This document shows positions 1 to 64,000 of a stretch of 64,000 nucleotides of DNA, one piece after another. Below the pieces are notes generated by a model. That model had not been told where the DNA came from, ran no database searches, and worked only from the letters and a program-made list of their open reading frames with translations. Numbering within the stretch: position 1 is the first letter of the stretch; every line of letters begins with the position of its first letter. The stretch spans positions 1 through 64,000 of the forward strand of contig NZ_VTUX01000001.1 in the NCBI RefSeq assembly GCF_008370495.1, written 5' to 3'. This DNA is from Pseudohalioglobus sediminis. Its GTDB lineage: Bacteria; Pseudomonadota; Gammaproteobacteria; Pseudomonadales; Halieaceae. A program made the position numbers and the translations under genes.

Positions 1-93
1 CTGGTCAGCTTTATGGAATATGATCTAGGATTCTTTGATGAGGATGTGGGGCGGGTCGAACCCGCCGCCAATCCTTTTTTACCGGAAGTGTAA
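1..93 (+). CDS. IS481-family transposase, C-terminal fragment (5' part outside window)
   Basis: The first reading frame is open from base 1 to a TAA at 91-93 and gives 30 residues, including FMEYDLGFFDEDVGRVEP and then NPF. This resembles the C-terminal tail of the DDE integrase-core transposases of the IS481 family, which end in a similar acidic 'YDLGFFD...RVEP..NPF' segment. The stop lies inside the first of two near-identical 19-bp repeats that look like the element's end. Only the last residues are visible, so it cannot be said whether the transposase is intact. The assignment rests on recall of the family tail. Confidence 0.6.
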   Translation: MVSFMEYDLGFFDEDVGRVEPAANPFLPEV

Positions 94-139
94 ACCATGT
101 CTCCGGTATAAGGTGTAAACCATGTGTCCGGGATACACC
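88..139. mobile_element. Probable right end of the IS481-type element, with tandem 19-bp repeats
   Basis: The 19-mer at 88-106 (GTGTAAACCATGTCTCCGG) recurs at 113-131 with a single C-to-G change, 25 bp apart. The second copy sits in a short inverted repeat, GGTGTA (112-117) and TACACC (134-139). Multiple transposase-binding repeats at an end are typical of insertion sequences. The transposase stop lies inside repeat 1, so this is most likely the terminal binding region. The exact terminus and any target duplication cannot be fixed without the left end. Confidence 0.45.
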
Positions 140-149
140 TGAGGATTAG

Positions 150-226
<77 letters not shown>

Positions 227-256
227 GGGGAAGGTTTGATCTTACAACGAATGGGA

Positions 257-333
257 TGGGGTGGCCGACGGGTCTCGAACCCGCCACCTCCGGAGCCACA
301 ATCCGGTGCTCTACCTGATGAGCTACGGCCACC
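257..333 (-). tRNA. tRNA-His (anticodon GTG)
   Basis: The minus strand gives a tRNA with acceptor GTGGCCG paired with CGGCCAC and a CCA end at 259-257. The extra G at position -1 (333), paired with C73, is the identity element of bacterial histidine tRNAs. The anticodon loop ATTGTGGC contains GTG, and the T-arm contains GGTTCGAGACC. It lies 30 bp from tRNA-Arg and 51 bp from tRNA-Pro in the same orientation, so the three are probably processed from one transcript. Confidence 0.95.
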
Positions 334-384
334 ATCGCCGTTCCTGACTGAACTATCACCCTCACCAGGTTGTGGCTGGAGAGT

Positions 385-461
385 TGGTCGGGGTAGAGAG
401 ATTCGAACTCCCGACATCCTGCTCCCAAAGCAGGCGCGCTACCAGACTGCGCTATACCCCG
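385..461 (-). tRNA. tRNA-Pro (anticodon TGG)
   Basis: The minus strand gives a 77-nt tRNA with acceptor CGGGGTA/TACCCCG and an encoded CCA (387-385). The D-arm contains AGCGCAGTCTGGTAGCGC, typical of proline tRNAs. The anticodon stem-loop CTGCTTTGGGAGCAG carries TGG, and the T-arm contains GAGTTCGAATC. It is the promoter-proximal gene of the cluster, and the start of transcription lies about 40 bp upstream. Confidence 0.95.
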
Positions 462-506
462 ATAATCAGTTGGAAGCCTTGACCGGCCTCCCTTTCAGGA
501 GCGCGC

Positions 507-535
507 ATAATACTCATCAGTGGGCGGAGCGTCAA
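507..535 (-). promoter_or_regulatory. Sigma70 promoter of the tRNA operon
   Basis: On the minus strand TTGACG (535-530) is followed by a 17-bp spacer and TATTAT (512-507), a near-consensus sigma70 promoter at optimal spacing. The bases after the -10 are GCGCGCTCC. A GC-rich discriminator of this kind is the known hallmark of stable-RNA promoters under stringent (ppGpp/DksA) control. It fires toward tRNA-Pro, whose 5' end is at 461. Confidence 0.75.
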
Positions 536-658
536 CGCCGCGGCACGCTATTTTCACTTCGCGCCCTTCCACTGCCCGCCCCCGTTATGGGACAATGCGC
601 GGCTTTCCGCGGGGGCCTTATCCTGCCGCTTTTTCACCGTTTGAGAGGAACCTGACCG

Positions 659-1504
659 ATGTCCGCACTGGTACTGGATGGCAAAACCCTGGCAGCCCAA
701 ACCGAGGCCGAGTTACTCGCCCGAGTGGAATCGCTCAAGGAGAAGTCTGCAGGCAAGACGCCCATACTGGCGACCATCCTGGTCGGTGATGACCCCGCCT
801 CCGCCACCTATGTAAAAATGAAGGGCAACGCCTGTCGGCGCGTGGGCATGGATTCCATGGCGGTGGAAATGCCGGCATCGACCAGCACAGAAGAGTTGCT
901 GGCCAAGATCGAAGAACTCAACAGTAATCCCGACGTGCACGGCATCCTGCTGCAACATCCCGTACCTCCCCAGATTGACGAACGCGCCTGCTTCGATGCA
1001 ATCGCCCTGGGCAAGGATGTCGATGGCGTCACCTGCCTTGGCTTCGGCCGCATGGCCATGGGCGAGGACGCCTACGGCTGCGCCACCCCCCAGGGCATCA
1101 TGCGCATACTCGATCACTACAACATTGATATCGAAGGCAAGCATGCCGTGGTGGTTGGGCGCTCCCCTATTCTCGGCAAACCGATGGCGATGATGCTGTT
1201 ACAGAAGAACGCCACGGTCACCATCTGTCATTCCCGCACACAGGACCTGCCCTCCCTGGTAGCACAAGCAGACATCCTGGTCGGGGCTGTCGGCAAGCCG
1301 GAATTCATCAAGGCGGACTGGGTGAAAGAAGGCGCCGTCGTTGTGGATGCGGGTTATCACCCGGGCGGGGTTGGCGATATCGAATTGGCGCCGCTGGTGG
1401 AGAAGGCCTCCGCCTATACACCGGTGCCGGGCGGCGTGGGCCCGATGACCATCAATACGCTCATTATGCAGAGCGTGGAGTCCGGCGAGAAAAGCCTGGG
1501 CTAG
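659..1504 (+). CDS. folD: Bifunctional methylenetetrahydrofolate dehydrogenase / methenyltetrahydrofolate cyclohydrolase
   Basis: The 281-residue product interconverts 5,10-methylene-THF and 10-formyl-THF in the cytosol, using NADP, and supplies one-carbon units for purines and formyl-Met. The active-site tyrosine and lysine are at Y51 and K55 (ATYVKMK), the conserved glutamine at Q99, and the KDVDG motif at 119-123. The nucleotide-binding segment [14 protein letters not shown] and the C-terminal [10 protein letters not shown] signature are present. The substrate loop reads QHPVP where most proteobacterial FolD proteins have QLPLP, so this belongs to a divergent FolD subtype although it sits at the usual locus beside the tRNAs and cysS. 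ATG at 659 is preceded by a GAGAGGA-like ribosome site. Confidence 0.95.
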
Positions 1505-1595
1505 GCACCCTGCCCCGGGAAGCGAACTGCCTGCCCCATGCACCGCGGCGCACGCCGTCGGCGCTGTGCACTAATGGCGCCGGCGCCAGGCCGGG

Positions 1596-2972
1596 TCAGC
1601 CGCGCTTCCATTTGGTCCCTTCGCGGGAATCCTCCAGGATCACCCCCTGGGCAGCCAGTGCGTCCCGGATTTCGTCTGCCCGGGCAAAATCCTTCGCCGC
1701 CTTGGCTTCCTGGCGTGCTGCAATTTGCGCCTCAATCTGATCCGCTGAGATCGCATCCTCCGACGAGGTTCCCTGTAACCAGGCTTCCGGGTCCTGCCCG
1801 AGGATGCCAAGCAGGTTGCCCGCCGCCAGTATGCGCGCCTTCAGCGCAGGTTTTTCCGCCGCATCCGCCTTGTGCAACTGGTGCGCCAGCGCGTGTATCT
1901 CGGCGATGGCAACCGGCGTATTGAGATCATCATTGAGCGCGTTGTAAAAAGGCTCCTCAGCCAGTCGAACCTCGGTATCCAGTTCGATGTCCTGCACATC
2001 CCGCAGTGTGCTGTAAAGGCTGTCCAGCGTGGCCTGGGCCTGCTCCAGCAGTTCAGCAGAAAAATTGAGCGGGGACCGATAGTGTGCGCTCAGCAAAGCA
2101 AAGCGCAGGACCTCGCCGCGATAGCTCTGCAGCAGATCGCGCACGGTGCGAAAGTTGCCCATCGACTTGGACATTTTTTCGCCGTCGATATCGAGGTAGG
2201 CGTTGTGCATCCAGTAGCGCACGTAGTCACCGCCGTGGGCACAACGGCTCTGGGCTATTTCGTTTTCATGGTGCGGAAAAATCAGGTCCCGACCACCGCC
2301 ATGAATATCGATGGTTTCACCCAGATGCGCGCGAATCATGGCGGAACACTCCAGGTGCCAGCCCGGTCGACCACGCCCCCAGGGGCTATCCCAGCCGGGG
2401 TCTTCCTCCGCAGCGGGCTTCCATAGCACAAAGTCCCCGGGATGACGCTTGTAGTCAGCCACTTCCACCCGCGCACCAGCGAGCATGTCGTCCAGCGCTC
2501 GCCGCGACAGCTTGCCGTAATCCGCCATGGACTCGACGGCGAACAGGACGTGCCCCTGTGACTCGTAGGCATTGCCCTTGCTTACCAGCGTTGATGTCAG
2601 TTCAATCATGGCGTCGATATTGTGGGTGGCGTGCGGCTCAAGGGTCGGCGGCAGGGCATTCAGTGCTGCCATATCCTCGCGATACTTGGCTGTGTATTCA
2701 TCCGTAACCGCCTCGATACTGCGCTGGCTGGCCTTTGCCGCGGCAATGATCTTGTCATCGACATCGGTAATATTGCGGGCGTAGGTCACGTTGGCATATT
2801 GCGTCTGTAACAGGCGAAACAGCGTATCGAACACGACCACCGGGCGCGCATTGCCGATATGCGCCAGGTTGTAAACTGTGGGGCCGCATACGTACATGGT
2901 GACCGTATCGGGGACCAGCGGCTCGAATACTTCCTTTTCTCCGCTCATGGTGTTGTAAACCTTGAGACTCAT
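1596..2972 (-). CDS. cysS: Cysteinyl-tRNA synthetase
   Basis: This 458-residue class Ia synthetase attaches cysteine to tRNA-Cys. The zinc and substrate-binding cysteine is at about residue 29 (YVCGPTVYN), and the HIGH box appears as HIGN at 38-41. The zinc-site segment WHLECSAM and HHENEIAQS follow, and the KMSKS loop reads KMSKSMGN near residue 270. The length is normal for the family. It lies 30 bp downstream of glnS on the same strand, so the two synthetases are probably cotranscribed. It converges with folD, with no clear T-tract terminator in the 91 bp between them. Confidence 0.97.
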
Positions 2973-3002
2973 GATTGCTCCTTGTCTATTCCGCGCTAAC
3001 CG

Positions 3003-4661
3003 CTAATCGTTCCAGGTATCACGCAGGCCGATGGTCTTGTTGAATACGGGCATTTCACTGCTGTGATCGTATCGATCAGCCACAAAGTAACCCTCGCGTT
3101 CGAACTGGAAGCCCTGCTCCGGCAGCGCCTCTAGCAGGGAAGGCTCTATCCATGCGTTATTGACGATTTGCAGTGATTCAGGGTTGATGTGCGCCATAAA
3201 GTCGTTGTCGCCACGGTCCGGCGCCTCGTGATTGAACAGACGGTCATACAGCCTGATTTCGGCGCGCTTGCCGGCGCTAGCCGACACCCACTGAATCACA
3301 CCCTTGGGTTTCACACCATCTTCGGGGTTTTCGCCAATCGTGTTGGGGATAGTGTGCGCATGCACCTCGACGATCTCCCCGGCGTCGTTCTTGACCACCG
3401 CGTCGGCCTCGATCACATACGCATTGCGCAGTCGCACGCGCTTGCCAAGCACCAGGCGCTTGTACTTTTTATTGGCTTCCTCGCGGAAGTCCTCGGCATC
3501 AATATAGACCTCGCGGGTAAAGGGCAGCTGACGCTGGCCGAGATCTTCGCGCGTCGGGTGGTTTGGTGCCGCCAGCATTTCGGTCTTGTCTTCCGGGTAA
3601 TCCGTGAGCACGACTTTCAGGGGCTTGAGCACCGCCATGGCGCGCGGCGCATTGGCATTGAGATCCTCCCTGATAGCGAATTCCAGCATGGCCACGTCAA
3701 CCACGCCGTCGGAGCGGGTAGTACCGATCATATCGCAGAACTTGCGGATGGCGGCGGGCGTATAACCGCGACGGCGCATACCGGATACGGTGGGCATACG
3801 CGGGTCGTCCCAGCCGGCCACCACGGCCTCGTCAACCAGCTGCTTGAGTTTGCGCTTGCTGGTGATGGTGTAACTCGGGTTCAGGCGCCCGAACTCGTAC
3901 TGCCGGGGTCGGCTTGGTACCGGCAGGTTGTCCAGGAACCAGTCGTAGAGGGGGCGGTGGTCCTCGAACTCCAGTGTGCAGATCGAGTGCGTAATGCCCT
4001 CGATGGCATCCTCCTGCCCATGGGCGAAATCGTAGGTGGGATAGATAGCCCACTCCGTGCCGGTCTGGTGATGCGGCATCTTGCGGATACGATAAAGGAT
4101 CGGGTCGCGCATGTTCATATTGGGTGACGCCATATCGATCCTGGCGCGCAGTACGCGCTCTCCCTCGCCGAACTCCCCGGCCTTCATACGGGCCAGCAGG
4201 TCCAGATTTTCCGCGACCGGGCGGTCGCGATAGGGGCTATTGCGGCCAGGCTCCTTGAGCGTGCCGCGATACTCACGCGCCTGCTCCGCATTCAGGTCGC
4301 ACACATAAGCCTTGCCCTGCTCCACCAGGTACACCGCCCACTCGTAGAACTGCTGAAAGTACGAGGACGCGAACCGCACCTCCCCGTCCCAGGTAAAGCC
4401 GAGCCAGCGCACATCCTGCTGGATGGACTCGATAAACTCCTGACTCTCCTTTTCCGGGTTGGTGTCGTCGAAACGGAGATTGCAGCGGCCACCATTGGCT
4501 TCGGCAAGCCCGAAGTTGACACAGATCGACTTGGCATGACCAATGTGCAGGTAGCCATTGGGCTCCGGCGGGAAGCGGGTGACAATTTCCGTTACTTTGC
4601 CGGAAGCCAGATCATCACTGATGATGGTCTGCAAGAAGTTACTGGCGGGCGTGTTTTCCAT
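3003..4661 (-). CDS. glnS: Glutaminyl-tRNA synthetase
   Basis: The 552-residue class I synthetase has the HIGH motif at 39-42 ([10 protein letters not shown]), preceded by the PPEPNG motif typical of Glx-tRNA synthetases. The KMSKS-type loop reads TSKRKL near residue 270. The C-terminal half forms the GlnRS anticodon-binding beta barrels. Length and order match Pseudomonas GlnS. It is the first gene of a glnS-cysS pair and has a recognisable promoter at 4697-4725. Confidence 0.97.
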
Positions 4662-4696
4662 AGTTTGAAGTGGCCTGGGTGGGGCAAAGGGCGCGT

Positions 4697-4725
4697 ATTA
4701 TAGCGGCGAACGCGCCACGCTTTAA
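4697..4725 (-). promoter_or_regulatory. Candidate sigma70 promoter of glnS-cysS
   Basis: The minus strand carries TTAAAG (4725-4720), a 17-bp spacer and a perfect TATAAT (4702-4697). Transcription would start near 4690 and leave a leader of about 30 nt before the glnS ATG at 4661. The -35 is weak but the -10 and spacing are ideal. Confidence 0.55.
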
Positions 4726-4850
4726 GCCGCCAGACCCTGTTTCCACAGTAAAATAACGGCTTATTCATCCGCTCCCGTTGTTTTCCTGTGGCGGAAAAGC
4801 CCGTATCATTGCCTCCCCTCACCAGAATCAAACTCACAGGGACGAGCAAC

Positions 4851-5348
4851 ATGGTTATCATTCGCACCACTTTCGGTGAAATCAAGCTGGCACTGGACGC
4901 CGACAAAGCGCCCAAAACCGTGGAAAACTTCCTGTCGTACGCCCGGGATGGCTTTTACGACGGCACCATCTTCCATCGCGTGATCGACAACTTCATGATC
5001 CAGGGTGGCGGCTTCGACACCGACATGAACCAGAAGCCGACCAGCGAACCGATTGAAAACGAGGCAGATAATGGCCTCAAGAACGACTTTGGCACCATTG
5101 CCATGGCCAGGACCATGGATCCTCACTCTGCCACGGCCCAGTTTTTCATCAACGTCAAGGACAATGATTTCCTGAATCACTCCGGCAAGAACATGCAAGG
5201 CTGGGGCTACACCGTGTTCGGCAAGGTTACCGAAGGCGAAGAAGTCCTGGACAAGATCAGGGCGGTGCCGACCACCTCACGCGGTGGCCACCAGGACGTC
5301 CCCACTGACCCGGTGATCATCGAAACCGTGGTAATCGTCGAAGAGTAA
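4851..5348 (+). CDS. ppiB: Cytosolic peptidyl-prolyl cis-trans isomerase B (cyclophilin)
   Basis: The 165-residue cyclophilin catalyses proline isomerisation during protein folding. The catalytic-core motifs are present: [14 protein letters not shown] with the active arginine, then [17 protein letters not shown] and [12 protein letters not shown]. No signal peptide is seen, so it is the cytoplasmic form. I chose ATG 4851 because the protein begins [11 protein letters not shown] like known PpiB, with CAGGGA upstream; an earlier in-frame ATG at 4788 would add 21 atypical residues. lpxH starts on the base after the stop, as in Pseudomonas. Confidence 0.95.
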
Positions 5349-6059
5349 GTGTCGCGTACACTCTTCATATCTGATCTGCACCTGGATCCCGCCAGGCCCG
5401 AGATTACCTGGGCACTGGCGGCCTTTCTCAACGACCACAGCGACTGTTCGACACTCTATGTCCTCGGCGATCTGTTCGAGGCCTGGGTAGGCGACGACGA
5501 CGATTCAGCCTTCGTCGCCTCGGTGGCTGCACTGTTCGCTGACTTCTCCGCACAGGGCCCCGGGCTGATGCTGATGCAGGGCAACCGGGATTTCCTGCTG
5601 GGGGAGGACTTTTGCAATCGCATCGGCGCAACACTGCTGCCCGACCCAAGCACTATTGACCTCTATGGCACCCCCACCCTGCTGATGCACGGAGACAGTC
5701 TCTGCACCGGCGACGCAGAGTACATGCGCTTTCGCAGCAGCGCCCGCAGCCCACAGTGGCAGGCCGAACTGCTGGCCAAACCCCTCGCCGAGCGCCGGGC
5801 CCTGGCCGAGCAGTTGCGCAGCATGAGCAAAGAGGCCAACTCGAACAAGGCAGAAGACATCATGGATGTCACTCCTGCAGAGGTCGATCGGGTGATGCGG
5901 GAAGCCGGTGTCAGCCGCATGATTCACGGTCACACCCACCGTCCGGCGCGGCACCAGGTCCCCCTGGGCGAACGTATTGTGCTGGGAGACTGGGAGCGGC
6001 ATGGCTGGTATATCGACGCTGGCCCGGATCATATTGATTTGGTTAAATTCGATATTTAA
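5349..6059 (+). CDS. lpxH: UDP-2,3-diacylglucosamine diphosphatase
   Basis: The 236-residue metallophosphoesterase cleaves UDP-2,3-diacyl-GlcN to lipid X and UMP in lipid A synthesis, at the inner face of the cytoplasmic membrane. Metal-binding motifs in order are DLHLD (near residue 9), GDLFEAWVGDD, QGNRDF, HGDSLC and HGHTHRPARH. The start is GTG at 5349, the base after the ppiB TAA, so translation is probably coupled. Its presence shows that the organism makes LPS by the LpxH route. Confidence 0.95.
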   Translation: MSRTLFISDLHLDPARPEITWALAAFLNDHSDCSTLYVLGDLFEAWVGDDDDSAFVASVAALFADFSAQGPGLMLMQGNRDFLLGEDFCNRIGATLLPDPSTIDLYGTPTLLMHGDSLCTGDAEYMRFRSSARSPQWQAELLAKPLAERRALAEQLRSMSKEANSNKAEDIMDVTPAEVDRVMREAGVSRMIHGHTHRPARHQVPLGERIVLGDWERHGWYIDAGPDHIDLVKFDI

Positions 6060-6182
6060 CAATGCGTTACTGACTTTTCATCAAGTCAATTATCGCACCT
6101 TTCTGCCTGCTCGATACTGTACTCGGCGCGCCCCGACGCAGGGCTCAAACGGGAAGGCAGGGGCGTAATCTGCCCGGCGTGA

Positions 6183-6797
6183 CTATGCCGGCACCCCGCT
6201 GTGAAAACGAAACTCTTCGTCGGGCGACTCGATCAATTCCCGCTCACACTGCAACAGCGCCGCCAGGCGCGTATCGACTTCTGCCCTGGAACTCACCGCT
6301 TCCGCCAGTTTGAGGTAGTCCCGGAAATGCCGTGACTCCGACTTCAGCAGCGACAGGTAGAAAGCCTGCAACTCCTCATCGAGTTCCGGCGCCAGCGCGG
6401 CAAAGCGCTCGCAGGAACGCGCTTCAATGATGGCACCGACCAGCAGCGTGTCTACCAGCCGGCCCGGCTCCTCTGTGCGCACCTCTTTGCGCAGCGCACC
6501 GGCATAGCGTGCCGCGGTAAGTTGCGGGTAGGCCACTCCCCGACGTTGCATGATGGCAATCACCTGCTCAAAGTGGCGCAGTTCCTCCCGCGCCAATCGC
6601 GACAGCTTGTTGAGCAGATCGTGATGATCCACGTAACGGTACATCAGGTTGAGCGCAGTGGACGCCGCCTTTTTTTCGCAGTTGGCGTGATCGACCAGGA
6701 GAACATCCTGGTTCTGCAGTGCCCAGTCCACCCAGGCGCGTGGTGTCGGACAGGCAAGGAACTCGAGAATGTGGCTTATATCGGGGGCTGTGCTCAT
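6183..6797 (-). CDS. miaE: tRNA-(ms2io6A) hydroxylase
   Basis: The 204-residue ferritin-like di-iron monooxygenase hydroxylates the isopentenyl group of ms2i6A37 in tRNAs reading UNN codons; it needs O2. The iron ligands fit the pattern of two helix pairs: HANCEKKAAS, EELRHFEQV, EARSCERF and SESRHFRDY. The start codon overlaps the stop of the upstream DUF1289 gene in an ATGA (6794-6797), indicating coupled translation. Confidence 0.9.
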   Translation of the reverse strand: MSTAPDISHILEFLACPTPRAWVDWALQNQDVLLVDHANCEKKAASTALNLMYRYVDHHDLLNKLSRLAREELRHFEQVIAIMQRRGVAYPQLTAARYAGALRKEVRTEEPGRLVDTLLVGAIIEARSCERFAALAPELDEELQAFYLSLLKSESRHFRDYLKLAEAVSSRAEVDTRLAALLQCERELIESPDEEFRFHSGVPA

Positions 6798-7276
6798 GGA
6801 ACATTGTCACCAAAATTGTCACCAAACAGGTCGGGCATCGCTATGTAGCGGTCGTAGTGCGCCTGGGACAACAGCAGGAACTCGCTGTCGATCCGTTCGC
6901 GCAATTGCGCCAGTGTCAGGTCACGATAGCGCAGGTCAACTTCAAAACCGAAGTCGCGCGTACTGTCGATCTGCCCGGCACCGGCCTTGAGCAGGCTGAA
7001 CACCCAGCAGTAGGCATCGTGGTGCGCAACGAAACGCACGTTCTGGGTTTCCAGTTGCCACCGCAATAGCGCCGCATCATGGACCTGCAATTTGTTACTG
7101 ACACACTGCGATAGAAAGCCGGAGAGCCGGCCATCGATAATACGCTTCTGCTCCGGTGTGTAACTGTTCCAGTCAATCACCTCGTGACTGAAGCGCTTGC
7201 AACCGCGACAGACCGTGTCGCCGATGCCGGTGGAACAGACGCCGATACAGGGTGTTTTGACGGATAAATCGAACAT
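6794..7276 (-). CDS. DUF1289 family protein with CxxxC-x8-CxxC cluster
   Basis: The 160-residue protein starts with a DUF1289 module. Four cysteines at residues 10, 14, 23 and 26 (TPCIGVC then CRGC) suggest binding of zinc or an Fe-S cluster; neither is proven. The motif is followed by RFSHEVIDW and EQKRII, typical of the family. The remaining 100 residues are not usual for a minimal DUF1289 protein and show no motif I recognise. It is coupled to miaE by a 4-bp overlap, which hints at a link to tRNA or Fe metabolism, but this is inference. Confidence 0.75.
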   Translation of the reverse strand: MFDLSVKTPCIGVCSTGIGDTVCRGCKRFSHEVIDWNSYTPEQKRIIDGRLSGFLSQCVSNKLQVHDAALLRWQLETQNVRFVAHHDAYCWVFSLLKAGAGQIDSTRDFGFEVDLRYRDLTLAQLRERIDSEFLLLSQAHYDRYIAMPDLFGDNFGDNVP

Positions 7277-7357
7277 GTCCAGGCGGGATTACAGGCAGGG
7301 GACAAAGTTTAGAATATCACCACGGTGAATGCACGATATAGGGTGCGATTCATTTAT

Positions 7358-7377
7358 CTTATTTTGCTTGTGGGCTA
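7358..7377 (+). promoter_or_regulatory. Candidate -10 region upstream of acnB
   Basis: The 184-bp gap between the DUF1289 gene and acnB contains an AT-rich stretch ending in GGGCTATACTTCG. TATACT matches the sigma70 -10 in five of six positions. The hexamer 17 bp upstream (TTTATC) is a poor -35, so an activator may be needed. Confidence 0.35.
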
Positions 7378-7460
7378 TACTTCGCGGCGATTTTTCTCCA
7401 CAGGAGCCGCCGGCGCTACCCTCTGCCGGGGGACTTCTTTCAAGCTAAAGGAGCTCTACC

Positions 7461-10076
7461 GTGCTAGAAGCGTATCGCGAACATGTGGCCGAACGTGCCG
7501 CTCAGAATATTCCCCCAAAACCCCTGAACGCCGAGCAGGTCGCCGGGCTGGTTGAGCTGCTGAAAAACCCTCCCGCAGGCGAAGAAGCCTACCTGCTGGA
7601 CCTGGTCACCAATCGCGTACCCCCCGGTGTCGATGAGGCCGCCTACGTCAAGGCGGGCTTCCTGTCCGCCGTCGCCAAAGGCGAGACCGAGTGCCCGCTG
7701 ATCGACAGGCTGGCAGCGGTCAAGCTGCTGGGCAATATGCACGGTGGTTACAACATTGAAACGCTGGTGGGCCTGCTGCCTGATAGCGATCTCGGCGCGC
7801 AAGCCGCTGCAGAACTCAAGCACACGCTGCTGATGTTCGACGCATTCCACGACGTCGCCGAGCTGGCCGAGAAAGGCAATGAAAACGCCAGGGCGGTCAT
7901 GCAATCCTGGGCGGATGCCGAATGGTTTACCAGCCAGGATGCCGTGCCCGAGTCCATCAAGGTGGCCGTGTTCAAGGTCACCGGTGAAACCAACACGGAT
8001 GACCTCTCCCCCGCTCCCGATGCCTGGTCACGACCCGACATTCCCCTGCACGCGCTGGCCATGTACAAGATGACCCGCGACGGCCTGGAACCTGAAGAAC
8101 ACGGTGTAACCGGCCCGATGAAGCAGATCGAGGAAATCCAGTCCAAGGGCCTGCCCGTGGCTTTCGTCGGCGATGTTGTCGGTACCGGCTCCTCGCGCAA
8201 ATCCGCCACCAACTCGGTGCTGTGGTTCTTTGGCGATGAGATCGACGGTGTACCCAACAAGAAGGGCGGCGGCATCTGCATCGGCGGCAAGGTAGCCCCG
8301 ATTTTCTACAACACCATGGAAGATGCCGGTGCACTGGTTTTTGAAGCACCGGTTGACGACCTGGGCATGGGCGACGTGATCGAAATCCGTCCCTACGAGG
8401 GCAAGATCCTCTCGGAAGCCGGTGATGTGATCTCGGAATTCGAACTCAAGTCAGATGTCCTGCTGGACGAAGTTCGCGCCGGCGGCCGCATCAACCTGAT
8501 CATCGGCCGCGGCCTCACCACTCGCGCCCGCGAAGCCCTCGGCCTCCCCGAGTCCGACCTGTTCCGCAAGCCCGAGCAGCCGGAAGACACCGGCAAAGGC
8601 TTTACCCTGGCACAGAAAATGGTCGGCAAGGCCTGCGGCACCGACGGCATCCGCCCCGGCACCTACTGTGAGCCGCGCATGACCACCGTGGGCTCCCAGG
8701 ACACCACTGGCCCGATGACCCGTGACGAACTCAAGGACCTGGCCTGCCTGGGTTTCTCTGCAGACCTGACCATGCAGTCTTTCTGCCACACCGCGGCCTA
8801 CCCCAAGCCCGTGGACATCGATACCCAGCACACCCTGCCGGACTTCATCATGACCCGCGGCGGTGTATCACTGCGTCCCGGCGATGGCGTCATCCACTCG
8901 TGGCTGAACCGCATGCTGCTGCCCGACACCGTGGGCACCGGTGGTGACTCACACACGCGTTTCCCCATGGGCATATCTTTCCCGGCGGGTTCCGGGCTGG
9001 TGGCCTTCGCTGCCGCCACGGGCGTCATGCCGCTGGACATGCCCGAGTCGGTGCTGGTGCGCTTCAAGGGCGAGATGCAGCCCGGCATTACCCTGCGCGA
9101 CCTGGTACACGCCATCCCCTACTACGCGATCCAGGAAGGCCTGCTGACCGTTGAAAAGAAGGGTAAGAAGAACATCTTCTCCGGCCGCATCCTGGAAATT
9201 GAAGGCCTCGACGACCTCACCGTTGAACAGGCATTTGAGCTGTCGGATGCCTCCGCTGAACGCTCAGCGGCCGGCTGCACCATCAAGCTCTCCGAAGATT
9301 CTGTAGCCGAGTACCTGCGCTCCAACATCGTACTGCTGCGCTCCATGATCGCCGACGGTTACGGCGACCCGCGCACGCTGGAACGTCGCGCACGCAAGAT
9401 GGAAGAGTGGCTGGAAAATCCCAGCCTGATGCAAGCCGACGCGGACGCCGAATACAGTGCGGTCATCGAGATCGACCTGGCAGAAGTCAACGAGCCTATC
9501 GTTTGCTGCCCGAACGACCCCGACGATGCACGCCTGCTGTCTTCCGTCGCCGGCGACAAAGTCGACGAGGTATTCATCGGCTCGTGCATGACCAACATCG
9601 GCCATTTCCGCGCGGCGGGCAAACTGCTGCAGCAGCACAAGGGCGGCATCTCCACCCGCATGTGGCTGGCACCGCCCACCAAGATGGACGAGCACCAGTT
9701 GATGGAAGAAGGCTACTACAACATCTTTGGCGCCGCCGGTGCGCGCACCGAGATGCCGGGATGCTCCCTGTGCATGGGCAACCAGGCCCGCGTGGCAGCC
9801 AACAGCACGGTGCTGTCCACCAGCACGCGGAACTTCCCCAACCGACTCGGTGATGGCGCCAACGTGTACCTGACCTCGGCCGAACTGGCCGCTGTCGGTG
9901 CCATCCTCGGCAAGCTGCCCACGCCGGCCGAGTACATGGAGTACGCCAAGAACCTCGACGCCATGGCTGAGGATATCTACCGGTACCTTAACTTCGACCA
10001 GATCTCTGATTTCCAGAAGAGCGCCGAAGAAGGCAAGCGTATCGCCGCCGTGGAAATCCAGGAGCTCAGCGCCTGA
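7461..10076 (+). CDS. acnB: Aconitate hydratase B / 2-methylisocitrate dehydratase
   Basis: The 871-residue enzyme isomerises citrate to isocitrate in the TCA cycle and may also act on 2-methylisocitrate. The N-terminal HEAT-like and swivel domains characteristic of AcnB precede the Fe-S domains, the reverse of AcnA order. Cluster cysteines appear in [10 protein letters not shown] and GCSLCMGNQ near the C-terminus. The start is GTG 7461, preceded by AAAGGAG, and the product begins MLEAYREHV as in Pseudomonas AcnB. A strong intrinsic terminator follows, so the gene appears monocistronic. Confidence 0.97.
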
Positions 10077-10097
10077 CCAGCCGACCGGCAACGCAAA

Positions 10098-10128
10098 TAA
10101 AAAAACCCGCCTCGGCGGGTTTTTTTTG
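10098..10128 (+). terminator. Rho-independent terminator of acnB
   Basis: AACCCGCC and GGCGGGTT pair around a 2-nt TC centre at 10104-10121 and are followed by eight Ts, with a run of As on the other side. It lies 27 bp after the acnB stop. The flanking A and T tracts could make it bidirectional, also ending the minus-strand GNAT gene, which stops at 10151. Confidence 0.9.
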
Positions 10129-10150
10129 TTTGATCGCAAAGACCGATTAT

Positions 10151-10663
10151 CTATTCCGGACTACCGGGGACGCTGCCATCAAGAACCAGCTGCCAGTAGC
10201 CCACATCCAGCCACTGCCCCTGCTTGTACCCCACCTCGTGTAAATGCGCGACCTTGCGCATGCCCATCTTCTCGTGCAGCGCGACGCTAGCCGGATTGGG
10301 TAAGGTGATCCCCGCCAGCACCGCATGCACACCGCTGGTACGCAGCCCGTCAAAGAGGGACGAATACAGCGCGGCGCCCCAACCCTCGCCGATATGTTGC
10401 GGATCCAGGTAGACCGTGCTCTCGACGGAGTAACGATAGGCACTGCGATCGCGCCAGCGATTCGCATAGGCATAGCCAACCACCCGTGAGGCGGCTTCCG
10501 CCACCAGCCAGGGTAGACCCATGCCCGTCACCGTCTCTATGCGCTGGCGCAGCTCATCCACTTCGAGAACCCGCTCTTCGAACGTCGCCGGACTGTTAAC
10601 AATGTAATGATTGTAAATCTCCGCCAGCGCGGGCGCGTCTTCTGCGCGCACTGTCCTGATCAT
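10151..10663 (-). CDS. GNAT N-acetyltransferase, phosphinothricin/methionine-sulfone type
   Basis: The 170-residue protein has the whole single-domain GNAT fold. The N-terminal segment IYNHYIVNSPATFEE is characteristic of the Pat/YncA (MddA) group, which acetylates toxic amino-acid analogues such as phosphinothricin, methionine sulfoximine and sulfone. The acetyl-CoA loop is in the HIGEGWGAALY segment and the C-terminal motif in NPASVALHEKMGM. Its start shares one base with the TgpA stop (TGATG), so it is the last gene of the MoxR-DUF58-TgpA operon. The true substrate is unknown. Confidence 0.8.
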   Translation of the reverse strand: MIRTVRAEDAPALAEIYNHYIVNSPATFEERVLEVDELRQRIETVTGMGLPWLVAEAASRVVGYAYANRWRDRSAYRYSVESTVYLDPQHIGEGWGAALYSSLFDGLRTSGVHAVLAGITLPNPASVALHEKMGMRKVAHLHEVGYKQGQWLDVGYWQLVLDGSVPGSPE

Positions 10664-12645
10664 CAGCCTACCTCCCTGACTGCGCGCGCAAACCGCGCCA
10701 GTGCCGCCTTGTCCTGCGCCTCGCCGGCGTAGGCCAGGCGCTGGTAATCACCGGTTATCGCGTCAATCCTGTCGGCGAGTCGGGGCACGCTGCGCTGTGC
10801 TCGGCGCGCGTAAGCCGCCGGCGACTCACCCGGTTCGCGGGTAACGCCCATTCTGGCCAGGCGTGCGCAGAACTGCAGGTAAAGGCGATCGAGCTTGCTC
10901 AACGCGTTGGTCCGGCGACGCAGCAACAGTGACAGCGCCACCGGCACCAGCACCAGCGCAAAACTGCCCAGGATAAACAGCGCAAATTTGCGTGCATCGA
11001 CTCCGCCGAACCAGCGCTGCAGCAGCTCAAACTGGGTTTCAGCGTTGAAGCCGACAACCCAGCTTTGCCAGCGATAGGTCAGGGCGTCGTAGCGCAGGCG
11101 CAACTGGTTGACGAGATTGATACTGCGATAGCGCAGTGGTGACAGCGGTGAATCAGCGAGGAAGGTGCCCTCCTCCGCGATGGCCTGTTCCAGGCCGCGT
11201 TCAATGCGTTCCGGTGCCACGGCCGATGTCGGGTCAACGCGAATCCAGCCTTCGCCCTCCAGCCAGACCTCGGCCCAGGCATGCGCGTCGAACTGGTGCA
11301 CGATCACGGTCCGGTTGACCGGGTTGACCTCGCCACCCTGGTAGCCGGCGACGACTCTCGCCGGCACCCCGGCAGCGCGCATCATAATGACGAAGGCGGA
11401 GGCATAGTGCTCACAAAACCCCCGGCGGGTCTCGAACAGGAAGGCATCCATCGGGTTGTCGATCGGCAGCAGCGGCGGTTCAAGTGTATAGACAAAGGGT
11501 TGCTCGTTGAACAGAGCCAGAACGCGCGCCACGATCTGCCGGGGGTTGGCGGCGTCTGCGGCAATCGACCCCGCCAGGGCCCGCGCCCGCGGGTTCGCCT
11601 CCGCAGGCAACGCCAGTTCGGCGCGCCGACGCCAGGCCGAGAGCGCTGGATCCAGCTTGGCTTCGGGCCAGGACCGCACCTGGTACAGAAAATCGTCTTC
11701 TATTGGCAGCGGCCGGAACAGGCGATAATCCGACGCGCCAAGAATACCCGCATCAGGGGAGCTGGCGTAGCGCAGGCTGTACAGCCAACGCTGCTGGGTC
11801 GGTTCCATGATAACCGAATAAGACAGCGGCTCACCCGACAGCACCGGCGCCGGGCGTCGCTCCGTAGCCGGCACCTCGTAGTAATTCAGTGCACTCCAGG
11901 TATTCTGGCGCAAACGACTCATCACCAGGCCGCGCCAGTAAAGCTGCGACTGGGGCGGTATTTCACCCTCAAACTTCACCCTGAACGCCACCTCTCCGGA
12001 GCGGCTCAGTCGGGATACATCGCCCGGGCTCATGAACTCACTCATACCGGTCTTAGCCTGCTGGCTTTTCAGCGGCACTGTCCACAATGGGCCTATGCGC
12101 GGAAACAGGAAGAACAGCACCAGCATTAACGGCAGTGCCTGCAGCACCATGGCCGTTGCTTTCCTGGCGGGCCGGGCATTGAATCGATCGTCGCCCGGCC
12201 GATGCAATGCCACCAGCGCGGTGGTCACCAGCACCACATTCAACAGGCACAGCAAGACAATGAGCAGGTCCTGGCTGAACAGGAATTCGGTGAGAATGAC
12301 GAAGTACCCGAGGAACAGCAGCACGTAGGCGTCCTTGCGCTCCGCCAGCTCCAGCAACTTGAAAGCAAAGGCCGCCAGCAGCAGCGCCACCATCGGCTCG
12401 AGACCGATCAGGCTGGTGTAACTGAGCAGAATCCCCACAAACGCGCTGGCGATCAACGCCAGTTTTATCGGCCAACGCGGGAACGACCAGCTGCCGCGAT
12501 ATACCATGACACGCCAGGTCGCTGCCAGCAGGTACACCGCGAGCACCCAGGTGGGGACGCGCGCCAGATGCGGTAGCACCAGGGTGAACAGGGCCAGGAT
12601 AATCCACACCAGCGCATTGCGCGGTATCTGTTGCGGGGCCTTCAC
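10663..12645 (-). CDS. TgpA-type membrane transglutaminase-like protein (DUF3488)
   Basis: The 660-residue protein starts with several hydrophobic helices (residues ~10-190), has a periplasmic region with a transglutaminase-like domain, and then another membrane helix near residue 560. The catalytic triad is visible as Cys in RRGFCEHYAS, His in FDAHAWAEVW and Asp in WIRVDPTSAV. P. aeruginosa TgpA, the named relative, is essential and linked to cell-envelope processes. The GTG start overlaps the DUF58 stop (GTGA). The MoxR, DUF58 and TgpA set is a conserved unit, suggesting that the AAA ATPase acts on these partners. Confidence 0.88.
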   Translation of the reverse strand: MKAPQQIPRNALVWIILALFTLVLPHLARVPTWVLAVYLLAATWRVMVYRGSWSFPRWPIKLALIASAFVGILLSYTSLIGLEPMVALLLAAFAFKLLELAERKDAYVLLFLGYFVILTEFLFSQDLLIVLLCLLNVVLVTTALVALHRPGDDRFNARPARKATAMVLQALPLMLVLFFLFPRIGPLWTVPLKSQQAKTGMSEFMSPGDVSRLSRSGEVAFRVKFEGEIPPQSQLYWRGLVMSRLRQNTWSALNYYEVPATERRPAPVLSGEPLSYSVIMEPTQQRWLYSLRYASSPDAGILGASDYRLFRPLPIEDDFLYQVRSWPEAKLDPALSAWRRRAELALPAEANPRARALAGSIAADAANPRQIVARVLALFNEQPFVYTLEPPLLPIDNPMDAFLFETRRGFCEHYASAFVIMMRAAGVPARVVAGYQGGEVNPVNRTVIVHQFDAHAWAEVWLEGEGWIRVDPTSAVAPERIERGLEQAIAEEGTFLADSPLSPLRYRSINLVNQLRLRYDALTYRWQSWVVGFNAETQFELLQRWFGGVDARKFALFILGSFALVLVPVALSLLLRRRTNALSKLDRLYLQFCARLARMGVTREPGESPAAYARRAQRSVPRLADRIDAITGDYQRLAYAGEAQDKAALARFARAVREVG

Positions 12646-13643
12646 AGCCCGGGATCCTCAAGCCCGTGCAAGGCCAGCGCGCGCAGGACCCGCTCGCGAT
12701 GCAGTTCGCCGCAGTCCGGCGCTATGGTCACACCGGGCAGACGCAAACCGTACTCGTCGCCCTGCGCATCAAATGCCAGTGCCCAATAGCACAGGTGCGA
12801 CAGGCGCTGCTCGGTAGGCAGGCCGGGAAACAGTTCCCAGTCCAGCCATACGCTGCGGTCAGCGTAAGCTGCATATTGCTTGACCTGCAGGTTCTGTCCG
12901 CGCGCCAGCCCTTTCCAGTAGATCTGGCGCAGGGAATCGCCCTCGCGGTAATTCCTGAAACCGTAGAAATCGTCGCTGCCCTCAATCGGCACCGCGGCGC
13001 CATCCGGTGACTCCGCCGCCAGCCCCGGTAGTTCGGCAGACGCCAGTGGCCGCGGGTAAACCAGTGCATACAGTTCCAGGTCCACCCAACTCCAACAGCG
13101 CAACAGGCCCAGGGGATAACTGGATTCCATGCGCAGGCGACCGGGGCTATACCAGCCGCGCTGCTGGCCCACTGGCAGGTAAAGCTGTTGGCGCAGGCTG
13201 TCACATTCGGCCAGGTTGGCGGTGACTTCCACGCCGCCAGGCCAGCCCAGGCGAATAGCGATATGCTCCTTGCGCCGACTGCGCTCCAGCTGCAGCGCAA
13301 ATTCGGCCTGTTGGCCGGGAAATGCCGGGCGCGCGTGCACCGCGCGGATAGTCAGCCCGGACATGTTCGCATAGGTATGCAGGATGGCGACGACAAACAG
13401 CGTGAACAGCAGGAAGGTCAGGCCATAGCTCAGGTTGTTCTGGAAGTTGATCGCGGCCAGCAACATCACCAACAGGCACAGGCCGAAGAACAGGCCGACC
13501 CTGCTGGGGAAAATAAAAATACGCCGCTGATCGAGTGTCACCATCCTGGCAGGCGGAATACGCCGATCCACCCAGTTGCGGAAACGGCTGCGCAAGCGGG
13601 CCCTCAAGCCCGCCCTGTCAATCGATCCAGTCGCCGCGACCAT
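12642..13643 (-). CDS. DUF58 domain protein
   Basis: The 333-residue protein has two adjacent membrane segments near residues 50-95, then a soluble region ending in the DUF58 signature with YREGDSLRQIYWKGLARG near residue 230. DUF58 proteins accompany MoxR ATPases and have a VWA-like fold. Their role is unclear, but the genetic link suggests a shared envelope function. The gene begins 10 bp after moxR and overlaps tgpA by 4 bp. Confidence 0.85.
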   Translation of the reverse strand: MVAATGSIDRAGLRARLRSRFRNWVDRRIPPARMVTLDQRRIFIFPSRVGLFFGLCLLVMLLAAINFQNNLSYGLTFLLFTLFVVAILHTYANMSGLTIRAVHARPAFPGQQAEFALQLERSRRKEHIAIRLGWPGGVEVTANLAECDSLRQQLYLPVGQQRGWYSPGRLRMESSYPLGLLRCWSWVDLELYALVYPRPLASAELPGLAAESPDGAAVPIEGSDDFYGFRNYREGDSLRQIYWKGLARGQNLQVKQYAAYADRSVWLDWELFPGLPTEQRLSHLCYWALAFDAQGDEYGLRLPGVTIAPDCGELHRERVLRALALHGLEDPGL

Positions 13644-13653
13644 CTACCCGGCG

Positions 13654-14583
13654 TCAGGGACGGATAACGTCGACATTGCGCTGCAACAACGTGACCAGGG
13701 CGGCGCCATCGCCGGCGTAGTCGCCGCTGGGCACCAGGCGATGCGCCGCCACGGTGGGCAGCACAGTTTGCAGATCCTCGGGCACGATATGCCCGCGACT
13801 GTTCATCACCGCCCAGGTGCGGGCGCAGTCCAGCAGGGCGAGGCCGCCTCGCGGCGAGAGTCCGACTTCGAACTCGGGGCTGTTGCGGGTATAGGCCACC
13901 AGGCGTTGCAGGTAATCGAGAATATTGTCCGAGGCATGCACCTGCCCTACCGCAGTGCGAATCTGCTGCAACTGTTCGTGGCTGAGCAACTGGCGCAGTG
14001 GACGGCGCTCGGTCTGGTTGCTTTGCTGGCGCTGGAACATCTCACGCTCGGCCTGCGGATGCGGGTAGCCGAGCTGCAGTCGCATCAGGAAACGATCCAA
14101 CTGCGATTCCGGCAAGGGATAAGTGCCGGACTGGTGTATCGGGTTCTGGGTGGCGACGACGAAAAACGGATCCGGGAGTGGCCGTGTCTCCCCCTCGACC
14201 GTCACCTGCCCTTCTGCCATCGCTTCAAGCAGTGCGCTCTGCGTGCGCGGCGTGGTGCGATTGATCTCATCAGCGAGCAGCAGCTGGGTAAATATGGGGC
14301 CGGGATGAAAGCTGAAACTGGCATCATTGCGGTCGTAAACCGACACCCCGAGGATGTCCGCTGGCAGCAGGTCGCTGGTAAACTGCACGCGTTTCCACGA
14401 CAGGCCGAGGACATCAGCCAGGGCATGTGACAACGTGGTCTTGCCCATACCGGGCAGGTCTTCGATCAGCAGGTGGCCGCGAGCAAACAGGCAGCACAGC
14501 GCGAGACGTATTTGCGGCTCCTTGCCCAGCAGGACCGTGCCGACCTCGGCAACGGCGGCATCGATAGCTTCCTGTAACTGCAT
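13654..14583 (-). CDS. MoxR-family AAA+ ATPase
   Basis: The 309-residue ATPase has Walker A EDLPGMGKTTLS at about residues 40-51, Walker B LLADEINR near 105 and the sensor segment VVATQNPIHQSGTYPLPE. MoxR proteins act as chaperone-like ATPases that mature or activate VWA/DUF58 partners. I chose ATG 14583 because the product then starts MQLQEAIDAAVAE; the open frame runs upstream but would add residues unlike the family. It is the first gene of the operon with DUF58, TgpA and GNAT. Confidence 0.92.
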   Translation of the reverse strand: MQLQEAIDAAVAEVGTVLLGKEPQIRLALCCLFARGHLLIEDLPGMGKTTLSHALADVLGLSWKRVQFTSDLLPADILGVSVYDRNDASFSFHPGPIFTQLLLADEINRTTPRTQSALLEAMAEGQVTVEGETRPLPDPFFVVATQNPIHQSGTYPLPESQLDRFLMRLQLGYPHPQAEREMFQRQQSNQTERRPLRQLLSHEQLQQIRTAVGQVHASDNILDYLQRLVAYTRNSPEFEVGLSPRGGLALLDCARTWAVMNSRGHIVPEDLQTVLPTVAAHRLVPSGDYAGDGAALVTLLQRNVDVIRP

Positions 14584-14605
14584 AACTGCGCCCCGGTTAT
14601 CGGTT

Positions 14606-15811
14606 TCAGGCCAACGCGGCGAAGCCCCGCTGCAGGTCAGCCTTGAGATCATCCACGTCTTCCAGACCGACAGACACACGGATCAGGTTACGACTGATAC
14701 CGGCCTGTTCACGCTGCTCGTCACTGAGTCGACCGTGGGTGGTTGTTGCCGGGTGCACAATCGTGGTTTTGGCGTCACCCAGGTTAGCGGTGAGCGACAT
14801 AATGCGGGTGGCGTCTATCACCTTCCAGGCCTCTTCCTGGCCGCCCTTGATCTGGAAGGACAGCACGCCGCCATAGGCGCTCTGTTGGCGGCTGGCCAGT
14901 GCATGGCCCGGATGCGTTGTCAGCCCGGCGTAATACACCCGCTCTACCGCGTCCTGCTGTTGCAGCCAGGTGGCCAGCGCCAGCGCCGATTCGCTGTGTG
15001 CGTTCATGCGCAAGCGCAGGGTTTCCAGCCCCTTGAGAAATACCCAGGCGTTGAAGGCGCTCATGGTCGGGCCACAGGTGCGCAGGAAGGTCTCCACCTC
15101 CTGCATATGCCGGGCACTGCCAACAACGGCACCACCGACGCAGCGCCCCTGGCCATCAAGGTACTTGGTCGCAGAATGCACAACAATATCCGCTCCCAGT
15201 GCCAGCGGCCGCTGCAGGGCCGGTGTGCAGAAGCAATTATCGACAACCAGCAGGCAATTGTTGTCGTGAGCCAGCGTTGACAGGGCCGCCATGTCGGCCA
15301 CCTCGCACAGCGGGTTACTCGGCGTTTCCAGGAACAGCATCGCCGTTTCCGGGCGAATCGCGTCGCGCCAGGCCGCCAGGTCCAGCAGGGGCACAAAACT
15401 GACCTGCACGCCAAACCGCGCCATATACTTGCTGAACAGGTTGGTCGTGGTACCGAACACATCCCGCGAGCAGACAACGTGATCGCCGGCTTGCAGCAGC
15501 GCCATGGCGGTAGACAGTATGGCGGCCATGCCCGAGGCCGTACCGACCGCAGCCTCACCGCCCTCCAGGGCCGCGATGCGTTGCTCGAAAGTGCGCACGG
15601 TGGGATTGGTGTAGCGCGAATAGACATTGCCCGGTGACTCGCCCGCAAAGCGCGCAGCAGCCTCCGCCGCATTGGCAAAAACGTAGCTCGAAGTGGCGAA
15701 GATGGGTTCGGAATGTTCGCCCTCACCGGTGCGCGCGTTGCCTGCACGTACCGCCAGCGTGTCCAGCCCGGCTCCCGCGAGGGGGTCGTCGTGATTGTCA
15801 CTCATACGCAT
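14606..15811 (-). CDS. metZ: O-succinylhomoserine sulfhydrylase
   Basis: The 401-residue PLP enzyme of the Cys/Met-metabolism family converts O-succinylhomoserine and sulfide to homocysteine, giving direct sulfhydrylation in methionine synthesis. The PLP lysine is in HSATKYLDGQGR and the N-terminal YSRYTNPTVRTFE segment is typical. The gene begins on the base after the purF stop (TGA then ATG), an arrangement also found in Pseudomonas (purF-metZ). A second ATG two codons later (15805) is an alternative start. It is the last gene of the long fimV-to-metZ minus-strand block. Confidence 0.93.
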   Translation of the reverse strand: MRMSDNHDDPLAGAGLDTLAVRAGNARTGEGEHSEPIFATSSYVFANAAEAAARFAGESPGNVYSRYTNPTVRTFEQRIAALEGGEAAVGTASGMAAILSTAMALLQAGDHVVCSRDVFGTTTNLFSKYMARFGVQVSFVPLLDLAAWRDAIRPETAMLFLETPSNPLCEVADMAALSTLAHDNNCLLVVDNCFCTPALQRPLALGADIVVHSATKYLDGQGRCVGGAVVGSARHMQEVETFLRTCGPTMSAFNAWVFLKGLETLRLRMNAHSESALALATWLQQQDAVERVYYAGLTTHPGHALASRQQSAYGGVLSFQIKGGQEEAWKVIDATRIMSLTANLGDAKTTIVHPATTTHGRLSDEQREQAGISRNLIRVSVGLEDVDDLKADLQRGFAALA

Positions 15812-17335
15812 TCAGGCATTGTTGTGGATGCCCACAACAGCGCCCTCCTCCTGCTGTGCCGCGCGTTTGCGACTCTGTGCTTCGTCGTTGCGCTGAGCCT
15901 CTATATGGTCGAGGTAGTGCTGGTCGACATCGCCGGTAATGTAATCGCCGCTGAATACGGAGCAGTCGAAGGCATCAATCTGTTCGTTGCCTTCACGGGA
16001 GCATTCGATGAGGTCGTCGAGGTCCTGGTAGACCAGCCAGTCAGCGCCAATCAGCTCGCACACTTCCTCAACGCTGCGGCCGTGCGCGATCAGTTCCGAG
16101 GCCGAGGGCATGTCGATACCGTAGACATTGGGAAACCGCACCGGCGGTGCTGCCGAGGCGAAAAAGACATTGCTTGCGCCCGCATCCCGGGCCATTTCAA
16201 TAATCTGCCTGCAGGTGGTACCGCGCACAATGGAATCGTCCACCAGCATCACGTTCTTGCCCTCGAACTCCAGTGGTACCGGGTTGAGCTTCTGGCGCAC
16301 GGACTTCTTGCGCTGGCTCTGGCCCGGCATGATAAACGTCCTGCCGATATAGCGATTCTTCATGAAGCCCTCGCGGAACTTGATGCCGAGTTCATGGGCC
16401 ATGGACTGCGCCGCAATCCGGCTGGTATCCGGGATGGGGATGATGACATCGATGTCCAGGTCCGGGCGTTCGCGACGTATCTTGCTGGCCAGCGCAGCCC
16501 CCTGGCGCATCCGGGTCTTGTAAACGGAGATGCCGTCCATCAGGGAATCCGGACGCGCGAAGTAAACATGTTCAAAAATGCACGGTTGCAGTACCGGCGC
16601 TTCGGCGCACTGGCGACGGTGCAGGGTGCCTTCCATGTCGATAAACACGGCCTCGCCGGGCGCGACATCCCCGAGCAGGCTGAAGCCGAGTACGTCCAGC
16701 GCCACGCTCTCGGAGGCAATCATGTAATCTTTGCGGCCATTGAGCCCCTGTCGCTCGCCGACAACCAGGGGCCGGATGCCCAGGGGGTCGCGGAAACCCA
16801 GCACGCCGTAGTTCACAATAAGTCCCACCGCGGCGTAGCCGCCGCGACAGCGGCGGTGTACCGCTTCCACTGCCTGGAAAATGTCGTCGGCACCGGGACT
16901 CAATTTCCCCAGTGTCTGCAACTCGTGCGCAAATATATTGAGCAGGACCTCCGAGTCGGAGTCCGTATTCAGGTGCCGCAGGTCATCCTGGAACAGCTCC
17001 TTGCCCAGTTGCTCGGCATTGGTAAGGTTGCCGTTATGCGCCAGGGCGATACCGTAAGGCGAATTCACATAGAAGGGCTGGGCCAGGGCCGGGCCGGAAC
17101 TGCCCGCGGTGGGGTAGCGCACATGGCCGATGCCGATACTGCCCTCCAGCCGCTGCATGTGTTGTTGCCTGAACACGTCGCGCACCAGCCCCTCGCTCTT
17201 GCGCAAGCTGAAGCGACCGCCTTCGCAGGTCATGATGCCGGCGGCATCCTGGCCACGGTGTTGCAACACCGTCAGGGCATCATAAATGTCTGGGGCCACG
17301 TTATGGCTTCCCACTAGTCCTACCAGACCACACAT
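15812..17335 (-). CDS. purF: Amidophosphoribosyltransferase
   Basis: The 507-residue enzyme commits PRPP to purine synthesis by transferring ammonia from glutamine. The protein begins MCGLVGLVG, so Cys2 becomes the N-terminal glutaminase nucleophile without a propeptide, as in the E. coli type. The PRPP-binding motif [13 protein letters not shown] is in the C-terminal phosphoribosyltransferase domain. It follows cvpA by 19 bp, the classic cvpA-purF arrangement, and adjoins metZ. Confidence 0.97.
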
Positions 17336-17354
17336 TGTGCTTTCACCTCTTGCT

Positions 17355-17867
17355 TCAGGTCGCTATACCGGCGCTGGGCACCGTATTGGAGAATACCGTT
17401 TGCACCCAGTCTGCCAGCATATTCAAATGGGGCATCAACACGGACTGGTGCAACCACTGTTGATCCTGGGGCGGCACCAGTTGGCGCACAACGTAGGCCG
17501 CCACCAGGATCAGGATCACGCCGCGTGCAAAGCCGAAAATGGTTCCCAGCAGGCGATCGAGAACGCTGAGACCCACAGCGCGCACCAGGCCGGTCGCCAC
17601 TTTCACCACCAGGGTAAACACCACCAGGGTAGAGACGAACAGAATGGCATAGGCCGCAACGTAACGGCCGGTCACGTTGGCTATCACAGCGGCCAATTCC
17701 AGTGCCAGGCGATCGACAAACGTATGCGCCACCACGAAAGCCGCCACCCAGCCCAGCAGTGACAGGGCCTCGCGGACGAAACCCCGCCACAGACTCAACA
17801 GGATCGAGACACTGATCACCACGATGATGATCCAGTCGACGCCATTGAACTGGGACAGATCAACCAT
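17355..17867 (-). CDS. cvpA: CvpA family inner-membrane protein
   Basis: The 170-residue protein has about four hydrophobic helices (near residues 10-30, 35-50, 65-90 and 105-125). The segments [10 protein letters not shown] and [16 protein letters not shown] match CvpA, a protein needed for colicin V production and for envelope-stress survival in enterobacteria. It lies between a DedD-like SPOR gene and purF, as in other gammaproteobacteria. Confidence 0.93.
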
Positions 17868-17933
17868 GCTGTGCCACCCGCGGGCTCATTCTAGCAGAGC
17901 GCGCCATAGCCCGGGCAATCCGGCCGCAACGCA

Positions 17934-18611
17934 TCAGGGGTAGTACCGTGTAATCATCGATTTGACGCCGAAACGGCTGTCAATGGCACCGCGCACCTGC
18001 TCAAGCTTGGCCTTCTCCACTTTCGGTCCGATATAGACACGGTAGAGGGTACGTCCTCCACTATTGACCTTCTTGACGTAGGCTTTGTGCCCCATGCCAA
18101 GTAAATCCTTGCGCAGGGCATCTGCTTTCTCCGCGCTGCTGACGCTGGCAACGCGCAATATCCAGGTAATGGGAATGCCCTCGGCATCCAGGGCCGGCTT
18201 CACTGGCGGCTCACTACGTGGCTCCGGCCTGGGGGCGGCTTCCGGTTCCGGCTCCGGTTGCGATTTCGGTTCTGGCTTCGATGGGGGGGGCGCTGTCGCG
18301 GGCTGGTTACCATCACCGCCCGCCGCAGAGGCTGCACTGCCGGTGGGCAGAGGGCCATCCGGGGACAGTGTCAATATTTCGTCATCCACACCAGCCGGCT
18401 CGACTTCCTTCTTGAACTCCCGGGAGGGGCGCAGACCCGCTATATCGGGGGGCTCAATCGGCGAGGTGTCCACGGCAGGTCGCGGCGGTACACGCGCTGC
18501 TTCGGCCCCGCCCTGCGCGCCGGGTTCGACAAAAATAATCGGCCAGAAGACAACACCCAGTGCAACCAGAATCAGGGCACCTACCAGGCGCTGTTTCAAT
18601 ACTTCATTCAT
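17934..18611 (-). CDS. SPOR-domain protein, DedD-like
   Basis: The protein of about 225 residues starts with a short cytoplasmic segment and a single membrane helix (LVGALILVALGVVFWPIIF). A Pro/Glu/Ala-rich linker follows, then a C-terminal SPOR domain (roughly residues 150-225, WILRVASVSSAEKADALRKD and TLYRVYIGPK). SPOR domains bind denuded septal peptidoglycan and DedD supports cell division. I chose ATG 18611, which overlaps the folC stop in an 8-bp ATGAATGA and starts [12 protein letters not shown]; the upstream extension lacks family similarity. Confidence 0.88.
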   Translation of the reverse strand: MNEVLKQRLVGALILVALGVVFWPIIFVEPGAQGGAEAARVPPRPAVDTSPIEPPDIAGLRPSREFKKEVEPAGVDDEILTLSPDGPLPTGSAASAAGGDGNQPATAPPPSKPEPKSQPEPEPEAAPRPEPRSEPPVKPALDAEGIPITWILRVASVSSAEKADALRKDLLGMGHKAYVKKVNSGGRTLYRVYIGPKVEKAKLEQVRGAIDSRFGVKSMITRYYP

Positions 18612-19899
18612 GTAACCCGGTCTTCCCCTGGTCTCTCTCCAGCTGTGGCAGTACCGCCGCAACGGTGAAAAATGAACCGAACACCACCAGCAGGTCTCCG
18701 CTTTGCATTACCGCCTGGGCCCGCCTCAGCGCCTGCCGCAGGTTTTTGCTGACACTGACACGCTGCTGGCCCTGTGCGTGCAGTATATCGGCTATGTCGG
18801 TCGCCGCCATGGCTCTTGGATTGGCGGGCTGCTCGCCCAGAAACCAGGCCTGAAAGCGAGCGCCAAAACGTGACAACATGGCCTCCACCGGCTTGTCTTT
18901 CATCGCGGAAAATAGTGCAATAACCTTTCCATTACAAGGAGTTGCGTCTATTTTTTCCAGCAACTTATCAATAGCTGCCGGATTATGTGCCACATCCAGC
19001 AGGTAGTGCCGGCCAGCGATATCCAGGTGCTGGCAGCGGCCCGTGCTGTGCGCGCCCGCCAGTGCCCGGCGCACCTGCTCATCGCTGAACGTCTCACCCA
19101 GCAAGCAGGCGGCCTGCAGCGCGGCGCAGATGTTCGATGGCCACAGGGCCTCCGTCGCCAGAGACGGCAGCTCCCGGCGCCCGGCGTCGGCGCCTGTCAG
19201 GTACCCCTGCCAGCTTGCCCCGGGCTCACCGTAGCCAAACTCGTGCCCAAGCTGCATAACAGGCGCAGCGGCAACCTGCTGCGCGCACTCCAGCAACTCC
19301 GCGGGCGGCTCGGGATCGGCGATCACCACCGGTTTCCCGGGGCGCATGATACCTGCCTTCTCGCGTGCAATGGCAGCGCGCGTATCGCCCAGCCACTCCT
19401 GGTGATCGAGGTCGATGCTGGTGATTACCGCCACATCTGCGTCTACCATATTGGTGGAGTCCAGGCGGCCGCCCAGGCCCACTTCCAGTACCACGCGATC
19501 TACTCCCTGCTCCCGAAACAGCCACAACGCGGCCAGGTTGGCGAACTCGAAATACGTCAATGACACGCCGCCACGGGCCTGCTCAATGGCTGTGAATGCG
19601 GCGACAATATCGTCGTCTGCTGCGTCTTCACCGTCGATACGAATGCGCTCGTTGAAGCGCAGGAAGTGGGGAGAAGTGAATGTCCCCACGCGGTGCCCGC
19701 ACTCTCGCAACAGTGACTCGAGCACGGCCACGGTAGAGCCCTTGCCATTGGTACCGGCCACCGTTACTGCGGGCACTGTCAGCGGCAACAGGGACAGGGA
19801 ATGCGCTACCTGGGTGACCCTTTCCAGGCCAAGATCCATGGCATTGGGATGCAGCGACTCAAGGTACCGCAGCCATTCGTCCAGGGTGCGTTTACTCAT
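18604..19899 (-). CDS. folC: Dihydrofolate synthase / folylpolyglutamate synthase
   Basis: The 431-residue Mur-ligase-like enzyme adds glutamate to dihydropteroate and to folates. The P-loop is in [12 protein letters not shown] near residue 50. The segments TSPHF and RIRIDGE and the lysine-bearing FSAMKDKP are typical. The start overlaps accD by 8 bp (ATGAGTAA) and the end overlaps the SPOR gene by 8 bp. The accD-folC-dedD order is conserved in gammaproteobacteria. Confidence 0.95.
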
Positions 19900-20848
19900 C
19901 CCGGGGTGATTCTAGGGGAATCTCTACCTCGTCACTGACTTCCGGTTCCGGCTCTTCTTCCACCACTTCCTCGTTTACGGCTTCCTCCGCCAACTGGAGG
20001 TGGCCGAGTTTGGCCAGCAGCCGCGCCAGCGTATCGCGCATCTCGGTGCGATGCACGATCATGTCTATGGCACCGTGTTCCAGCAGGAATTCACTGCGCT
20101 GGAAACCTTTGGGTAACTTCTGGCGGATGGTCTGCTCGATAATATTGGGGCCGGCAAAACCCGCCCGGGCGTCGGGCTCGGCCACGTTGACATCACCGAG
20201 CAGGGCCAGGGAGGCGGAAACACCACCATAGATCGGATCGGTCATAACGGAGATGTACGGCACTGCAGCCATTTTCATGCGCTCTATCACGGCGCTGGTC
20301 TTGGCCATCTGCATCAGCGATATCAGCGCCTCCTGCATGCGCGCTCCACCCGAGGCCGCAAAGCAGACCAGGGGAATTCCCTCGGCCAGCGCCAGTTGCG
20401 CGGCACGGGTGAATTTTTCACCCACGGCGTAGCCCATGGAACCACCGTGAAATTCGAACTCAAAGGCCACTGCCACGATGGGCATACCCTTGAGCGTACC
20501 GCGCATGGCAATCAGCGCGTCCTTCTCGCCAGTGGTTTTTTGCGCGGCGGCAAGACGGTCGCGATAACGCTTCTTGTCCTTGAATTTGAGACGGTCAACG
20601 GGTTCGACGTCGGTGAAGATTTCTTCGCGCCCGTCCGCATCGAGAAATGTATCCAGGCGGCGGCGCGCGCCAATGCGCATGTGATGATCGCACTTGGGGC
20701 AGACGTCATCGTTGCGCTCAAGATCCGGCCGGTACAGCACCGCGTCGCATTTGACGCACTTTTTCCACAGCCCTTCCGGGACGCTAGAACGCTTGGTGCT
20801 CTCGCTTCGGCTTACGCCGGAGGGCAGAATCTTGTCAATCCAGCTCAT
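19892..20848 (-). CDS. accD: Acetyl-CoA carboxylase carboxyltransferase subunit beta
   Basis: The 318-residue protein forms the carboxyltransferase with AccA and makes malonyl-CoA for fatty-acid synthesis. An N-terminal zinc ribbon is visible as CVKC and, 15 residues on, CPKC (about residues 31-53). The carboxyltransferase core has [12 protein letters not shown] and [10 protein letters not shown]. After about residue 285 the protein carries a glutamate-rich acidic tail of some 30 residues. The gene follows trpA by 49 bp and overlaps folC. Confidence 0.96.
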
Positions 20849-20897
20849 GTGCTTTCCCCACAGGTGAAGGCATTATTATAAACGCCAGCGGGGCCTG

Positions 20898-21719
20898 CTA
20901 GGAAGCGGCGCTGTCAACTCCCTTGCGGATTTCCGCGAGCAAGGTCGTCGCGGCAGCCTGCGCTGCCTGTTGATCGGCGCCAGCTTCGAGACTGCTGGCC
21001 ATGGCGCTGATTAACGCACTGCCGACAACCACTCCATCGGCGATGGCGGCGATCGACCTTGCAGACGCCGCATCGCGAATACCGAAGCCCACGGCGACGG
21101 GCAATTTAGAGCGTGAGCGTATGCGGGCCAACTGCGCGGTCACATCGTCGATATCGAGGTGCCCTGCCCCTGTAACGCCCTTGAGGGACACGTAGTAAAT
21201 GAAGCCACTGGCCTGATCCACGATCCTGTCGATACGCGCGTCCGGCGTGGTCGGTGCGACCAGGAAAATGTTGTCCATGCCCACCCGATGCAACTCGGCA
21301 TTTACACCGGCTACTTCCTCGGGCGGGATATCGACTGTCAGCAGCGCATCCAGGCCAGCTGTAGCGGCGGCATCGGCAAACGCGGCATAGCCCATGTGCT
21401 CTACCGGGTTGGCGTAGCCCATCAACAACACCGGGGTTTCGTTATTGCGCTCGCGAAACGTGCGCACCACGTCCAGCGCATCGCGCAGGCTCGCGCCATT
21501 TGCCAGCGCGCGCTCGTGGGCGAGCTGGATCACGGGGCCCTCTGACATGGGGTCCGAGAACGGCACGCCCAGCTCGATAATATCTGCCCCGTTGGCCACC
21601 AGTTCGTGCATCAGCGGCACGGTCGCCTCCAGGCTCGGGTCCCCGACCACGATGTACGGCACCAGCGCCTTGCGCCCTTGCTCCTTCAGGCGCTCAAAAC
21701 ACCCCGCTATACGACTCAC
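20898..21719 (-). CDS. trpA: Tryptophan synthase alpha subunit
   Basis: The 273-residue TIM barrel cleaves indole-3-glycerol phosphate and passes indole to TrpB. The catalytic Glu and Asp lie in IIELGVPFSDP near residues 49 and 60. The phosphate-binding glycines are in VGFGIRD and VVVGSAL. It lies 12 bp after trpB, in the order trpF-trpB-trpA-accD. Confidence 0.96.
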   Translation of the reverse strand: MSRIAGCFERLKEQGRKALVPYIVVGDPSLEATVPLMHELVANGADIIELGVPFSDPMSEGPVIQLAHERALANGASLRDALDVVRTFRERNNETPVLLMGYANPVEHMGYAAFADAAATAGLDALLTVDIPPEEVAGVNAELHRVGMDNIFLVAPTTPDARIDRIVDQASGFIYYVSLKGVTGAGHLDIDDVTAQLARIRSRSKLPVAVGFGIRDAASARSIAAIADGVVVGSALISAMASSLEAGADQQAAQAAATTLLAEIRKGVDSAAS

Positions 21720-21731
21720 TCGCCTACTCCC

Positions 21732-22952
21732 TTAAAACTCGATGCCATCGATCTGTGCCACCGTATGAATATCCTTGTCACCACGACCAGAGAGATTGAC
21801 CACAATGGTCTGCTCGGGCGCCATCTCCGCCGCCAGTTTCTCCGCATAGGCCAGTGCGTGACTGCTTTCCAGCGCTGGCATAATACCTTCTACGCGAGTC
21901 AGTGTATGAAACGCCTGCAGCGCTTCGTCGTCGTTGGCCACCACGTAGTTAACCCTGCCGATGTCCTTCAGCCAGCTGTGCTCGGGGCCTACGCCCGGGT
22001 AATCCAGCCCCGCGGATACGGAGTGCGTATGCATGATCTGGCCATTGGCATCCTGCATCAGGTAGGTGCGATTGCCGTGCAAAACACCGGGGGTTCCCGC
22101 AGTAAGCGGCGCGGCATGCTGGTTGGTTGAAACACCGTGACCACCGGCCTCGACGCCGTACATGGCCACCGATTCATCTTCCAGGAACGGGTGAAACAGG
22201 CCGATGGCGTTGGAACCGCCACCCACGCAGGCAACCAGCGCATCGGGCAGCTTTCCGGTCTGCTGCAGCGCCTGCGCCCGCGCTTCGCGTCCAATCACGC
22301 ACTGGAAATCCCGCACCAGCATGGGATAGGGATGCGGCCCGGCAACCGTGCCGATAATGTAAAACGTGTCGTCCACGTTGGTTACCCAGTCACGCATGGC
22401 TTCGTTCATCGCGTCTTTCAACGTGCGTGAACCGGACTTCACCGGGATCACTTCCGCTCCCAGCAGTTTCATGCGATACACATTCAATGCCTGGCGGCGG
22501 ACATCCTCCTCGCCCATGAACACCTGGCACTCCAGCCCCAGTCGGGCTGCGATGGTGGCCGTGGCGACGCCGTGCTGGCCGGCTCCGGTTTCAGCGATCA
22601 CCCGCTTCTTGCCCATATGCTTGGCCAGCAGGGCCTGGCCCACCGTGTTGTTCACCTTGTGGGCGCCCGTATGGTTGAGGTCCTCCCGCTTAAGCAGGAT
22701 GCGGGCACCCCCTACCTGCCGCGACCAGCGCGTGGCTTCGTACAAGGGGGACGGACGACCGACATAGTGCGCCAGGTCCTCATCCAGTTCGCGCTGGAAC
22801 GCCTCGTCTGCGCGCAGGCGGCAGTAAAGTTGTTCGAGTTCGTCCAGTGCCGACATCAATGTCTCGGCAACAAACTTGCCACCATAGATACCAAAGCGCC
22901 CCTCTGCATCGGGCACTGTCGAGTAGTCCTTGTTAGTCACATCCACGTTCAT
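21732..22952 (-). CDS. trpB: Tryptophan synthase beta subunit
   Basis: The 406-residue PLP enzyme condenses indole with serine. The PLP lysine is in [11 protein letters not shown] near residue 97 and the phosphate-binding loop is in [10 protein letters not shown]. The length and the [11 protein letters not shown]-like segment ([11 protein letters not shown]) are typical of TrpB1. It starts 13 bp after the trpF stop and is 12 bp from trpA. Confidence 0.97.
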
Positions 22953-22965
22953 TTTTCACATCCAG

Positions 22966-23595
22966 TTACTGCTGATCTGCGCGGCGCACCGCCGCGACAA
23001 ACTGTTCAATTTTGCCTGCGTCCTTGATACCGGGCGCAGACTCTACACCACCGCTGACATCAACAGCCCACGGCCGCACCTCACCAATGGCAGCCCCCAC
23101 ATTGCCGGCGTTGAGCCCACCGGCCAGCACCAGCGGCAGAGACAGATCTCCCGTAATGCGCGACCAGTCAAAGGTATGCCCCGTACCGCCGGGTACCCCG
23201 TCCTGCCAGGCGTCCAGCAATACACCGCGCGCACCTTGCCACCCGGCGCTGGCGGTGGCTGCATCCACGCCGTCTTTCATTCTCACGGCCTTGAACCAGG
23301 GGCGCTTGAACTGCTGGCAGAATGCCGCTGTTTCCTTCCCGTGGAACTGGATGGCACCTATGGGCAGCGACTCCACGACCTGCGTGATCATGGCGGGGGC
23401 CTCATCCACGAACAACGAAACCAGGGTCACAAAGGGCGGCACGGCGTCTGCAATCTCCATCGCCTGTTCGAGGGTCACGGCCCGGGGACTGGGCGCATAA
23501 AACACCAGGCCAAGCGCGTCGGCGCCCTGGGCCACGGCCACAAGGGCGTCTTGTGGACGTGTGATGCCACAAATTTTAATACGCGTTCGGGGCAC
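22966..23595 (-). CDS. trpF: Phosphoribosylanthranilate isomerase
   Basis: The 209-residue TIM barrel performs the Amadori rearrangement in tryptophan synthesis. The catalytic cysteine is in IKICGITRPQDA, near residue 9, and the catalytic aspartate in VLLDAW. The C-terminal VSGGVESAPGIKD binds phosphate. It is separated from truA by 63 bp and starts the trp segment of the block. No leader peptide or attenuator was seen upstream. Confidence 0.95.
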   Translation of the reverse strand: MPRTRIKICGITRPQDALVAVAQGADALGLVFYAPSPRAVTLEQAMEIADAVPPFVTLVSLFVDEAPAMITQVVESLPIGAIQFHGKETAAFCQQFKRPWFKAVRMKDGVDAATASAGWQGARGVLLDAWQDGVPGGTGHTFDWSRITGDLSLPLVLAGGLNAGNVGAAIGEVRPWAVDVSGGVESAPGIKDAGKIEQFVAAVRRADQQ

Positions 23596-23658
23596 TTCCA
23601 GACCTGATTACAGCAAAAAAACCAGCGCGGATGGTAGCAGAAGCACCGGTCCGTGTCT

Positions 23659-24513
23659 TTATGCCCGAGATGGCCCCGTGCCCAGCAGCAGCGGGCCATA
23701 CGGCGTGGGCGGCAGGCCATACGCAGGCGCATAGGTGACGTCGACCAGGTACAGCCCATTGGGTGGCGCGGTGTCGGCGGCACGGGTGCGGTCGCGGTCT
23801 CGCAGCAACTTTGCAATCCACTCCGGCGACTGGCGGCCACTGCCCACCGCCATCAGCGATCCGGCAATGTTGCGTACCATATGGTGCAGGAAGGCATTGG
23901 CCTGAATGTCCATCACCACCAGGTCGCCGCGCCTGAACACCGACACGGACTGCACCTCGCGCATGGGGGTTGTCGACTGACAGGCAGCGGCGCGGAAAGC
24001 AGAAAAATCCTGCTCACCGAGCAGGGCTGCAGCGGCTTCGTGCATGCGTTGCGCGTCCAATGGAAAGCGATGCCACGTCAATTGCCCGTTGTGCAGGGCG
24101 GGCCGTATGGCCGTATTGGCAATCAGGTAGCGGTAACGCCTTGCGCTTGCGGAAAAACGCGCGTGGAACGATTCCGGGACCGGCACGGCCCAATGCAGCC
24201 GAATATCCCGCGGCAGCCCCGCATTGGCCCCCAGGACCCAGGCCTTGGGCGCGCGCGCCACCGGCGCGTCGAAATGAATGATCTGGCAATGGCCGTGAAC
24301 ACCGGTGTCTGTGCGCCCGGCGCAGTGTATTCGCATGGGGGTGTCGGCGACCTTTGACAAAGCCGCCTCGAGTTCCTGTTGTACGGTACTGACACCCGGA
24401 TGGGGCTGGCTTTGCCAGCCGTTGTAGCCGGCGCCGTCATACTCAACCCTGCAGCAGATGCGGCTGCCCGCGGGCAGCGGGTCAGCACTGATCGGTGAGA
24501 AAGACTCAGCCAA
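23659..24513 (-). CDS. truA: tRNA pseudouridine synthase A
   Basis: TruA modifies positions 38-40 in tRNA anticodon stems. The catalytic aspartate is in CAGRTDTGVH, and the N-terminal VEYDGAGYNGWQ and C-terminal AFLHHMVRNI are canonical. There is no in-frame ATG between the fimV end and MRIHCAGRTD, which would remove the first conserved motif. The best start is TTG at 24513, giving 284 residues and an 8-bp overlap with fimV, the same geometry as accD/folC and folC/dedD. The open frame extends further upstream only as an antiparallel-free shadow of fimV. Confidence 0.88.
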   Translation of the reverse strand: MAESFSPISADPLPAGSRICCRVEYDGAGYNGWQSQPHPGVSTVQQELEAALSKVADTPMRIHCAGRTDTGVHGHCQIIHFDAPVARAPKAWVLGANAGLPRDIRLHWAVPVPESFHARFSASARRYRYLIANTAIRPALHNGQLTWHRFPLDAQRMHEAAAALLGEQDFSAFRAAACQSTTPMREVQSVSVFRRGDLVVMDIQANAFLHHMVRNIAGSLMAVGSGRQSPEWIAKLLRDRDRTRAADTAPPNGLYLVDVTYAPAYGLPPTPYGPLLLGTGPSRA

Positions 24514-26818
24514 TGCGGTCCAGCAGTGCTCCCGCCTCGGCCTTCTGCTCTTCCGAACCCTCGGCGATGACTTCCTCGAGAATCTGGCGGGCACCGTTTT
24601 CGTCGCCCATATCCATGTACGCGCGAGCCAGGTCCAGCTTGGTGGACATGCCGTTGGCTTCGGCTGCGATGACCAGGTCTTCACCGTCGTCATCAACACT
24701 CAGGGTGTCGTCGGAAAAATCAGCCGACAGGTCGAGGTCGTCGGACAGCGCTTCCTCGCCACCTTCAATCTCAAGGCCGGCAAAGTCCGCTTCCATATTG
24801 CTGTCGATCTCTGCAGCGAGACCTTCCGGCGGCTCATCGTAGCTGCCGCTATCGCCGATCAATTCCCTGGCGCGGGCGATACTGCCGGCATCACCGATCG
24901 CTTCCAGCTCACGCATCTGCTCCTGGGCACCGGCGTCGTTACCCATCTGCAGTTCGGTTTCCAGCAACTTCAGGCGGTAGGCGGTATTGCCAGGCTCATT
25001 GGCCAGGGCATTCTGCAGCAGATCCTTGGCCTGCGGATAGCGACCGTAGGCGATATAGATGTCCGCTTCGGCGAGCGCGTCGCCAGTATCCACGTCCGAG
25101 GCGTATTCGTCGTGCTTGCGCTCGCCATAGCCGCGGCTGTCAGCCTTGCTGTCGATGTCCTCTGCCTGTTCTTCTTCGAACTCTGTTACCGGCTCAGGAT
25201 CGTAAGCAGGCTCCGGCGTCACTTCGACTCGTTCTTCCTTGACCTGGACATTGGCAAAAGCATCATCCTCATCGCCTTGTGCGGCGTCGTCATCGCCCTT
25301 GCGGCGGCGCACGAAAAAGAGGGCGAGCAAGGCCAGTATCAGCGCACCTATACCGTAAAAGATCTTACTGAGCAGCCCGCCCTGTTCCTCGACGGGAGCG
25401 GACGCTGCCTTTGGTTTGGCCTCGGGCTGGGGTGCCGGCGCTGCTGCGCTCCCGGCGGCATCAGCGTCGGCGGTGTCCGCGCTCGCCGCAGGCTCCGCCG
25501 CAGCGGCTTCACCATCGGCAACCGTTTCGTCCAGGGCACCTTGTTGTACTGTATCGTCGCCGTCGTCAGTGGCCAGGGATGTGGTCTCTTCCATTCCTGA
25601 GGCGACGCTTTCCATATCGTCGTCATCGCCGGCCAGGACATCACCGTCATCGTCGATACCGGCTGCGCCGTCACTATCCTCTACCTGGCCGCCCGCCTCG
25701 CGCAGGGCCGCCTGCAGCGCGGCAATCTGGTCATCTTTCACATCCACGATTCGCTGCAGGGTCTCTACCTGCTGCTGCACGGAGGCCAGTTCGCTGGCCA
25801 TTTCGGCGTTTTCACGCGCTGCGACATCAGCCTGCTCAGCCGCTGCAGCGCCACCGGCGGTGTAGTCACCGGCATCAGCACCGGTACCGGCATCGGCACC
25901 CGCCTGCTCGACTGGCTCAGCGGAGATACGCAGCTTGGGACCGCTGGCGACAGGCGTGCTGGCACGGCCGGCCTCCCAGTCTTCATTCTGTTTCCTGACC
26001 TCGGCGAGCGCAGCAGACAGGTCCTGTGAACTGATATCGCCCTCACTGGGCAGGTAGACGATGTATCCGGCCTTGATGCGGTTGATATTGCCGTCGATAA
26101 ACGCGTTGGGGTTAAGGCGCTGGATATCCAGCATGGTCTGGTGTACCGAGGCCCCGGCAGGTTTGGCTGATGCCGCGATCTGCCACAGGGTGTCGTCGCG
26201 ATGAATCATGTAACGACTGCCGGCACGGGGTGTCGAAGAGGTCTCGGCGTTGAAATCACGCTGTGGCATGGCGCCGGGTGCGAGGTCGGACTTGCGGACA
26301 TCCACCCGGGTGCCGCTGCTGGCAGCCGGGTCAGTGGGCTTTTTTCCACTCTCATCTGGCAGCGGAGTCCCCTCCACTTCCGCAACGCGTTGCGTTGCCG
26401 AAACCACGGGTGTGCTGCCGTCAAACAGCGGCGGGTCGACAAGTACCGTGTACTCACGCAGCAGGCGGCCGGACGGCCAGCGGGCCTCCACGATAAAATC
26501 GAGATAGGGCTCCAGTACCGGGTCTTCCGAGGTAATACTGATAGTGCCGCGCCCAGTGGCATCGACATTGACTTCAAAGGTGAGACTGGTCAGGAAGTAC
26601 GCCCGCTCCACCCCCATGCGCTGGAAATCCTCACGCGTGGCAAGACGGATGCGAATCTCGTCTGAGTGCATGCCGTCAGTGTTGAGCAAATCTACTTCGG
26701 CCTTGAGCGGCTCATTGAGAAAAGATTCGAGTTTCAGTTCACCCAGGCCCAACGCGAAACTGGAACTCGCATGGATACACCCCAAAGAAAACACAGCAGC
26801 AGCAAACTTACGAGCCAT
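24506..26818 (-). CDS. fimV: FimV-type pilus assembly / polar hub protein
   Basis: The 770-residue inner-membrane protein starts with a signal-like segment and then the FimV N-terminal domain with LGLGELKLESFLNEPL (about residues 23-40). A LysM-like peptidoglycan-binding region follows at about 203-260, then a coiled coil, a Glu/Asp/Ala-rich acidic stretch, one membrane helix near residue 485, and a C-terminal TPR-like FimV domain ending about residue 770. FimV organises polar type IV pilus and cAMP signalling in Pseudomonas. The acidic middle region is of variable length in the family. Confidence 0.92.
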   Translation of the reverse strand: MARKFAAAVFSLGCIHASSSFALGLGELKLESFLNEPLKAEVDLLNTDGMHSDEIRIRLATREDFQRMGVERAYFLTSLTFEVNVDATGRGTISITSEDPVLEPYLDFIVEARWPSGRLLREYTVLVDPPLFDGSTPVVSATQRVAEVEGTPLPDESGKKPTDPAASSGTRVDVRKSDLAPGAMPQRDFNAETSSTPRAGSRYMIHRDDTLWQIAASAKPAGASVHQTMLDIQRLNPNAFIDGNINRIKAGYIVYLPSEGDISSQDLSAALAEVRKQNEDWEAGRASTPVASGPKLRISAEPVEQAGADAGTGADAGDYTAGGAAAAEQADVAARENAEMASELASVQQQVETLQRIVDVKDDQIAALQAALREAGGQVEDSDGAAGIDDDGDVLAGDDDDMESVASGMEETTSLATDDGDDTVQQGALDETVADGEAAAAEPAASADTADADAAGSAAAPAPQPEAKPKAASAPVEEQGGLLSKIFYGIGALILALLALFFVRRRKGDDDAAQGDEDDAFANVQVKEERVEVTPEPAYDPEPVTEFEEEQAEDIDSKADSRGYGERKHDEYASDVDTGDALAEADIYIAYGRYPQAKDLLQNALANEPGNTAYRLKLLETELQMGNDAGAQEQMRELEAIGDAGSIARARELIGDSGSYDEPPEGLAAEIDSNMEADFAGLEIEGGEEALSDDLDLSADFSDDTLSVDDDGEDLVIAAEANGMSTKLDLARAYMDMGDENGARQILEEVIAEGSEEQKAEAGALLDRIG

Positions 26819-26924
26819 ACTCCGACGCCTTATTATAGTTCCCGCAATTAATCAGGCCCGCCTCCCCTGGCGCGACCTCCCCAAATGGCTACCACATATC
26901 GTGCGCCATAACGCCCGCCCCTGA

Positions 26925-26965
26925 AAGCACTTTCTGCACTTTTCTCGATTCTCTGGAGAGTGCTT
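26925..26965. repeat. Short inverted repeat in the asd-fimV gap
   Basis: AAGCACT (26925-26931) is inverted as AGTGCTT (26959-26965), separated by 27 bp that contain another partial CTTTCTGCACTTTTC copy. The gap between asd (ends 27019) and fimV (starts 26818) is 200 bp. The repeat could be an operator or a weak terminator; no T-tract supports the latter. Confidence 0.25.
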
Positions 26966-27018
26966 CCGTGCACCACTGACGCGCCCTTTTTCACATGAGT
27001 ATCAATAAATTACTCACT

Positions 27019-28044
27019 TTAATCAAGGTAAGTTGCCACCAATGCCTCGGCAATTTGCACACTATTAAGGGCGGCCCCCTTGCGCACGTTATCGGCCACC
27101 ACCCACATGTCCAGGCCCCGTGGATGGGAAATGTCTTCACGAATCCGGCCCACGAATACCGGATCAGTGCCGGCACTTTCGCTCACAGCAGTGGGATAGC
27201 CGCCATCGACGCGCTCATCCATGACCTGCACCCCGGGCGCGCTGCTCAGCAGTTCACGGGCCTGCTCGGCCGTAATCTTGTCGACGGTCTCAATGTGCAC
27301 CGCCTCCGAGTGCCCGAAGAACACCGGCACTCGCACGCAGGTGGGGTTCACCTGGATACTCGGGTCGTCAAAGATTTTCTGGGTTTCCCAGACCATCTTC
27401 ATCTCTTCCCGGGTGTAGCCATTGTCCTGGAAGGTGTCGATATGGGGCAGCGCGTTAAAGGCAATCTGCTTCGGATAGACCTTGCTTTCGGCTTCCTGGC
27501 CATTGAGCAGGCGGGCCGTCTGCCCGGCCAGTTCCTCAATCGCCTCCTTACCCGTGCCCGATACGGCCTGGTAGGTACAGACATTGATGCGCTCTATGCC
27601 CACCGCGTCATAGATCGGCTTCAGCGCCACCAGCATCTGGATCGTCGAACAGTTGGGGTTGGCAATAATGCCGCGAGTGGTATAACCGGACAGCGCCTCG
27701 AGATTCACCTCGGGCACGATCAGCGGGATATCCTCGTCACGACGAAAGTGTGAGGTATTGTCCACCACCACGCACCCGGCCGCGGCGGCTATCGGCGCAT
27801 ACTTTTCCGAAATGCTGCCCCCGGCGGAAAACAGCCCGATGCGCGCCTTGCTGAAATCAAACTCGGCGAGGTCGGTGACCTTCACCTGGCTACCGCGGAA
27901 GGAAATGCTCTTGCCGGCGGAGCGACTGCTCGCCAGGGGGTAGAGCTCACCCACGGGAAAGTTTCGCTGCTCCAGTATGGAGATCATCGCTTCGCCCACG
28001 GCACCGGTAGCGCCTACCACGGCTACATCGTATACATCACTCAT
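27019..28044 (-). CDS. asd: Aspartate-semialdehyde dehydrogenase
   Basis: The 341-residue enzyme reduces beta-aspartyl phosphate, feeding lysine/diaminopimelate, methionine and threonine synthesis. The NADP-binding N-terminus VGATGAVGEAM is clear. The catalytic cysteine is in ANPNCSTIQM near residue 130 and the histidine in FFGHSEAVHIE. It follows leuB by 21 bp, completing a leuC-leuD-leuB-asd operon as in Pseudomonas. Confidence 0.96.
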   Translation of the reverse strand: MSDVYDVAVVGATGAVGEAMISILEQRNFPVGELYPLASSRSAGKSISFRGSQVKVTDLAEFDFSKARIGLFSAGGSISEKYAPIAAAAGCVVVDNTSHFRRDEDIPLIVPEVNLEALSGYTTRGIIANPNCSTIQMLVALKPIYDAVGIERINVCTYQAVSGTGKEAIEELAGQTARLLNGQEAESKVYPKQIAFNALPHIDTFQDNGYTREEMKMVWETQKIFDDPSIQVNPTCVRVPVFFGHSEAVHIETVDKITAEQARELLSSAPGVQVMDERVDGGYPTAVSESAGTDPVFVGRIREDISHPRGLDMWVVADNVRKGAALNSVQIAEALVATYLD

Positions 28045-28065
28045 TGTCTTATCTCCCTACCCTGT

Positions 28066-29145
28066 TTACTCACTGACTGCCGCTAACACCGCGTCACCCA
28101 TTTCTGCCGTACCCACAAGGCGCGTGCCCTCGCTGTGGATGTCCGGCGTACGCAAGCCCTGGTCGAGCACATCGCTGACCGCCTGCTCTATCGTATCGGC
28201 CGCCTCGGCACTGCCGAGCGTGTAGCGCAACATCATGGCCACGGAAAGTATCGTCGCCAGCGGGTTGGCCTTGCCCTGGCCGGCGATGTCCGGCGCACTG
28301 CCGTGGCAGGGTTCGTACATGCCGCGCCCGTCCTTATCAAGAGAGGCCGAGGGCAGCATACCGATAGACCCGGTCAGCATTGCGGCAGCATCGGAAAGAA
28401 TGTCGCCGAACATGTTGCCGGTGACCATCACATCGAACTGCTTGGGGCGCATCACCAGTTGCATGGCGGCGTTGTCCACGTAGATATGGCTGAGCTCCAC
28501 GTCCGGGTAGTCCCTGGCCACTTCCTCCATGACTTCGCGCCACAGCACAGTCGCTTCCAGCACATTGGACTTGTCCACGCTGCAGACCCGCCGGTCGCGC
28601 TTACGCGCCAGCGAGAATGCCAGGTGACCGATGCGCCGGATTTCGGACTCGCTGTACTTGTAGGTGTTGTAGCCCTCGCGCTCGCCGTTCTCCAGGGTAC
28701 GAATACCCCTGGGCTCACCAAAATAGATACCGCCCGTTAATTCGCGAACGATCAACAGGTCCAGGCCTGCGACCAGTTCGGGCTTCAGGCTGGATGCATC
28801 CGCAAGCTGTGGATACAGGATCGCCGGCCTCAGGTTGCCGAACAGCTGCAGCTCCGAACGAATCGCCAGCAGCCCCCGTTCGGGGCGCAGGTGGCGCTCC
28901 ACGCCGTCCCACTTGGGCCCGCCCACGGCACCCAGAAGGATGGCGTCAGCCTCACGAGCCTGCGCCAGGGTCTCATCCGGGAGCGGCACGCCGCACGCAT
29001 CAATCGCGGCGCCTCCCAGCAGGCCGTGCTCCAACTCGATGCCCAGCGCAAAACGCCGGTCGACGGCCCTGAGCACCTTGACGGCCTCTTCCATAATCTC
29101 GGGGCCAATATAATCCCCCGGCAAAACCAGTACTTTCCTAGCCAT
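28066..29145 (-). CDS. leuB: 3-isopropylmalate dehydrogenase
   Basis: The 359-residue enzyme oxidatively decarboxylates 3-isopropylmalate with NAD in leucine synthesis. [12 protein letters not shown] at the N-terminus, [14 protein letters not shown] near residue 140, and [14 protein letters not shown] near the C-terminus are canonical. It lies 20 bp from leuD and 21 bp from asd. Confidence 0.97.
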
Positions 29146-29165
29146 TCAGCAGCTCCCGCAAGTCA

Positions 29166-29813
29166 TTACTTGATCGCGCCAAACAGCCAGGGAGACTGTT
29201 GCCGCCATTTCTCTTCGTAGGCACGGATGGCATCCGCCCGCTGCAGCGTCAGGCCGATATCATCGAGCCCCTGCAACAGGCACTGCCGACGAAACGCGTC
29301 CACCTGGAAAGGCATGACTTCACCCGAAGGCGTAAGCACCTTTTGCTCCTGCAGATCCACCGTCAGCGCATAGCCTTCCTGCGCATACATTTCTGCAAAC
29401 AACTGCTCCACCTGCTCTTCTGACAGCACGATAGGCAGCACGCCGTTCTTGAAACAGTTGTTGTAAAAGATATCGGCGAAACTGGGGGCGATGATGCAGC
29501 GGAAGCCGTAGTCTTCCAGCGCCCAGGGCGCGTGCTCCCGGCTCGAGCCGCAGCCGAAGTTCTCTCTTGCCAGCAGGATCGAAGCGCCCTGGTAACGCGG
29601 GAAGTTCAACGGGAAATCCTGGTTCAGTGGACGGCCGCTGCAGTCCTGTCCCGGCTGGCCCTCGTCGAGGTAGCGCAGCTCATCAAACAGGTTGGGGCCA
29701 AAGCCCGAACGCTTGATCGATTTCAGGAACTGCTTGGGAATAATCAGGTCGGTGTCGACATTGGCGCGATCCATTGGCGCGGCAATGCCCTCGTGCACGG
29801 TAAATGCCTTCAT
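29166..29813 (-). CDS. leuD: 3-isopropylmalate dehydratase small subunit
   Basis: The 215-residue swivel-domain subunit works with LeuC to isomerise 2- to 3-isopropylmalate. The motifs [14 protein letters not shown] and [14 protein letters not shown] are typical. The start overlaps the leuC stop in an ATGA (29810-29813), consistent with coupled synthesis of the two subunits. Confidence 0.97.
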
Positions 29814-31243
29814 TGTCCTGCCCCCTCCCAGTTGCGCACGTCGACAAAGTGGCCTGCCACCGCTGCCGCCGCGGCCATGGCCGGGCTCACCAGGTGCGTG
29901 CGGCCACCAAAGCCTTGCCGGCCCTCGAAGTTCCGGTTGGAGGTGGAAGCGCAGTGCTCACCCGCGCCGAGCTTGTCTGCGTTCATGGCCAGGCACATTG
30001 AGCAGCCGGGCTCGCGCCACTCCATGCCCGCCTCGATAAATACCTTATCCAGCCCCTCGGACTCGGCCTGTTTCTTGACTTCACCGGAGCCGGGCACCAC
30101 CAGCGCCTGCTTGATACTGCTCGCCACGCGATGACCCCGCACCACTTCAGCGGCTGCGCGCAAGTCCTCGATCCGGGAATTGGTACACGAGCCGATGAAC
30201 ACGCGATCCGGACGAATCGCCGAAATGCTGGAGCCCGCTTCCAGACCCATGTACTCGAGGGCGCGGGTGACCGCGGCTTTCTGCGTGGCATCCTCGATCT
30301 CGGCCGGGTCGGGCAGTACGCCATCCACGGGCAGGACCATCTCCGGAGAAGTGCCCCAGGTTACCTGTGGCTTGATGTCCTCGCCCTGCAGGGTGACTAC
30401 TGCGTCGAACTGGGCATCGTCATCCGAGTGCAAATTGCGCCAGGCGCTGACCGCCCGCTCCCACATCTCGCCCTGCGGCGCATAGGGGCGCCCCTGGACA
30501 TATTCCAGCGTGGTGTCATCCACCGCCACCATGCCCATGCGCGCACCGGCCTCAATCGACATGTTACACAGGGTCATGCGCCCCTCCATGGACATGTCCC
30601 GCACCACCTGGCCGCCAAACTCGATCGCGTAACCGGTACCGCCGGCGGTGCCGATCTTGCCGATGATCGCCAGGGCAACGTCCTTGGCGGAGACGCCCGC
30701 CTGGAGCTTACCGTCGACCCGCACCAGCATGTTCTTCATCTTCTGCTGAATCAGTGTCTGCGTGGCCAGTGCATGTTCCACTTCCGATGTGCCGATGCCA
30801 TGGGCCAGCGCGCCCAATGCACCGTGCGTGGAGGTGTGGGAGTCGCCACACACCACGGTCATTCCCGGCAGCGTGGCGCCCTGCTCCGGGCCCACCACAT
30901 GCACGATGCCCTGGCGCACGTCATTGATGTCGAATTTGACCAGTTCGAACTCATCGCAGTTTTCATCGAGGGTCTGCACCTGCAGGCGGGAGACCGGGTC
31001 CTCGATCGCGGCCACGCCCCCGGCGCGCTCGCGACGTTCCGTGGGGACGTTGTGATCCGGCACCGCCAGGTTGGCGTCGCGGCGCCAAGGCGCGCGACCC
31101 GCCAGGCGCAGGCCTTCAAATGCCTGCGGCGAGGTCACTTCGTGAATCAACTGGCGATCAATATAGATCAGCGCGCTGCCGTCCTCGCGCTGTTCCACCA
31201 GGTGGCTGTGCCACAATTTATCGTAAAGGGTTTGCCCGGCCAT
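29810..31243 (-). CDS. leuC: 3-isopropylmalate dehydratase large subunit
   Basis: The 477-residue aconitase-family subunit binds a 4Fe-4S cluster with cysteines in [14 protein letters not shown] and [22 protein letters not shown] near residue 135 is canonical. It is the first gene of leuC-leuD-leuB-asd, has a good sigma70 promoter at 31280-31308 and is divergent from a LysR regulator. Confidence 0.97.
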
Positions 31244-31279
31244 GAGTTACCTCCGCATCAGGTCTGCTACAGGGCGGGA

Positions 31280-31308
31280 ATTATGGGCTTGCAACAACAA
31301 TTACTCAA
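31280..31308 (-). promoter_or_regulatory. Sigma70 promoter of leuCDB-asd
   Basis: On the minus strand TTGAGT (31308-31303) is separated by exactly 17 bp from CATAAT (31285-31280), giving a strong sigma70 match. Transcription would start near 31273, about 30 nt before the leuC ATG at 31243. The AT-rich DNA between this promoter and the lysR ATG at 31350 is where a LysR-type regulator would be expected to bind. Confidence 0.7.
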
Positions 31309-31349
31309 ATTTATTATTTTTATCCACTGGATTACCAAAAGGAATACAT

Positions 31350-32225
31350 ATGGATCTGCAGACCTTGCAGGCGTTTATGCTGGTTGCCGAGAACAACTCC
31401 TTCTCGCAGGCTGCGGAAAAGCTCCACCTCACCCAGCCCGCCGTCAGCAAACGCATTGCCCTGCTGGAGGAACAACTGGGCGCGCCGCTGTTTGACCGTA
31501 TCGGCCGGCAGGTCAGCCTGACCGAAGCCGGGACGGCACTGCTGCCCCACGCCAAGGCGGTGCAGCAGGAGCTGGCGGCAGCAGAGCGCGCCGTGCGCGA
31601 CCTTTCCGGTGAGGTGGGCGGTGAGCTGCGCCTCGCCACCAGCCACCACATCGGACTGCATCGGCTGCCACCGGTACTCAGCCGCTTCAGTCGCGACTAT
31701 CCAGGCGTGCACATCGATATCGATTTCATGGACTCAGAGCAGGCCTATGAACTGATCTCCCAGGGCAAATCAGAACTGGCGGTGGTGACGCTTGCGCCGA
31801 CCCAGGAAAGCACCCTGGTAGCGAACCCGATCTGGCATGACCCACTGGACATCATGATTGCTCGCGACCATGCCCTGCTGCGCGGCGACAGGGTTCCGGA
31901 CCTCGCGGCACTGAGCCAGCATCCTGCCATCCTCCCGGGCCTGAACACCTATACGGGACAGATCATCAAGCGCCTGTTCGACGCACACGAACTCGCGCTG
32001 CAGGTATCGCTGGCCACCAACTACCTGGAGACCATTCGCATGATGGCGACGGTGGGGCTGGGCTGGACCATGCTGCCGCGCAGTATGCGCGACGAGTCAC
32101 TGTCGACGATTGACGTGGCAGGCGTGGCCGCCGAACGCACTCTCGGTCTGGTGTACCACCGCGGCCGCAGCCTGTCCCGGGCCGCGCAGGCATTCATCGA
32201 TACACTGCTGGAGTTTGCCGACTAG
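31350..32225 (+). CDS. LysR-type transcriptional regulator, divergent from leuC
   Basis: The 291-residue protein has the N-terminal winged HTH (residues 1-60, including SFSQAAEKLHLTQPAVSKRI) and a C-terminal effector-binding domain. ATG 31350 fits because it gives the standard LysR start MDLQTLQAFMLVAE and has AAAAGGA upstream; the open frame reaches further upstream without family similarity. Its position, divergent from leuC, matches the unnamed LysR gene beside leuC in Pseudomonas. A role in leu control is inferred from position. It converges with the thioesterase gene, sharing bases 32222-32225. Confidence 0.92.
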   Translation: MDLQTLQAFMLVAENNSFSQAAEKLHLTQPAVSKRIALLEEQLGAPLFDRIGRQVSLTEAGTALLPHAKAVQQELAAAERAVRDLSGEVGGELRLATSHHIGLHRLPPVLSRFSRDYPGVHIDIDFMDSEQAYELISQGKSELAVVTLAPTQESTLVANPIWHDPLDIMIARDHALLRGDRVPDLAALSQHPAILPGLNTYTGQIIKRLFDAHELALQVSLATNYLETIRMMATVGLGWTMLPRSMRDESLSTIDVAGVAAERTLGLVYHRGRSLSRAAQAFIDTLLEFAD

Positions 32226-32716
32226 GCGGGTTTGTCATCCTCCAGCAGCCCCTGCAGGGTCACCGGCTTAACCAGTCCGTCCTGGGACATACCCGGGTGA
32301 TCAGGAAAGTAGAAGGTGGCGTTGAAACGGGCGACTACACCACGCTCGTTACGGATTACGCCGCGCGCAAAACCGAACAGGCGCTTTAGCTCCACGCCCT
32401 CCTGCCGGGTTTCGATCCATTGCCCCTGCTTGGCAGCGGAAATGAAATCCATGCTCAGGTTGATAGTCGGGGCCCCGGCAATTTTTCCCCGCGCCATGTT
32501 GGCCCATGAGGCTGCGGCGATATCCGCCAGCGTCATCAGTGCGCCGCCGTGGCAGATTCCCATGGTATTGCTGTGCTGGGGGCCGACAATAATGCCGAAC
32601 TCCACCCCCTCTCCGTCCGCCTTGCGGTAAAGCGGCTTCAGGTTGTCGGTAAACCCGTAACCCAGCGGCAGCGATTCATAACCCGCCGGTGCTGTAGTCA
32701 TCGCATCATCACTCAT
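32222..32716 (-). CDS. PaaI/hotdog-fold thioesterase family protein
   Basis: The 164-residue protein has a single hotdog domain with SNTMGICHGGALMTLADIA, the typical 'HGG' active-site helix of the 4HBT/PaaI family, and an FISAAKQGQWIE strand. It probably hydrolyses acyl-CoA thioesters; the substrate is unknown. I chose ATG 32716 (MSDDAMTTAP) because the longer reading has low-complexity residues with no family match. It overlaps the end of the lysR gene by 4 bp tail to tail. Confidence 0.8.
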   Translation of the reverse strand: MSDDAMTTAPAGYESLPLGYGFTDNLKPLYRKADGEGVEFGIIVGPQHSNTMGICHGGALMTLADIAAASWANMARGKIAGAPTINLSMDFISAAKQGQWIETRQEGVELKRLFGFARGVIRNERGVVARFNATFYFPDHPGMSQDGLVKPVTLQGLLEDDKPA

Positions 32717-32738
32717 ACTGTGTCTCGATTGCGTCGCA

Positions 32739-33194
32739 TTAGAAAATACCCATCGCCACGCCGGCGGCCAGCGCCTGGCCCAGGTCCCGCGCTGCATCGC
32801 GATGCTGCGCACTGACCTCACCGCGCAGGATGGTCGCTTCTGTGGCCTCTGTGAACGGAATGCCGGCCAGTATGCGCTGTGCCTGTCGCACCGCGCCACG
32901 CCCGTCATTGCCCGCACTGATCAGCAGCGCGTAGGGCAACACCAGGTCGCGGTCGATGGCAGGGTAGAACACCCGGTCCAGAAAGTCCTTGGCGCCGCCG
33001 CTGAGTGAACCGCTGTTCTCCGCAGCGACCAACAACAGCGCATCGCTCTCGGCGAGGTCTGCTACCCCCGCGTCGCAAGCGCGGCGCAGGGAGACGCTCA
33101 CCCCTGCTTCGAGCGAGGCGCCTGCCACCGCAGCCTGCGCCAGCCGCGCGCAGTTGCCGCTCTGCGTGTGATACACAACCAGTAAGCGAGACAT
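32739..33194 (-). CDS. Flavodoxin-like / NAD(P)H-dependent reductase family protein
   Basis: The 151-residue protein begins MSRLLVVYHTQSGNCARLAQ, a flavodoxin-type FMN phosphate loop, and continues with LLLVAAENSGSLSGGAKDFLDRVF, resembling the flavodoxin aromatic-loop region. It is probably a small soluble flavoprotein. ATG 33194 is the best start; another at 33212 would add six residues. It lies 22 bp upstream of the thioesterase gene and may form an operon with it. Function is not known. Confidence 0.7.
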   Translation of the reverse strand: MSRLLVVYHTQSGNCARLAQAAVAGASLEAGVSVSLRRACDAGVADLAESDALLLVAAENSGSLSGGAKDFLDRVFYPAIDRDLVLPYALLISAGNDGRGAVRQAQRILAGIPFTEATEATILRGEVSAQHRDAARDLGQALAAGVAMGIF

Positions 33195-33317
33195 GGAGCC
33201 GTTTCCGTGCATGATCAGGCCGAATTGGAACACAGGCGGCGGTATCACGCCACGATCATTGCTGCCGCAAGCGCCTTTCTGTTGTAATAGCGCCCCGCAA
33301 TCCAACGGAGATATCAC

Positions 33318-34343
33318 ATGGGTGAAACCAACAGGCAGTGGCTGCTGCAACAGCGCCCCGTCGGCATGATCGGCCCCGAACACTTCGAACTCAGGGCAGG
33401 CCCCCTGCCCGAGCCTGACCTCGATGCCGGGCAGGTGCTGGTAAAAACCCTGATGCTGGGATTTGATCCGGCGATGCGCGGCTGGGTGGAAGATGTGCGT
33501 AGCTACCTGCCCCCCGTGGAACTTGGGGCCCCGATGCGCGCCAGCGGCATTGGCCAGATCGTCGCCTCACGCAACCCCGAGCTCCCCGAAGGAGCCCTGG
33601 TGCAGGGCTTGCTGAACTGGCAGGAGTACTCCATCGGCGACCCGAAAAGCGAAATTCCGCCGCGTGTGCTGCCGGAGGGCGTCACGCCGTCGATGGCGCT
33701 GAGTGTTTTCGGCACCACCAGTCTCACCGCTTACTTCGGCCTCCTCGATGTGGGCCAGCCGCAACAGGGTGAGACCGTGCTGGTGTCCGGCGCAGCGGGC
33801 GCCACCGGCTCGGTTGTGGCGCAGATTGCCCGTCTCAAGGGCTGCCGCGTAATCGGCATTGCCGGTGGCAGCGAGAAGTGCCAGTGGCTGCAGGAGAAGT
33901 GCGGCCTGGACGGCGTTATCGACTACAAAAGCGAGAACATCGATGCGCGCCTGGCCGAACTGTGCCCGCAGGGCATCAACGTGTTCTTCGACAATGTCGG
34001 CGGAGAAACACTGGAAACTGCCATCAACCACATGGCTGACTTCGGGCGCATCGTGCTGTGCGGGGCGATCAGCCAGTACAACGAGGCCACGCCGCAGCCG
34101 GGACCCAGCAACCTGATGCTCCTGGTTGCCAGGCGGATTCGGATGCAGGGATTCATCGTACTGGATTACCTCGACCGCGCTGACGAGGCCTTTGCCGACC
34201 TGGCCACCTGGGTCATGGCGGGTGACATCGCCTGGCGTGAAGATATCCAGTCGGGTTTCGAGAATATCCCGGCCACATTGCAGCGCCTGTTTGACGGACG
34301 CAACCAGGGCAAGCAATTGCTGCAACTGGCCGACCCGGAATAG
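33318..34343 (+). CDS. NADP-dependent oxidoreductase, MDR family (CurA / leukotriene-B4 dehydrogenase type)
   Basis: The 341-residue zinc-free medium-chain reductase has the Rossmann motif VSGAAGATGSVVAQIA near residue 158 and the family strand GFDPAMRGWV near residue 50. Related enzymes reduce the double bond of enones such as curcumin or 15-oxo-prostaglandins. The physiological substrate here is unknown. The gene starts 123 bp from the flavodoxin-like gene in the opposite direction. Confidence 0.88.
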   Translation: MGETNRQWLLQQRPVGMIGPEHFELRAGPLPEPDLDAGQVLVKTLMLGFDPAMRGWVEDVRSYLPPVELGAPMRASGIGQIVASRNPELPEGALVQGLLNWQEYSIGDPKSEIPPRVLPEGVTPSMALSVFGTTSLTAYFGLLDVGQPQQGETVLVSGAAGATGSVVAQIARLKGCRVIGIAGGSEKCQWLQEKCGLDGVIDYKSENIDARLAELCPQGINVFFDNVGGETLETAINHMADFGRIVLCGAISQYNEATPQPGPSNLMLLVARRIRMQGFIVLDYLDRADEAFADLATWVMAGDIAWREDIQSGFENIPATLQRLFDGRNQGKQLLQLADPE

Positions 34344-34370
34344 TTATCCACAGCTTATCCTGTGGATAAC
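34343..34370. promoter_or_regulatory. Inverted pair of consensus DnaA boxes
   Basis: GTTATCCACAG (34343-34353) and CTGTGGATAAC (34360-34370) are perfect inverted copies separated by 6 bp. Each contains the exact consensus DnaA box TTATCCACA (34344-34352 and, inverted, 34361-34369). The repeat directly follows the reductase TAG (34341-34343) and could also act as a hairpin terminator, but no T-run follows. DnaA binding is inferred from sequence only. Confidence 0.45.
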
Positions 34371-34655
34371 TATGGGGACAGATGTCGACCCTGTCCCCCG
34401 CCCCCGGCTCGCCGCAAGCGCCCACCGGCAACGCGGCGACGCTGACTGGGCGGGTTTTAAATCCCTAAATCAATAACTTACGGTTTTTTTATAGGCTTTT
34501 TGGCCTGTCACATGGCTGAAACACTTGAAATACAGGTGTCTGCGGCCCTGTGTGGATAGTATTCCCTGGCTAAGGTTGGCAGTTACTCACCTTTGAGAGC
34601 CCGCCGCTGGCAAGTTTCCTATTTTTCGCGCCTTCGTGCGCGGTTCCAGGCGCAC
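34344..34655. other. 312-bp intergenic region with DnaA-box-like sites
   Basis: No credible gene was found here. The region starts with a perfect inverted repeat, described separately at 34343-34370. A third box-like 9-mer, TGTGGATAG, is at 34551-34559. Between them is an AT-rich part (about 34455-34500) with a T7 run. A GC hairpin, CGCGC/GCGCG around CTTCGT, is near 34627-34642. No T-tract terminator is convincing for either the reductase (+) or rlmKL (-). Confidence 0.5.
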
Positions 34656-36860
34656 TTAAAGATGGGCTATCTGCCAGCAGCAGTGAATGCGTTTGTTGCG
34701 CTGGAAATCCGGGTCCAGCGTCTGCGCGGTGATATCAGTGCAGTCAAAATCCTGCAGCAAGGATTCATCGAGTTTGAAACCCCGGCGATTGTTGGAAAAG
34801 TACAGCGTGCCGTCGGGGCGCAGCCTGGCCATGGCATCCCGTACCAGTTGCTCATGGTCGCGCTGCACGTCAAAGCTCCCCTCCATGGCCTTGGAATTGG
34901 AAAACGAGGGCGGGTCGAGCAGGATGAGGTCGTATTCCTCCTTGTCTTGCGCTAGCCATTGCAGGCAGTTGGCGCGGATACGGCGATGCTTGTCCTCGCC
35001 CAGGCCATTGTGGGCCAGGTTCTTGCGTAACCAGTCGAGGTAGGTATTGGACATATCCACACTGGTGGTCCTGCGCGCACCGCCCAGCGCCGCCTGCACC
35101 GTGGCGCTGCCGGTATAACAAAACAGGTTGAGAAAGTCCTTGCCCCGGGCCTCGCCGCCGATGCGCAAGCGCAGGGGACGGTGATCGAGAAACAGGCCGG
35201 TGTCCAGGTAGTCGTGCAGGTTCACCAGCAGCTTCGCTGCGCCTTCATTGACGCTGATAAATTCACCCCTGCTGTCCTGCTTTTCGTACTGCGCCTCGCC
35301 GCGTTGCCTGCGCCGCTGCTTGTAGACGATGTGGGAGGCTGCAATGCCCAGCGCTTCCGGCAGCGCGGCACGCACCTCGCCGAGGCGCCGGCTCGCGGCT
35401 TCCGGGTCAACGCCCTTTGGGGCCTGGTATTCCGCCACGTGTGCCCACTCGCCGTAGATATCGACAGCTACCGCGTACTCAGGCATATCGGCATCGTAAA
35501 CGCGGTAACACTGCACCTGCTCGCGCTTGATCCAGGAGCCCAGGCGCTTGCGGTTCTTGCGCACGCGATTGGCAAACATGACGGCGCCATCACTGAGTTC
35601 ACCCGGGGCCGATGCCGCGGTAGCTGAAAGCGCGGCGCTTGCCGGCGAAGCGCCCGGCCCGCTATCACGCAGCACATTGCCCTGCAGCTGGAACAGCAAC
35701 AGTTGCACCTCCAGCGCGCCATTGAACAGGCGATAACGCTTATGGCTACGCAAGCCGATGGCCTTGCCCAGATCGAGGTCCGAGGTCAGCACCGCGGCTT
35801 CCCAGTCAGGGAACTCGCGCACCATGGCCTCGCCGAGCTGGCGGTACAGGTAAGCCAGACTCTCTTTATCCCCCAGCCGTTCACCGTAAGGCGGATTGCA
35901 AACCAGCAGCCCACAGGGCATCGGCCTGTGGGTGGGCTTCTTCAACTCACCCAGCGACTTGCAACTGACGCGCACGGCTTTTTCCAACCCCGCCGCGGCA
36001 ATATTTTCCTGCGCCCGGCGAATCACTTTCGGGTCGGCGTCATAGCCGCGCATCTCGGGCAACTGGCTGTTTCGACCGCGCTCCGCCCTGCTGCGGGCAT
36101 CGGTAAGCATGGCCTGCCATTGTGGCGCATTGAAATCCCGCAAACGCTCAAAACCAAAGCGCTTGCGGCCAAGCCCGGGGGCGATATCCGCCGCCATCAT
36201 GGCCCCCTCCAGCAACAGCGTCGCCGCACCGCACATGGGATCGATCAGTGCCCCGCCCCGGGCCGCCATGCCCGGCCAGTCAGCGCGCAGCAGGATGGCG
36301 GCCGCGAGATTTTCTTTCAGCGGCGCAGCACCGGCCCTGGCGCGGTAGCCGCGCTGGTGCAGGGAGCCGCCAGAGTAGTCCACGGCGACTACGGCGCGCC
36401 CCTTGCTCAGGCGAATATTGAGGCGGACATCGGGATTGCGGCGCTCGACATTGGGGCGCTGGCCGCCGTGCTCACTGAACCAGTCCACCACCGCGTCCTT
36501 GCTGCGCTGCGCGCCGAACTGGGTATTGCGGATACTGGCGCTCTGGCCGGAAAAATCGATAGCAAAACTCTGCTGCGGGCTGAACAGGCTCGACCAGGCG
36601 AAGGTTTTCAGCTGCGAGTAAAGCTGGTCGCCATCCGTCGCCTCTACCGTCATCAGCGGCCGCAGGATGCGGTTAGCCAGGCGCGACCAGAGGCAGGCCC
36701 GGTAACCGATCGACAGCGGTCCATGGAAATATACCCCCGCTACCGTCTCCCGGGCCGACTCGGCGCCCAGTGCCAGCAGCTCATCAAGCAGCAGGTTTTC
36801 CAGCCCTCGCGGGCAGGCGGCGAACCAGCGGTCCGCCGGGGAGTTACCGGCCTGGCTCAC
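34656..36860 (-). CDS. rlmL: Bifunctional 23S rRNA methyltransferase RlmK/RlmL
   Basis: The 734-residue fusion methylates G2445 (RlmL half) and m7G2069 (RlmK half) of 23S rRNA. The N-terminal half contains a THUMP domain (about residues 45-155) and the methylase motif VCNPPYGERLG near 330. The C-terminal half has a second SAM-binding region and DPPSFSNSKAMEG near 655. The start is GTG, overlapping the upstream HTH gene by 4 bp (GTGA). A longer linker between the halves (about residues 400-430) is Ala/Ser rich. Confidence 0.95.
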   Translation of the reverse strand: MSQAGNSPADRWFAACPRGLENLLLDELLALGAESARETVAGVYFHGPLSIGYRACLWSRLANRILRPLMTVEATDGDQLYSQLKTFAWSSLFSPQQSFAIDFSGQSASIRNTQFGAQRSKDAVVDWFSEHGGQRPNVERRNPDVRLNIRLSKGRAVVAVDYSGGSLHQRGYRARAGAAPLKENLAAAILLRADWPGMAARGGALIDPMCGAATLLLEGAMMAADIAPGLGRKRFGFERLRDFNAPQWQAMLTDARSRAERGRNSQLPEMRGYDADPKVIRRAQENIAAAGLEKAVRVSCKSLGELKKPTHRPMPCGLLVCNPPYGERLGDKESLAYLYRQLGEAMVREFPDWEAAVLTSDLDLGKAIGLRSHKRYRLFNGALEVQLLLFQLQGNVLRDSGPGASPASAALSATAASAPGELSDGAVMFANRVRKNRKRLGSWIKREQVQCYRVYDADMPEYAVAVDIYGEWAHVAEYQAPKGVDPEAASRRLGEVRAALPEALGIAASHIVYKQRRRQRGEAQYEKQDSRGEFISVNEGAAKLLVNLHDYLDTGLFLDHRPLRLRIGGEARGKDFLNLFCYTGSATVQAALGGARRTTSVDMSNTYLDWLRKNLAHNGLGEDKHRRIRANCLQWLAQDKEEYDLILLDPPSFSNSKAMEGSFDVQRDHEQLVRDAMARLRPDGTLYFSNNRRGFKLDESLLQDFDCTDITAQTLDPDFQRNKRIHCCWQIAHL

Positions 36861-37606
36861 ACTTTTTTACGCTTTGCGGCCGGTGCGCGCTTGCGCTTGG
36901 GTGCAGCTTTTTTCTTTGCCGGTGTTTTTTTCGGGGCCGCAGCCTTCGAGCGCGTCGTGCGCTTCTTGCCGGCGGTACTGCGCGCGGCAGAACGGCGCGG
37001 TTCATTGGCAGCCTTTTCCTTGGCCATTACATCCAGCACCAGGTTGCTGGAACTCTCCATGTAGTGAATGTAGCGCGCAAATTCGTCATCGCTGAACTGG
37101 CGCAGCACATCGTGCTGGCGATACAGGTTGACGAACCGGCGCTCGCGCTCGTACTGCTTGGGGATGGTCAACACACCCAGCTGCTCCAGCGTTTGCTCCA
37201 GGGCCGGATTGTAGGTGCGCATGAACTTGATCAGGAAAGGGATCGGGTCATGCCGGGCCAACAGCGAGGCCGCCCGCAACATGAGCTCCAGCGGCATGAT
37301 GGTCTGCCCGCGCTCGATATCCTCCAGCACGGTGTTGTCAGACAGGCCCAGGCTCTCAGACAGCTCCTTGATGGACAGGCCAGCGGTTTCGCGGGCGTCG
37401 CGCAGGAAGTGCCCGGCTTCCGCCATCGCCTCCAGCCGCTCCGGCTCCAGCTGGTTGAGCACAGTGGTGCGCAGCCAGGTCTCGCCGAACATCGCCGTCA
37501 TGGTCGCCGTGTTCTTTGCCAGTTCAAAGGTGCTGCCCGCGACCTGCCCGGTGAGTCGGCGCAGGGAAGCAATCAGCGTGTCGTGGTCTTGGTCGTCTTT
37601 TGCCAT
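36857..37606 (-). CDS. XRE-like HTH protein with histone-H1-like lysine-rich C-terminus
   Basis: The 249-residue protein has an XRE-type helix-turn-helix at about residues 68-118 (ETAGLSIKELSESLGLSD). A helical segment follows, and the last ~55 residues are almost only Lys, Arg, Ala and Pro, including KKTPAKKKAAPKRKRAP. That composition resembles the AlgP/H1-like tails of pseudomonads, which bind DNA nonspecifically. It overlaps rlmL by 4 bp, so the two are co-translated. The target is unknown. Confidence 0.75.
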   Translation of the reverse strand: MAKDDQDHDTLIASLRRLTGQVAGSTFELAKNTATMTAMFGETWLRTTVLNQLEPERLEAMAEAGHFLRDARETAGLSIKELSESLGLSDNTVLEDIERGQTIMPLELMLRAASLLARHDPIPFLIKFMRTYNPALEQTLEQLGVLTIPKQYERERRFVNLYRQHDVLRQFSDDEFARYIHYMESSSNLVLDVMAKEKAANEPRRSAARSTAGKKRTTRSKAAAPKKTPAKKKAAPKRKRAPAAKRKKV

Positions 37607-37620
37607 GGGTACAGGATAGC

Positions 37621-38697
37621 CTATTGTGAGGGCACCGCGAAATCCTTGCTTGCCCCGGCTGACGGCGGCAGTCCTACCTCAATGGCAAAGATATCGCGCA
37701 ATATCCCCTGCCACTCCAGGTACTGGTTATCCAGCGTTCCCGTCAGCCTGTACACCTGGCCGCTCGCCTCGATCAGGGTAGGTGCCGTTTCATTGTTGAA
37801 GCCACCGGCCAGCTCCGCCAGGTCCTGCTCCTGCAAGCGGTAGGCGCGGTAGGCGTAATAGCTCTGCTGCATCGCCGAGAAACTGCCGCGCCGGCCGGCG
37901 CTGTCACGCGTCGCCGCGCGCTGCAGGTACTCCTCCTTGTACAATGACTGCTCGCGGTCGTACTGACGCCAGAGCGAGTAGGTTTCTGCCATGCGGTCGT
38001 GCAACTGCCCGTACTGTTCATCTACGTGGTCAATGAACTGGTACTCCTGGTTGCGGATGCGCAGTACCCGTTCGATCATTGGATCACCCTCGGCGGGCAG
38101 GCCCAGCAGGCGGTAGGGCTCCGCTTCACCGCCTGCCAGGTAACTGGCGAAAGCTTCCGGCGCCAGTGCTGCGGCATAGCGCATCAGCGCAATATGCCTG
38201 ATGGCTGCGATCGTTGCCGCATCCAGCTGCAGACGAACCGCATCCAGGTCTGCGGCAATCTCCCGGTAGAGCCCGGCAAAAGGGTCAGCTCCAGGGGGCA
38301 CCGGATAGTCGTCCTCTGCAGCTTCGGCGACGTACTCACGTTGCAGCCAGACACGACCGCTTGCGTCGCGCCCTGACAGATGCAGGCGCAGGCGCTGCCC
38401 GGTTGATTCAACGATGCGCCCTTCCAGCAACAACTCATACAGCGCATTGGGGCGTGGCACCACACGGACGGCTCCCCATTGCCCGGCGTCCTGCAGCGCA
38501 CGCTGCAGGTTGACCGGCAGGTATTGCGCCTCGGCCTCGCGGATTCGCGGGAAGATGCGCAGCTCGGTATGGGTGGCAACATCCGCGGGAATACCGGGGT
38601 CAAACACCACCACGCCCACATCCAGGTGTGTGTCGGCGTGAGCAGCAAATGCCAGCGCGAGGCAGCAGCAGCAGCATAACAGGGAACGCCAACTCAC
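37621..38697 (-). CDS. Exported protein of unknown function
   Basis: The 358-residue protein has an N-terminal signal peptide whose hydrophobic core contains five cysteines in a row (LLCCCCCLALAFAAHA), with likely cleavage after AHA. The mature part starts DTHLDVGVVVFDPGIP, contains a helical region in the second half, and ends without a membrane anchor. I do not recognise a family. The GTG start overlaps the upstream lipoprotein gene by 4 bp (GTGA), so the two probably act together in the envelope. Confidence 0.65.
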   Translation of the reverse strand: MSWRSLLCCCCCLALAFAAHADTHLDVGVVVFDPGIPADVATHTELRIFPRIREAEAQYLPVNLQRALQDAGQWGAVRVVPRPNALYELLLEGRIVESTGQRLRLHLSGRDASGRVWLQREYVAEAAEDDYPVPPGADPFAGLYREIAADLDAVRLQLDAATIAAIRHIALMRYAAALAPEAFASYLAGGEAEPYRLLGLPAEGDPMIERVLRIRNQEYQFIDHVDEQYGQLHDRMAETYSLWRQYDREQSLYKEEYLQRAATRDSAGRRGSFSAMQQSYYAYRAYRLQEQDLAELAGGFNNETAPTLIEASGQVYRLTGTLDNQYLEWQGILRDIFAIEVGLPPSAGASKDFAVPSQ

Positions 38698-39401
38698 GGC
38701 TGCGGCTTCTCGGTGGTGCAGACACGCCCGCTACTCAGAGTTTGCGTGCAGCGAATCCCGTCGGCGTCAGGATCATAGCGACGGTACACTCGGTCCAGGG
38801 TGAAAGGCTGTGACACCCCGCTGGAGTGCAGCGTCGTCGCCACCTTGATGCGTTCGCCGTCCGGTCCCAGCGTAAAGCGATGCTGGATGGTAAGCCCTTC
38901 GGGCAGGCTGATCTGGAACAGCAGCTGGTGTCCGTCCCAAGCGCAGATTTCACTGCCCAGCGGCGACACCCGTCGATCCGCTTGTGCGGAGTGGTATTCA
39001 CAATCCAGCGCAAAGCTGCCCTCGCGCTTGATATTGATACGCCCGTCGCCCTGTGTGATATCCAGCAGTTGCGGCTCGGTGACGATCTCGGCCATCCTGG
39101 CCAGCGCGTAAACGCTGGCGCCGGCGCTGGCGGACCCGCCGCCCACTGCCAGCGTGCCCCCGCCCTGGCTCATACCGCGCTGCTGGCGTGATGCCCTGCG
39201 CTGCAAGTCCCGAATCAGTGCATCGTAGGACTCGCGAATGTTCTCGCTCTCACTGTAATCCACTTGCCAGGCGCCGGACAAGTTTACCTCCGGCTGCGTC
39301 GCTGGCGGCGCGGCGCGCTCAGGCGACTGCGCGCAGCCGGCAAGCAACAAGCCGGCCAGCGAGAGACTGCTGAGTAATTGAACTACAGGATAGAAACGCA
39401 T
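38694..39401 (-). CDS. Lipoprotein of unknown function
   Basis: The 235-residue protein begins MRFYPVVQLL and has a type II lipobox LLAGC with the lipidated cysteine at residue 23, followed by Ala, which suggests outer-membrane sorting. The rest includes VNLSGAWQVDYSESENIRE, a Gly/Ser-rich stretch, and a C-terminal region with beta character. No named family is recognised. It is coupled to the exported protein downstream. Confidence 0.65.
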   Translation of the reverse strand: MRFYPVVQLLSSLSLAGLLLAGCAQSPERAAPPATQPEVNLSGAWQVDYSESENIRESYDALIRDLQRRASRQQRGMSQGGGTLAVGGGSASAGASVYALARMAEIVTEPQLLDITQGDGRINIKREGSFALDCEYHSAQADRRVSPLGSEICAWDGHQLLFQISLPEGLTIQHRFTLGPDGERIKVATTLHSSGVSQPFTLDRVYRRYDPDADGIRCTQTLSSGRVCTTEKPQP

Positions 39402-39555
39402 GACCGCGATAGTGTACCTCAGCATGCAGCGATTGAGAGATGGATTACAAATCTTCACAATGCACGAAGCTGCATGAACGGCCACGCGCCAGCAACACCC
39501 CTGCACGGCAACTGGACGCAAAACCTCAACAAACGCCCGAACAAGGACATCCGCC

Positions 39556-40443
39556 ATGAAAATAGGTATTTGCCTGCCCTACATGAAAGCAGGACTCACG
39601 CGCGAGGACTACATGGACTGGTTCCGGGCCGTAGATGAAGGCCCCTTCCACTCCATCTCCTGTGGTGAGCGCGTTCACGGTCCCACCTACGATATGCGCG
39701 TATTGCTCGCTGCTGCCGCAGCGGCGACCCGGCGCGTGGAAATCACCCCCACGCTCTATGTGCTGCCTATGCACAGCGCCACCAACGTGGCCAAGGAAGT
39801 CGCCACACTCGATATCCTTTCTGGCAACCGGGTGAAAAATATCGCCGTGGGCTACGGGGGGCGGGAGCAGGATTACGAGGCCGTTGGTGCACGCTTCCAC
39901 GGCCGCTATGGGCGCATGGACCGGCAGGTGGAACAGATGCAGAAAATCTGGGGCGGCCAGGAAATCATCGACGGTTGCGGTCCCATCGGGCCCACCCCCA
40001 CGTGGTCGCAAGCTCCGCGCCTGCTCGCTGGCGCGATGGGGCCGAAGAGCATCGAGCGCTGCGCCCAGTGGGCCGACGGCCTGTACGCCTGGTCGGGCAA
40101 CGGCGAGCAAGAAGAGCTGCAGCGCACCTTTGCCATGGCCGATGCGGCCTGGGAACGCGCCGGCCGCGGTGCCTCGCCTTATCGCCTGGGCGGATTCTGG
40201 TACACCCTGGCCGAGGACGGCCAACGCAAGCTGTATGACTATGTTTACGAATACCTGGCAATCGCCGGACCGGAGATCGCCAGGATGATGGCCGAAAGCG
40301 TGCATCGCAGTGGCGCCGACGAGTTGGTCAAGGCGCTGGACAACGCGGAAGCAGCGGGCTGCGAAGAAGTGTTCCTGGTTCCCGCTACCGCGGAACTGGT
40401 GGAGATACAGGGCCTCGCGGATATTCTCCACAGCCGGGGTTGA
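39556..40443 (+). CDS. LLM-class flavin-dependent oxidoreductase
   Basis: The 295-residue protein is a bacterial-luciferase-like TIM barrel that begins MKIGICLPY, with VLPMHSATNVAKEVATLD and NIAVGYGGREQDYEAVG, all typical of the LLM family. It would use FMN or F420; the sequence does not decide which. The N-terminal ATG is preceded by AAGGA. It is followed by ppdK, 96 bp later, which probably has its own promoter. Confidence 0.85.
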   Translation: MKIGICLPYMKAGLTREDYMDWFRAVDEGPFHSISCGERVHGPTYDMRVLLAAAAAATRRVEITPTLYVLPMHSATNVAKEVATLDILSGNRVKNIAVGYGGREQDYEAVGARFHGRYGRMDRQVEQMQKIWGGQEIIDGCGPIGPTPTWSQAPRLLAGAMGPKSIERCAQWADGLYAWSGNGEQEELQRTFAMADAAWERAGRGASPYRLGGFWYTLAEDGQRKLYDYVYEYLAIAGPEIARMMAESVHRSGADELVKALDNAEAAGCEEVFLVPATAELVEIQGLADILHSRG

Positions 40444-40479
40444 AGCAGGCGTGAATCCGCGGTCGTAGCAGGCCGGTGA

Positions 40480-40500
40480 ACTGGCGTATACTGCGCCTCC
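40480..40500 (+). promoter_or_regulatory. Candidate -10 upstream of ppdK
   Basis: The 96-bp gap before ppdK has GGCGTATACTGCGCC, with TATACT as a plausible sigma70 -10 about 50 bp before the ATG. No good -35 is present at 17 bp, so this is a weak call. Confidence 0.3.
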
Positions 40501-40539
40501 CGGATCAACCATAAGAACCCACCACCGCGAGACAACAAC

Positions 40540-43146
40540 ATGGCCAAACGAGTTTACCTTTTCAACGAGGGCAACAAGGACGACCGCGAACTGCTTGGCG
40601 GCAAGGGCGCCAACCTTTGCGAGATGACCTCCCTCGGACTGCCAGTACCCTTCGGTTTCATTATCACCACCGCCACCTGCCGCGAATATTTCCAGGCCGG
40701 CAACAAGCTGCCCGGCCTGCTCGAGCAGGAGTACCGCGTGGCACTGGACCTGGTGGAGAAGAAGATGGACGCCCGTTTCGGCGACCCGGAAGACCCGCTG
40801 CTGTTTTCCGTGCGTTCCGGGGCCCCGGTGTCGATGCCGGGCATGATGAATACCATCCTCAACCTCGGCCTCAACGATGAAATTGCCGAGGGGCTGGCCA
40901 GGAAGACAAACAACCCGCGTTTCGCCTACGACTGCTACCGCCGTTTTATTTCCATGTTCGCCGACGTGGTCATGGGCGTACCGGGGGAAAAATTCGAGCA
41001 CGAGATCGAAAAATACAAAGCGGCAAACAACAAGAAGACCGACGTGGAGATGGATGCCGAGGACTGGCAGGCCATTATCGAGATATACAAGACGCTGGTG
41101 GACTTCCCCGAGGACCCCTTCGAGCAGCTGAAGATGGCGGTGGAGGCCGTTTTCCAGTCCTGGCACACGCCACGCGCCATCATTTACCGCGAGATGAACA
41201 ACATTCCCGACACCCTCGGCACCGCGGTCAACGTGCAGGCCATGGTGTTCGGCAATTTTGGCGAAGACTCAGGCTCAGGGGTGGCCTTCACCCGCAACCC
41301 CTCGACCGGGGAGCACCATTTCTTTGGCGAGTTCCTGTTCAATGCCGCGGGGGAAGACGTGGTGGCAGGTATTCGCACACCGCTGCCAGTGGAGGCGCTG
41401 CGTGAACGCCAGCCCGAGGTCTACGACGAATTGTTCAGCACCCAGGCGCTGCTGGAAAAGCACTATCGCGACATGCAGGACCTGGAGTTCACTGTACAGG
41501 AAGGCCGCTTCTACATGCTGCAGACACGCAGCGGCAAGCGCACCGGCCGCGCCGCGGTGAAAATCGCCGTGGATATGGTCGGCGAAGGCCTGATCGATGA
41601 AAGGGAAGCCCTGATGCGGGTATCCCCGGAGCATGTGGAGGCATTCCTGCACCCGACGGTCGACCCTGACGCCAAGCAGGACATTATCGCCAGCGGACTA
41701 CCGGCCAGCCCAGGCGGCGCTACCGGCGAGATCGTGTTCTCCGCCGAAGAGGCCGAGCAGGTCTCGGCGCAGGGGAGATCGGTGATACTGGTGCGCAGGG
41801 AAACCACGCCGGAGGACATCCACGGCATGAAGGTGGCGGCAGGCATTCTCACCGAACTCGGCGGTATGACCTCGCATGCGGCGGTGGTCGCGCGGGGTAT
41901 GGGCGTCTGCGCCATCACCGGCTGCGGCAGCCTGAACATCAACTATGCTGAGGGCACCGCGCATACCGACGATGGCGTGCAACTCAAGCGCGGCGATATC
42001 ATCACCCTCGACGGCGCTTCAGGCGAAGTCATGCTCGGAGACATCCCGAAGACAGAAGCCTCCTCCTCCGACGACTTCCAGACGCTGTTGTCCTGGGCTG
42101 ACAAGCATCGCAGGCTCAAGGTGCGGGCCAACGCCGAGACGCCGGAAGATGCCGCCAAGGCCAGGGAGCTGGGCGCCGAGGGTATCGGCCTGTGCCGCAC
42201 AGAGCACATGTTCTTCGAGGCCAGGCGTATCGAGCAGATGCGCGCCATGATCCTCGCCGAGAGCCAGGAAGAACGCCAGAAGTACCTGGACGCACTGCTG
42301 GAGTTCCAGCGTGCAGACATGCTGGAACTGTTCAAGGTCATGGACGGGCTGCCGGTTACCATTCGCCTGCTGGATCCACCCCTGCATGAATTCCTGCCCC
42401 ATGAGGAAGCAGACATGCAGGCGCTGGCTGAAGCCATCGGCAAGCCTCTGGAGAAGGTGCGCGAGATCACCGAGGGGCTTGCGGAAGTCAACCCGATGCT
42501 CGGTTTCCGCGGCTGTCGCCTGTCTATCGTCTACCCCGAGATTACCGAAATGCAGGTGCAGGCCATCATGAGCGCGGCCGCAGACGCCGTGGAGCAGGGC
42601 TACCGCCCGCTGCCGGAAATCATGATTCCGCTGGTGGTCAATGTACGCGAGATTCGACTGATCAGCGAGATCATCGACCGCGGCGTGCAGGCGGTGCTAC
42701 GCGAACGCCTGGTATCGGTGCCCTACAAGGTCGGTACGATGATGGAAACGCCACGGGCAACCCTGGGAGCCGATCGCCTGGCACCGGAAGTGGAATTCAT
42801 GAGTTTCGGCACCAATGACCTGACCCAGATGACCTACGGCTTTTCCCGCGACGATGCCGGCAAGTTCATCCCCCGCTACATTGAGAAAAAACTGGTCGAT
42901 GCAGATCCTTTCGTCTCGCTGGACCAGCGGGCCGTGGGCAGGCTGATGGAAATGGCTGTCAATGAAAGTCGCCGGGTGAAAAAGGGCATCAAGTACGGAA
43001 TCTGTGGCGAGCACGGCGGCGACCCGAGGTCAATTCGCTTCTGCCATAACCTCGGCCTGGATTACGTATCCTGCAGCCCGTTCCGCGTGCCCATCGCGCG
43101 CATTGCCGCAGCACAGGCCAACGTGGAACAAGCGCAGGAGGAATGA
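40540..43146 (+). CDS. ppdK: Pyruvate, phosphate dikinase
   Basis: The 868-residue enzyme interconverts pyruvate, ATP and phosphate with phosphoenolpyruvate, AMP and pyrophosphate. The N-terminal ATP-grasp domain has GGKGANLCEM and RSGAPVSMPGMM. The swivelling phosphohistidine domain has GGMTSHAAVVARGMG near residue 450, and the C-terminal PEP domain has YGICGEHGGDPRSI with the catalytic cysteine. It could serve gluconeogenesis or reversible, pyrophosphate-linked glycolysis. No dedicated PPDK regulatory protein gene is adjacent. Confidence 0.96.
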   Translation: MAKRVYLFNEGNKDDRELLGGKGANLCEMTSLGLPVPFGFIITTATCREYFQAGNKLPGLLEQEYRVALDLVEKKMDARFGDPEDPLLFSVRSGAPVSMPGMMNTILNLGLNDEIAEGLARKTNNPRFAYDCYRRFISMFADVVMGVPGEKFEHEIEKYKAANNKKTDVEMDAEDWQAIIEIYKTLVDFPEDPFEQLKMAVEAVFQSWHTPRAIIYREMNNIPDTLGTAVNVQAMVFGNFGEDSGSGVAFTRNPSTGEHHFFGEFLFNAAGEDVVAGIRTPLPVEALRERQPEVYDELFSTQALLEKHYRDMQDLEFTVQEGRFYMLQTRSGKRTGRAAVKIAVDMVGEGLIDEREALMRVSPEHVEAFLHPTVDPDAKQDIIASGLPASPGGATGEIVFSAEEAEQVSAQGRSVILVRRETTPEDIHGMKVAAGILTELGGMTSHAAVVARGMGVCAITGCGSLNINYAEGTAHTDDGVQLKRGDIITLDGASGEVMLGDIPKTEASSSDDFQTLLSWADKHRRLKVRANAETPEDAAKARELGAEGIGLCRTEHMFFEARRIEQMRAMILAESQEERQKYLDALLEFQRADMLELFKVMDGLPVTIRLLDPPLHEFLPHEEADMQALAEAIGKPLEKVREITEGLAEVNPMLGFRGCRLSIVYPEITEMQVQAIMSAAADAVEQGYRPLPEIMIPLVVNVREIRLISEIIDRGVQAVLRERLVSVPYKVGTMMETPRATLGADRLAPEVEFMSFGTNDLTQMTYGFSRDDAGKFIPRYIEKKLVDADPFVSLDQRAVGRLMEMAVNESRRVKKGIKYGICGEHGGDPRSIRFCHNLGLDYVSCSPFRVPIARIAAAQANVEQAQEE

Positions 43147-43154
43147 GTTTTCTG

Positions 43155-43178
43155 CAGGAGCGCCCGCGGGCGCTCCTG
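43155..43178. terminator. GC-rich hairpin between convergent ppdK and acyl-CoA synthetase
   Basis: CAGGAGCGCCC (43155-43165) is a perfect inverted match to GGGCGCTCCTG (43168-43178), a very stable stem with a 2-nt nominal loop. It lies 8 bp after the ppdK stop and 16 bp before the end of the oppositely oriented gene. Neither strand has a clear T-run, so factor-independent termination is uncertain. Confidence 0.5.
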
Positions 43179-43194
43179 TGGTGAAAACCCGGGC

Positions 43195-44727
43195 TCAGCT
43201 TTCCAGTTCTTCCTTGAGCACGAACTTGAGCACCTTGCCAGCCGGGTTGCGTGGCAGTGCATCCACGATTTCAAGGCGCAGCGGTAGTTTGTACTTGGCC
43301 AGGTGGTCCTTGGCGAAGTCACGCAAGCCTTCCAGGTCGAGTGACTTGCCCTCGTTCAGCGCCACCACCGCGGTCACCGCCTCGCCCCATTTTTCATCAG
43401 GCATGCCGATGACGGCGACTTCGGCAATGGCTTCGTGCTTGTACAGCACGCCCTCGACCTCGGCCGGGTAGACGTTTTCCCCGCCGGAAATCACCATGTC
43501 CTTGAGGCGGTCACAGATAAACAGGAAGCCCTCTTCATCGAGGTAACCGATGTCGCCCGAGTGGAACCAGCCCTCACTGTCTATCGCCGCAGCTGTGGCG
43601 TCGGGACGATTCCAGTACCCCTTCATGATATTGGGACCGTACAGGCAGATTTCGCCTTTTTCTCCCGCCGGAAGCGGTTTGTTATCCGGGTCTACTATCC
43701 GCGTGTCGCTGTAAATGGGGGGCAGGCCTGCTGACCCCAGTTTGCTGATGGCAAACTCCGGTGTCAGGAAGGCGGAGAATGGCGCCGTCTCCGTGAGCCC
43801 ATAGCCCTGGCAGAAGTCAACGCCGCGACTGCCGTAAAGCTCGATCAGCGACTCCGGAACCGGCGCGGCGCCGCAGATCAGTGTCTGGATAGAGCTGAGG
43901 TCCGTGTTTTCGAACTGCGGATGCTGTGACATGAACAGGAACATCGCCGGGGCGCCGAACATGTGCGTCACTTTGTACTTCTCGAAATTCTCCAGTACCA
44001 GCGCCGGGTCAAAATTGCGCAGCAGCACCAGTTTGGAACCGAGGTGGAAAGCATGCAGCGTCATCACGTTGAGGCCACCAATATGGAACAGTGGCGCCGC
44101 CGTCAGCACAACGTCATCGCGCGTACCACCGAAGGCCATGCTGGCGTTGATGTTGTTCCACAGCAGGTTGCCGTGGGTCAGCATCGCGCCCTTGGGGAGG
44201 CCGGTGGTACCCGAGGTATACATGATCACGGCGATATCGTGCTGGTCAACGGAAACCGGTCCCGCGATCGGCTCTGCGGCATCGCGTTCGCTGTCCAGGT
44301 GACGCCAGCCCTCAGCCTCGCTCTCGGAACTGAAGAAATGCTGGCAGCACAGCTTATCGCGTGCCGGCTCCAGCACCGGACGCAGCGCGTCGTCCACCAC
44401 CAGGGTATGGATCCCGGCATCATTGATAATGAAGGTCAGTTCCTCGGCGGTGAGGCGGAAATTGAGGGGCACGAAGATGGCACCCAGGGTCTGCGCCGCG
44501 AACAGCGTTTCCAGCAACGCCGGGTGGTTGAAACCCAGGTAGCCCACGCGATCGCCCACACAGACGCCCTGTTCGCGCAATAACTGCGCCTGTCGCCTCA
44601 CCCGGTCGGCAAACTCGGCGTAGCTTCGTTCCTGGCCTTCAAATACCAGCGCGGTGCGCTCGGGGTTGAGCGCAGCACGGCGCAACATGACGCCTGCGAA
44701 ATTGGGTTCGATTCCGGGTCGATTCAC
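43195..44727 (-). CDS. Long-chain-type acyl-CoA synthetase (AMP-forming)
   Basis: The 510-residue adenylating enzyme activates a carboxylic acid, probably fatty or aromatic, to its CoA thioester. The AMP-binding P-loop is MYTSGTTGLPKGAML near residue 175. GYGLTETAPF and GGENVYPAEVEG follow, and the catalytic lysine is in PRNPAGKVLK near the C-terminus. The start is GTG at 44727 with AGAGGA upstream. It is divergent from the aminotransferase gene, with a 201-bp region between them. Confidence 0.88.
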   Translation of the reverse strand: MNRPGIEPNFAGVMLRRAALNPERTALVFEGQERSYAEFADRVRRQAQLLREQGVCVGDRVGYLGFNHPALLETLFAAQTLGAIFVPLNFRLTAEELTFIINDAGIHTLVVDDALRPVLEPARDKLCCQHFFSSESEAEGWRHLDSERDAAEPIAGPVSVDQHDIAVIMYTSGTTGLPKGAMLTHGNLLWNNINASMAFGGTRDDVVLTAAPLFHIGGLNVMTLHAFHLGSKLVLLRNFDPALVLENFEKYKVTHMFGAPAMFLFMSQHPQFENTDLSSIQTLICGAAPVPESLIELYGSRGVDFCQGYGLTETAPFSAFLTPEFAISKLGSAGLPPIYSDTRIVDPDNKPLPAGEKGEICLYGPNIMKGYWNRPDATAAAIDSEGWFHSGDIGYLDEEGFLFICDRLKDMVISGGENVYPAEVEGVLYKHEAIAEVAVIGMPDEKWGEAVTAVVALNEGKSLDLEGLRDFAKDHLAKYKLPLRLEIVDALPRNPAGKVLKFVLKEELES

Positions 44728-44928
44728 GATCTTATCCTCTTATATCGGGTTTGTACTGGTGGTTCTACGACGGGGAAGTGAACCACGGATCATCGCGCTA
44801 CTCAACCGCTGGCTGGCTGCCGCTCATCAACTGCGCAAATGGGGGATATTCGTCGGCACCCCTTAAGCTGCTGCAGAAAAACTGGTACCTTTGCGCCTCA
44901 TTTTTTGGCCAGCTCACGGAACAACACC

Positions 44929-46110
44929 ATGACCAGCAGTTTCTTCCCCCCGCAACGCACCCTGATGGGCCCCGGTCCGTCTGATGTCTCCCCGCGTGTG
45001 CTGGGGGCCCTGTCGCGGCCGACCATCGGCCATCTGGACCCGCTGTTCGTGCAACTGATGGACGAGATCAAGGTGCTGCTGCAGTACGCCTTCCAGACCG
45101 GGAATGCGCTGACGCTGCCGATTTCGGCGCCGGGCTCTGCCGGCATGGAGGCCTGTTTCGTCAACCTGGTGTCCCCGGGCGATACCGTTATCGTCTGCCA
45201 GAACGGTGTCTTTGGCGGGCGCATGCGCGAGAACGTTGAGCGCTGCGGGGCGACTGCCGTGATGGTCGAGGACAACTGGGGCGAGCCCGTCAGCGTCGAC
45301 AAGGTCGCCGCGGCCTTTGCCGAGCACCCGCAGGCAAAGACCCTGGCATTTGTCCATGCAGAAACCTCAACCGGGGTACGCTCGGATGCGCAGGCGCTGT
45401 GTGCCCTCGCCCGCGAACATGGCGCGCTGTCGATTGTTGACGCCGTGACCTCCCTCGGCGGTATTCCCTTGAAGGTCGATGAATGGGGCGCGGACGCAGT
45501 CTACTCCGGCACACAGAAGTGCCTGTCCTGTGTCCCCGGCATATCACCGATCACCTTCAGCCCGCGGGCCGTGGAACGTATCCAGCAGCGCCAGCACAAG
45601 GTCCAGAGCTGGTTCCTCGATATGCAGTTGGTCATGGGGTACTGGGGTGGCGACAGCAAGCGCGCCTATCACCATACCGCACCTGTCAATGACCTGTACG
45701 CCCTGCACGAATCGCTGGTGATGCTGCAGGAAGAAGGCCTGGAGAACGCCTTTGCGCGCCACCTGCGCAATCACCAGGCGCTGGTAGCCGGGCTGGAAGC
45801 GATGGGCCTGTCGATGGCCGTCGCTGCCGCCCACCGCCTGCCACAGTTGAACGCGGTGAATATCCCGGCGGGGGTTGATGATGCAGCGGTGCGCAGCGCA
45901 CTGCTTTCCGACTTTGACCTGGAGATTGGTGCCGGGCTCGGCGCGCTGGCAGGCAAGACCTGGCGCATCGGCCTGATGGGTTACGCCAGCAATGAGCGCA
46001 ATGTGCTTTCCTGCCTGACCGCACTCGAGGCCGTGCTCGCACGCCAGGGTGCGGACATTCGCACCGGCGCCGCCCTGAATGCAGCGGCAGCCGTGTTCAA
46101 CGCCGGGTGA
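44929..46110 (+). CDS. Class V aminotransferase, alanine/serine-glyoxylate type
   Basis: The 393-residue PLP enzyme has PGPSDVSPRVLGALSRPTIGHLDP at its N-terminus, typical of alanine-glyoxylate and serine-glyoxylate aminotransferases, and the PLP lysine in YSGTQKCLSCVPG near residue 197. It probably aminates glyoxylate. ATG 44929 was chosen because the family N-terminus begins there; the upstream open frame has no similarity. The 3' end overlaps the next, opposite gene by 14 bp. Confidence 0.88.
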   Translation: MTSSFFPPQRTLMGPGPSDVSPRVLGALSRPTIGHLDPLFVQLMDEIKVLLQYAFQTGNALTLPISAPGSAGMEACFVNLVSPGDTVIVCQNGVFGGRMRENVERCGATAVMVEDNWGEPVSVDKVAAAFAEHPQAKTLAFVHAETSTGVRSDAQALCALAREHGALSIVDAVTSLGGIPLKVDEWGADAVYSGTQKCLSCVPGISPITFSPRAVERIQQRQHKVQSWFLDMQLVMGYWGGDSKRAYHHTAPVNDLYALHESLVMLQEEGLENAFARHLRNHQALVAGLEAMGLSMAVAAAHRLPQLNAVNIPAGVDDAAVRSALLSDFDLEIGAGLGALAGKTWRIGLMGYASNERNVLSCLTALEAVLARQGADIRTGAALNAAAAVFNAG

Positions 46111-47098
46111 GCATCTGCCACAGGGTGGCCGCGCTGTTCGCCTCTGCATCGCGATGGGTACGATAGCGGACGTGGTCACGGCGCCCCGCATCGGGCTGTA
46201 GCTCAATACTCCACAGCGGCGAGATATCGTTGGGCAGCAAGGAGTAGCGTATGTCCATGATGCGGTTGGTGTAGATCGGGTCCCTGGCGATGTAGCCGTT
46301 GCTGAACCAGCGGAAGCGCTCGATGTCCTGGGCCTGCTGTGAATTGCGGTCCAACCAGGGCAGGTCACGATCAATATCCAGTTTCGGTACCGAGTCACCC
46401 GGGAAAACCCGGGGCCACAGTGAGGCGCGCACGGCATCTACATGGAAGCGGTCATTCGTTTCATACACAACTTTCCACACCAGGATGTTGGCGAAACTGG
46501 GCTTGGCCTCCAGCCGCAGCGGCGCGTGGCCACGCTCCGCCGCCAGCGCACGGCCCATCTCCTCGGCCGCGTCGCGTTGCACCAGCCCCAACCCCATGTA
46601 ACACACCGCCCACAGCAGCCCCAGGCGCGCGATCTGCGGGCGCTTTAGGCGCACTGCCAGCACCACTGCCAGCAGGAGAGGAAGGGTAAACAGCGGGTCG
46701 ATTATCGAGATCGTATTCCAGGCGAAGCGTTGCTCGCTGAATGGCCACAGCAACATGGTGCCGTAGGTGGTGCAGGCGTCGAGCAGCGCATGGGTGGCAT
46801 AACCGAGGGTACAGAACAGCCAAGTCTCCCGGAAACCGAGGCCACGCCGGCGCCCCAGCAATGCGTGCAGGACCAGTGCGCACAGCGCTCCACCGATCGG
46901 GATGAACACCAGCGCATGGGTGAACTGACGGTGGTACTCCAGAAACAGCAGCGGATCCTCACTGGAGCGGATCAGCACGTCCAGGTCCGCCGCCATACCG
47001 GCCAGGAAGCCGAGTAGCGCAGCGCTGCCGACCTGCTTGCTGGAACTCGCCGATTGCGGTAGAGCCGCACCCAGCGCACCTTGTGTTAACGGATCCAT
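46097..47098 (-). CDS. Membrane-bound metal-dependent hydrolase (YdjM/DUF457 family)
   Basis: The 333-residue protein starts MDPLTQGALGAALPQ, the family signature, and continues with LAGMAADLDVLIR, HRQFTHALVFIPIG and ATHALLDACTTYG, which supply the His/Asp metal ligands of the LexA-regulated YdjM group. Several membrane helices occupy residues 25-170, followed by a large soluble C-terminal part. The biological substrate is unknown. Confidence 0.8.
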   Translation of the reverse strand: MDPLTQGALGAALPQSASSSKQVGSAALLGFLAGMAADLDVLIRSSEDPLLFLEYHRQFTHALVFIPIGGALCALVLHALLGRRRGLGFRETWLFCTLGYATHALLDACTTYGTMLLWPFSEQRFAWNTISIIDPLFTLPLLLAVVLAVRLKRPQIARLGLLWAVCYMGLGLVQRDAAEEMGRALAAERGHAPLRLEAKPSFANILVWKVVYETNDRFHVDAVRASLWPRVFPGDSVPKLDIDRDLPWLDRNSQQAQDIERFRWFSNGYIARDPIYTNRIMDIRYSLLPNDISPLWSIELQPDAGRRDHVRYRTHRDAEANSAATLWQMLTRR

Positions 47099-47244
47099 AG
47101 CCCTGCCCAGGAATAAAACACGAGTAAGTTACAGAAAACCCTTCCCTGCGGCCACCGTGTCTCAGTTATTATTTTTCATCGCCAGAAACCGAACGCGCAG
47201 CATTCGATGCGGTCGAACAGGCCAGACCAGAAGGAGACCAATAC

Positions 47245-47889
47245 ATGCAAAAACTCAAACCTCTTGCCGCCGCCAGTGCCCTGTTGGCGCTGACAGCCTG
47301 TACCACCAACCCCTACACCGGGGAACAACAGGCCAGCAAGGCGGCAACCTATGGCGCCGGTGCCGCCGCAGTCTGCGGCCTCGTGGGCGCCATTGACTCG
47401 GGCAAACATGCCCGCAATGCGGCCCTTGGCTGTGGCATCGTGGGTGCCGGCGTAGGTGCCTACATGGACGTACAGGAAGCCAAGCTGCGCGAGCAGTTGC
47501 AAGGAACCGGCGTACAGGTGGTCCGCGAAGGCGACAACATCCGCCTGATCATGCCCGGCCAGATCACCTTCCAGACCGACTCCTACAACTTGCGCAGTAA
47601 TTTCTACCCGACGCTGAACTCTGTTGGCGAGGTGCTGGCGAAATATGCAGACACCACCCTGCGCGTCACCGGTCACACCGACAATACCGGCAGCCGCCAG
47701 TACAACCAGACGCTTTCCGAGCGTCGCGCTGCCAGCGTGGCCGATTACCTGGCCACGCGACAGGTAGCGCGCGAACGCATGCTGGTCCAGGGCATGGGCT
47801 TTGACCAGCCTATTGCCGACAACGGCACGGCTGAGGGTCGCGCCACCAACCGCAGGGTGGAACTCTACATCCTGCCCCGCGCAGGCTGA
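47245..47889 (+). CDS. OmpA-family outer-membrane lipoprotein (YiaD-like)
   Basis: The 214-residue protein has a lipobox LTAC with the lipidated cysteine at residue 19, followed by Thr, which predicts outer-membrane localisation. A glycine-rich region with hydrophobic segments (about residues 35-75) precedes a C-terminal OmpA peptidoglycan-binding domain with VTGHTDNTGS and NQTLSERRA. It probably tethers the outer membrane to peptidoglycan. AAGGAG precedes ATG 47245. Confidence 0.9.
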   Translation: MQKLKPLAAASALLALTACTTNPYTGEQQASKAATYGAGAAAVCGLVGAIDSGKHARNAALGCGIVGAGVGAYMDVQEAKLREQLQGTGVQVVREGDNIRLIMPGQITFQTDSYNLRSNFYPTLNSVGEVLAKYADTTLRVTGHTDNTGSRQYNQTLSERRAASVADYLATRQVARERMLVQGMGFDQPIADNGTAEGRATNRRVELYILPRAG

Positions 47890-47904
47890 GCGGAGACGGA
47901 AACG

Positions 47905-50900
47905 CTAGGGGATGTCGAAGGAGTAGTACAGGTCCACAGAATTCTCCAACCTGCTGACCACTTCCAGCCACAGGCGGCTCTGCAGGTAGAGCCGCGCGGT
48001 CAGCACGTTGATGGGTTCGTAGAGGCCGATTCCGTAGGACAGGTAGATGCGATCGCCGATGTAGCCGCTGACGGTGGCGGCGGTGTCATCGGCCTCCCCC
48101 ATCGCACCGAAGGCGACATTGTTCAGCAGTGGCAGGCGGTTCAAGCCGCTGACAATGCCGCTGCGATTGACCACGTCCGCGCCCAGGCTCAGCGCCAGCG
48201 CGGTACCGTCTGCAGCGGCCCCTGTATCCAGCCCGCGTCCGCGTACGAGATAGGACATGGCCTCGCTCTGGGACATTACCGGCTCCGAGTACACTTCCAG
48301 TGAGGGCTCTTCAAGACTGCCGATCAACCTGGCACCGACGGTCACACCTTCATCGCGAATTCGCCGCTCTGCAGCAACATTCAGCTCCGGGTTGGCCGGC
48401 GGCCCGGAAAATGCAACGGTGCCCCTGCGTATCTGCAAGTGCTGCCGATAGACAAACAACTCGCCGCCCTGCAGGTTCAGGTTGCCAAACAGCTGCAAAG
48501 ACTGGCCCGGCTGCTGGCGCAGTTGCAGGTCACCGCCAAGCGTGGCCTTGAAACTGTCACCCTCGACACGGAAACCATCGCTCACGTGCAGCAGTATATC
48601 CGCGCGCACGTCGAACGGCTTGCTCTCGGCAATCACCTGGCCGCTGACATCCACCTGCACCACGTCACGCGAGACCGCCACACTGCCCTCGGGCAGGTTT
48701 TCGTAACGCAGCACGCCGCTGTGTACCGTGACATCGCCCGCCACATCCAGCAGTCCCTCTTCCGTCAACAACAGCGACAGCTCCTCCGATACCAGTAGCT
48801 CGGAGGCGGGTGGCAGCAATACCTCGTGCCGGGAACCGCTGATAGCCAGTTCGATGCTCAGCTGCGGACGTGACAGGATATTGCCACGCAGGTTCACTTC
48901 ACCTCCGCCGAGCAGCCCGCTACCGCTGACCCGGCCGCTGTCGCCATCCAGCTCCAGCGCCAGGTTCAGGTCCGTCAGCTCCGTCGGGTTACCGACGACG
49001 ACCAGTTTGCCGTCCGCGAGCCTGAGCGTGCCCCGGGGTCGCAGGTCATTCGGTGTACCCGCCAGCGCAACGGTGCCCGTGACAGCACCCTGCAGGGTGG
49101 ACAGTTCCGTTACCCAGGGAGAGAACGTTGCCAGCTGCAATGCATCGAGCCTCAGCTCGCCGCCAACCTCACCTGCCAGTGTTGCCGGCAAGGTCGCGTC
49201 GACTGTGAGTACACGCCTGCCGTCGCGCACGACGTCGCCATCGACGATCAGCTCCTGACCTTGGCGAACCAGCGTAAGGTCTGCTGATTCCCAGGTGACG
49301 CTGGCACGCTCACCCATGCCGTAACGCCGAATGACGTTCAGCTTGCGCACGCCGGCGGCGGCATCGAGTCTGTTGATACTGCCCTGCTCCCACGCCAGTT
49401 CAAGACGTGACTGCAGGGCCCCGCGAACCTCCAGCCCTCGCGGCAGGAAACCGTTGAACGCGCGCACGTCACCGCGCAGGCGCAGATCGATGTCGCCGTC
49501 GGCACCAGCCTGCAGCTTTTGCGCACACAACTCGAATTCCGGATGCTGCCAGCAGTGCGCCGCCATGCTGAAAGCATTTTGCTGCTGTGACCAGGTAACA
49601 GGCACCTGCTCCCCGAGAGACCAACTGCCAGTTCGCGTCGCCAGTTCCGTCGGCAACAGCGCTCCCTGCCAAGCTCCTTGCTGCCAGCTGCCGCGTATGT
49701 CCAGTGCGCCGTTCAGGCGGCCACCGGTTTCCAGCCGCAGTCGATGGGCAGCCGGCGTACCCGCAAGGGACAGCGACACGTCATCGAACGCGTAACCGCC
49801 TCCCTCTATTTCCGGTGCCGAGAGTTCGAGGCTGCCCTCCCGGGTCGCACCTGCATAGACGGCCGCCAGTGTCAGCTCCGGCACCGCCATTCCGCCCAGG
49901 CTGATCTGGCGCGCGTTACCGCTAATCGACAACGTTTGTGCGCGCAGCCCCCCCTGCCCGCGCAATTCGATGCTGCCGCGAGCGCCAGCCAGCCAGCGCC
50001 CGAGATCATCCAGTTGCAGGCTCAGCTGCGCGTCACTGCCTGTCTCTACCGGAGCATCTACCAGCAACTGCGCGCCGTTGACGTTCGCCTGCAGACGGCC
50101 GGGCAACAAGCGTAAATCCGAGGTCAGGCCGGCCGCGCCGGAAACCGTCGCCGGCAGCCCGTTGAGTTCGCCGCGAATATCCACCGCCGGCAACTCAAGC
50201 TGCCAGCTGCCCTCCGCACCCTTCGCCTTTACTTCGAGCTCGCCCTGCAAGCGACCCGTCTGCGACGTGATCAGCGGCGGTACCTGCATGCCATCGCTGG
50301 ATACTTGCCCCCGCAGCGACCATGCATCGTCCAGCACCACCTCGCCACTTGCCAGCAGGGCGCTGTCGGTGGCGGTATCGCGTAGCCTGAGCTCACGGAC
50401 AACCAGGCGTGGCGCCTGCCAGTCTGCCTGCGCCGTCGCGGATAGCGACTCATAACCCAGGCCACCGAGCTGTGTGGAAAGTGTTGCATCGTGCCGCGCG
50501 AGAGTGCCCTGTACCTCGGCGGCCAATGGAGACTGCAGCGTCAGCTCCGCCAGCGTGCCCTCCACCGCCAGGGCGTCTCCCAGCGTGGCACCTGCGGGCC
50601 AGGCCAGGGTGGCTGTGACCTGGTATGGCAGTGCCGGTGCGGTAACGTCCACGCTGCCGCTGCCGGTCACTGCGGGAACACCCGGGGAATCCAGCTCGAA
50701 AGACAGTTGGCCCAGGTCACCCTCCAGGGTGGCCTGGGCACTGCGCCCGCTGAGTTGCGGTGCCGCCAACTCGGGGGCAAACGCCACATCGGCCAGCAAT
50801 TGCAGCGGCCACTGCTTCTCAAAGCGCAGCGATCCGCTGACCTGTAACTCACCAATATCCATGGCACTCAACGCCACATGCTGCAAGGTCAATAGCGTAC

Positions 50901-51579
50901 CGCCCCAGTTCGCGACCAGCTCCAGGCTTTCCAGGGCCTGCGTGAAGCTGCCACTGCGCACCCGGGGTCGCTGCAGCAACAAGCGCCATACTTCCAGCTC
51001 CACGGGTATAAAAATATCCGTTGGCGCAAAGCCCTGGTAGCTATCGCCCGTGTCTGGTTGCGCCTGCAGTACCAGTTCCGGCTCTGCAACGCTCGCCTGT
51101 TCGACGCTAATCCGGCTGCCGGCGATGGTCACGCTGGCTTCCAGCGCACCCTGCTGCCAGTGTCCGCCAGGCCATTCGATGAGCGCACTCTGCAGGCGCA
51201 GGTTCGGGATTTCGTAACGATACGGTATGTCGATCATCTGCGGCGACGCCGGCTCTGCGTTTGCCTCTGTGGCGGCTACCTGTATAGACAGGGTCTCCGC
51301 TGCCAAAGCGTCGAGGCAGAAGGTACTGGCGAGAAAACAGCGGGGGTCAAGTCGCGATGCCACTTGCGTGAGTTTGAGCTGCACTGCGGCAGTCTCGATC
51401 TCCAGCTCTGCAAGCTGCAATTCACCAAACAGGGTACCGCCTGTGTATTCCGCGCGCACCACACCCGTGCGTTCCACCAGTTGCACCAGGATGCGGGTAC
51501 CGCCAGCGGTGAATGGCAGTGCCAGGGCCACCGCAACCAGCAGCAGTAACCCCGCAAACAGGTAGGTGAAAACCTTCAA
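47905..51579 (-). CDS. tamB: TamB, translocation and assembly module subunit (DUF490)
   Basis: The 1224-residue protein has an N-terminal membrane anchor (residues ~5-25), a very long periplasmic beta-helical region of repeating beta-strand segments, and the DUF490 domain at the C-terminus. TamB spans the periplasm and, with TamA, helps outer-membrane protein insertion and phospholipid transport. The length is close to the usual 1200-1300. The start codon is TTG in a 4-bp TTGA overlap with the tamA stop (51576-51579), so it is translationally coupled. Confidence 0.93.
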   Translation of the reverse strand: MKVFTYLFAGLLLLVAVALALPFTAGGTRILVQLVERTGVVRAEYTGGTLFGELQLAELEIETAAVQLKLTQVASRLDPRCFLASTFCLDALAAETLSIQVAATEANAEPASPQMIDIPYRYEIPNLRLQSALIEWPGGHWQQGALEASVTIAGSRISVEQASVAEPELVLQAQPDTGDSYQGFAPTDIFIPVELEVWRLLLQRPRVRSGSFTQALESLELVANWGGTLLTLQHVALSAMDIGELQVSGSLRFEKQWPLQLLADVAFAPELAAPQLSGRSAQATLEGDLGQLSFELDSPGVPAVTGSGSVDVTAPALPYQVTATLAWPAGATLGDALAVEGTLAELTLQSPLAAEVQGTLARHDATLSTQLGGLGYESLSATAQADWQAPRLVVRELRLRDTATDSALLASGEVVLDDAWSLRGQVSSDGMQVPPLITSQTGRLQGELEVKAKGAEGSWQLELPAVDIRGELNGLPATVSGAAGLTSDLRLLPGRLQANVNGAQLLVDAPVETGSDAQLSLQLDDLGRWLAGARGSIELRGQGGLRAQTLSISGNARQISLGGMAVPELTLAAVYAGATREGSLELSAPEIEGGGYAFDDVSLSLAGTPAAHRLRLETGGRLNGALDIRGSWQQGAWQGALLPTELATRTGSWSLGEQVPVTWSQQQNAFSMAAHCWQHPEFELCAQKLQAGADGDIDLRLRGDVRAFNGFLPRGLEVRGALQSRLELAWEQGSINRLDAAAGVRKLNVIRRYGMGERASVTWESADLTLVRQGQELIVDGDVVRDGRRVLTVDATLPATLAGEVGGELRLDALQLATFSPWVTELSTLQGAVTGTVALAGTPNDLRPRGTLRLADGKLVVVGNPTELTDLNLALELDGDSGRVSGSGLLGGGEVNLRGNILSRPQLSIELAISGSRHEVLLPPASELLVSEELSLLLTEEGLLDVAGDVTVHSGVLRYENLPEGSVAVSRDVVQVDVSGQVIAESKPFDVRADILLHVSDGFRVEGDSFKATLGGDLQLRQQPGQSLQLFGNLNLQGGELFVYRQHLQIRRGTVAFSGPPANPELNVAAERRIRDEGVTVGARLIGSLEEPSLEVYSEPVMSQSEAMSYLVRGRGLDTGAAADGTALALSLGADVVNRSGIVSGLNRLPLLNNVAFGAMGEADDTAATVSGYIGDRIYLSYGIGLYEPINVLTARLYLQSRLWLEVVSRLENSVDLYYSFDIP

Positions 51580-53324
51580 AATTCTGCCCCTATGGCGAAG
51601 TGCACGCGCCAGGACGGGTTGTCCTTGGTCACTGGATTGGCCACCTCCAGCCGGATAGCACCGACCTGGGTGACATAGTGCACACCGACGCCGGCGCCGA
51701 CATTGAGTTCGAACTCGCCTTCGTCGAAAGCATCGCCGGCGTCCACGAATACGGCTGCGCGCCAGCTGTCATTGACAATGTACTGATATTCCACGCTGGT
51801 GGTCAGCAGGCGGTCGCCACCCACTACCAGGTTGACGTCTTCACCATCATCATTTTTTATCGTCACTTCGTTACCGATCGACTGGTAACTGTAACCACGC
51901 AGGGTCTGGCTGCCGCCGGCGAAAAAGTTGAGTGACGGCGCCAACTGGTCGCGATCGCGGTCACTGATAAGTGCCGCGCCAAGGTCTGCACCGAGCACCG
52001 CGCGATGTTTCAGGCCAAACGAACGGATGTATCCATAGTTGGCGGTCAGGCGCAGCAGATCCACATCAGACCCCAGGTCACTGTGCGCCCCTTCCAGGCG
52101 ATACCACTGACTGAAGGCGTGACTGGGATTTACCAGCGGCCCCTCCCTCTGGCGGTGCGAAATCGAGAAACCGGGCAGCAGGTAATCGTTCTCACGGTCC
52201 AGCCCCTGGGCATCCCAGGCCTCGTTCAGGCCGCGCAGTGAGTAGCTCCTGACCCAGTCGCCGTTGCGTATTTCACGGCGCACGCCCAGTTCTCTCTGGT
52301 TGCTGTCGAGGTCGCCGAATTCGTTATTTTCCACGCGGGCGCGGAACTGCAGCACATCGTTAAGCGGGTGTGACATCGGAATTGTGTAGGTGAAGCGACC
52401 ACTCGGATTCACGGATGAGTACTGCAGGCGCGTCTCCTGGCTGTGGCCGTGCCGATTCAGCTTGGGCGTGCGCCATGTCACCGATACGCGCTCCTCCGTG
52501 TCGGTACTGAAACCCACGCCAAGATCAAAGCTGTGGCGCTTTGCCGGAAACAGCTGGAGATTCATGGGCACAGCGCCATCGCTGGCCTGGTCCAGTTCAG
52601 GGCGCAGGATCACGGTGGCGAAATAGCCAGTGCGCTGCAGCTGCGCCTGGGTCTCGCTGATCTTGCGCTGCTCGTACGGCTGGCCTTCCGCCACCGTCAG
52701 CAGGGGCGCCAGCAGGTCTTCGCGGATGATGGTCTGGTCATATACCAGCTCACCAAACTGATAGCGCTGGCCACTGTCGTAATGCAGGATGACGTCAGCA
52801 GTTCCGCCGATGGTCTCCACCTCTACCCGGGCCTGAGTGAAGCGGCCGTCAAAATACCCGCGCTGCTGGGCCAGTGACGCCAGCCGGCGTCGCATGCGTT
52901 CGTACGTCCCGTGGTTGAGCGGGTCTCCGGCTTGCAACTCCGTGGACTGCACCAGTTTCTGCAGCGCCGCGTCATCGTGACCAGCGCCGTCTATGCGTAT
53001 ATCCACAGTACGCAGTCGTACCGGCTCACCCGGATCCACCTCAATGCGCAGCGCCCACGGCGAGGACCTGCGATCCAGGTCCATATCCACATCGGCGCGG
53101 TAGTAGCCAAGTGCCTCCAGGCCCAGTTGTACTTTTTCGCGGGCCGCGTGCAGGTAATTGGAACGCGCCTGCGGCGTGATCGGTTCGTCGCCGAGCCAGG
53201 CCATGACATTGTCGCGCAGTTCGCCGTCGATGCCGGTTATTTCTACCGACAGTATCTGCGCCCAGGCGAAGGGCGTACACAGCAGCGGCAACAGTGCCAG
53301 CGCCCTGAACAAACGGATTTTCAA
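51576..53324 (-). CDS. tamA: TamA, Omp85-family outer-membrane protein
   Basis: The 582-residue protein begins with a signal peptide (about residues 1-22), then three POTRA domains (to about residue 260), and ends in a 16-stranded Omp85 beta barrel with RGYSYQSIGNEV near residue 470. The last residues end in Phe, typical of barrel proteins. It works with TamB. The start is TTG, in a TTGA overlap with the upstream methyltransferase stop. Confidence 0.94.
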   Translation of the reverse strand: MKIRLFRALALLPLLCTPFAWAQILSVEITGIDGELRDNVMAWLGDEPITPQARSNYLHAAREKVQLGLEALGYYRADVDMDLDRRSSPWALRIEVDPGEPVRLRTVDIRIDGAGHDDAALQKLVQSTELQAGDPLNHGTYERMRRRLASLAQQRGYFDGRFTQARVEVETIGGTADVILHYDSGQRYQFGELVYDQTIIREDLLAPLLTVAEGQPYEQRKISETQAQLQRTGYFATVILRPELDQASDGAVPMNLQLFPAKRHSFDLGVGFSTDTEERVSVTWRTPKLNRHGHSQETRLQYSSVNPSGRFTYTIPMSHPLNDVLQFRARVENNEFGDLDSNQRELGVRREIRNGDWVRSYSLRGLNEAWDAQGLDRENDYLLPGFSISHRQREGPLVNPSHAFSQWYRLEGAHSDLGSDVDLLRLTANYGYIRSFGLKHRAVLGADLGAALISDRDRDQLAPSLNFFAGGSQTLRGYSYQSIGNEVTIKNDDGEDVNLVVGGDRLLTTSVEYQYIVNDSWRAAVFVDAGDAFDEGEFELNVGAGVGVHYVTQVGAIRLEVANPVTKDNPSWRVHFAIGAEF

Positions 53325-53941
53325 ATCTGCTGGGCACCACCCCAGTAGTTGTAGCCGGCAAAACGCGGTGTGCCCGGCAGGTACCCCTCCTCAAGCTCGG
53401 CAATGGCGAAACCGCCCTGCTCCAGCAGCGCAGGGATCGGACGGTTTAGATGGCAGCCGCCGGCAATTTTGCCCCACAGCGGATCGAGCCGGTCCTGCCA
53501 CTTGACTACCCCCGGGTCGGGAGCTTGCCCGTGTTCAGCGAACAGTAGCCGCCCCCCTGGCTTGAGTACGCGACGCATACCCTCCAGCGCAGCTATCGGG
53601 TCGGGAATGGTGCAGAGGGAAAACGTCACCAGCACGGTATCCACCGAATTGGCGTCCAGGGGAATCTCTTCTCCCGGTAGTCCTATGAACTCGACGTCGA
53701 AATCGAGGTGGGCGGCGCGCTCGCCAGCCAGCTCCCAGGACGCCTCCGATGGATCAAGTCCTATCAGGCGTTCCACGTTTTCGCTGCGGTAATAAGGCAG
53801 GTTGAGCCCGGTGCCAATGCCGATCTCCAGGATGGTGCCGCTGGCCAGGGGAACAACCTTCTCGCGCTGTTTCATCATTGGCTTGGTACTGCAGGCGCAG
53901 TTGATGAAGCGGGGTAACACATACTTCTCGTAAAAACCCAT
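53321..53941 (-). CDS. Class I SAM-dependent methyltransferase
   Basis: The 206-residue protein has motif I LEIGIGTGLNLPYY near residue 45, and LVTFSLCTIPDPIAAL with RRVLKPGGRLLFAEHG, typical of UbiE/METTL7-like methylases. The substrate is unknown. I chose ATG 53941 over the GTG four codons upstream because GGAG lies 6 bp before it. It overlaps tamA by 4 bp, so it is the first gene of a methyltransferase-tamA-tamB operon. Confidence 0.82.
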   Translation of the reverse strand: MGFYEKYVLPRFINCACSTKPMMKQREKVVPLASGTILEIGIGTGLNLPYYRSENVERLIGLDPSEASWELAGERAAHLDFDVEFIGLPGEEIPLDANSVDTVLVTFSLCTIPDPIAALEGMRRVLKPGGRLLFAEHGQAPDPGVVKWQDRLDPLWGKIAGGCHLNRPIPALLEQGGFAIAELEEGYLPGTPRFAGYNYWGGAQQI

Positions 53942-54037
53942 GTCTGGCTCCACTGGCTAAACGGCTGATTATAATGCGTTCAAGGGGGCAAAAATACGTT
54001 AAAGTGAGCTGCCCGGCGTCAAGGATCTGACCACAGG

Positions 54038-55498
54038 ATGTTCAACCAGTTCGAAGCCAGTACTCCTCTGGACAAAGCCTCATTCGAGGCGCGTGCACTG
54101 ACCCTGCGCCAGCAGCTGCTGCAGTCACAATTCACCGTGGAAGACACCCGCGACCCGGTGATCATCGTTGTGGCCGGTCTGGATGGCGCCGGCAAAGGGG
54201 TGCTGGTGCACCGACTCAACGAATGGATGGACCCGCGCGGCATCGAGACCAATACCTTCTGGGAGCACTCCGATGAGGAGGAATCACGCCCCTACTTCTG
54301 GCGCTACTGGAACAAACTGCCGGCTCGCGGGCACATCGGCATTTTTCTCGGCTCCTGGTATACGCACCCCACACAGGCACTGGTGGAGGGAAAGATCGGC
54401 ACAGCGGAGTTCAAGCAGGCCTGCGAACGCATCAGCATATTCGAGCGCCAGCTGGCGGATGACGGCGCCATTATCATCAAGCTATGGCTTCACGTTTCGG
54501 AAGAGACCCAACGTCGCCAGCTGGAAGAAAAGGCGCCACGCCGACAGCAAAACCCGCGCGTGACCGACCATCCCTATGAACTCACCGGCAAGTACCAGCG
54601 CGCACTGGACGTGTCGGAGCAGCTGATTCGCAATACCCAGACCCTGCAGAACCCCTGGCATATCATTGACGCCGAAGATCGTCACTACCGCGAAATCAAG
54701 GCCGGGGAGATAATCCTGGACAGCATTACGCGCCGCCTGGAGCAGCCAGAGGTACCTCCCCAGCCACCCGCACTGCCGCCGCCCGGTGATTTCCTGGCCG
54801 AGGTAAACCTGGAAAAAGCGCTGTCGAAACGGGACTACAAGCGCAAGCTACGCAAGTACCAGGCGAAGCTGCAGGACCTGGCCTGGGAGGCGTATCGACA
54901 GAAACGCTCACTGGTTGCGGTGTTTGAAGGCTGGGACGGTGCCGGCAAGGGCTCGGCCATTCGCCGCGTGACCGGCGCGATCGACCCGCGGCTGTACAAA
55001 CTGGTGCCCATCGCTGCGCCCAGTGACGAAGAGCTGTCGCATCATTACCTCTGGCGCTTCTGGCGACAACTGCAACGGGATGGGCGCTCCACCCTGTTCG
55101 ATCGGTCCTGGTACGGCAGGGTGATGGTGGAGCGGGTGGAAGGCCTGGCAGCGCAACACGAATGGCAGCGCGCCTACGCCGAGATCAATGAAATGGAGGG
55201 CGAACTGGCCGCGCACGGCTGCGTGCTCGCCAAATTCTTTATTCATATCGACCAGGACGAGCAGTTGGCCCGGTTCCAGGCCAGGGAACGCGAGCCCCAC
55301 AAGCAACACAAGATCACCGCGGAAGACTGGCGCAACCGCGAAAAGTGGCCGCAATATGAGCGAGCGGTAAACCAGATGGTCGAACACACCAGCACCCGCC
55401 ACGCGCCATGGACCCTGGTCGCCGGAAACGACAAGTACTATGCGCGCGTGAAAATCATCAAGACGCTGTGCAAGGCGCTGGAGCGGGCACTGTACTGA
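54038..55498 (+). CDS. pap: Polyphosphate:AMP phosphotransferase (two-domain PPK2)
   Basis: The 486-residue protein consists of two tandem PPK2 domains. Each has a P-loop: GLDGAGKG at residues 47-54 and GWDGAGKG near 298. Further motifs are FWRYWNKLP in the first domain and LWRFWRQLQ with FDRSWYGRVMVERVEG in the second. The known Pap of Acinetobacter and Pseudomonas uses polyP to convert AMP to ADP, so it can regenerate nucleotides during stress. It starts 84 bp before tamA's operon, in the opposite direction. Confidence 0.9.
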   Translation: MFNQFEASTPLDKASFEARALTLRQQLLQSQFTVEDTRDPVIIVVAGLDGAGKGVLVHRLNEWMDPRGIETNTFWEHSDEEESRPYFWRYWNKLPARGHIGIFLGSWYTHPTQALVEGKIGTAEFKQACERISIFERQLADDGAIIIKLWLHVSEETQRRQLEEKAPRRQQNPRVTDHPYELTGKYQRALDVSEQLIRNTQTLQNPWHIIDAEDRHYREIKAGEIILDSITRRLEQPEVPPQPPALPPPGDFLAEVNLEKALSKRDYKRKLRKYQAKLQDLAWEAYRQKRSLVAVFEGWDGAGKGSAIRRVTGAIDPRLYKLVPIAAPSDEELSHHYLWRFWRQLQRDGRSTLFDRSWYGRVMVERVEGLAAQHEWQRAYAEINEMEGELAAHGCVLAKFFIHIDQDEQLARFQAREREPHKQHKITAEDWRNREKWPQYERAVNQMVEHTSTRHAPWTLVAGNDKYYARVKIIKTLCKALERALY

Positions 55499-55526
55499 CC
55501 CGCTGTGGCAGCCCTGTGAGCGCGGC

Positions 55527-55775
55527 TCAGGGAATCTCTTTCAGTTCCCGCATGTGGAAAACACCGAACAGGAACACGTTCAGCATATGCCCGGCCATGG
55601 AGCCCCCGGCCTGGCGGCAACGGCTATAAAAAACCGCCATTTCCACCAGGTGCGCCACCGCCAGCAAGGCCAGGAATGACCACGCCCAGGTTGCCGCAGC
55701 GGTACCGCTGTAGACCACGCCTATGCCCGCGATAATGATATAGCCAACCAGCAGTGCAATTTTTATCGGAGACAC
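55527..55775 (-). CDS. DUF1145 family small membrane protein
   Basis: The 82-residue protein has two hydrophobic helices (about residues 5-22 and 30-48) and the DUF1145 C-terminal LNVFLFGVFHMRELKE. It is a short inner-membrane protein of unknown function. I chose GTG 55775, preceded by GGGGGGAG at good spacing; an ATG at 55820 would overlap the acyltransferase gene. It is 25 bp downstream of the plsC-like gene. Confidence 0.75.
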   Translation of the reverse strand: MSPIKIALLVGYIIIAGIGVVYSGTAAATWAWSFLALLAVAHLVEMAVFYSRCRQAGGSMAGHMLNVFLFGVFHMRELKEIP

Positions 55776-55800
55776 GGCTCCCCCCTTTTTCCAGTTGTTG

Positions 55801-56541
55801 TTATTGGTAAGCTTCTGCATCCAGGCGGTGCATTTCCGCCTCGATCCAGCGTTCGATCTCATCCATCAGTTCACCCTGCTCGCGTCCGTCCGCGTATACC
55901 GGCTCGCCAATCGAAACGTCGATGGTCCCCGGTATAAACGAAAACGAGCGCCGCGGCCAGCACCGGCCCGAGGTCACTGCGATCGGAATAATGTAGGCGC
56001 CAGTGGTGATCGCCAGGCGGCTGGCACCGGTTTTGTAATCCCCCTTACTGCCACGTTCTGTGCGCGTGCCCTCGGGGAACATGATGATCCACTTGCCCTC
56101 ATCCATCAGCTGCTGACCCAGTTCCGCCACCTTGTTCCATGCCTCGGAGCGCTTGCTCCTGTCGATATGAACCATGCGCAGACGGGCCATAGCCCAGCCG
56201 AAAACCGGGATACGCAGCAACTCCTGCTTGAATACGTAGGACAGTGGATGCGAAGTCATGCTGGGGAAGAAAAAGGTCTCCCAGGTGGACTGGTGCTTGG
56301 GGCACAGGATCACGCGGCGCATATCCTGCTGCGCCGGCAGGTTGTCCTCTCCGTGCACCCGGTACTTGACCCCGCCCACCAGCCGCGCCGCACCGATCAC
56401 ACCCTTCAGCCAGGGCACGGCAAACCACCACCACAGCTTCTTGTCGTCCAGGAACAGTGAGCACAGCAGCAGCCCCAAGCCCATAGGGATCAGGGACAAC
56501 ACGATCCAGGTAAAGACCAGCAGCGAGCGAATGGCATTCAT
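55801..56541 (-). CDS. 1-acyl-glycerol-3-phosphate acyltransferase (PlsC family)
   Basis: The 246-residue protein has an N-terminal membrane segment (residues ~5-30), then the PlsC motifs: KHQSTWETFF near residue 80, where Glu takes the usual Asp place in HX4D, and FPEGTRTERG near 155. A known group of PlsC-like enzymes has the HX4E variant. It probably acylates lysophosphatidic acid to make phosphatidic acid at the inner membrane. It may form a unit with the DUF1145 gene. Confidence 0.85.
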   Translation of the reverse strand: MNAIRSLLVFTWIVLSLIPMGLGLLLCSLFLDDKKLWWWFAVPWLKGVIGAARLVGGVKYRVHGEDNLPAQQDMRRVILCPKHQSTWETFFFPSMTSHPLSYVFKQELLRIPVFGWAMARLRMVHIDRSKRSEAWNKVAELGQQLMDEGKWIIMFPEGTRTERGSKGDYKTGASRLAITTGAYIIPIAVTSGRCWPRRSFSFIPGTIDVSIGEPVYADGREQGELMDEIERWIEAEMHRLDAEAYQ

Positions 56542-56668
56542 CAGTGACTTCCGGAAATAACCAGCCGTGCATTAAACCAGAGCGACGCGTTGCTGAAAAC
56601 CAAACAATTGCTTACCCAGCAGCTGGTCGCGCGGTTACCATATCCCGGAAGACAGTGAAGGAGGTCTC

Positions 56669-57613
56669 ATGAGGCAGGGATTGAATGATCTTGGCAACGG
56701 TGTGTGGGCGTGGCTCGCACACAGCAACAGCTGGGGCTGGAGCAATGCCGGCCTCATCGTCGACGGCGAGGAATCACTGCTGGTGGATACGCTCTATGAC
56801 CTGCAGCTAACCGGTGACATGCTCAGCCACATGCGCGATGCGGAGCCGCGTGCCCGGCATATTGAGACCGTGGTCAACACCCACGCCAATGGCGATCACT
56901 GCCACGGTAACGAGTTGGTGAGCGATGCTGAAATTATCGCCTCGGCTGCGTCCGCCCTGGAAATGAGCGAACTGCCGCCGGAAACCATGGCAGCGCTGAT
57001 CGCCTCGGCCGGGGAGATGGGCGAGCTGGGTCGCTATTTCACTGACTGCTTTGGCCAGTTTCGCTTCGACGGCATTGCCCTGACCCCGCCCACGCGCACA
57101 TTCAACGGGCAGCTCGACCTGCAGGTGGGCGACAAGCCCGTGCACTTGCTGGAGGTGGGCCCGGCACACACGCGCGGCGACGTACTGGTGTACTCGCCTG
57201 TGGATCGCACGGTGTTTACCGGCGATATCCTGTTCATCGAAGGCACCCCCATCATGTGGCAGGGCCCGGTCGGCAACTGGATCAAGGCCTGCCGCCTGAT
57301 CGAGGACATGGATGTAGACCACATCGTGCCGGGGCACGGGCCACTGACCGACAAACGCGGTGTCAGGCAGGTACGCGCCTACCTTGAGTACATCAGGGAC
57401 GAGGCAAGGCAACGCTATGATGCCGGGCTCAGCGCCTTCGACGCCGCCCGGGATATCGACCTGCGCGACTTCGATGCCTGGTCGGACCCGGAGCGCATTG
57501 CTGTGAACGTGGACAGCCTGTACCGGGAGTTCTCCGCCACGGAGTCGGTCACCGATATCTTCGAGCTGTTTTCACGCATGGCCAGCCTGGCGGGTTATGA
57601 CACGGCGAACTAG
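56669..57613 (+). CDS. Metallo-beta-lactamase-fold hydrolase
   Basis: The 314-residue protein has the MBL metal motif in modified form, THANGDHCHGN (H72, N74, D76, H77), where Asn replaces the second His of the usual HxHxDH. The other ligand positions are seen in VGPAHTRGDVLVY, TGDILFIEGTP and VPGHGPL. No signal peptide is present. AAGGAGG precedes ATG 56669. The substrate is not known. Its 3' end overlaps the next gene by 17 bp, so the two are coupled. Confidence 0.8.
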   Translation: MRQGLNDLGNGVWAWLAHSNSWGWSNAGLIVDGEESLLVDTLYDLQLTGDMLSHMRDAEPRARHIETVVNTHANGDHCHGNELVSDAEIIASAASALEMSELPPETMAALIASAGEMGELGRYFTDCFGQFRFDGIALTPPTRTFNGQLDLQVGDKPVHLLEVGPAHTRGDVLVYSPVDRTVFTGDILFIEGTPIMWQGPVGNWIKACRLIEDMDVDHIVPGHGPLTDKRGVRQVRAYLEYIRDEARQRYDAGLSAFDAARDIDLRDFDAWSDPERIAVNVDSLYREFSATESVTDIFELFSRMASLAGYDTAN

Positions 57614-58559
57614 GCACCTGAGCGGCCGGCGCTGTTTATTGGCCATCGCCTGTTGCCTGCTGGCGATGGCGACGGCCCGCGCCGAGCACGTGCTCTACGA
57701 CGCCGACGGGCGCCGCCTGGAAGTGAGCGTGAGCCCGCGTTTTCCCGTTGATTCGCGCCAGCAAATCACCCACTGGGCGGAACAGCTTGCCCACAGCCTG
57801 ACCCTGGTATACGGCCACTGGCCACGCCAGCGCTGGGCGATAGAGGTGGAAACCGCGTCCGGTAGCGCCGACGACCCCATCCCCTGGGCGCAGGTGAGCC
57901 GAGGCGACACCGACCGGGTGAGCTTTTACGTGGTGACCAATACCCACACCGACGCCCTGGCGCGGGAGTGGACCGGTTACCACGAGGTATCCCATCTCCT
58001 GCTCCCCTATCGCGGCTGGGGTGATACCTGGTTCAGCGAGGGCCTGGCCAGCTACTACCAGAACCTGATCCAGGCCAGGGCGGGGCTGATTACGGAACAG
58101 GACATGTGGCAACGCCTGCACGCCGGCTTTGTACGCGGTCGCGACGACACCCGCTTCGATGGCCTGAGCCTGATCTCGGTAAACCGCCAGATGCGTCGCA
58201 ATGGCGGCTACATGCGCGTCTACTGGAGCGGCGCCTGGTACTTCCTCGCCGCAGACCTGCGACTGCGCCAGCGCAGTGGCGGCAGCTATGGCCTCGACAA
58301 CGCGCTGCGGGACCTGAATGACTGCTGCGGTGAAGACGCACTCTCGGTGCCGGAGATCATTCATCAGCTCGACGCCGCCAGCAAACAAAGCGTTTTCAGC
58401 GAACTCTACACACAGCTGCGCAACGCCACGCAGATGCCGGACCACGTGCCGCTATTCGCCGAATTGGGCATCACTATCGCCGGAGACGATGTCGTTCTCA
58501 GTGACTCAGGCGCTGCGGCACAGCGCCGGCGCCAGTTCCTGCAATCAACGGCGCTTTAA
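57597..58559 (+). CDS. Secreted metallopeptidase-like protein with HEVSH motif
   Basis: The 320-residue protein has a signal peptide (about residues 1-29, CLLAIACCLLAMATARA) and a gluzincin-like zinc motif: H129, E130 and H133 in YHEVSH, then E148 in WFSEGLASYYQ. The spacing HExxH-x14-E is shorter than the x18 of family M1 peptidases. The C-terminal half is helical. It is likely periplasmic or exported. No exact family is recognised. It starts inside the MBL gene. Confidence 0.65.
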   Translation: MTRRTRHLSGRRCLLAIACCLLAMATARAEHVLYDADGRRLEVSVSPRFPVDSRQQITHWAEQLAHSLTLVYGHWPRQRWAIEVETASGSADDPIPWAQVSRGDTDRVSFYVVTNTHTDALAREWTGYHEVSHLLLPYRGWGDTWFSEGLASYYQNLIQARAGLITEQDMWQRLHAGFVRGRDDTRFDGLSLISVNRQMRRNGGYMRVYWSGAWYFLAADLRLRQRSGGSYGLDNALRDLNDCCGEDALSVPEIIHQLDAASKQSVFSELYTQLRNATQMPDHVPLFAELGITIAGDDVVLSDSGAAAQRRRQFLQSTAL

Positions 58560-58630
58560 TTCTCTGTGCCGACAGTTATACTTGAGCGTTGTTCGACTGA
58601 CTGCCACCAGGCAGGCAAACACGGGGCGCA

Positions 58631-58966
58631 GTGAAAAAAACCGTTACCAAAGCCGACATCAGGGCCGAGCTTGAACGCGAGACAGCGCGTTTTCTCAAGC
58701 GCGGCGGTCGCGTGGAAAACGTACCCACTGGCACCAGCGGCAAGGACCCTACAGATCCGCCCCTGTTTCTCAATCGGCGCCTGTTCCTGGAGCCCAAAAC
58801 CGAACGCACGCTGGTACCCGACGTGGTCGCTGCGATCGAGGCGCGTCGCCTGGAGAAACTCAAGCGACGTCCCGTACAAAAACGCAAACGCCTGCCAAAG
58901 CCACGACGCAAGGTGATCTATGACGACTTCGGGGAACCTGTGCGCCAGGTTTGGGTCGACGACTAA
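58631..58966 (+). CDS. Small basic protein of unknown function
   Basis: The 111-residue protein starts at GTG 58631 and reads MKKTVTKADIRAELERETARF followed by LKRGGRVENVPTGTSG. The C-terminus is rich in Lys and Arg (KLKRRPVQKRKRLPKPRRK) and ends acidic (VWVDD). The 'FL+RGG+V' element recalls a short motif in the Pseudomonas transcription regulator SutA, but the proteins otherwise differ, so that link is only a hint. It may bind nucleic acid. Confidence 0.5.
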   Translation: MKKTVTKADIRAELERETARFLKRGGRVENVPTGTSGKDPTDPPLFLNRRLFLEPKTERTLVPDVVAAIEARRLEKLKRRPVQKRKRLPKPRRKVIYDDFGEPVRQVWVDD

Positions 58967-58975
58967 CACTCACCT

Positions 58976-58994
58976 GCCGGCGTCAGCCGCCGGC
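58976..58994 (+). terminator. Candidate hairpin after the small basic protein
   Basis: GCCGGCG (58976-58982) pairs perfectly with CGCCGGC (58988-58994) around a 5-nt loop, 10 bp after the stop. There is no T-run behind it on the plus strand, so intrinsic termination is doubtful. Confidence 0.3.
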
Positions 58995-59074
58995 CATACT
59001 GCATGTCACCTACTGCCAGCGTCTCGCGTTGCCGGAGTGCGCACGGCTGCGAGCTGAACCCTGTTGAGCAAGCA

Positions 59075-59103
59075 TAAAAAAAGGGGCCGCAAGGCCCCTT
59101 TGG
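59075..59103 (-). terminator. Rho-independent terminator of the sortase-substrate operon
   Basis: On the minus strand AAAGGGGCC pairs with GGCCCCTTT around a TTGC loop and is followed by a run of Ts. It lies about 17 bp past the substrate stop (59120), so transcription of the two-gene unit should end here. Confidence 0.88.
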
Positions 59104-59119
59104 ATTAACCGTCCAGGCT

Positions 59120-59686
59120 TCAGGAGAAGCGGCGGCGAATACCGGTGAGCAGGCCGCCCAGTGCCAGGAAGGCACCACCGACTGCGCCAACCAGGAACAG
59201 CGGTGAAGCTGTAGCGGGCATTTCCACGACTTCTTCCTCAATCACAACGATATCAGCCTCATCCAGACCGTCTGTATCGTGTACCGCCAGTGCGAAGCGG
59301 TCCTGGGGAATGTAGACGTTCAGCTGCTGACCGCGCATCAGGTCGCTGGCACGATAGTTACGGCCACCGATTTCTGCACGCCAGCTGCTGGGCAGCTGCA
59401 CGCTGCGGCTGTCACCCATGGTGCCGTCGGTGTGCAGGGGACGGAACGTCATGCGATTACCACGCACACGTACCACCTCTACAGTTGCCTGGGCATAGAG
59501 CTCGCCGTTCCTTTCATAGACGCTGCGGCAGGATGCTGCGATATCAGGATTGGCGGCCAGTACCTCTGCTGACCAGTTCAGGTCGGCACAGGTGACGTCA
59601 GTAACTTCCGCTTTTTCCTGCGCCATCAGCGAACCCGCCGACAGTGACAGAGCCATACCTACTGCTAGTGCGATCTTCTTTTGCAT
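59120..59686 (-). CDS. Putative sortase substrate with MPATA sorting signal
   Basis: The 188-residue protein has a signal peptide with likely cleavage after A22 (SLMA|Q). Two cysteines at residues 33 and 53 could form a disulfide, and residues 90-130 form a beta-rich domain. The C-terminus is a complete cell-wall-sorting-like signal: MPATA at 156-160, a hydrophobic helix at about 162-182 and a basic tail RRRFS. This matches the tripartite LPXTG signal, with Ala in place of the final Gly. AGGAGGA precedes the ATG. It starts 12 bp after the sortase stop, so it is very likely the sortase's dedicated substrate. Its own function is unknown. Confidence 0.8.
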   Translation of the reverse strand: MQKKIALAVGMALSLSAGSLMAQEKAEVTDVTCADLNWSAEVLAANPDIAASCRSVYERNGELYAQATVEVVRVRGNRMTFRPLHTDGTMGDSRSVQLPSSWRAEIGGRNYRASDLMRGQQLNVYIPQDRFALAVHDTDGLDEADIVVIEEEVVEMPATASPLFLVGAVGGAFLALGGLLTGIRRRFS

Positions 59687-59698
59687 GTCAAATCCTCC

Positions 59699-60457
59699 TT
59701 AGTTTTGATTGACATAGGTTGTGTCGAGTGACGCAGTGACGATAAATCGCTGGGGCGCATGCCCGACAAAGTAAAACGGGTAACAGGTCACCAGCGTGAC
59801 AGTCTGCTCACGGGTGTCCTTGAGTAAATGGGTATCGGTCTTGTCCACCACGGTGGTGGCATCGATGGTAAAACGTTTTTCCCCTTCCAGGGTCTGCAAC
59901 ACTATCTGGTCGCCGACCTTCACATCCTTAAGCACCCGGAAATAGCCATCGCGGTGACCGGAAATGCCGATGTTGCCGCCCTCGTGCGGGTAGGCCATGC
60001 CGTCTATCACCCCTGCGGCCCTGTCCATCACCAGCTCCGAAGCGGTCTGGTAAACCGGCACCTTGAGCTCGACGGCGGGGACTTCCAGCACACCCAGTAC
60101 GGGCGGAAGTTTTGCGCTGAGGCTTTTCTGGTAGTCGGCGATGCGGCCGGGGGCCCACAGTGAGGTATCCGGCTCTTCATCGACACTGAAACCCGGGGTG
60201 GCGCTGGATGCCGGCGCCGGACCTTCACCTGCGGCGGTAACGGGAGCCTGCTCGGGTGACGATGCACCTTCCACCGCCGGCATCTCCACGGCGGCCGAGG
60301 CCAGCTGCATCTGCTGTTCAAATACTGCTATGGTACTGCGCCGCTCGACTTCTCCCTGCGCCAATTGCACGGCAAAGAAGCCGGTGAAGACAACACCTGC
60401 TGCATAGCACAGCAATTCACCTGCGCGGACACTTATTGAGCGAATCGACAACGACAT
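59699..60457 (-). CDS. Class D-like sortase (LPXTG-type transpeptidase)
   Basis: The 252-residue protein has an N-terminal membrane helix (about residues 14-32), an Ala/Pro-rich linker and a sortase domain (about 118-245). The catalytic triad is visible: His168 in GISGHRDGYFR, Cys225 in TLVTCYPFYF and Arg237 in APQRFIV. Sortases cleave a sorting signal between Thr and the next residue and attach the protein to an acceptor. In Gram-negative bacteria they are rare and usually next to one substrate gene. ATG 60457 was chosen; a GTG at 60496 would add 13 residues. It is cotranscribed with the substrate gene 12 bp downstream. Confidence 0.88.
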   Translation of the reverse strand: MSLSIRSISVRAGELLCYAAGVVFTGFFAVQLAQGEVERRSTIAVFEQQMQLASAAVEMPAVEGASSPEQAPVTAAGEGPAPASSATPGFSVDEEPDTSLWAPGRIADYQKSLSAKLPPVLGVLEVPAVELKVPVYQTASELVMDRAAGVIDGMAYPHEGGNIGISGHRDGYFRVLKDVKVGDQIVLQTLEGEKRFTIDATTVVDKTDTHLLKDTREQTVTLVTCYPFYFVGHAPQRFIVTASLDTTYVNQN

Positions 60458-60522
60458 AGGACTGTCGTGTTTCCCCTTATTATTTGCCACTTCCACGGTG
60501 CACCGGGAAGCTCACTGCCCCT

Positions 60523-60528
60523 ATTCTA
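60523..60528 (-). promoter_or_regulatory. Candidate -10 upstream of the sortase gene
   Basis: The minus strand has TAGAAT (60528-60523), a five-of-six match to the sigma70 -10, about 65 bp before the sortase ATG. No good -35 is seen at 17 bp. The 203-bp gap between the divergent sortase and epoxide hydrolase genes holds promoters for both; this is the only recognisable element. Confidence 0.25.
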
Positions 60529-60660
60529 GCCCTTTCCAGCAAAAGTGCTAGTTCAGTTTTGCGCCGACGACACGCACATCACGACGGAATTCATACTATC
60601 CTCTCACCTGCAGCACGCGATTACCACCAACTGAGAAAAAACAAACGGAGCATATTGCCA

Positions 60661-61812
60661 ATGAGCACAGAGATTCGCCCTTTCACTGTCGAAATCGATA
60701 GCGAGCAACTGCAGGACCTGCGGCAACGTCTGGCCGGCACGCGCTGGCCCGAAGCAGAAACCTGCGACGGCTGGGACCAGGGCGTGCCGCTGGATTACGC
60801 CCGCGAACTCACCACCTACTGGCAGCAGGACTACGACTGGCGGCGTTGCGAGGCGATGTTGAACGCCTGGCCCAACTACACCACCACGCTCGAAGGACTG
60901 GATATACACTTCATACATCGCCGCAGTCCGCACGAACACGCGCTGCCGCTAATCATTTCTCACGGCTGGCCCGGCTCGGTCATCGAATTCCACAAGATCA
61001 TCGATGCGCTGGCAGAACCCGAAAAGTATGGCGGCGATGCCGCAGACGCGTTTCACGTGGTCGCACCGTCCCTGCCCGGCTACGGCTTCTCGGGCAAGCC
61101 GGCACAGACCGGTATTTCAGTAGAGAAAATCGCCAGCCTGTGGGGCCAGCTCATGGCAAGGCTGGGCTACGATGCCTGGGTGGCCCAGGGCGGCGACTGG
61201 GGGTCGATGATCACCCAGTGCATCGCCATGAGCGAAACCGAACACTGCCTCGGCATCCACATCAACATGCCCATCGTGGCACCGGACCCGGACACCATGG
61301 ACCAGTTGACGCCGATGGAGCAGGCGGCCCTTGAGGGCATGGCGTTCTACAACGAATGGGACTCCGGTTACTCCAAGCAGCAGTCCACACGCCCGCAGAC
61401 GCTGGGCTATGGCCTGGCGGATTCGCCGGTGGGCCAGATGACGTGGATCGTGGAGAAATTCCATGCCTGGACCGACTGCGAAAAGGATGGCGTCAAGCAC
61501 CCCGAAAACGCGCTGACCCGGGATGAAATGCTCGACAACGTCATGCTGTACTGGCTGAACAACTGCGCTGCCAGCTCGGCGCGACTGTACTGGGAAAGTT
61601 TCCGCACACCCAACCTGAACCCCATCGACATACCGGTAGGTTGCTCGGTGTTCCCTTGCGAGATCTTTCGCGCCAGCCGCCGCTGGGGGGAGCAACGCTA
61701 CAGCCAGATCATTCACTGGAATGAACTTGAGCGCGGTGGTCACTTCGCCGCGTTCGAGCAACCGGAAGTGTTTATCAAGGAAGTGCGCGACTGCTTCAGG
61801 CAGCTGCGCTAG
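60661..61812 (+). CDS. Epoxide hydrolase, EHN/alpha-beta hydrolase type
   Basis: The 383-residue protein has the epoxide hydrolase N-terminal domain (about residues 5-110, LRQRLAGTRWPEAET) and an alpha/beta-hydrolase fold. The oxyanion motif is HGWPGSVIEF near 101, and the nucleophile is D179 in QGGDWGSMI. The catalytic histidine is in RGGHFAAFEQP near residue 361. It probably hydrolyses an epoxide to a diol in the cytosol. The substrate is unknown. ATG 60661 fits the family start. Confidence 0.9.
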   Translation: MSTEIRPFTVEIDSEQLQDLRQRLAGTRWPEAETCDGWDQGVPLDYARELTTYWQQDYDWRRCEAMLNAWPNYTTTLEGLDIHFIHRRSPHEHALPLIISHGWPGSVIEFHKIIDALAEPEKYGGDAADAFHVVAPSLPGYGFSGKPAQTGISVEKIASLWGQLMARLGYDAWVAQGGDWGSMITQCIAMSETEHCLGIHINMPIVAPDPDTMDQLTPMEQAALEGMAFYNEWDSGYSKQQSTRPQTLGYGLADSPVGQMTWIVEKFHAWTDCEKDGVKHPENALTRDEMLDNVMLYWLNNCAASSARLYWESFRTPNLNPIDIPVGCSVFPCEIFRASRRWGEQRYSQIIHWNELERGGHFAAFEQPEVFIKEVRDCFRQLR

Positions 61813-61899
61813 CGGCGGGCCAGTAGCGGCGGACGGAGTGCCGGGGCCGTGATCGGTCCACGAGTGCCGCCTGTACGGCGGCGCGCTGCTGGCAGTAAA

Positions 61900-63264
61900 T
61901 CAGAGCAGGTCTTCGGGGAAATTGCTGGTATTGAGGTTGCTGGAGAAAGGCCGTGTTGGTGCGCGAACATCAACCCTGGATTCTTTTACCTCCGCCTCCG
62001 GGGCGGGCGGGGTCTCGGCGCTGATGGAGGGCATCTGATAGTCTGAGTCGTCGATGCAATCCACCTCGAATGCCCGGCTGTGGGTGTTGAGCGTGGGTGC
62101 AGGCGTCGCCTCCGACGGTGTGTTCACCTCGGCACGGGGCCGTTCACTCACTACTGCCTTGCGCTCAAAAGGCTGCGTGCGCGGGGGAGCACTGGCAACT
62201 GTCTGCGCCGGCGCTACCGCCGCACTGGTGTGCAATGCGGCCTGCGGTGGTGGCGTCTGCGTAGGCGGGCGCAGACCCTGCCCGGCCAGGCTCGAGCGGG
62301 CACCGCTACTGCCGATAAACTCCAGGTTCTCCAGCGCGGCGTCCAGCCTGCGCTCAGCCGCGGGCGCGGGCGCTGCGGCGGCCGGTGTCGCAACCGACGC
62401 TGTCTTGACAAGCCGCCTGGCCTGCGCCGCCAGCGTATCGCCAACGGGAATACCCCGGGCCGCGATCCGCGGCTGCATTGACTTCTCGCTGGCGACGACC
62501 GGTTCACTGGCGGCCAGTGCGGCAAGGCTTTCGGCTTCGTTGTTGTCAGCCCCCGTACCCTCGGCCTGCTCCTCGCGCAGCGCGCGCTGCTTGATCAGGG
62601 CATGGGCACAGTCCGACCAGCGCCCGAAATGGGACGACTCCGCCGGGTCCGGCATGCGGTGTTTACGGAAGTCACGCATCGCATTCATGAAGCGCTGCTT
62701 CACCGCGCGATAGCAATAGATATGGTCTTCAGTGTGCAGCGGCAACAGGTCTGCATCGCCGCGAATAATCAGCATCTGCGGCGGCAGCTGGCCCTGCAGG
62801 CTGTGCAGCAGGTCGGCGGCAAAGCACAGGCGAAATGCGGAGTTGAGTGTGGTTTTCGCCTGGGTGTCACAGGGGATATACAGGTAAGCGCCCAGGTCAG
62901 AATAGCCGGTGGTGCGCATCAGCAGATTCACCGCGCCAGACAGTGGCCCCAGCGCGAGCTGGCCGTTGACGATGTAGTCGGTACCGCTGCGCATCGCCTC
63001 CAGGGTTTCCCTGCGACGGACCTGCTCTTCTGCGTCCCAGTCGATCAGCGCGACCTGCTTGCCCTCATCCCGCAGCGTTGCCGCCAGTTCATCCTGGCGC
63101 TGCACGTACCCGGTGGGACGCGCGGTCTGGGAGTCGGGAGCGATACCGTGGTCCGGGTTCTCCAGGCACAGTCTTTCCATCCAGCACGCGAAAGGTGATT
63201 CCCGGAACAGAACGATATCTTCGGAGGTGTAGGTGACGGCTCTGTCGACACTGTAACGATACAT
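61900..63264 (-). CDS. RecB-nuclease-like protein with a long disordered C-terminal tail
   Basis: The 454-residue protein has an N-terminal domain (about residues 10-200) that resembles the TM0106-type RecB-family nucleases: SEDIVLFRESPFACWMERL, then YLYIPCDTQAKTTLNSAFRL and FAADLLHSLQG. The core acidic residue is kept as D133, but the usual DxK becomes DTQ, with a lysine at 137, so the nuclease may be inactive. Residues 240-454 are Ala/Pro/Ser-rich and look disordered. The best start is ATG 63264; an upstream AGGAGG lies 16 bp away, which is long, so an earlier start near 63315 is possible. No function is assigned. Confidence 0.55.
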   Translation of the reverse strand: MYRYSVDRAVTYTSEDIVLFRESPFACWMERLCLENPDHGIAPDSQTARPTGYVQRQDELAATLRDEGKQVALIDWDAEEQVRRRETLEAMRSGTDYIVNGQLALGPLSGAVNLLMRTTGYSDLGAYLYIPCDTQAKTTLNSAFRLCFAADLLHSLQGQLPPQMLIIRGDADLLPLHTEDHIYCYRAVKQRFMNAMRDFRKHRMPDPAESSHFGRWSDCAHALIKQRALREEQAEGTGADNNEAESLAALAASEPVVASEKSMQPRIAARGIPVGDTLAAQARRLVKTASVATPAAAAPAPAAERRLDAALENLEFIGSSGARSSLAGQGLRPPTQTPPPQAALHTSAAVAPAQTVASAPPRTQPFERKAVVSERPRAEVNTPSEATPAPTLNTHSRAFEVDCIDDSDYQMPSISAETPPAPEAEVKESRVDVRAPTRPFSSNLNTSNFPEDLL

Positions 63265-63401
63265 AGGCTGCTGTTTGGGTCCTCCTGACGGATGCAAACA
63301 GCACTGGCGGGACATACGCTCAGGCCGTTTGCATATTTATATAGGAATGGGCGGCCGCTGGCAACGGCCGCCGTGAAAATCCCACACAACCGGACTGGAG
63401 A

Positions 63402-64000
63402 TTAGTAGCGTCGGTATACGGTCGCGCCGTCGATCAGTGTGCGCTCCACCTGCAGCTCGCGCATATCGACAGACATGTCCAGTGGACTGCCGGACAACAC
63501 GATCAGGTCAGCGAGTTTGCCCGGCTCGATAGAGCCGATGCGATCGTCCTGGAACACCTGCCAGGCCGCGTCGATGGTGACCGCGCGCAATGCCGACATG
63601 ACATCGATGCGCTGCTCCGGTCCGATCACGTCGCCACCGAAGCTGCGCCGATGCACCTGACTCCACACTGCCTGCAGCGGCAGCATCGGCGTGACCGGCG
63701 TATCCATGTGCGAGCTGAAGCGCAAGCCCTGCTCCTGCGCCCAGCGCGCCGGGCTCATCGCCGCCGCGCGTTCCGGCCCCATGAAAATGTCGCGGTGGCG
63801 GTCGCCCCAGTAATAGGTGTGCGCAGAAAAGAAACTGGGCGTAACGCCGAGTGCCTTCATCCGAGCCACCTGGTCTTTGCGCGCCATCTGCGAATGGATA
63901 AGTATCATGCGCGGGTCGTCTACCGGGTGCGCCTGCTGGGCAGCCTCGAAGGCATCGAGAATATCCTCGATGGACTCGTCCCCGTTACCATGAATGGCGA
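63402..64000 (-). CDS. Amidohydrolase family 3, YtcJ-like (5' part outside window)
   Basis: The minus-strand frame is open to the window edge and ends at TAA 63402-63404. The visible C-terminal part of about 199 residues includes HGNGDESIEDILDAFEAA near the edge, then HTYYWGDRH, SSHMDTPVTPM, and the C-terminal IGSIEPGKLADLIVLSGSPL. These are hallmarks of the YtcJ/AtzF-type amidohydrolases that hydrolyse amide or related bonds with metal ions. The substrate is unknown and the N-terminus is missing. Confidence 0.88.
   Translation of the reverse strand, partial: AIHGNGDESIEDILDAFEAAQQAHPVDDPRMILIHSQMARKDQVARMKALGVTPSFFSAHTYYWGDRHRDIFMGPERAAAMSPARWAQEQGLRFSSHMDTPVTPMLPLQAVWSQVHRRSFGGDVIGPEQRIDVMSALRAVTIDAAWQVFQDDRIGSIEPGKLADLIVLSGSPLDMSVDMRELQVERTLIDGATVYRRY

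Follow-up and report, generated by a model that had tools for sequence, protein, structure and literature searches.

The first 64,000 nucleotides of a contig of Pseudohalioglobus sediminis (NZ_VTUX01000001.1 positions 1-64,000, from a genome of 4.43 Mb; hereafter the 64-kb window) carry, on the minus strand, a two-gene unit made up of a sortase gene and the gene of a small secreted protein with a sorting signal. Sortases are best known from Gram-positive bacteria, where they attach proteins to the cell wall. We propose that this unit is a dedicated sortase operon of a diderm bacterium, with one enzyme and one substrate, and that the substrate is most likely fixed to the diaminopimelate of the thin cell wall; we consider this reading probable, if by no means certain. 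The sequence comparisons reported here establish the anatomy of the unit, its operon layout, the pairing of the two genes, and the joint presence or absence of enzyme and sorting tail among relatives.

Organization of the sortase-substrate unit

The sortase gene comprises 252 codons from its ATG (59699-60457, minus strand) and was assigned by PF04203, by its best NCBIfam match (class D, below cut-off), and by its fold model. A GTG 13 codons upstream offers an alternative start, as the frame is likewise open there, and most aligned relatives start near the ATG at 60457. The original prediction had described a sortase with His168, Cys225, Arg237, and an N-terminal membrane helix, and each of these was found on the minus strand: a hydrophobic stretch at about residues 15-32 (60362-60415) within a predicted helix 5-57, and the codons of catalytic His168 (59954-59956), Cys225 (59783-59785, in TLVTCYPF), and Arg237 (59747-59749), all three residues being invariant in 36/36 aligned rows.

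A gap of 12 bp separates the sortase gene from the ATG (59686) of the substrate gene, an open reading frame of 188 codons (59120-59686, minus strand) with homologues in 23/58 genomes, its own included. The segment TAAGGAGG (59701-59694, minus strand) holds both the sortase stop codon and the Shine-Dalgarno sequence of the substrate gene, and translation of the two genes is therefore probably coupled. Beyond the substrate gene lies an intrinsic terminator with a 9-pair stem and a T tail (59101-59080, minus strand); counting both strands, the region contains three terminator-like sites where 1.7 would be expected, and this one is the richest in G-C pairs. No sigma-70 promoter was found in the region scanned. 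The short gap, the secreted 188-residue protein with MPATA, helix, and RRRFS, and the terminator had all been predicted and were all present.

Pfam confirmed TamB, TamA/Omp85, and OmpA domains in neighboring genes, which bears out the tamAB and OmpA part of an earlier argument for a normal outer membrane; the gene at 5349-6059, called lpxH alongside, matched only general calcineurin-like phosphoesterase families. A 111-residue protein encoded at 58631-58966 has a SutA RNA-polymerase-binding domain (Pfam), and in the family a gene for this domain often adjoins the substrate gene, with or without a sortase there.

Substrate and sorting signal

The substrate begins with a signal peptide (residues 1-22; 59621-59686, minus strand) that was recognized from sequence and is likely cleaved after Ala22, a residue nearly invariant in the substrate alignment. 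The alignment and a structure model then indicate a small beta-rich, OB-like domain (59282-59596, minus strand; pLDDT about 90) containing Cys33 and Cys53, whose invariance in 42/42 substrate rows suggests a disulfide. Foldseek returned 0 matches to the model at E 0.001, and a second structure comparison gave OB-like matches only (EF-P/IF5A; Z ≤ 4.8), which are too weak for assignment to a family or function. Searching solved structures with a profile produced one weak match, to a cell-surface glycoprotein (E 0.0046). Across 33 substrates, Pfam matched Gram_pos_anchor in 9/33, KOW6_SPT5 in 2/33 (best 0.00016), and eight other families in one member each, including HdeA (0.011); it assigned no family to the window protein, and we adopted none of these. 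Several homologues have long Pro/Ala/Glu-rich spacers ahead of the tail.

The C-terminal end of the 188-residue protein reads MPATASPLFLVGAVGGAFLALGGLLTGIRRRFS in the translated open reading frame and, together with the signal peptide, gives the protein the tripartite layout of a sorting signal: the MPATA motif (residues 156-160; 59207-59221), a hydrophobic helix (59141-59203; predicted helix 163-187), and the basic tail RRRFS (59123-59137), the last recognized from sequence and a profile match, all on the minus strand. In an alignment of 17 tails the motif, MPATAS in the window, reads [ML]PxTAS in 17/17, with P, T, A, and S invariant, and the predicted cut falls between Thr159 and Ala160. Curated cut-offs rule out a plain LPXTG-type tail, as both TIGR01167 (11.5/15.9) and NF058670 (LPxTATN; 13.9/32) were missed.

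Ala in place of Gly at the cleavage site had been taken as a sign of a distinct specificity. We do not follow this reading, because LPNTA, cut before Ala, is a documented motif of the Bacillus anthracis class D enzyme (PMC3297441, PMC4498605), which makes Ala ordinary at this site; the latter source names LPNTAS and LPQTGS as class D motifs (PMC4498605). Two class GN-type targets that we examined also read PxTAT.

Relationship of the sortase to known classes

The sortase scored 89.5 bits against PF04203 (Sortase; gathering cut-off 26.6), and its structure model (pLDDT 85.9) gave 137 Foldseek matches at E ≤ 0.001, with sortases making up all of the 50 matches listed. Its best NCBIfam class models were two class D models, both of whose cut-offs it missed (NF033746, 112.7/165 bits; NF058671, 122.4/140 bits). 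Scores for class GN (TIGR03784, 79.6 bits; cut-off 158.25) and class C (73.9 bits; cut-off 160) were also too low, as was that for class E, and class GN membership is ruled out by the TIGR03784 cut-off. The sortase of one relative (L060) passed NF058671 (145.2 bits) and fell under NF033746 (130.8/165). In a wider alignment, 36/36 members matched both class D models at E 0.001; the same 36 all matched the class C, E, and GN models too, with best E values weaker than for class D. The solved sequence closest to the sortase profile was 2ln7, a B. anthracis class D enzyme (109 bits).

A tree of 60 sortase rows, built without chromosomal class D enzymes such as SrtC and with bootstrap values not fully settled, placed 39 diderm sequences in one clade (99/98). 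Another clade (100/99) held 15 class GN-like rows, two of them identical, which were so labeled from weak profile scores, TIGR03784 having been checked for L062 alone; a third held four plasmid-borne Gram-positive class D rows (100/94). These Gram-positive rows joined the class GN-like rows, weakly (87/46), and not the diderm clade. Because the class D cut-offs were missed, the Gram-positive rows are few, and the bootstrap is unsettled, we call the sortase class-D-like rather than class D.

A search of the genome found one further PF04203 protein outside the window locus, in a system on contig 17 (L062:6125-11891). This second sortase passed the class GN cut-off (TIGR03784, 176.8 vs 158.25), and beside it lie a 720-residue marine sortase target (TIGR03788, 733.9 vs 551.65), a dedicated response regulator (TIGR03787, 369.7 vs 335.7), and a histidine kinase that falls under its cut-off (TIGR03785, 534.7 vs 612.2). 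Since the contig 17 sortase belongs to class GN and has partners of its own, the window pair is, by its sequences, a separate and additional system. The tail of the contig 17 target reads FARTAT in place of PxTA.

Co-occurrence of enzyme and sorting tail

We searched for further tails with a profile of 17 tails that included the window's own. In the 4.43-Mb genome it matched a single place, the substrate (E 2.6 × 10−21), and nothing else passed E 0.1; the match to the window's tail follows by construction, as that tail is in the profile, whereas the absence of other places does not. The original prediction was of a sortase with its own substrate in a bacterium whose neighboring genes indicate an outer membrane, and it named a single tail genome-wide as the outcome that would support a dedicated pair; this is what the search returned.

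Among 58 genomes, a set that includes this one and the sequences that built the profile, 18 have enzyme and tail, 39 have neither (four of these with a weak sortase match only), one has the sortase with only a variant tail unlinked to it, and none has the tail only. The tail profile found 20 places at E ≤ 1 × 10−10, 19 of them directly beside a class-D-like sortase; the 20th is a fused protein on contig 1 of a genome (G013) that has the pair elsewhere. Matches at E 0.002-0.1 (20/40 rows) were taken as noise, and of these we inspected two: the match in G037 is a class GN-type target, and G039, from another family, has a sortase with no adjacent substrate and, about 23 kb from it on one contig, the gene of a secreted LPDSAS protein with helix and basic tail.

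Across 390 genomes of the order, the sortase profile found 17 places above 200 bits in 16 genomes, followed by a gap to 93 bits, and the tail profile (E 1 × 10−5) found 16 places in 15 genomes, all of them among the 16 with a strong sortase, the sixteenth being G039; at most 19 tail and 7 sortase candidates were scored per genome, so that some places may have been missed. Five of these 16 genomes (G340, G276, G067, G103, and G092) supplied no sequence to either profile, G340 sharing its genus with one that did, and the two genes lie side by side in each. A statement in the original prediction that Gram-negative sortases are few proved too strong, as 65/390 genomes of the order match the sortase profile at E 1 × 10−15, most of them weakly and probably through class GN enzymes.

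Sortase homologues lacking this substrate gene had been named as evidence that would count against the pair. Within the family we found none, as 18/18 of its strong-sortase genomes among the 58 carry the tail; outside the family are G039, with its unlinked LPDSAS protein, and 12/80 best named loci, at which no adjacent substrate was recognized. Sequence comparison thus gives strong support to the view that relatives tend to have or lack enzyme and tail together, and that the pair is real.

Several loci depart from the simple layout. One (L157:4677-5874) has two tandem substrate copies behind one sortase, both with MPTTAS. In an acidobacterial locus (L213:2385-3600), LPETAG and MPKTAS proteins of very different make-up lie upstream of one sortase, and the one-to-one rule hence does not hold everywhere. 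A three-gene run in G019 (L060:3435-5416) consists of a sortase, an LPTTAS substrate, and a third secreted protein; in G013 (L069:3945-5069) the substrate and the third protein are fused in a 374-residue open reading frame, with the sorting signal in mid-protein and a second hydrophobic segment after it. This fusion suggests that the substrate and the third protein work together. A relative of the third protein is also next door in L196.

Orthologues without tail or sortase

Six genomes (G014, G017, G020, G023, G033, and G035) have an orthologue of the substrate domain with no sorting tail and no adjacent sortase. Five of the six share the genomic position of the window's substrate gene, next to the SutA-domain gene; on the opposite side, at a greater distance, four of those five have the epoxide hydrolase and the fifth (L065) has the gene at 61900-63315 of the window. 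The sixth locus (L066) has no neighbor in common within the 9 kb fetched. We performed tblastn with 36 sortases against 7-9 kb around each tail-less orthologue and found nothing in five of the six stretches; the other gave one match (28% identity, E 0.067) that is not a credible trace of a sortase. At the genome level, G017, G020, G023, G033, and G035 gave no match to the window sortase at E 1 × 10−8, G020 has a 59-bit sortase-profile match in the class GN-like range, and G014 keeps another pair elsewhere.

A 44-row tree built from the domain alone places the tail-less rows among tail-bearing rows, and the fewest changes of tail state number three (bootstrap range 2-4), a rough figure of inferred direction, as L065 and L066 sit on long branches and support is weak at many forks; the well-supported branches alone force one change. 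A few independent joint losses of enzyme and tail are likely on this tree, if not forced by it. That orthologues exist with neither tail nor sortase suggests that the domain can also work free in the periplasm, and anchoring would then probably set where the substrate works rather than make it an adhesin.

Proposed mechanism and acceptor

We propose that the signal peptide directs export of the substrate, whose C-terminal helix and RRR tail then keep it in the inner membrane, which would place MPATA just outside the membrane. The neighboring inner-membrane sortase would attack through Cys225 and cut between Thr159 and Ala160, leaving the helix behind, and the acyl group would pass to a periplasmic amine; we infer the cut and the acyl transfer from the sortase family. 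By analogy with B. anthracis SrtC, that amine would most likely belong to the side chain of diaminopimelate, either in lipid II or in peptidoglycan, and the outcome would be attachment of a small two-cysteine protein to the thin cell wall.

The diaminopimelate of the B. anthracis wall is also present in the walls of Gram-negative bacteria. In B. anthracis the class D enzyme SrtC cleaves LPNTA at the Thr-Ala bond, with m-Dpm of the wall as its acceptor (PMC3297441), and these two points together make the thin wall the most likely acceptor and final place of the window's substrate. The step from SrtC to this enzyme is a long one, because the class D cut-offs were missed and the Gram-positive class D rows of the tree group, weakly, with class GN-like rows.

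The sortase might instead be a dedicated endoprotease or release factor, with water or a small amine resolving the acyl-enzyme and the substrate ending up free in the periplasm or exported. Sortases are transpeptidases as a family, which argues against this, and loss of the tail alone, the state of the sortase-less orthologues, would suffice for release, so that retaining enzyme and tail would need another reason. We therefore regard release as unlikely, while noting that those orthologues are plain secreted, anchorless proteins, with which a soluble end state is compatible, and that a Gram-negative protease processes a tripartite tail in the GlyGly-CTERM/rhombosortase system (PMC3237569, PMC6219818).

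Slightly less likely again, in our judgment, is transfer to an amino lipid, a lipoprotein, or an outer-membrane component in place of peptidoglycan, which would give a membrane-anchored or surface protein. The host does have outer-membrane assembly genes (TamA/TamB and an OmpA-domain protein), and our literature search found no acceptor for any enzyme of the diderm class-D-like clade. Against this, the nearest characterized relative uses peptidoglycan diaminopimelate (PMC3297441), and the pair is not consistently accompanied by any lipid or outer-membrane gene. Among sortase loci L043-L061, five (L055, L057, L058, L060, and L061) share no neighbor with the window; the other 14/19 share at least one, which argues against a recent mobile-element insertion.

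Polymerization into a fiber, as by class C pilin sortases, is very improbable. In its favor, class C enzymes are many among the top Foldseek matches of the model, and one lysine, Lys25, lies just after the predicted signal-peptide cut. Against it, pilin polymerization requires a lysine nucleophile, and the 126-residue stretch that starts just before Cys33 and ends at the motif contains no lysine, Lys25 lying outside it; no alignment column has lysine in more than 21/38 tail-bearing rows, none is conserved, and the class C score (73.9 bits) is far from the cut-off of 160.

Anchoring to the wall by a dedicated sortase is thus the reading that we carry forward. A wider version of it would hold that a separate diderm sortase lineage is shared by two phyla, Pseudomonadota and Acidobacteriota, or by three if Myxococcota, represented by one metagenome bin, is counted, that it attaches a small protein with an OB-like fold and paired cysteines to diaminopimelate, and that it has been lost at least twice with the tail, the domain persisting free in the periplasm; this we put forward tentatively, as a possibility about which we have more doubt than belief.

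Comparison with known systems

The pair is closest to class D systems of Gram-positive bacteria, represented by B. anthracis SrtC (2ln7) with the LPNTA proteins BasH and BasI and by Clostridium perfringens SrtD (4d70) with LPQTGS. It shares with them an LPxT[AG]S-type motif, the best-scoring class profile and nearest solved sequence, and the presence of enzyme and substrate in one operon, as with BasI-SrtC (PMC3208642) and in C. perfringens (PMC4498605). It differs in that the enzyme lies under both class D cut-offs, in a separate tree clade and a diderm host, and in that its substrate domain does not resemble the two small Gram-positive substrates compared. On Priestia plasmids (L263:1696-2953 and L266:1700-2884), a Gram-positive class D sortase is accompanied by one small tail-bearing protein (LPETAS and LPKTAT, respectively); these pairs show the same two-gene layout in monoderms with a different type of substrate domain.

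Class GN systems (TIGR03784, TIGR03788, TIGR03785, TIGR03787) are likewise Gram-negative and combine one sortase with one adjacent target (PMC3237569), but their enzymes fall in another tree clade, and the 720-residue target and two-component system found there have no counterpart at the window locus. Dedicated Gram-negative pairs, from class GN (PMC3237569), and operon-encoded LPxTA/LPxTG pairs with class D sortases in Gram-positive bacteria (PMC3208642, PMC4498605) are thus already known. We found no description of the separate diderm lineage, its substrate, or the joint absence of enzyme and tail, and no paper joining sortase with Halieaceae, in a literature search that left out most subscription journals.

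GlyGly-CTERM/rhombosortase and PEP-CTERM/exosortase are likewise Gram-negative systems in which a processing enzyme is matched to a motif, helix, and basic tail at the C terminus of a protein, and rhombosortase is known to form "dedicated" one-to-one pairs (PMC3237569, PMC1569441). Their enzymes, a rhomboid protease and the eight-helix EpsH, are unrelated to the PF04203 sortase found here. In the case of Braun's lipoprotein, L,D-transpeptidases fix a protein covalently to diaminopimelate in the thin wall, where the window substrate would also end, but the enzyme is a different one, the C-terminal Lys is the nucleophile, and it is the outer membrane that is tethered.

With one enzyme and one substrate in one operon, the unit is a near-smallest test case for the role of a Gram-negative sortase; the natural orthologues without enzyme and tail are ready-made controls, and named strains of related marine genera exist. 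If diaminopimelate is the acceptor, wall anchoring by a sortase would extend to ordinary diderms through a class-D-like lineage distinct from class GN, and this lineage would be the sortase-made counterpart to the chemistry of Braun's lipoprotein.

Distribution of the lineage

The lineage is rare in wider samples: outside its own genome, matches above 200 bits occurred in 1/369 genomes of the class (G760, where an LPATAS protein is encoded next to the sortase) and 1/398 genomes of the phylum (G092). A wider search gave at least 547 confirmed relatives, among which we characterized the best 80 named loci; these comprise 50 from Pseudomonadota, 28 from Acidobacteriota, one from Myxococcota, and one unplaced, many of them metagenome bins. 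The nearest named relatives among them are Pseudohalioglobus, Seongchinamella, Halioglobus, and Parahaliea (Halieaceae).

An adjacent secreted protein with a sorting tail was found at 68 of these best 80 loci (Pseudomonadota 45/50, Acidobacteriota 21/28, Myxococcota 1/1, unplaced 1/1). A scripted rule of motif, helix, and basic tail identified 65 of them; the rule is loose, matching five open reading frames in the 64-kb window of which only the substrate is real, and we looked through the printed matches and found that spurious ones (e.g., L150, L152, L179) each stand beside a convincing one. The remaining 12/80 have no recognized adjacent substrate, the next gene in L197 being cut by the contig end. 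At the best 80 loci the motif varies between MPTTAS and LPKTGS, its final residue being Ser, Gly, or Thr. The three loci added to the scripted 65 are all from Acidobacteriota and have variant tails beside the same kind of sortase, namely MPDSGS (L192:4505-5158), QPDSGT (L205:4499-5122), and LPEAGT (L214:4586-5281); judged by their tails, they are possibly a sub-group with a shifted recognition motif.
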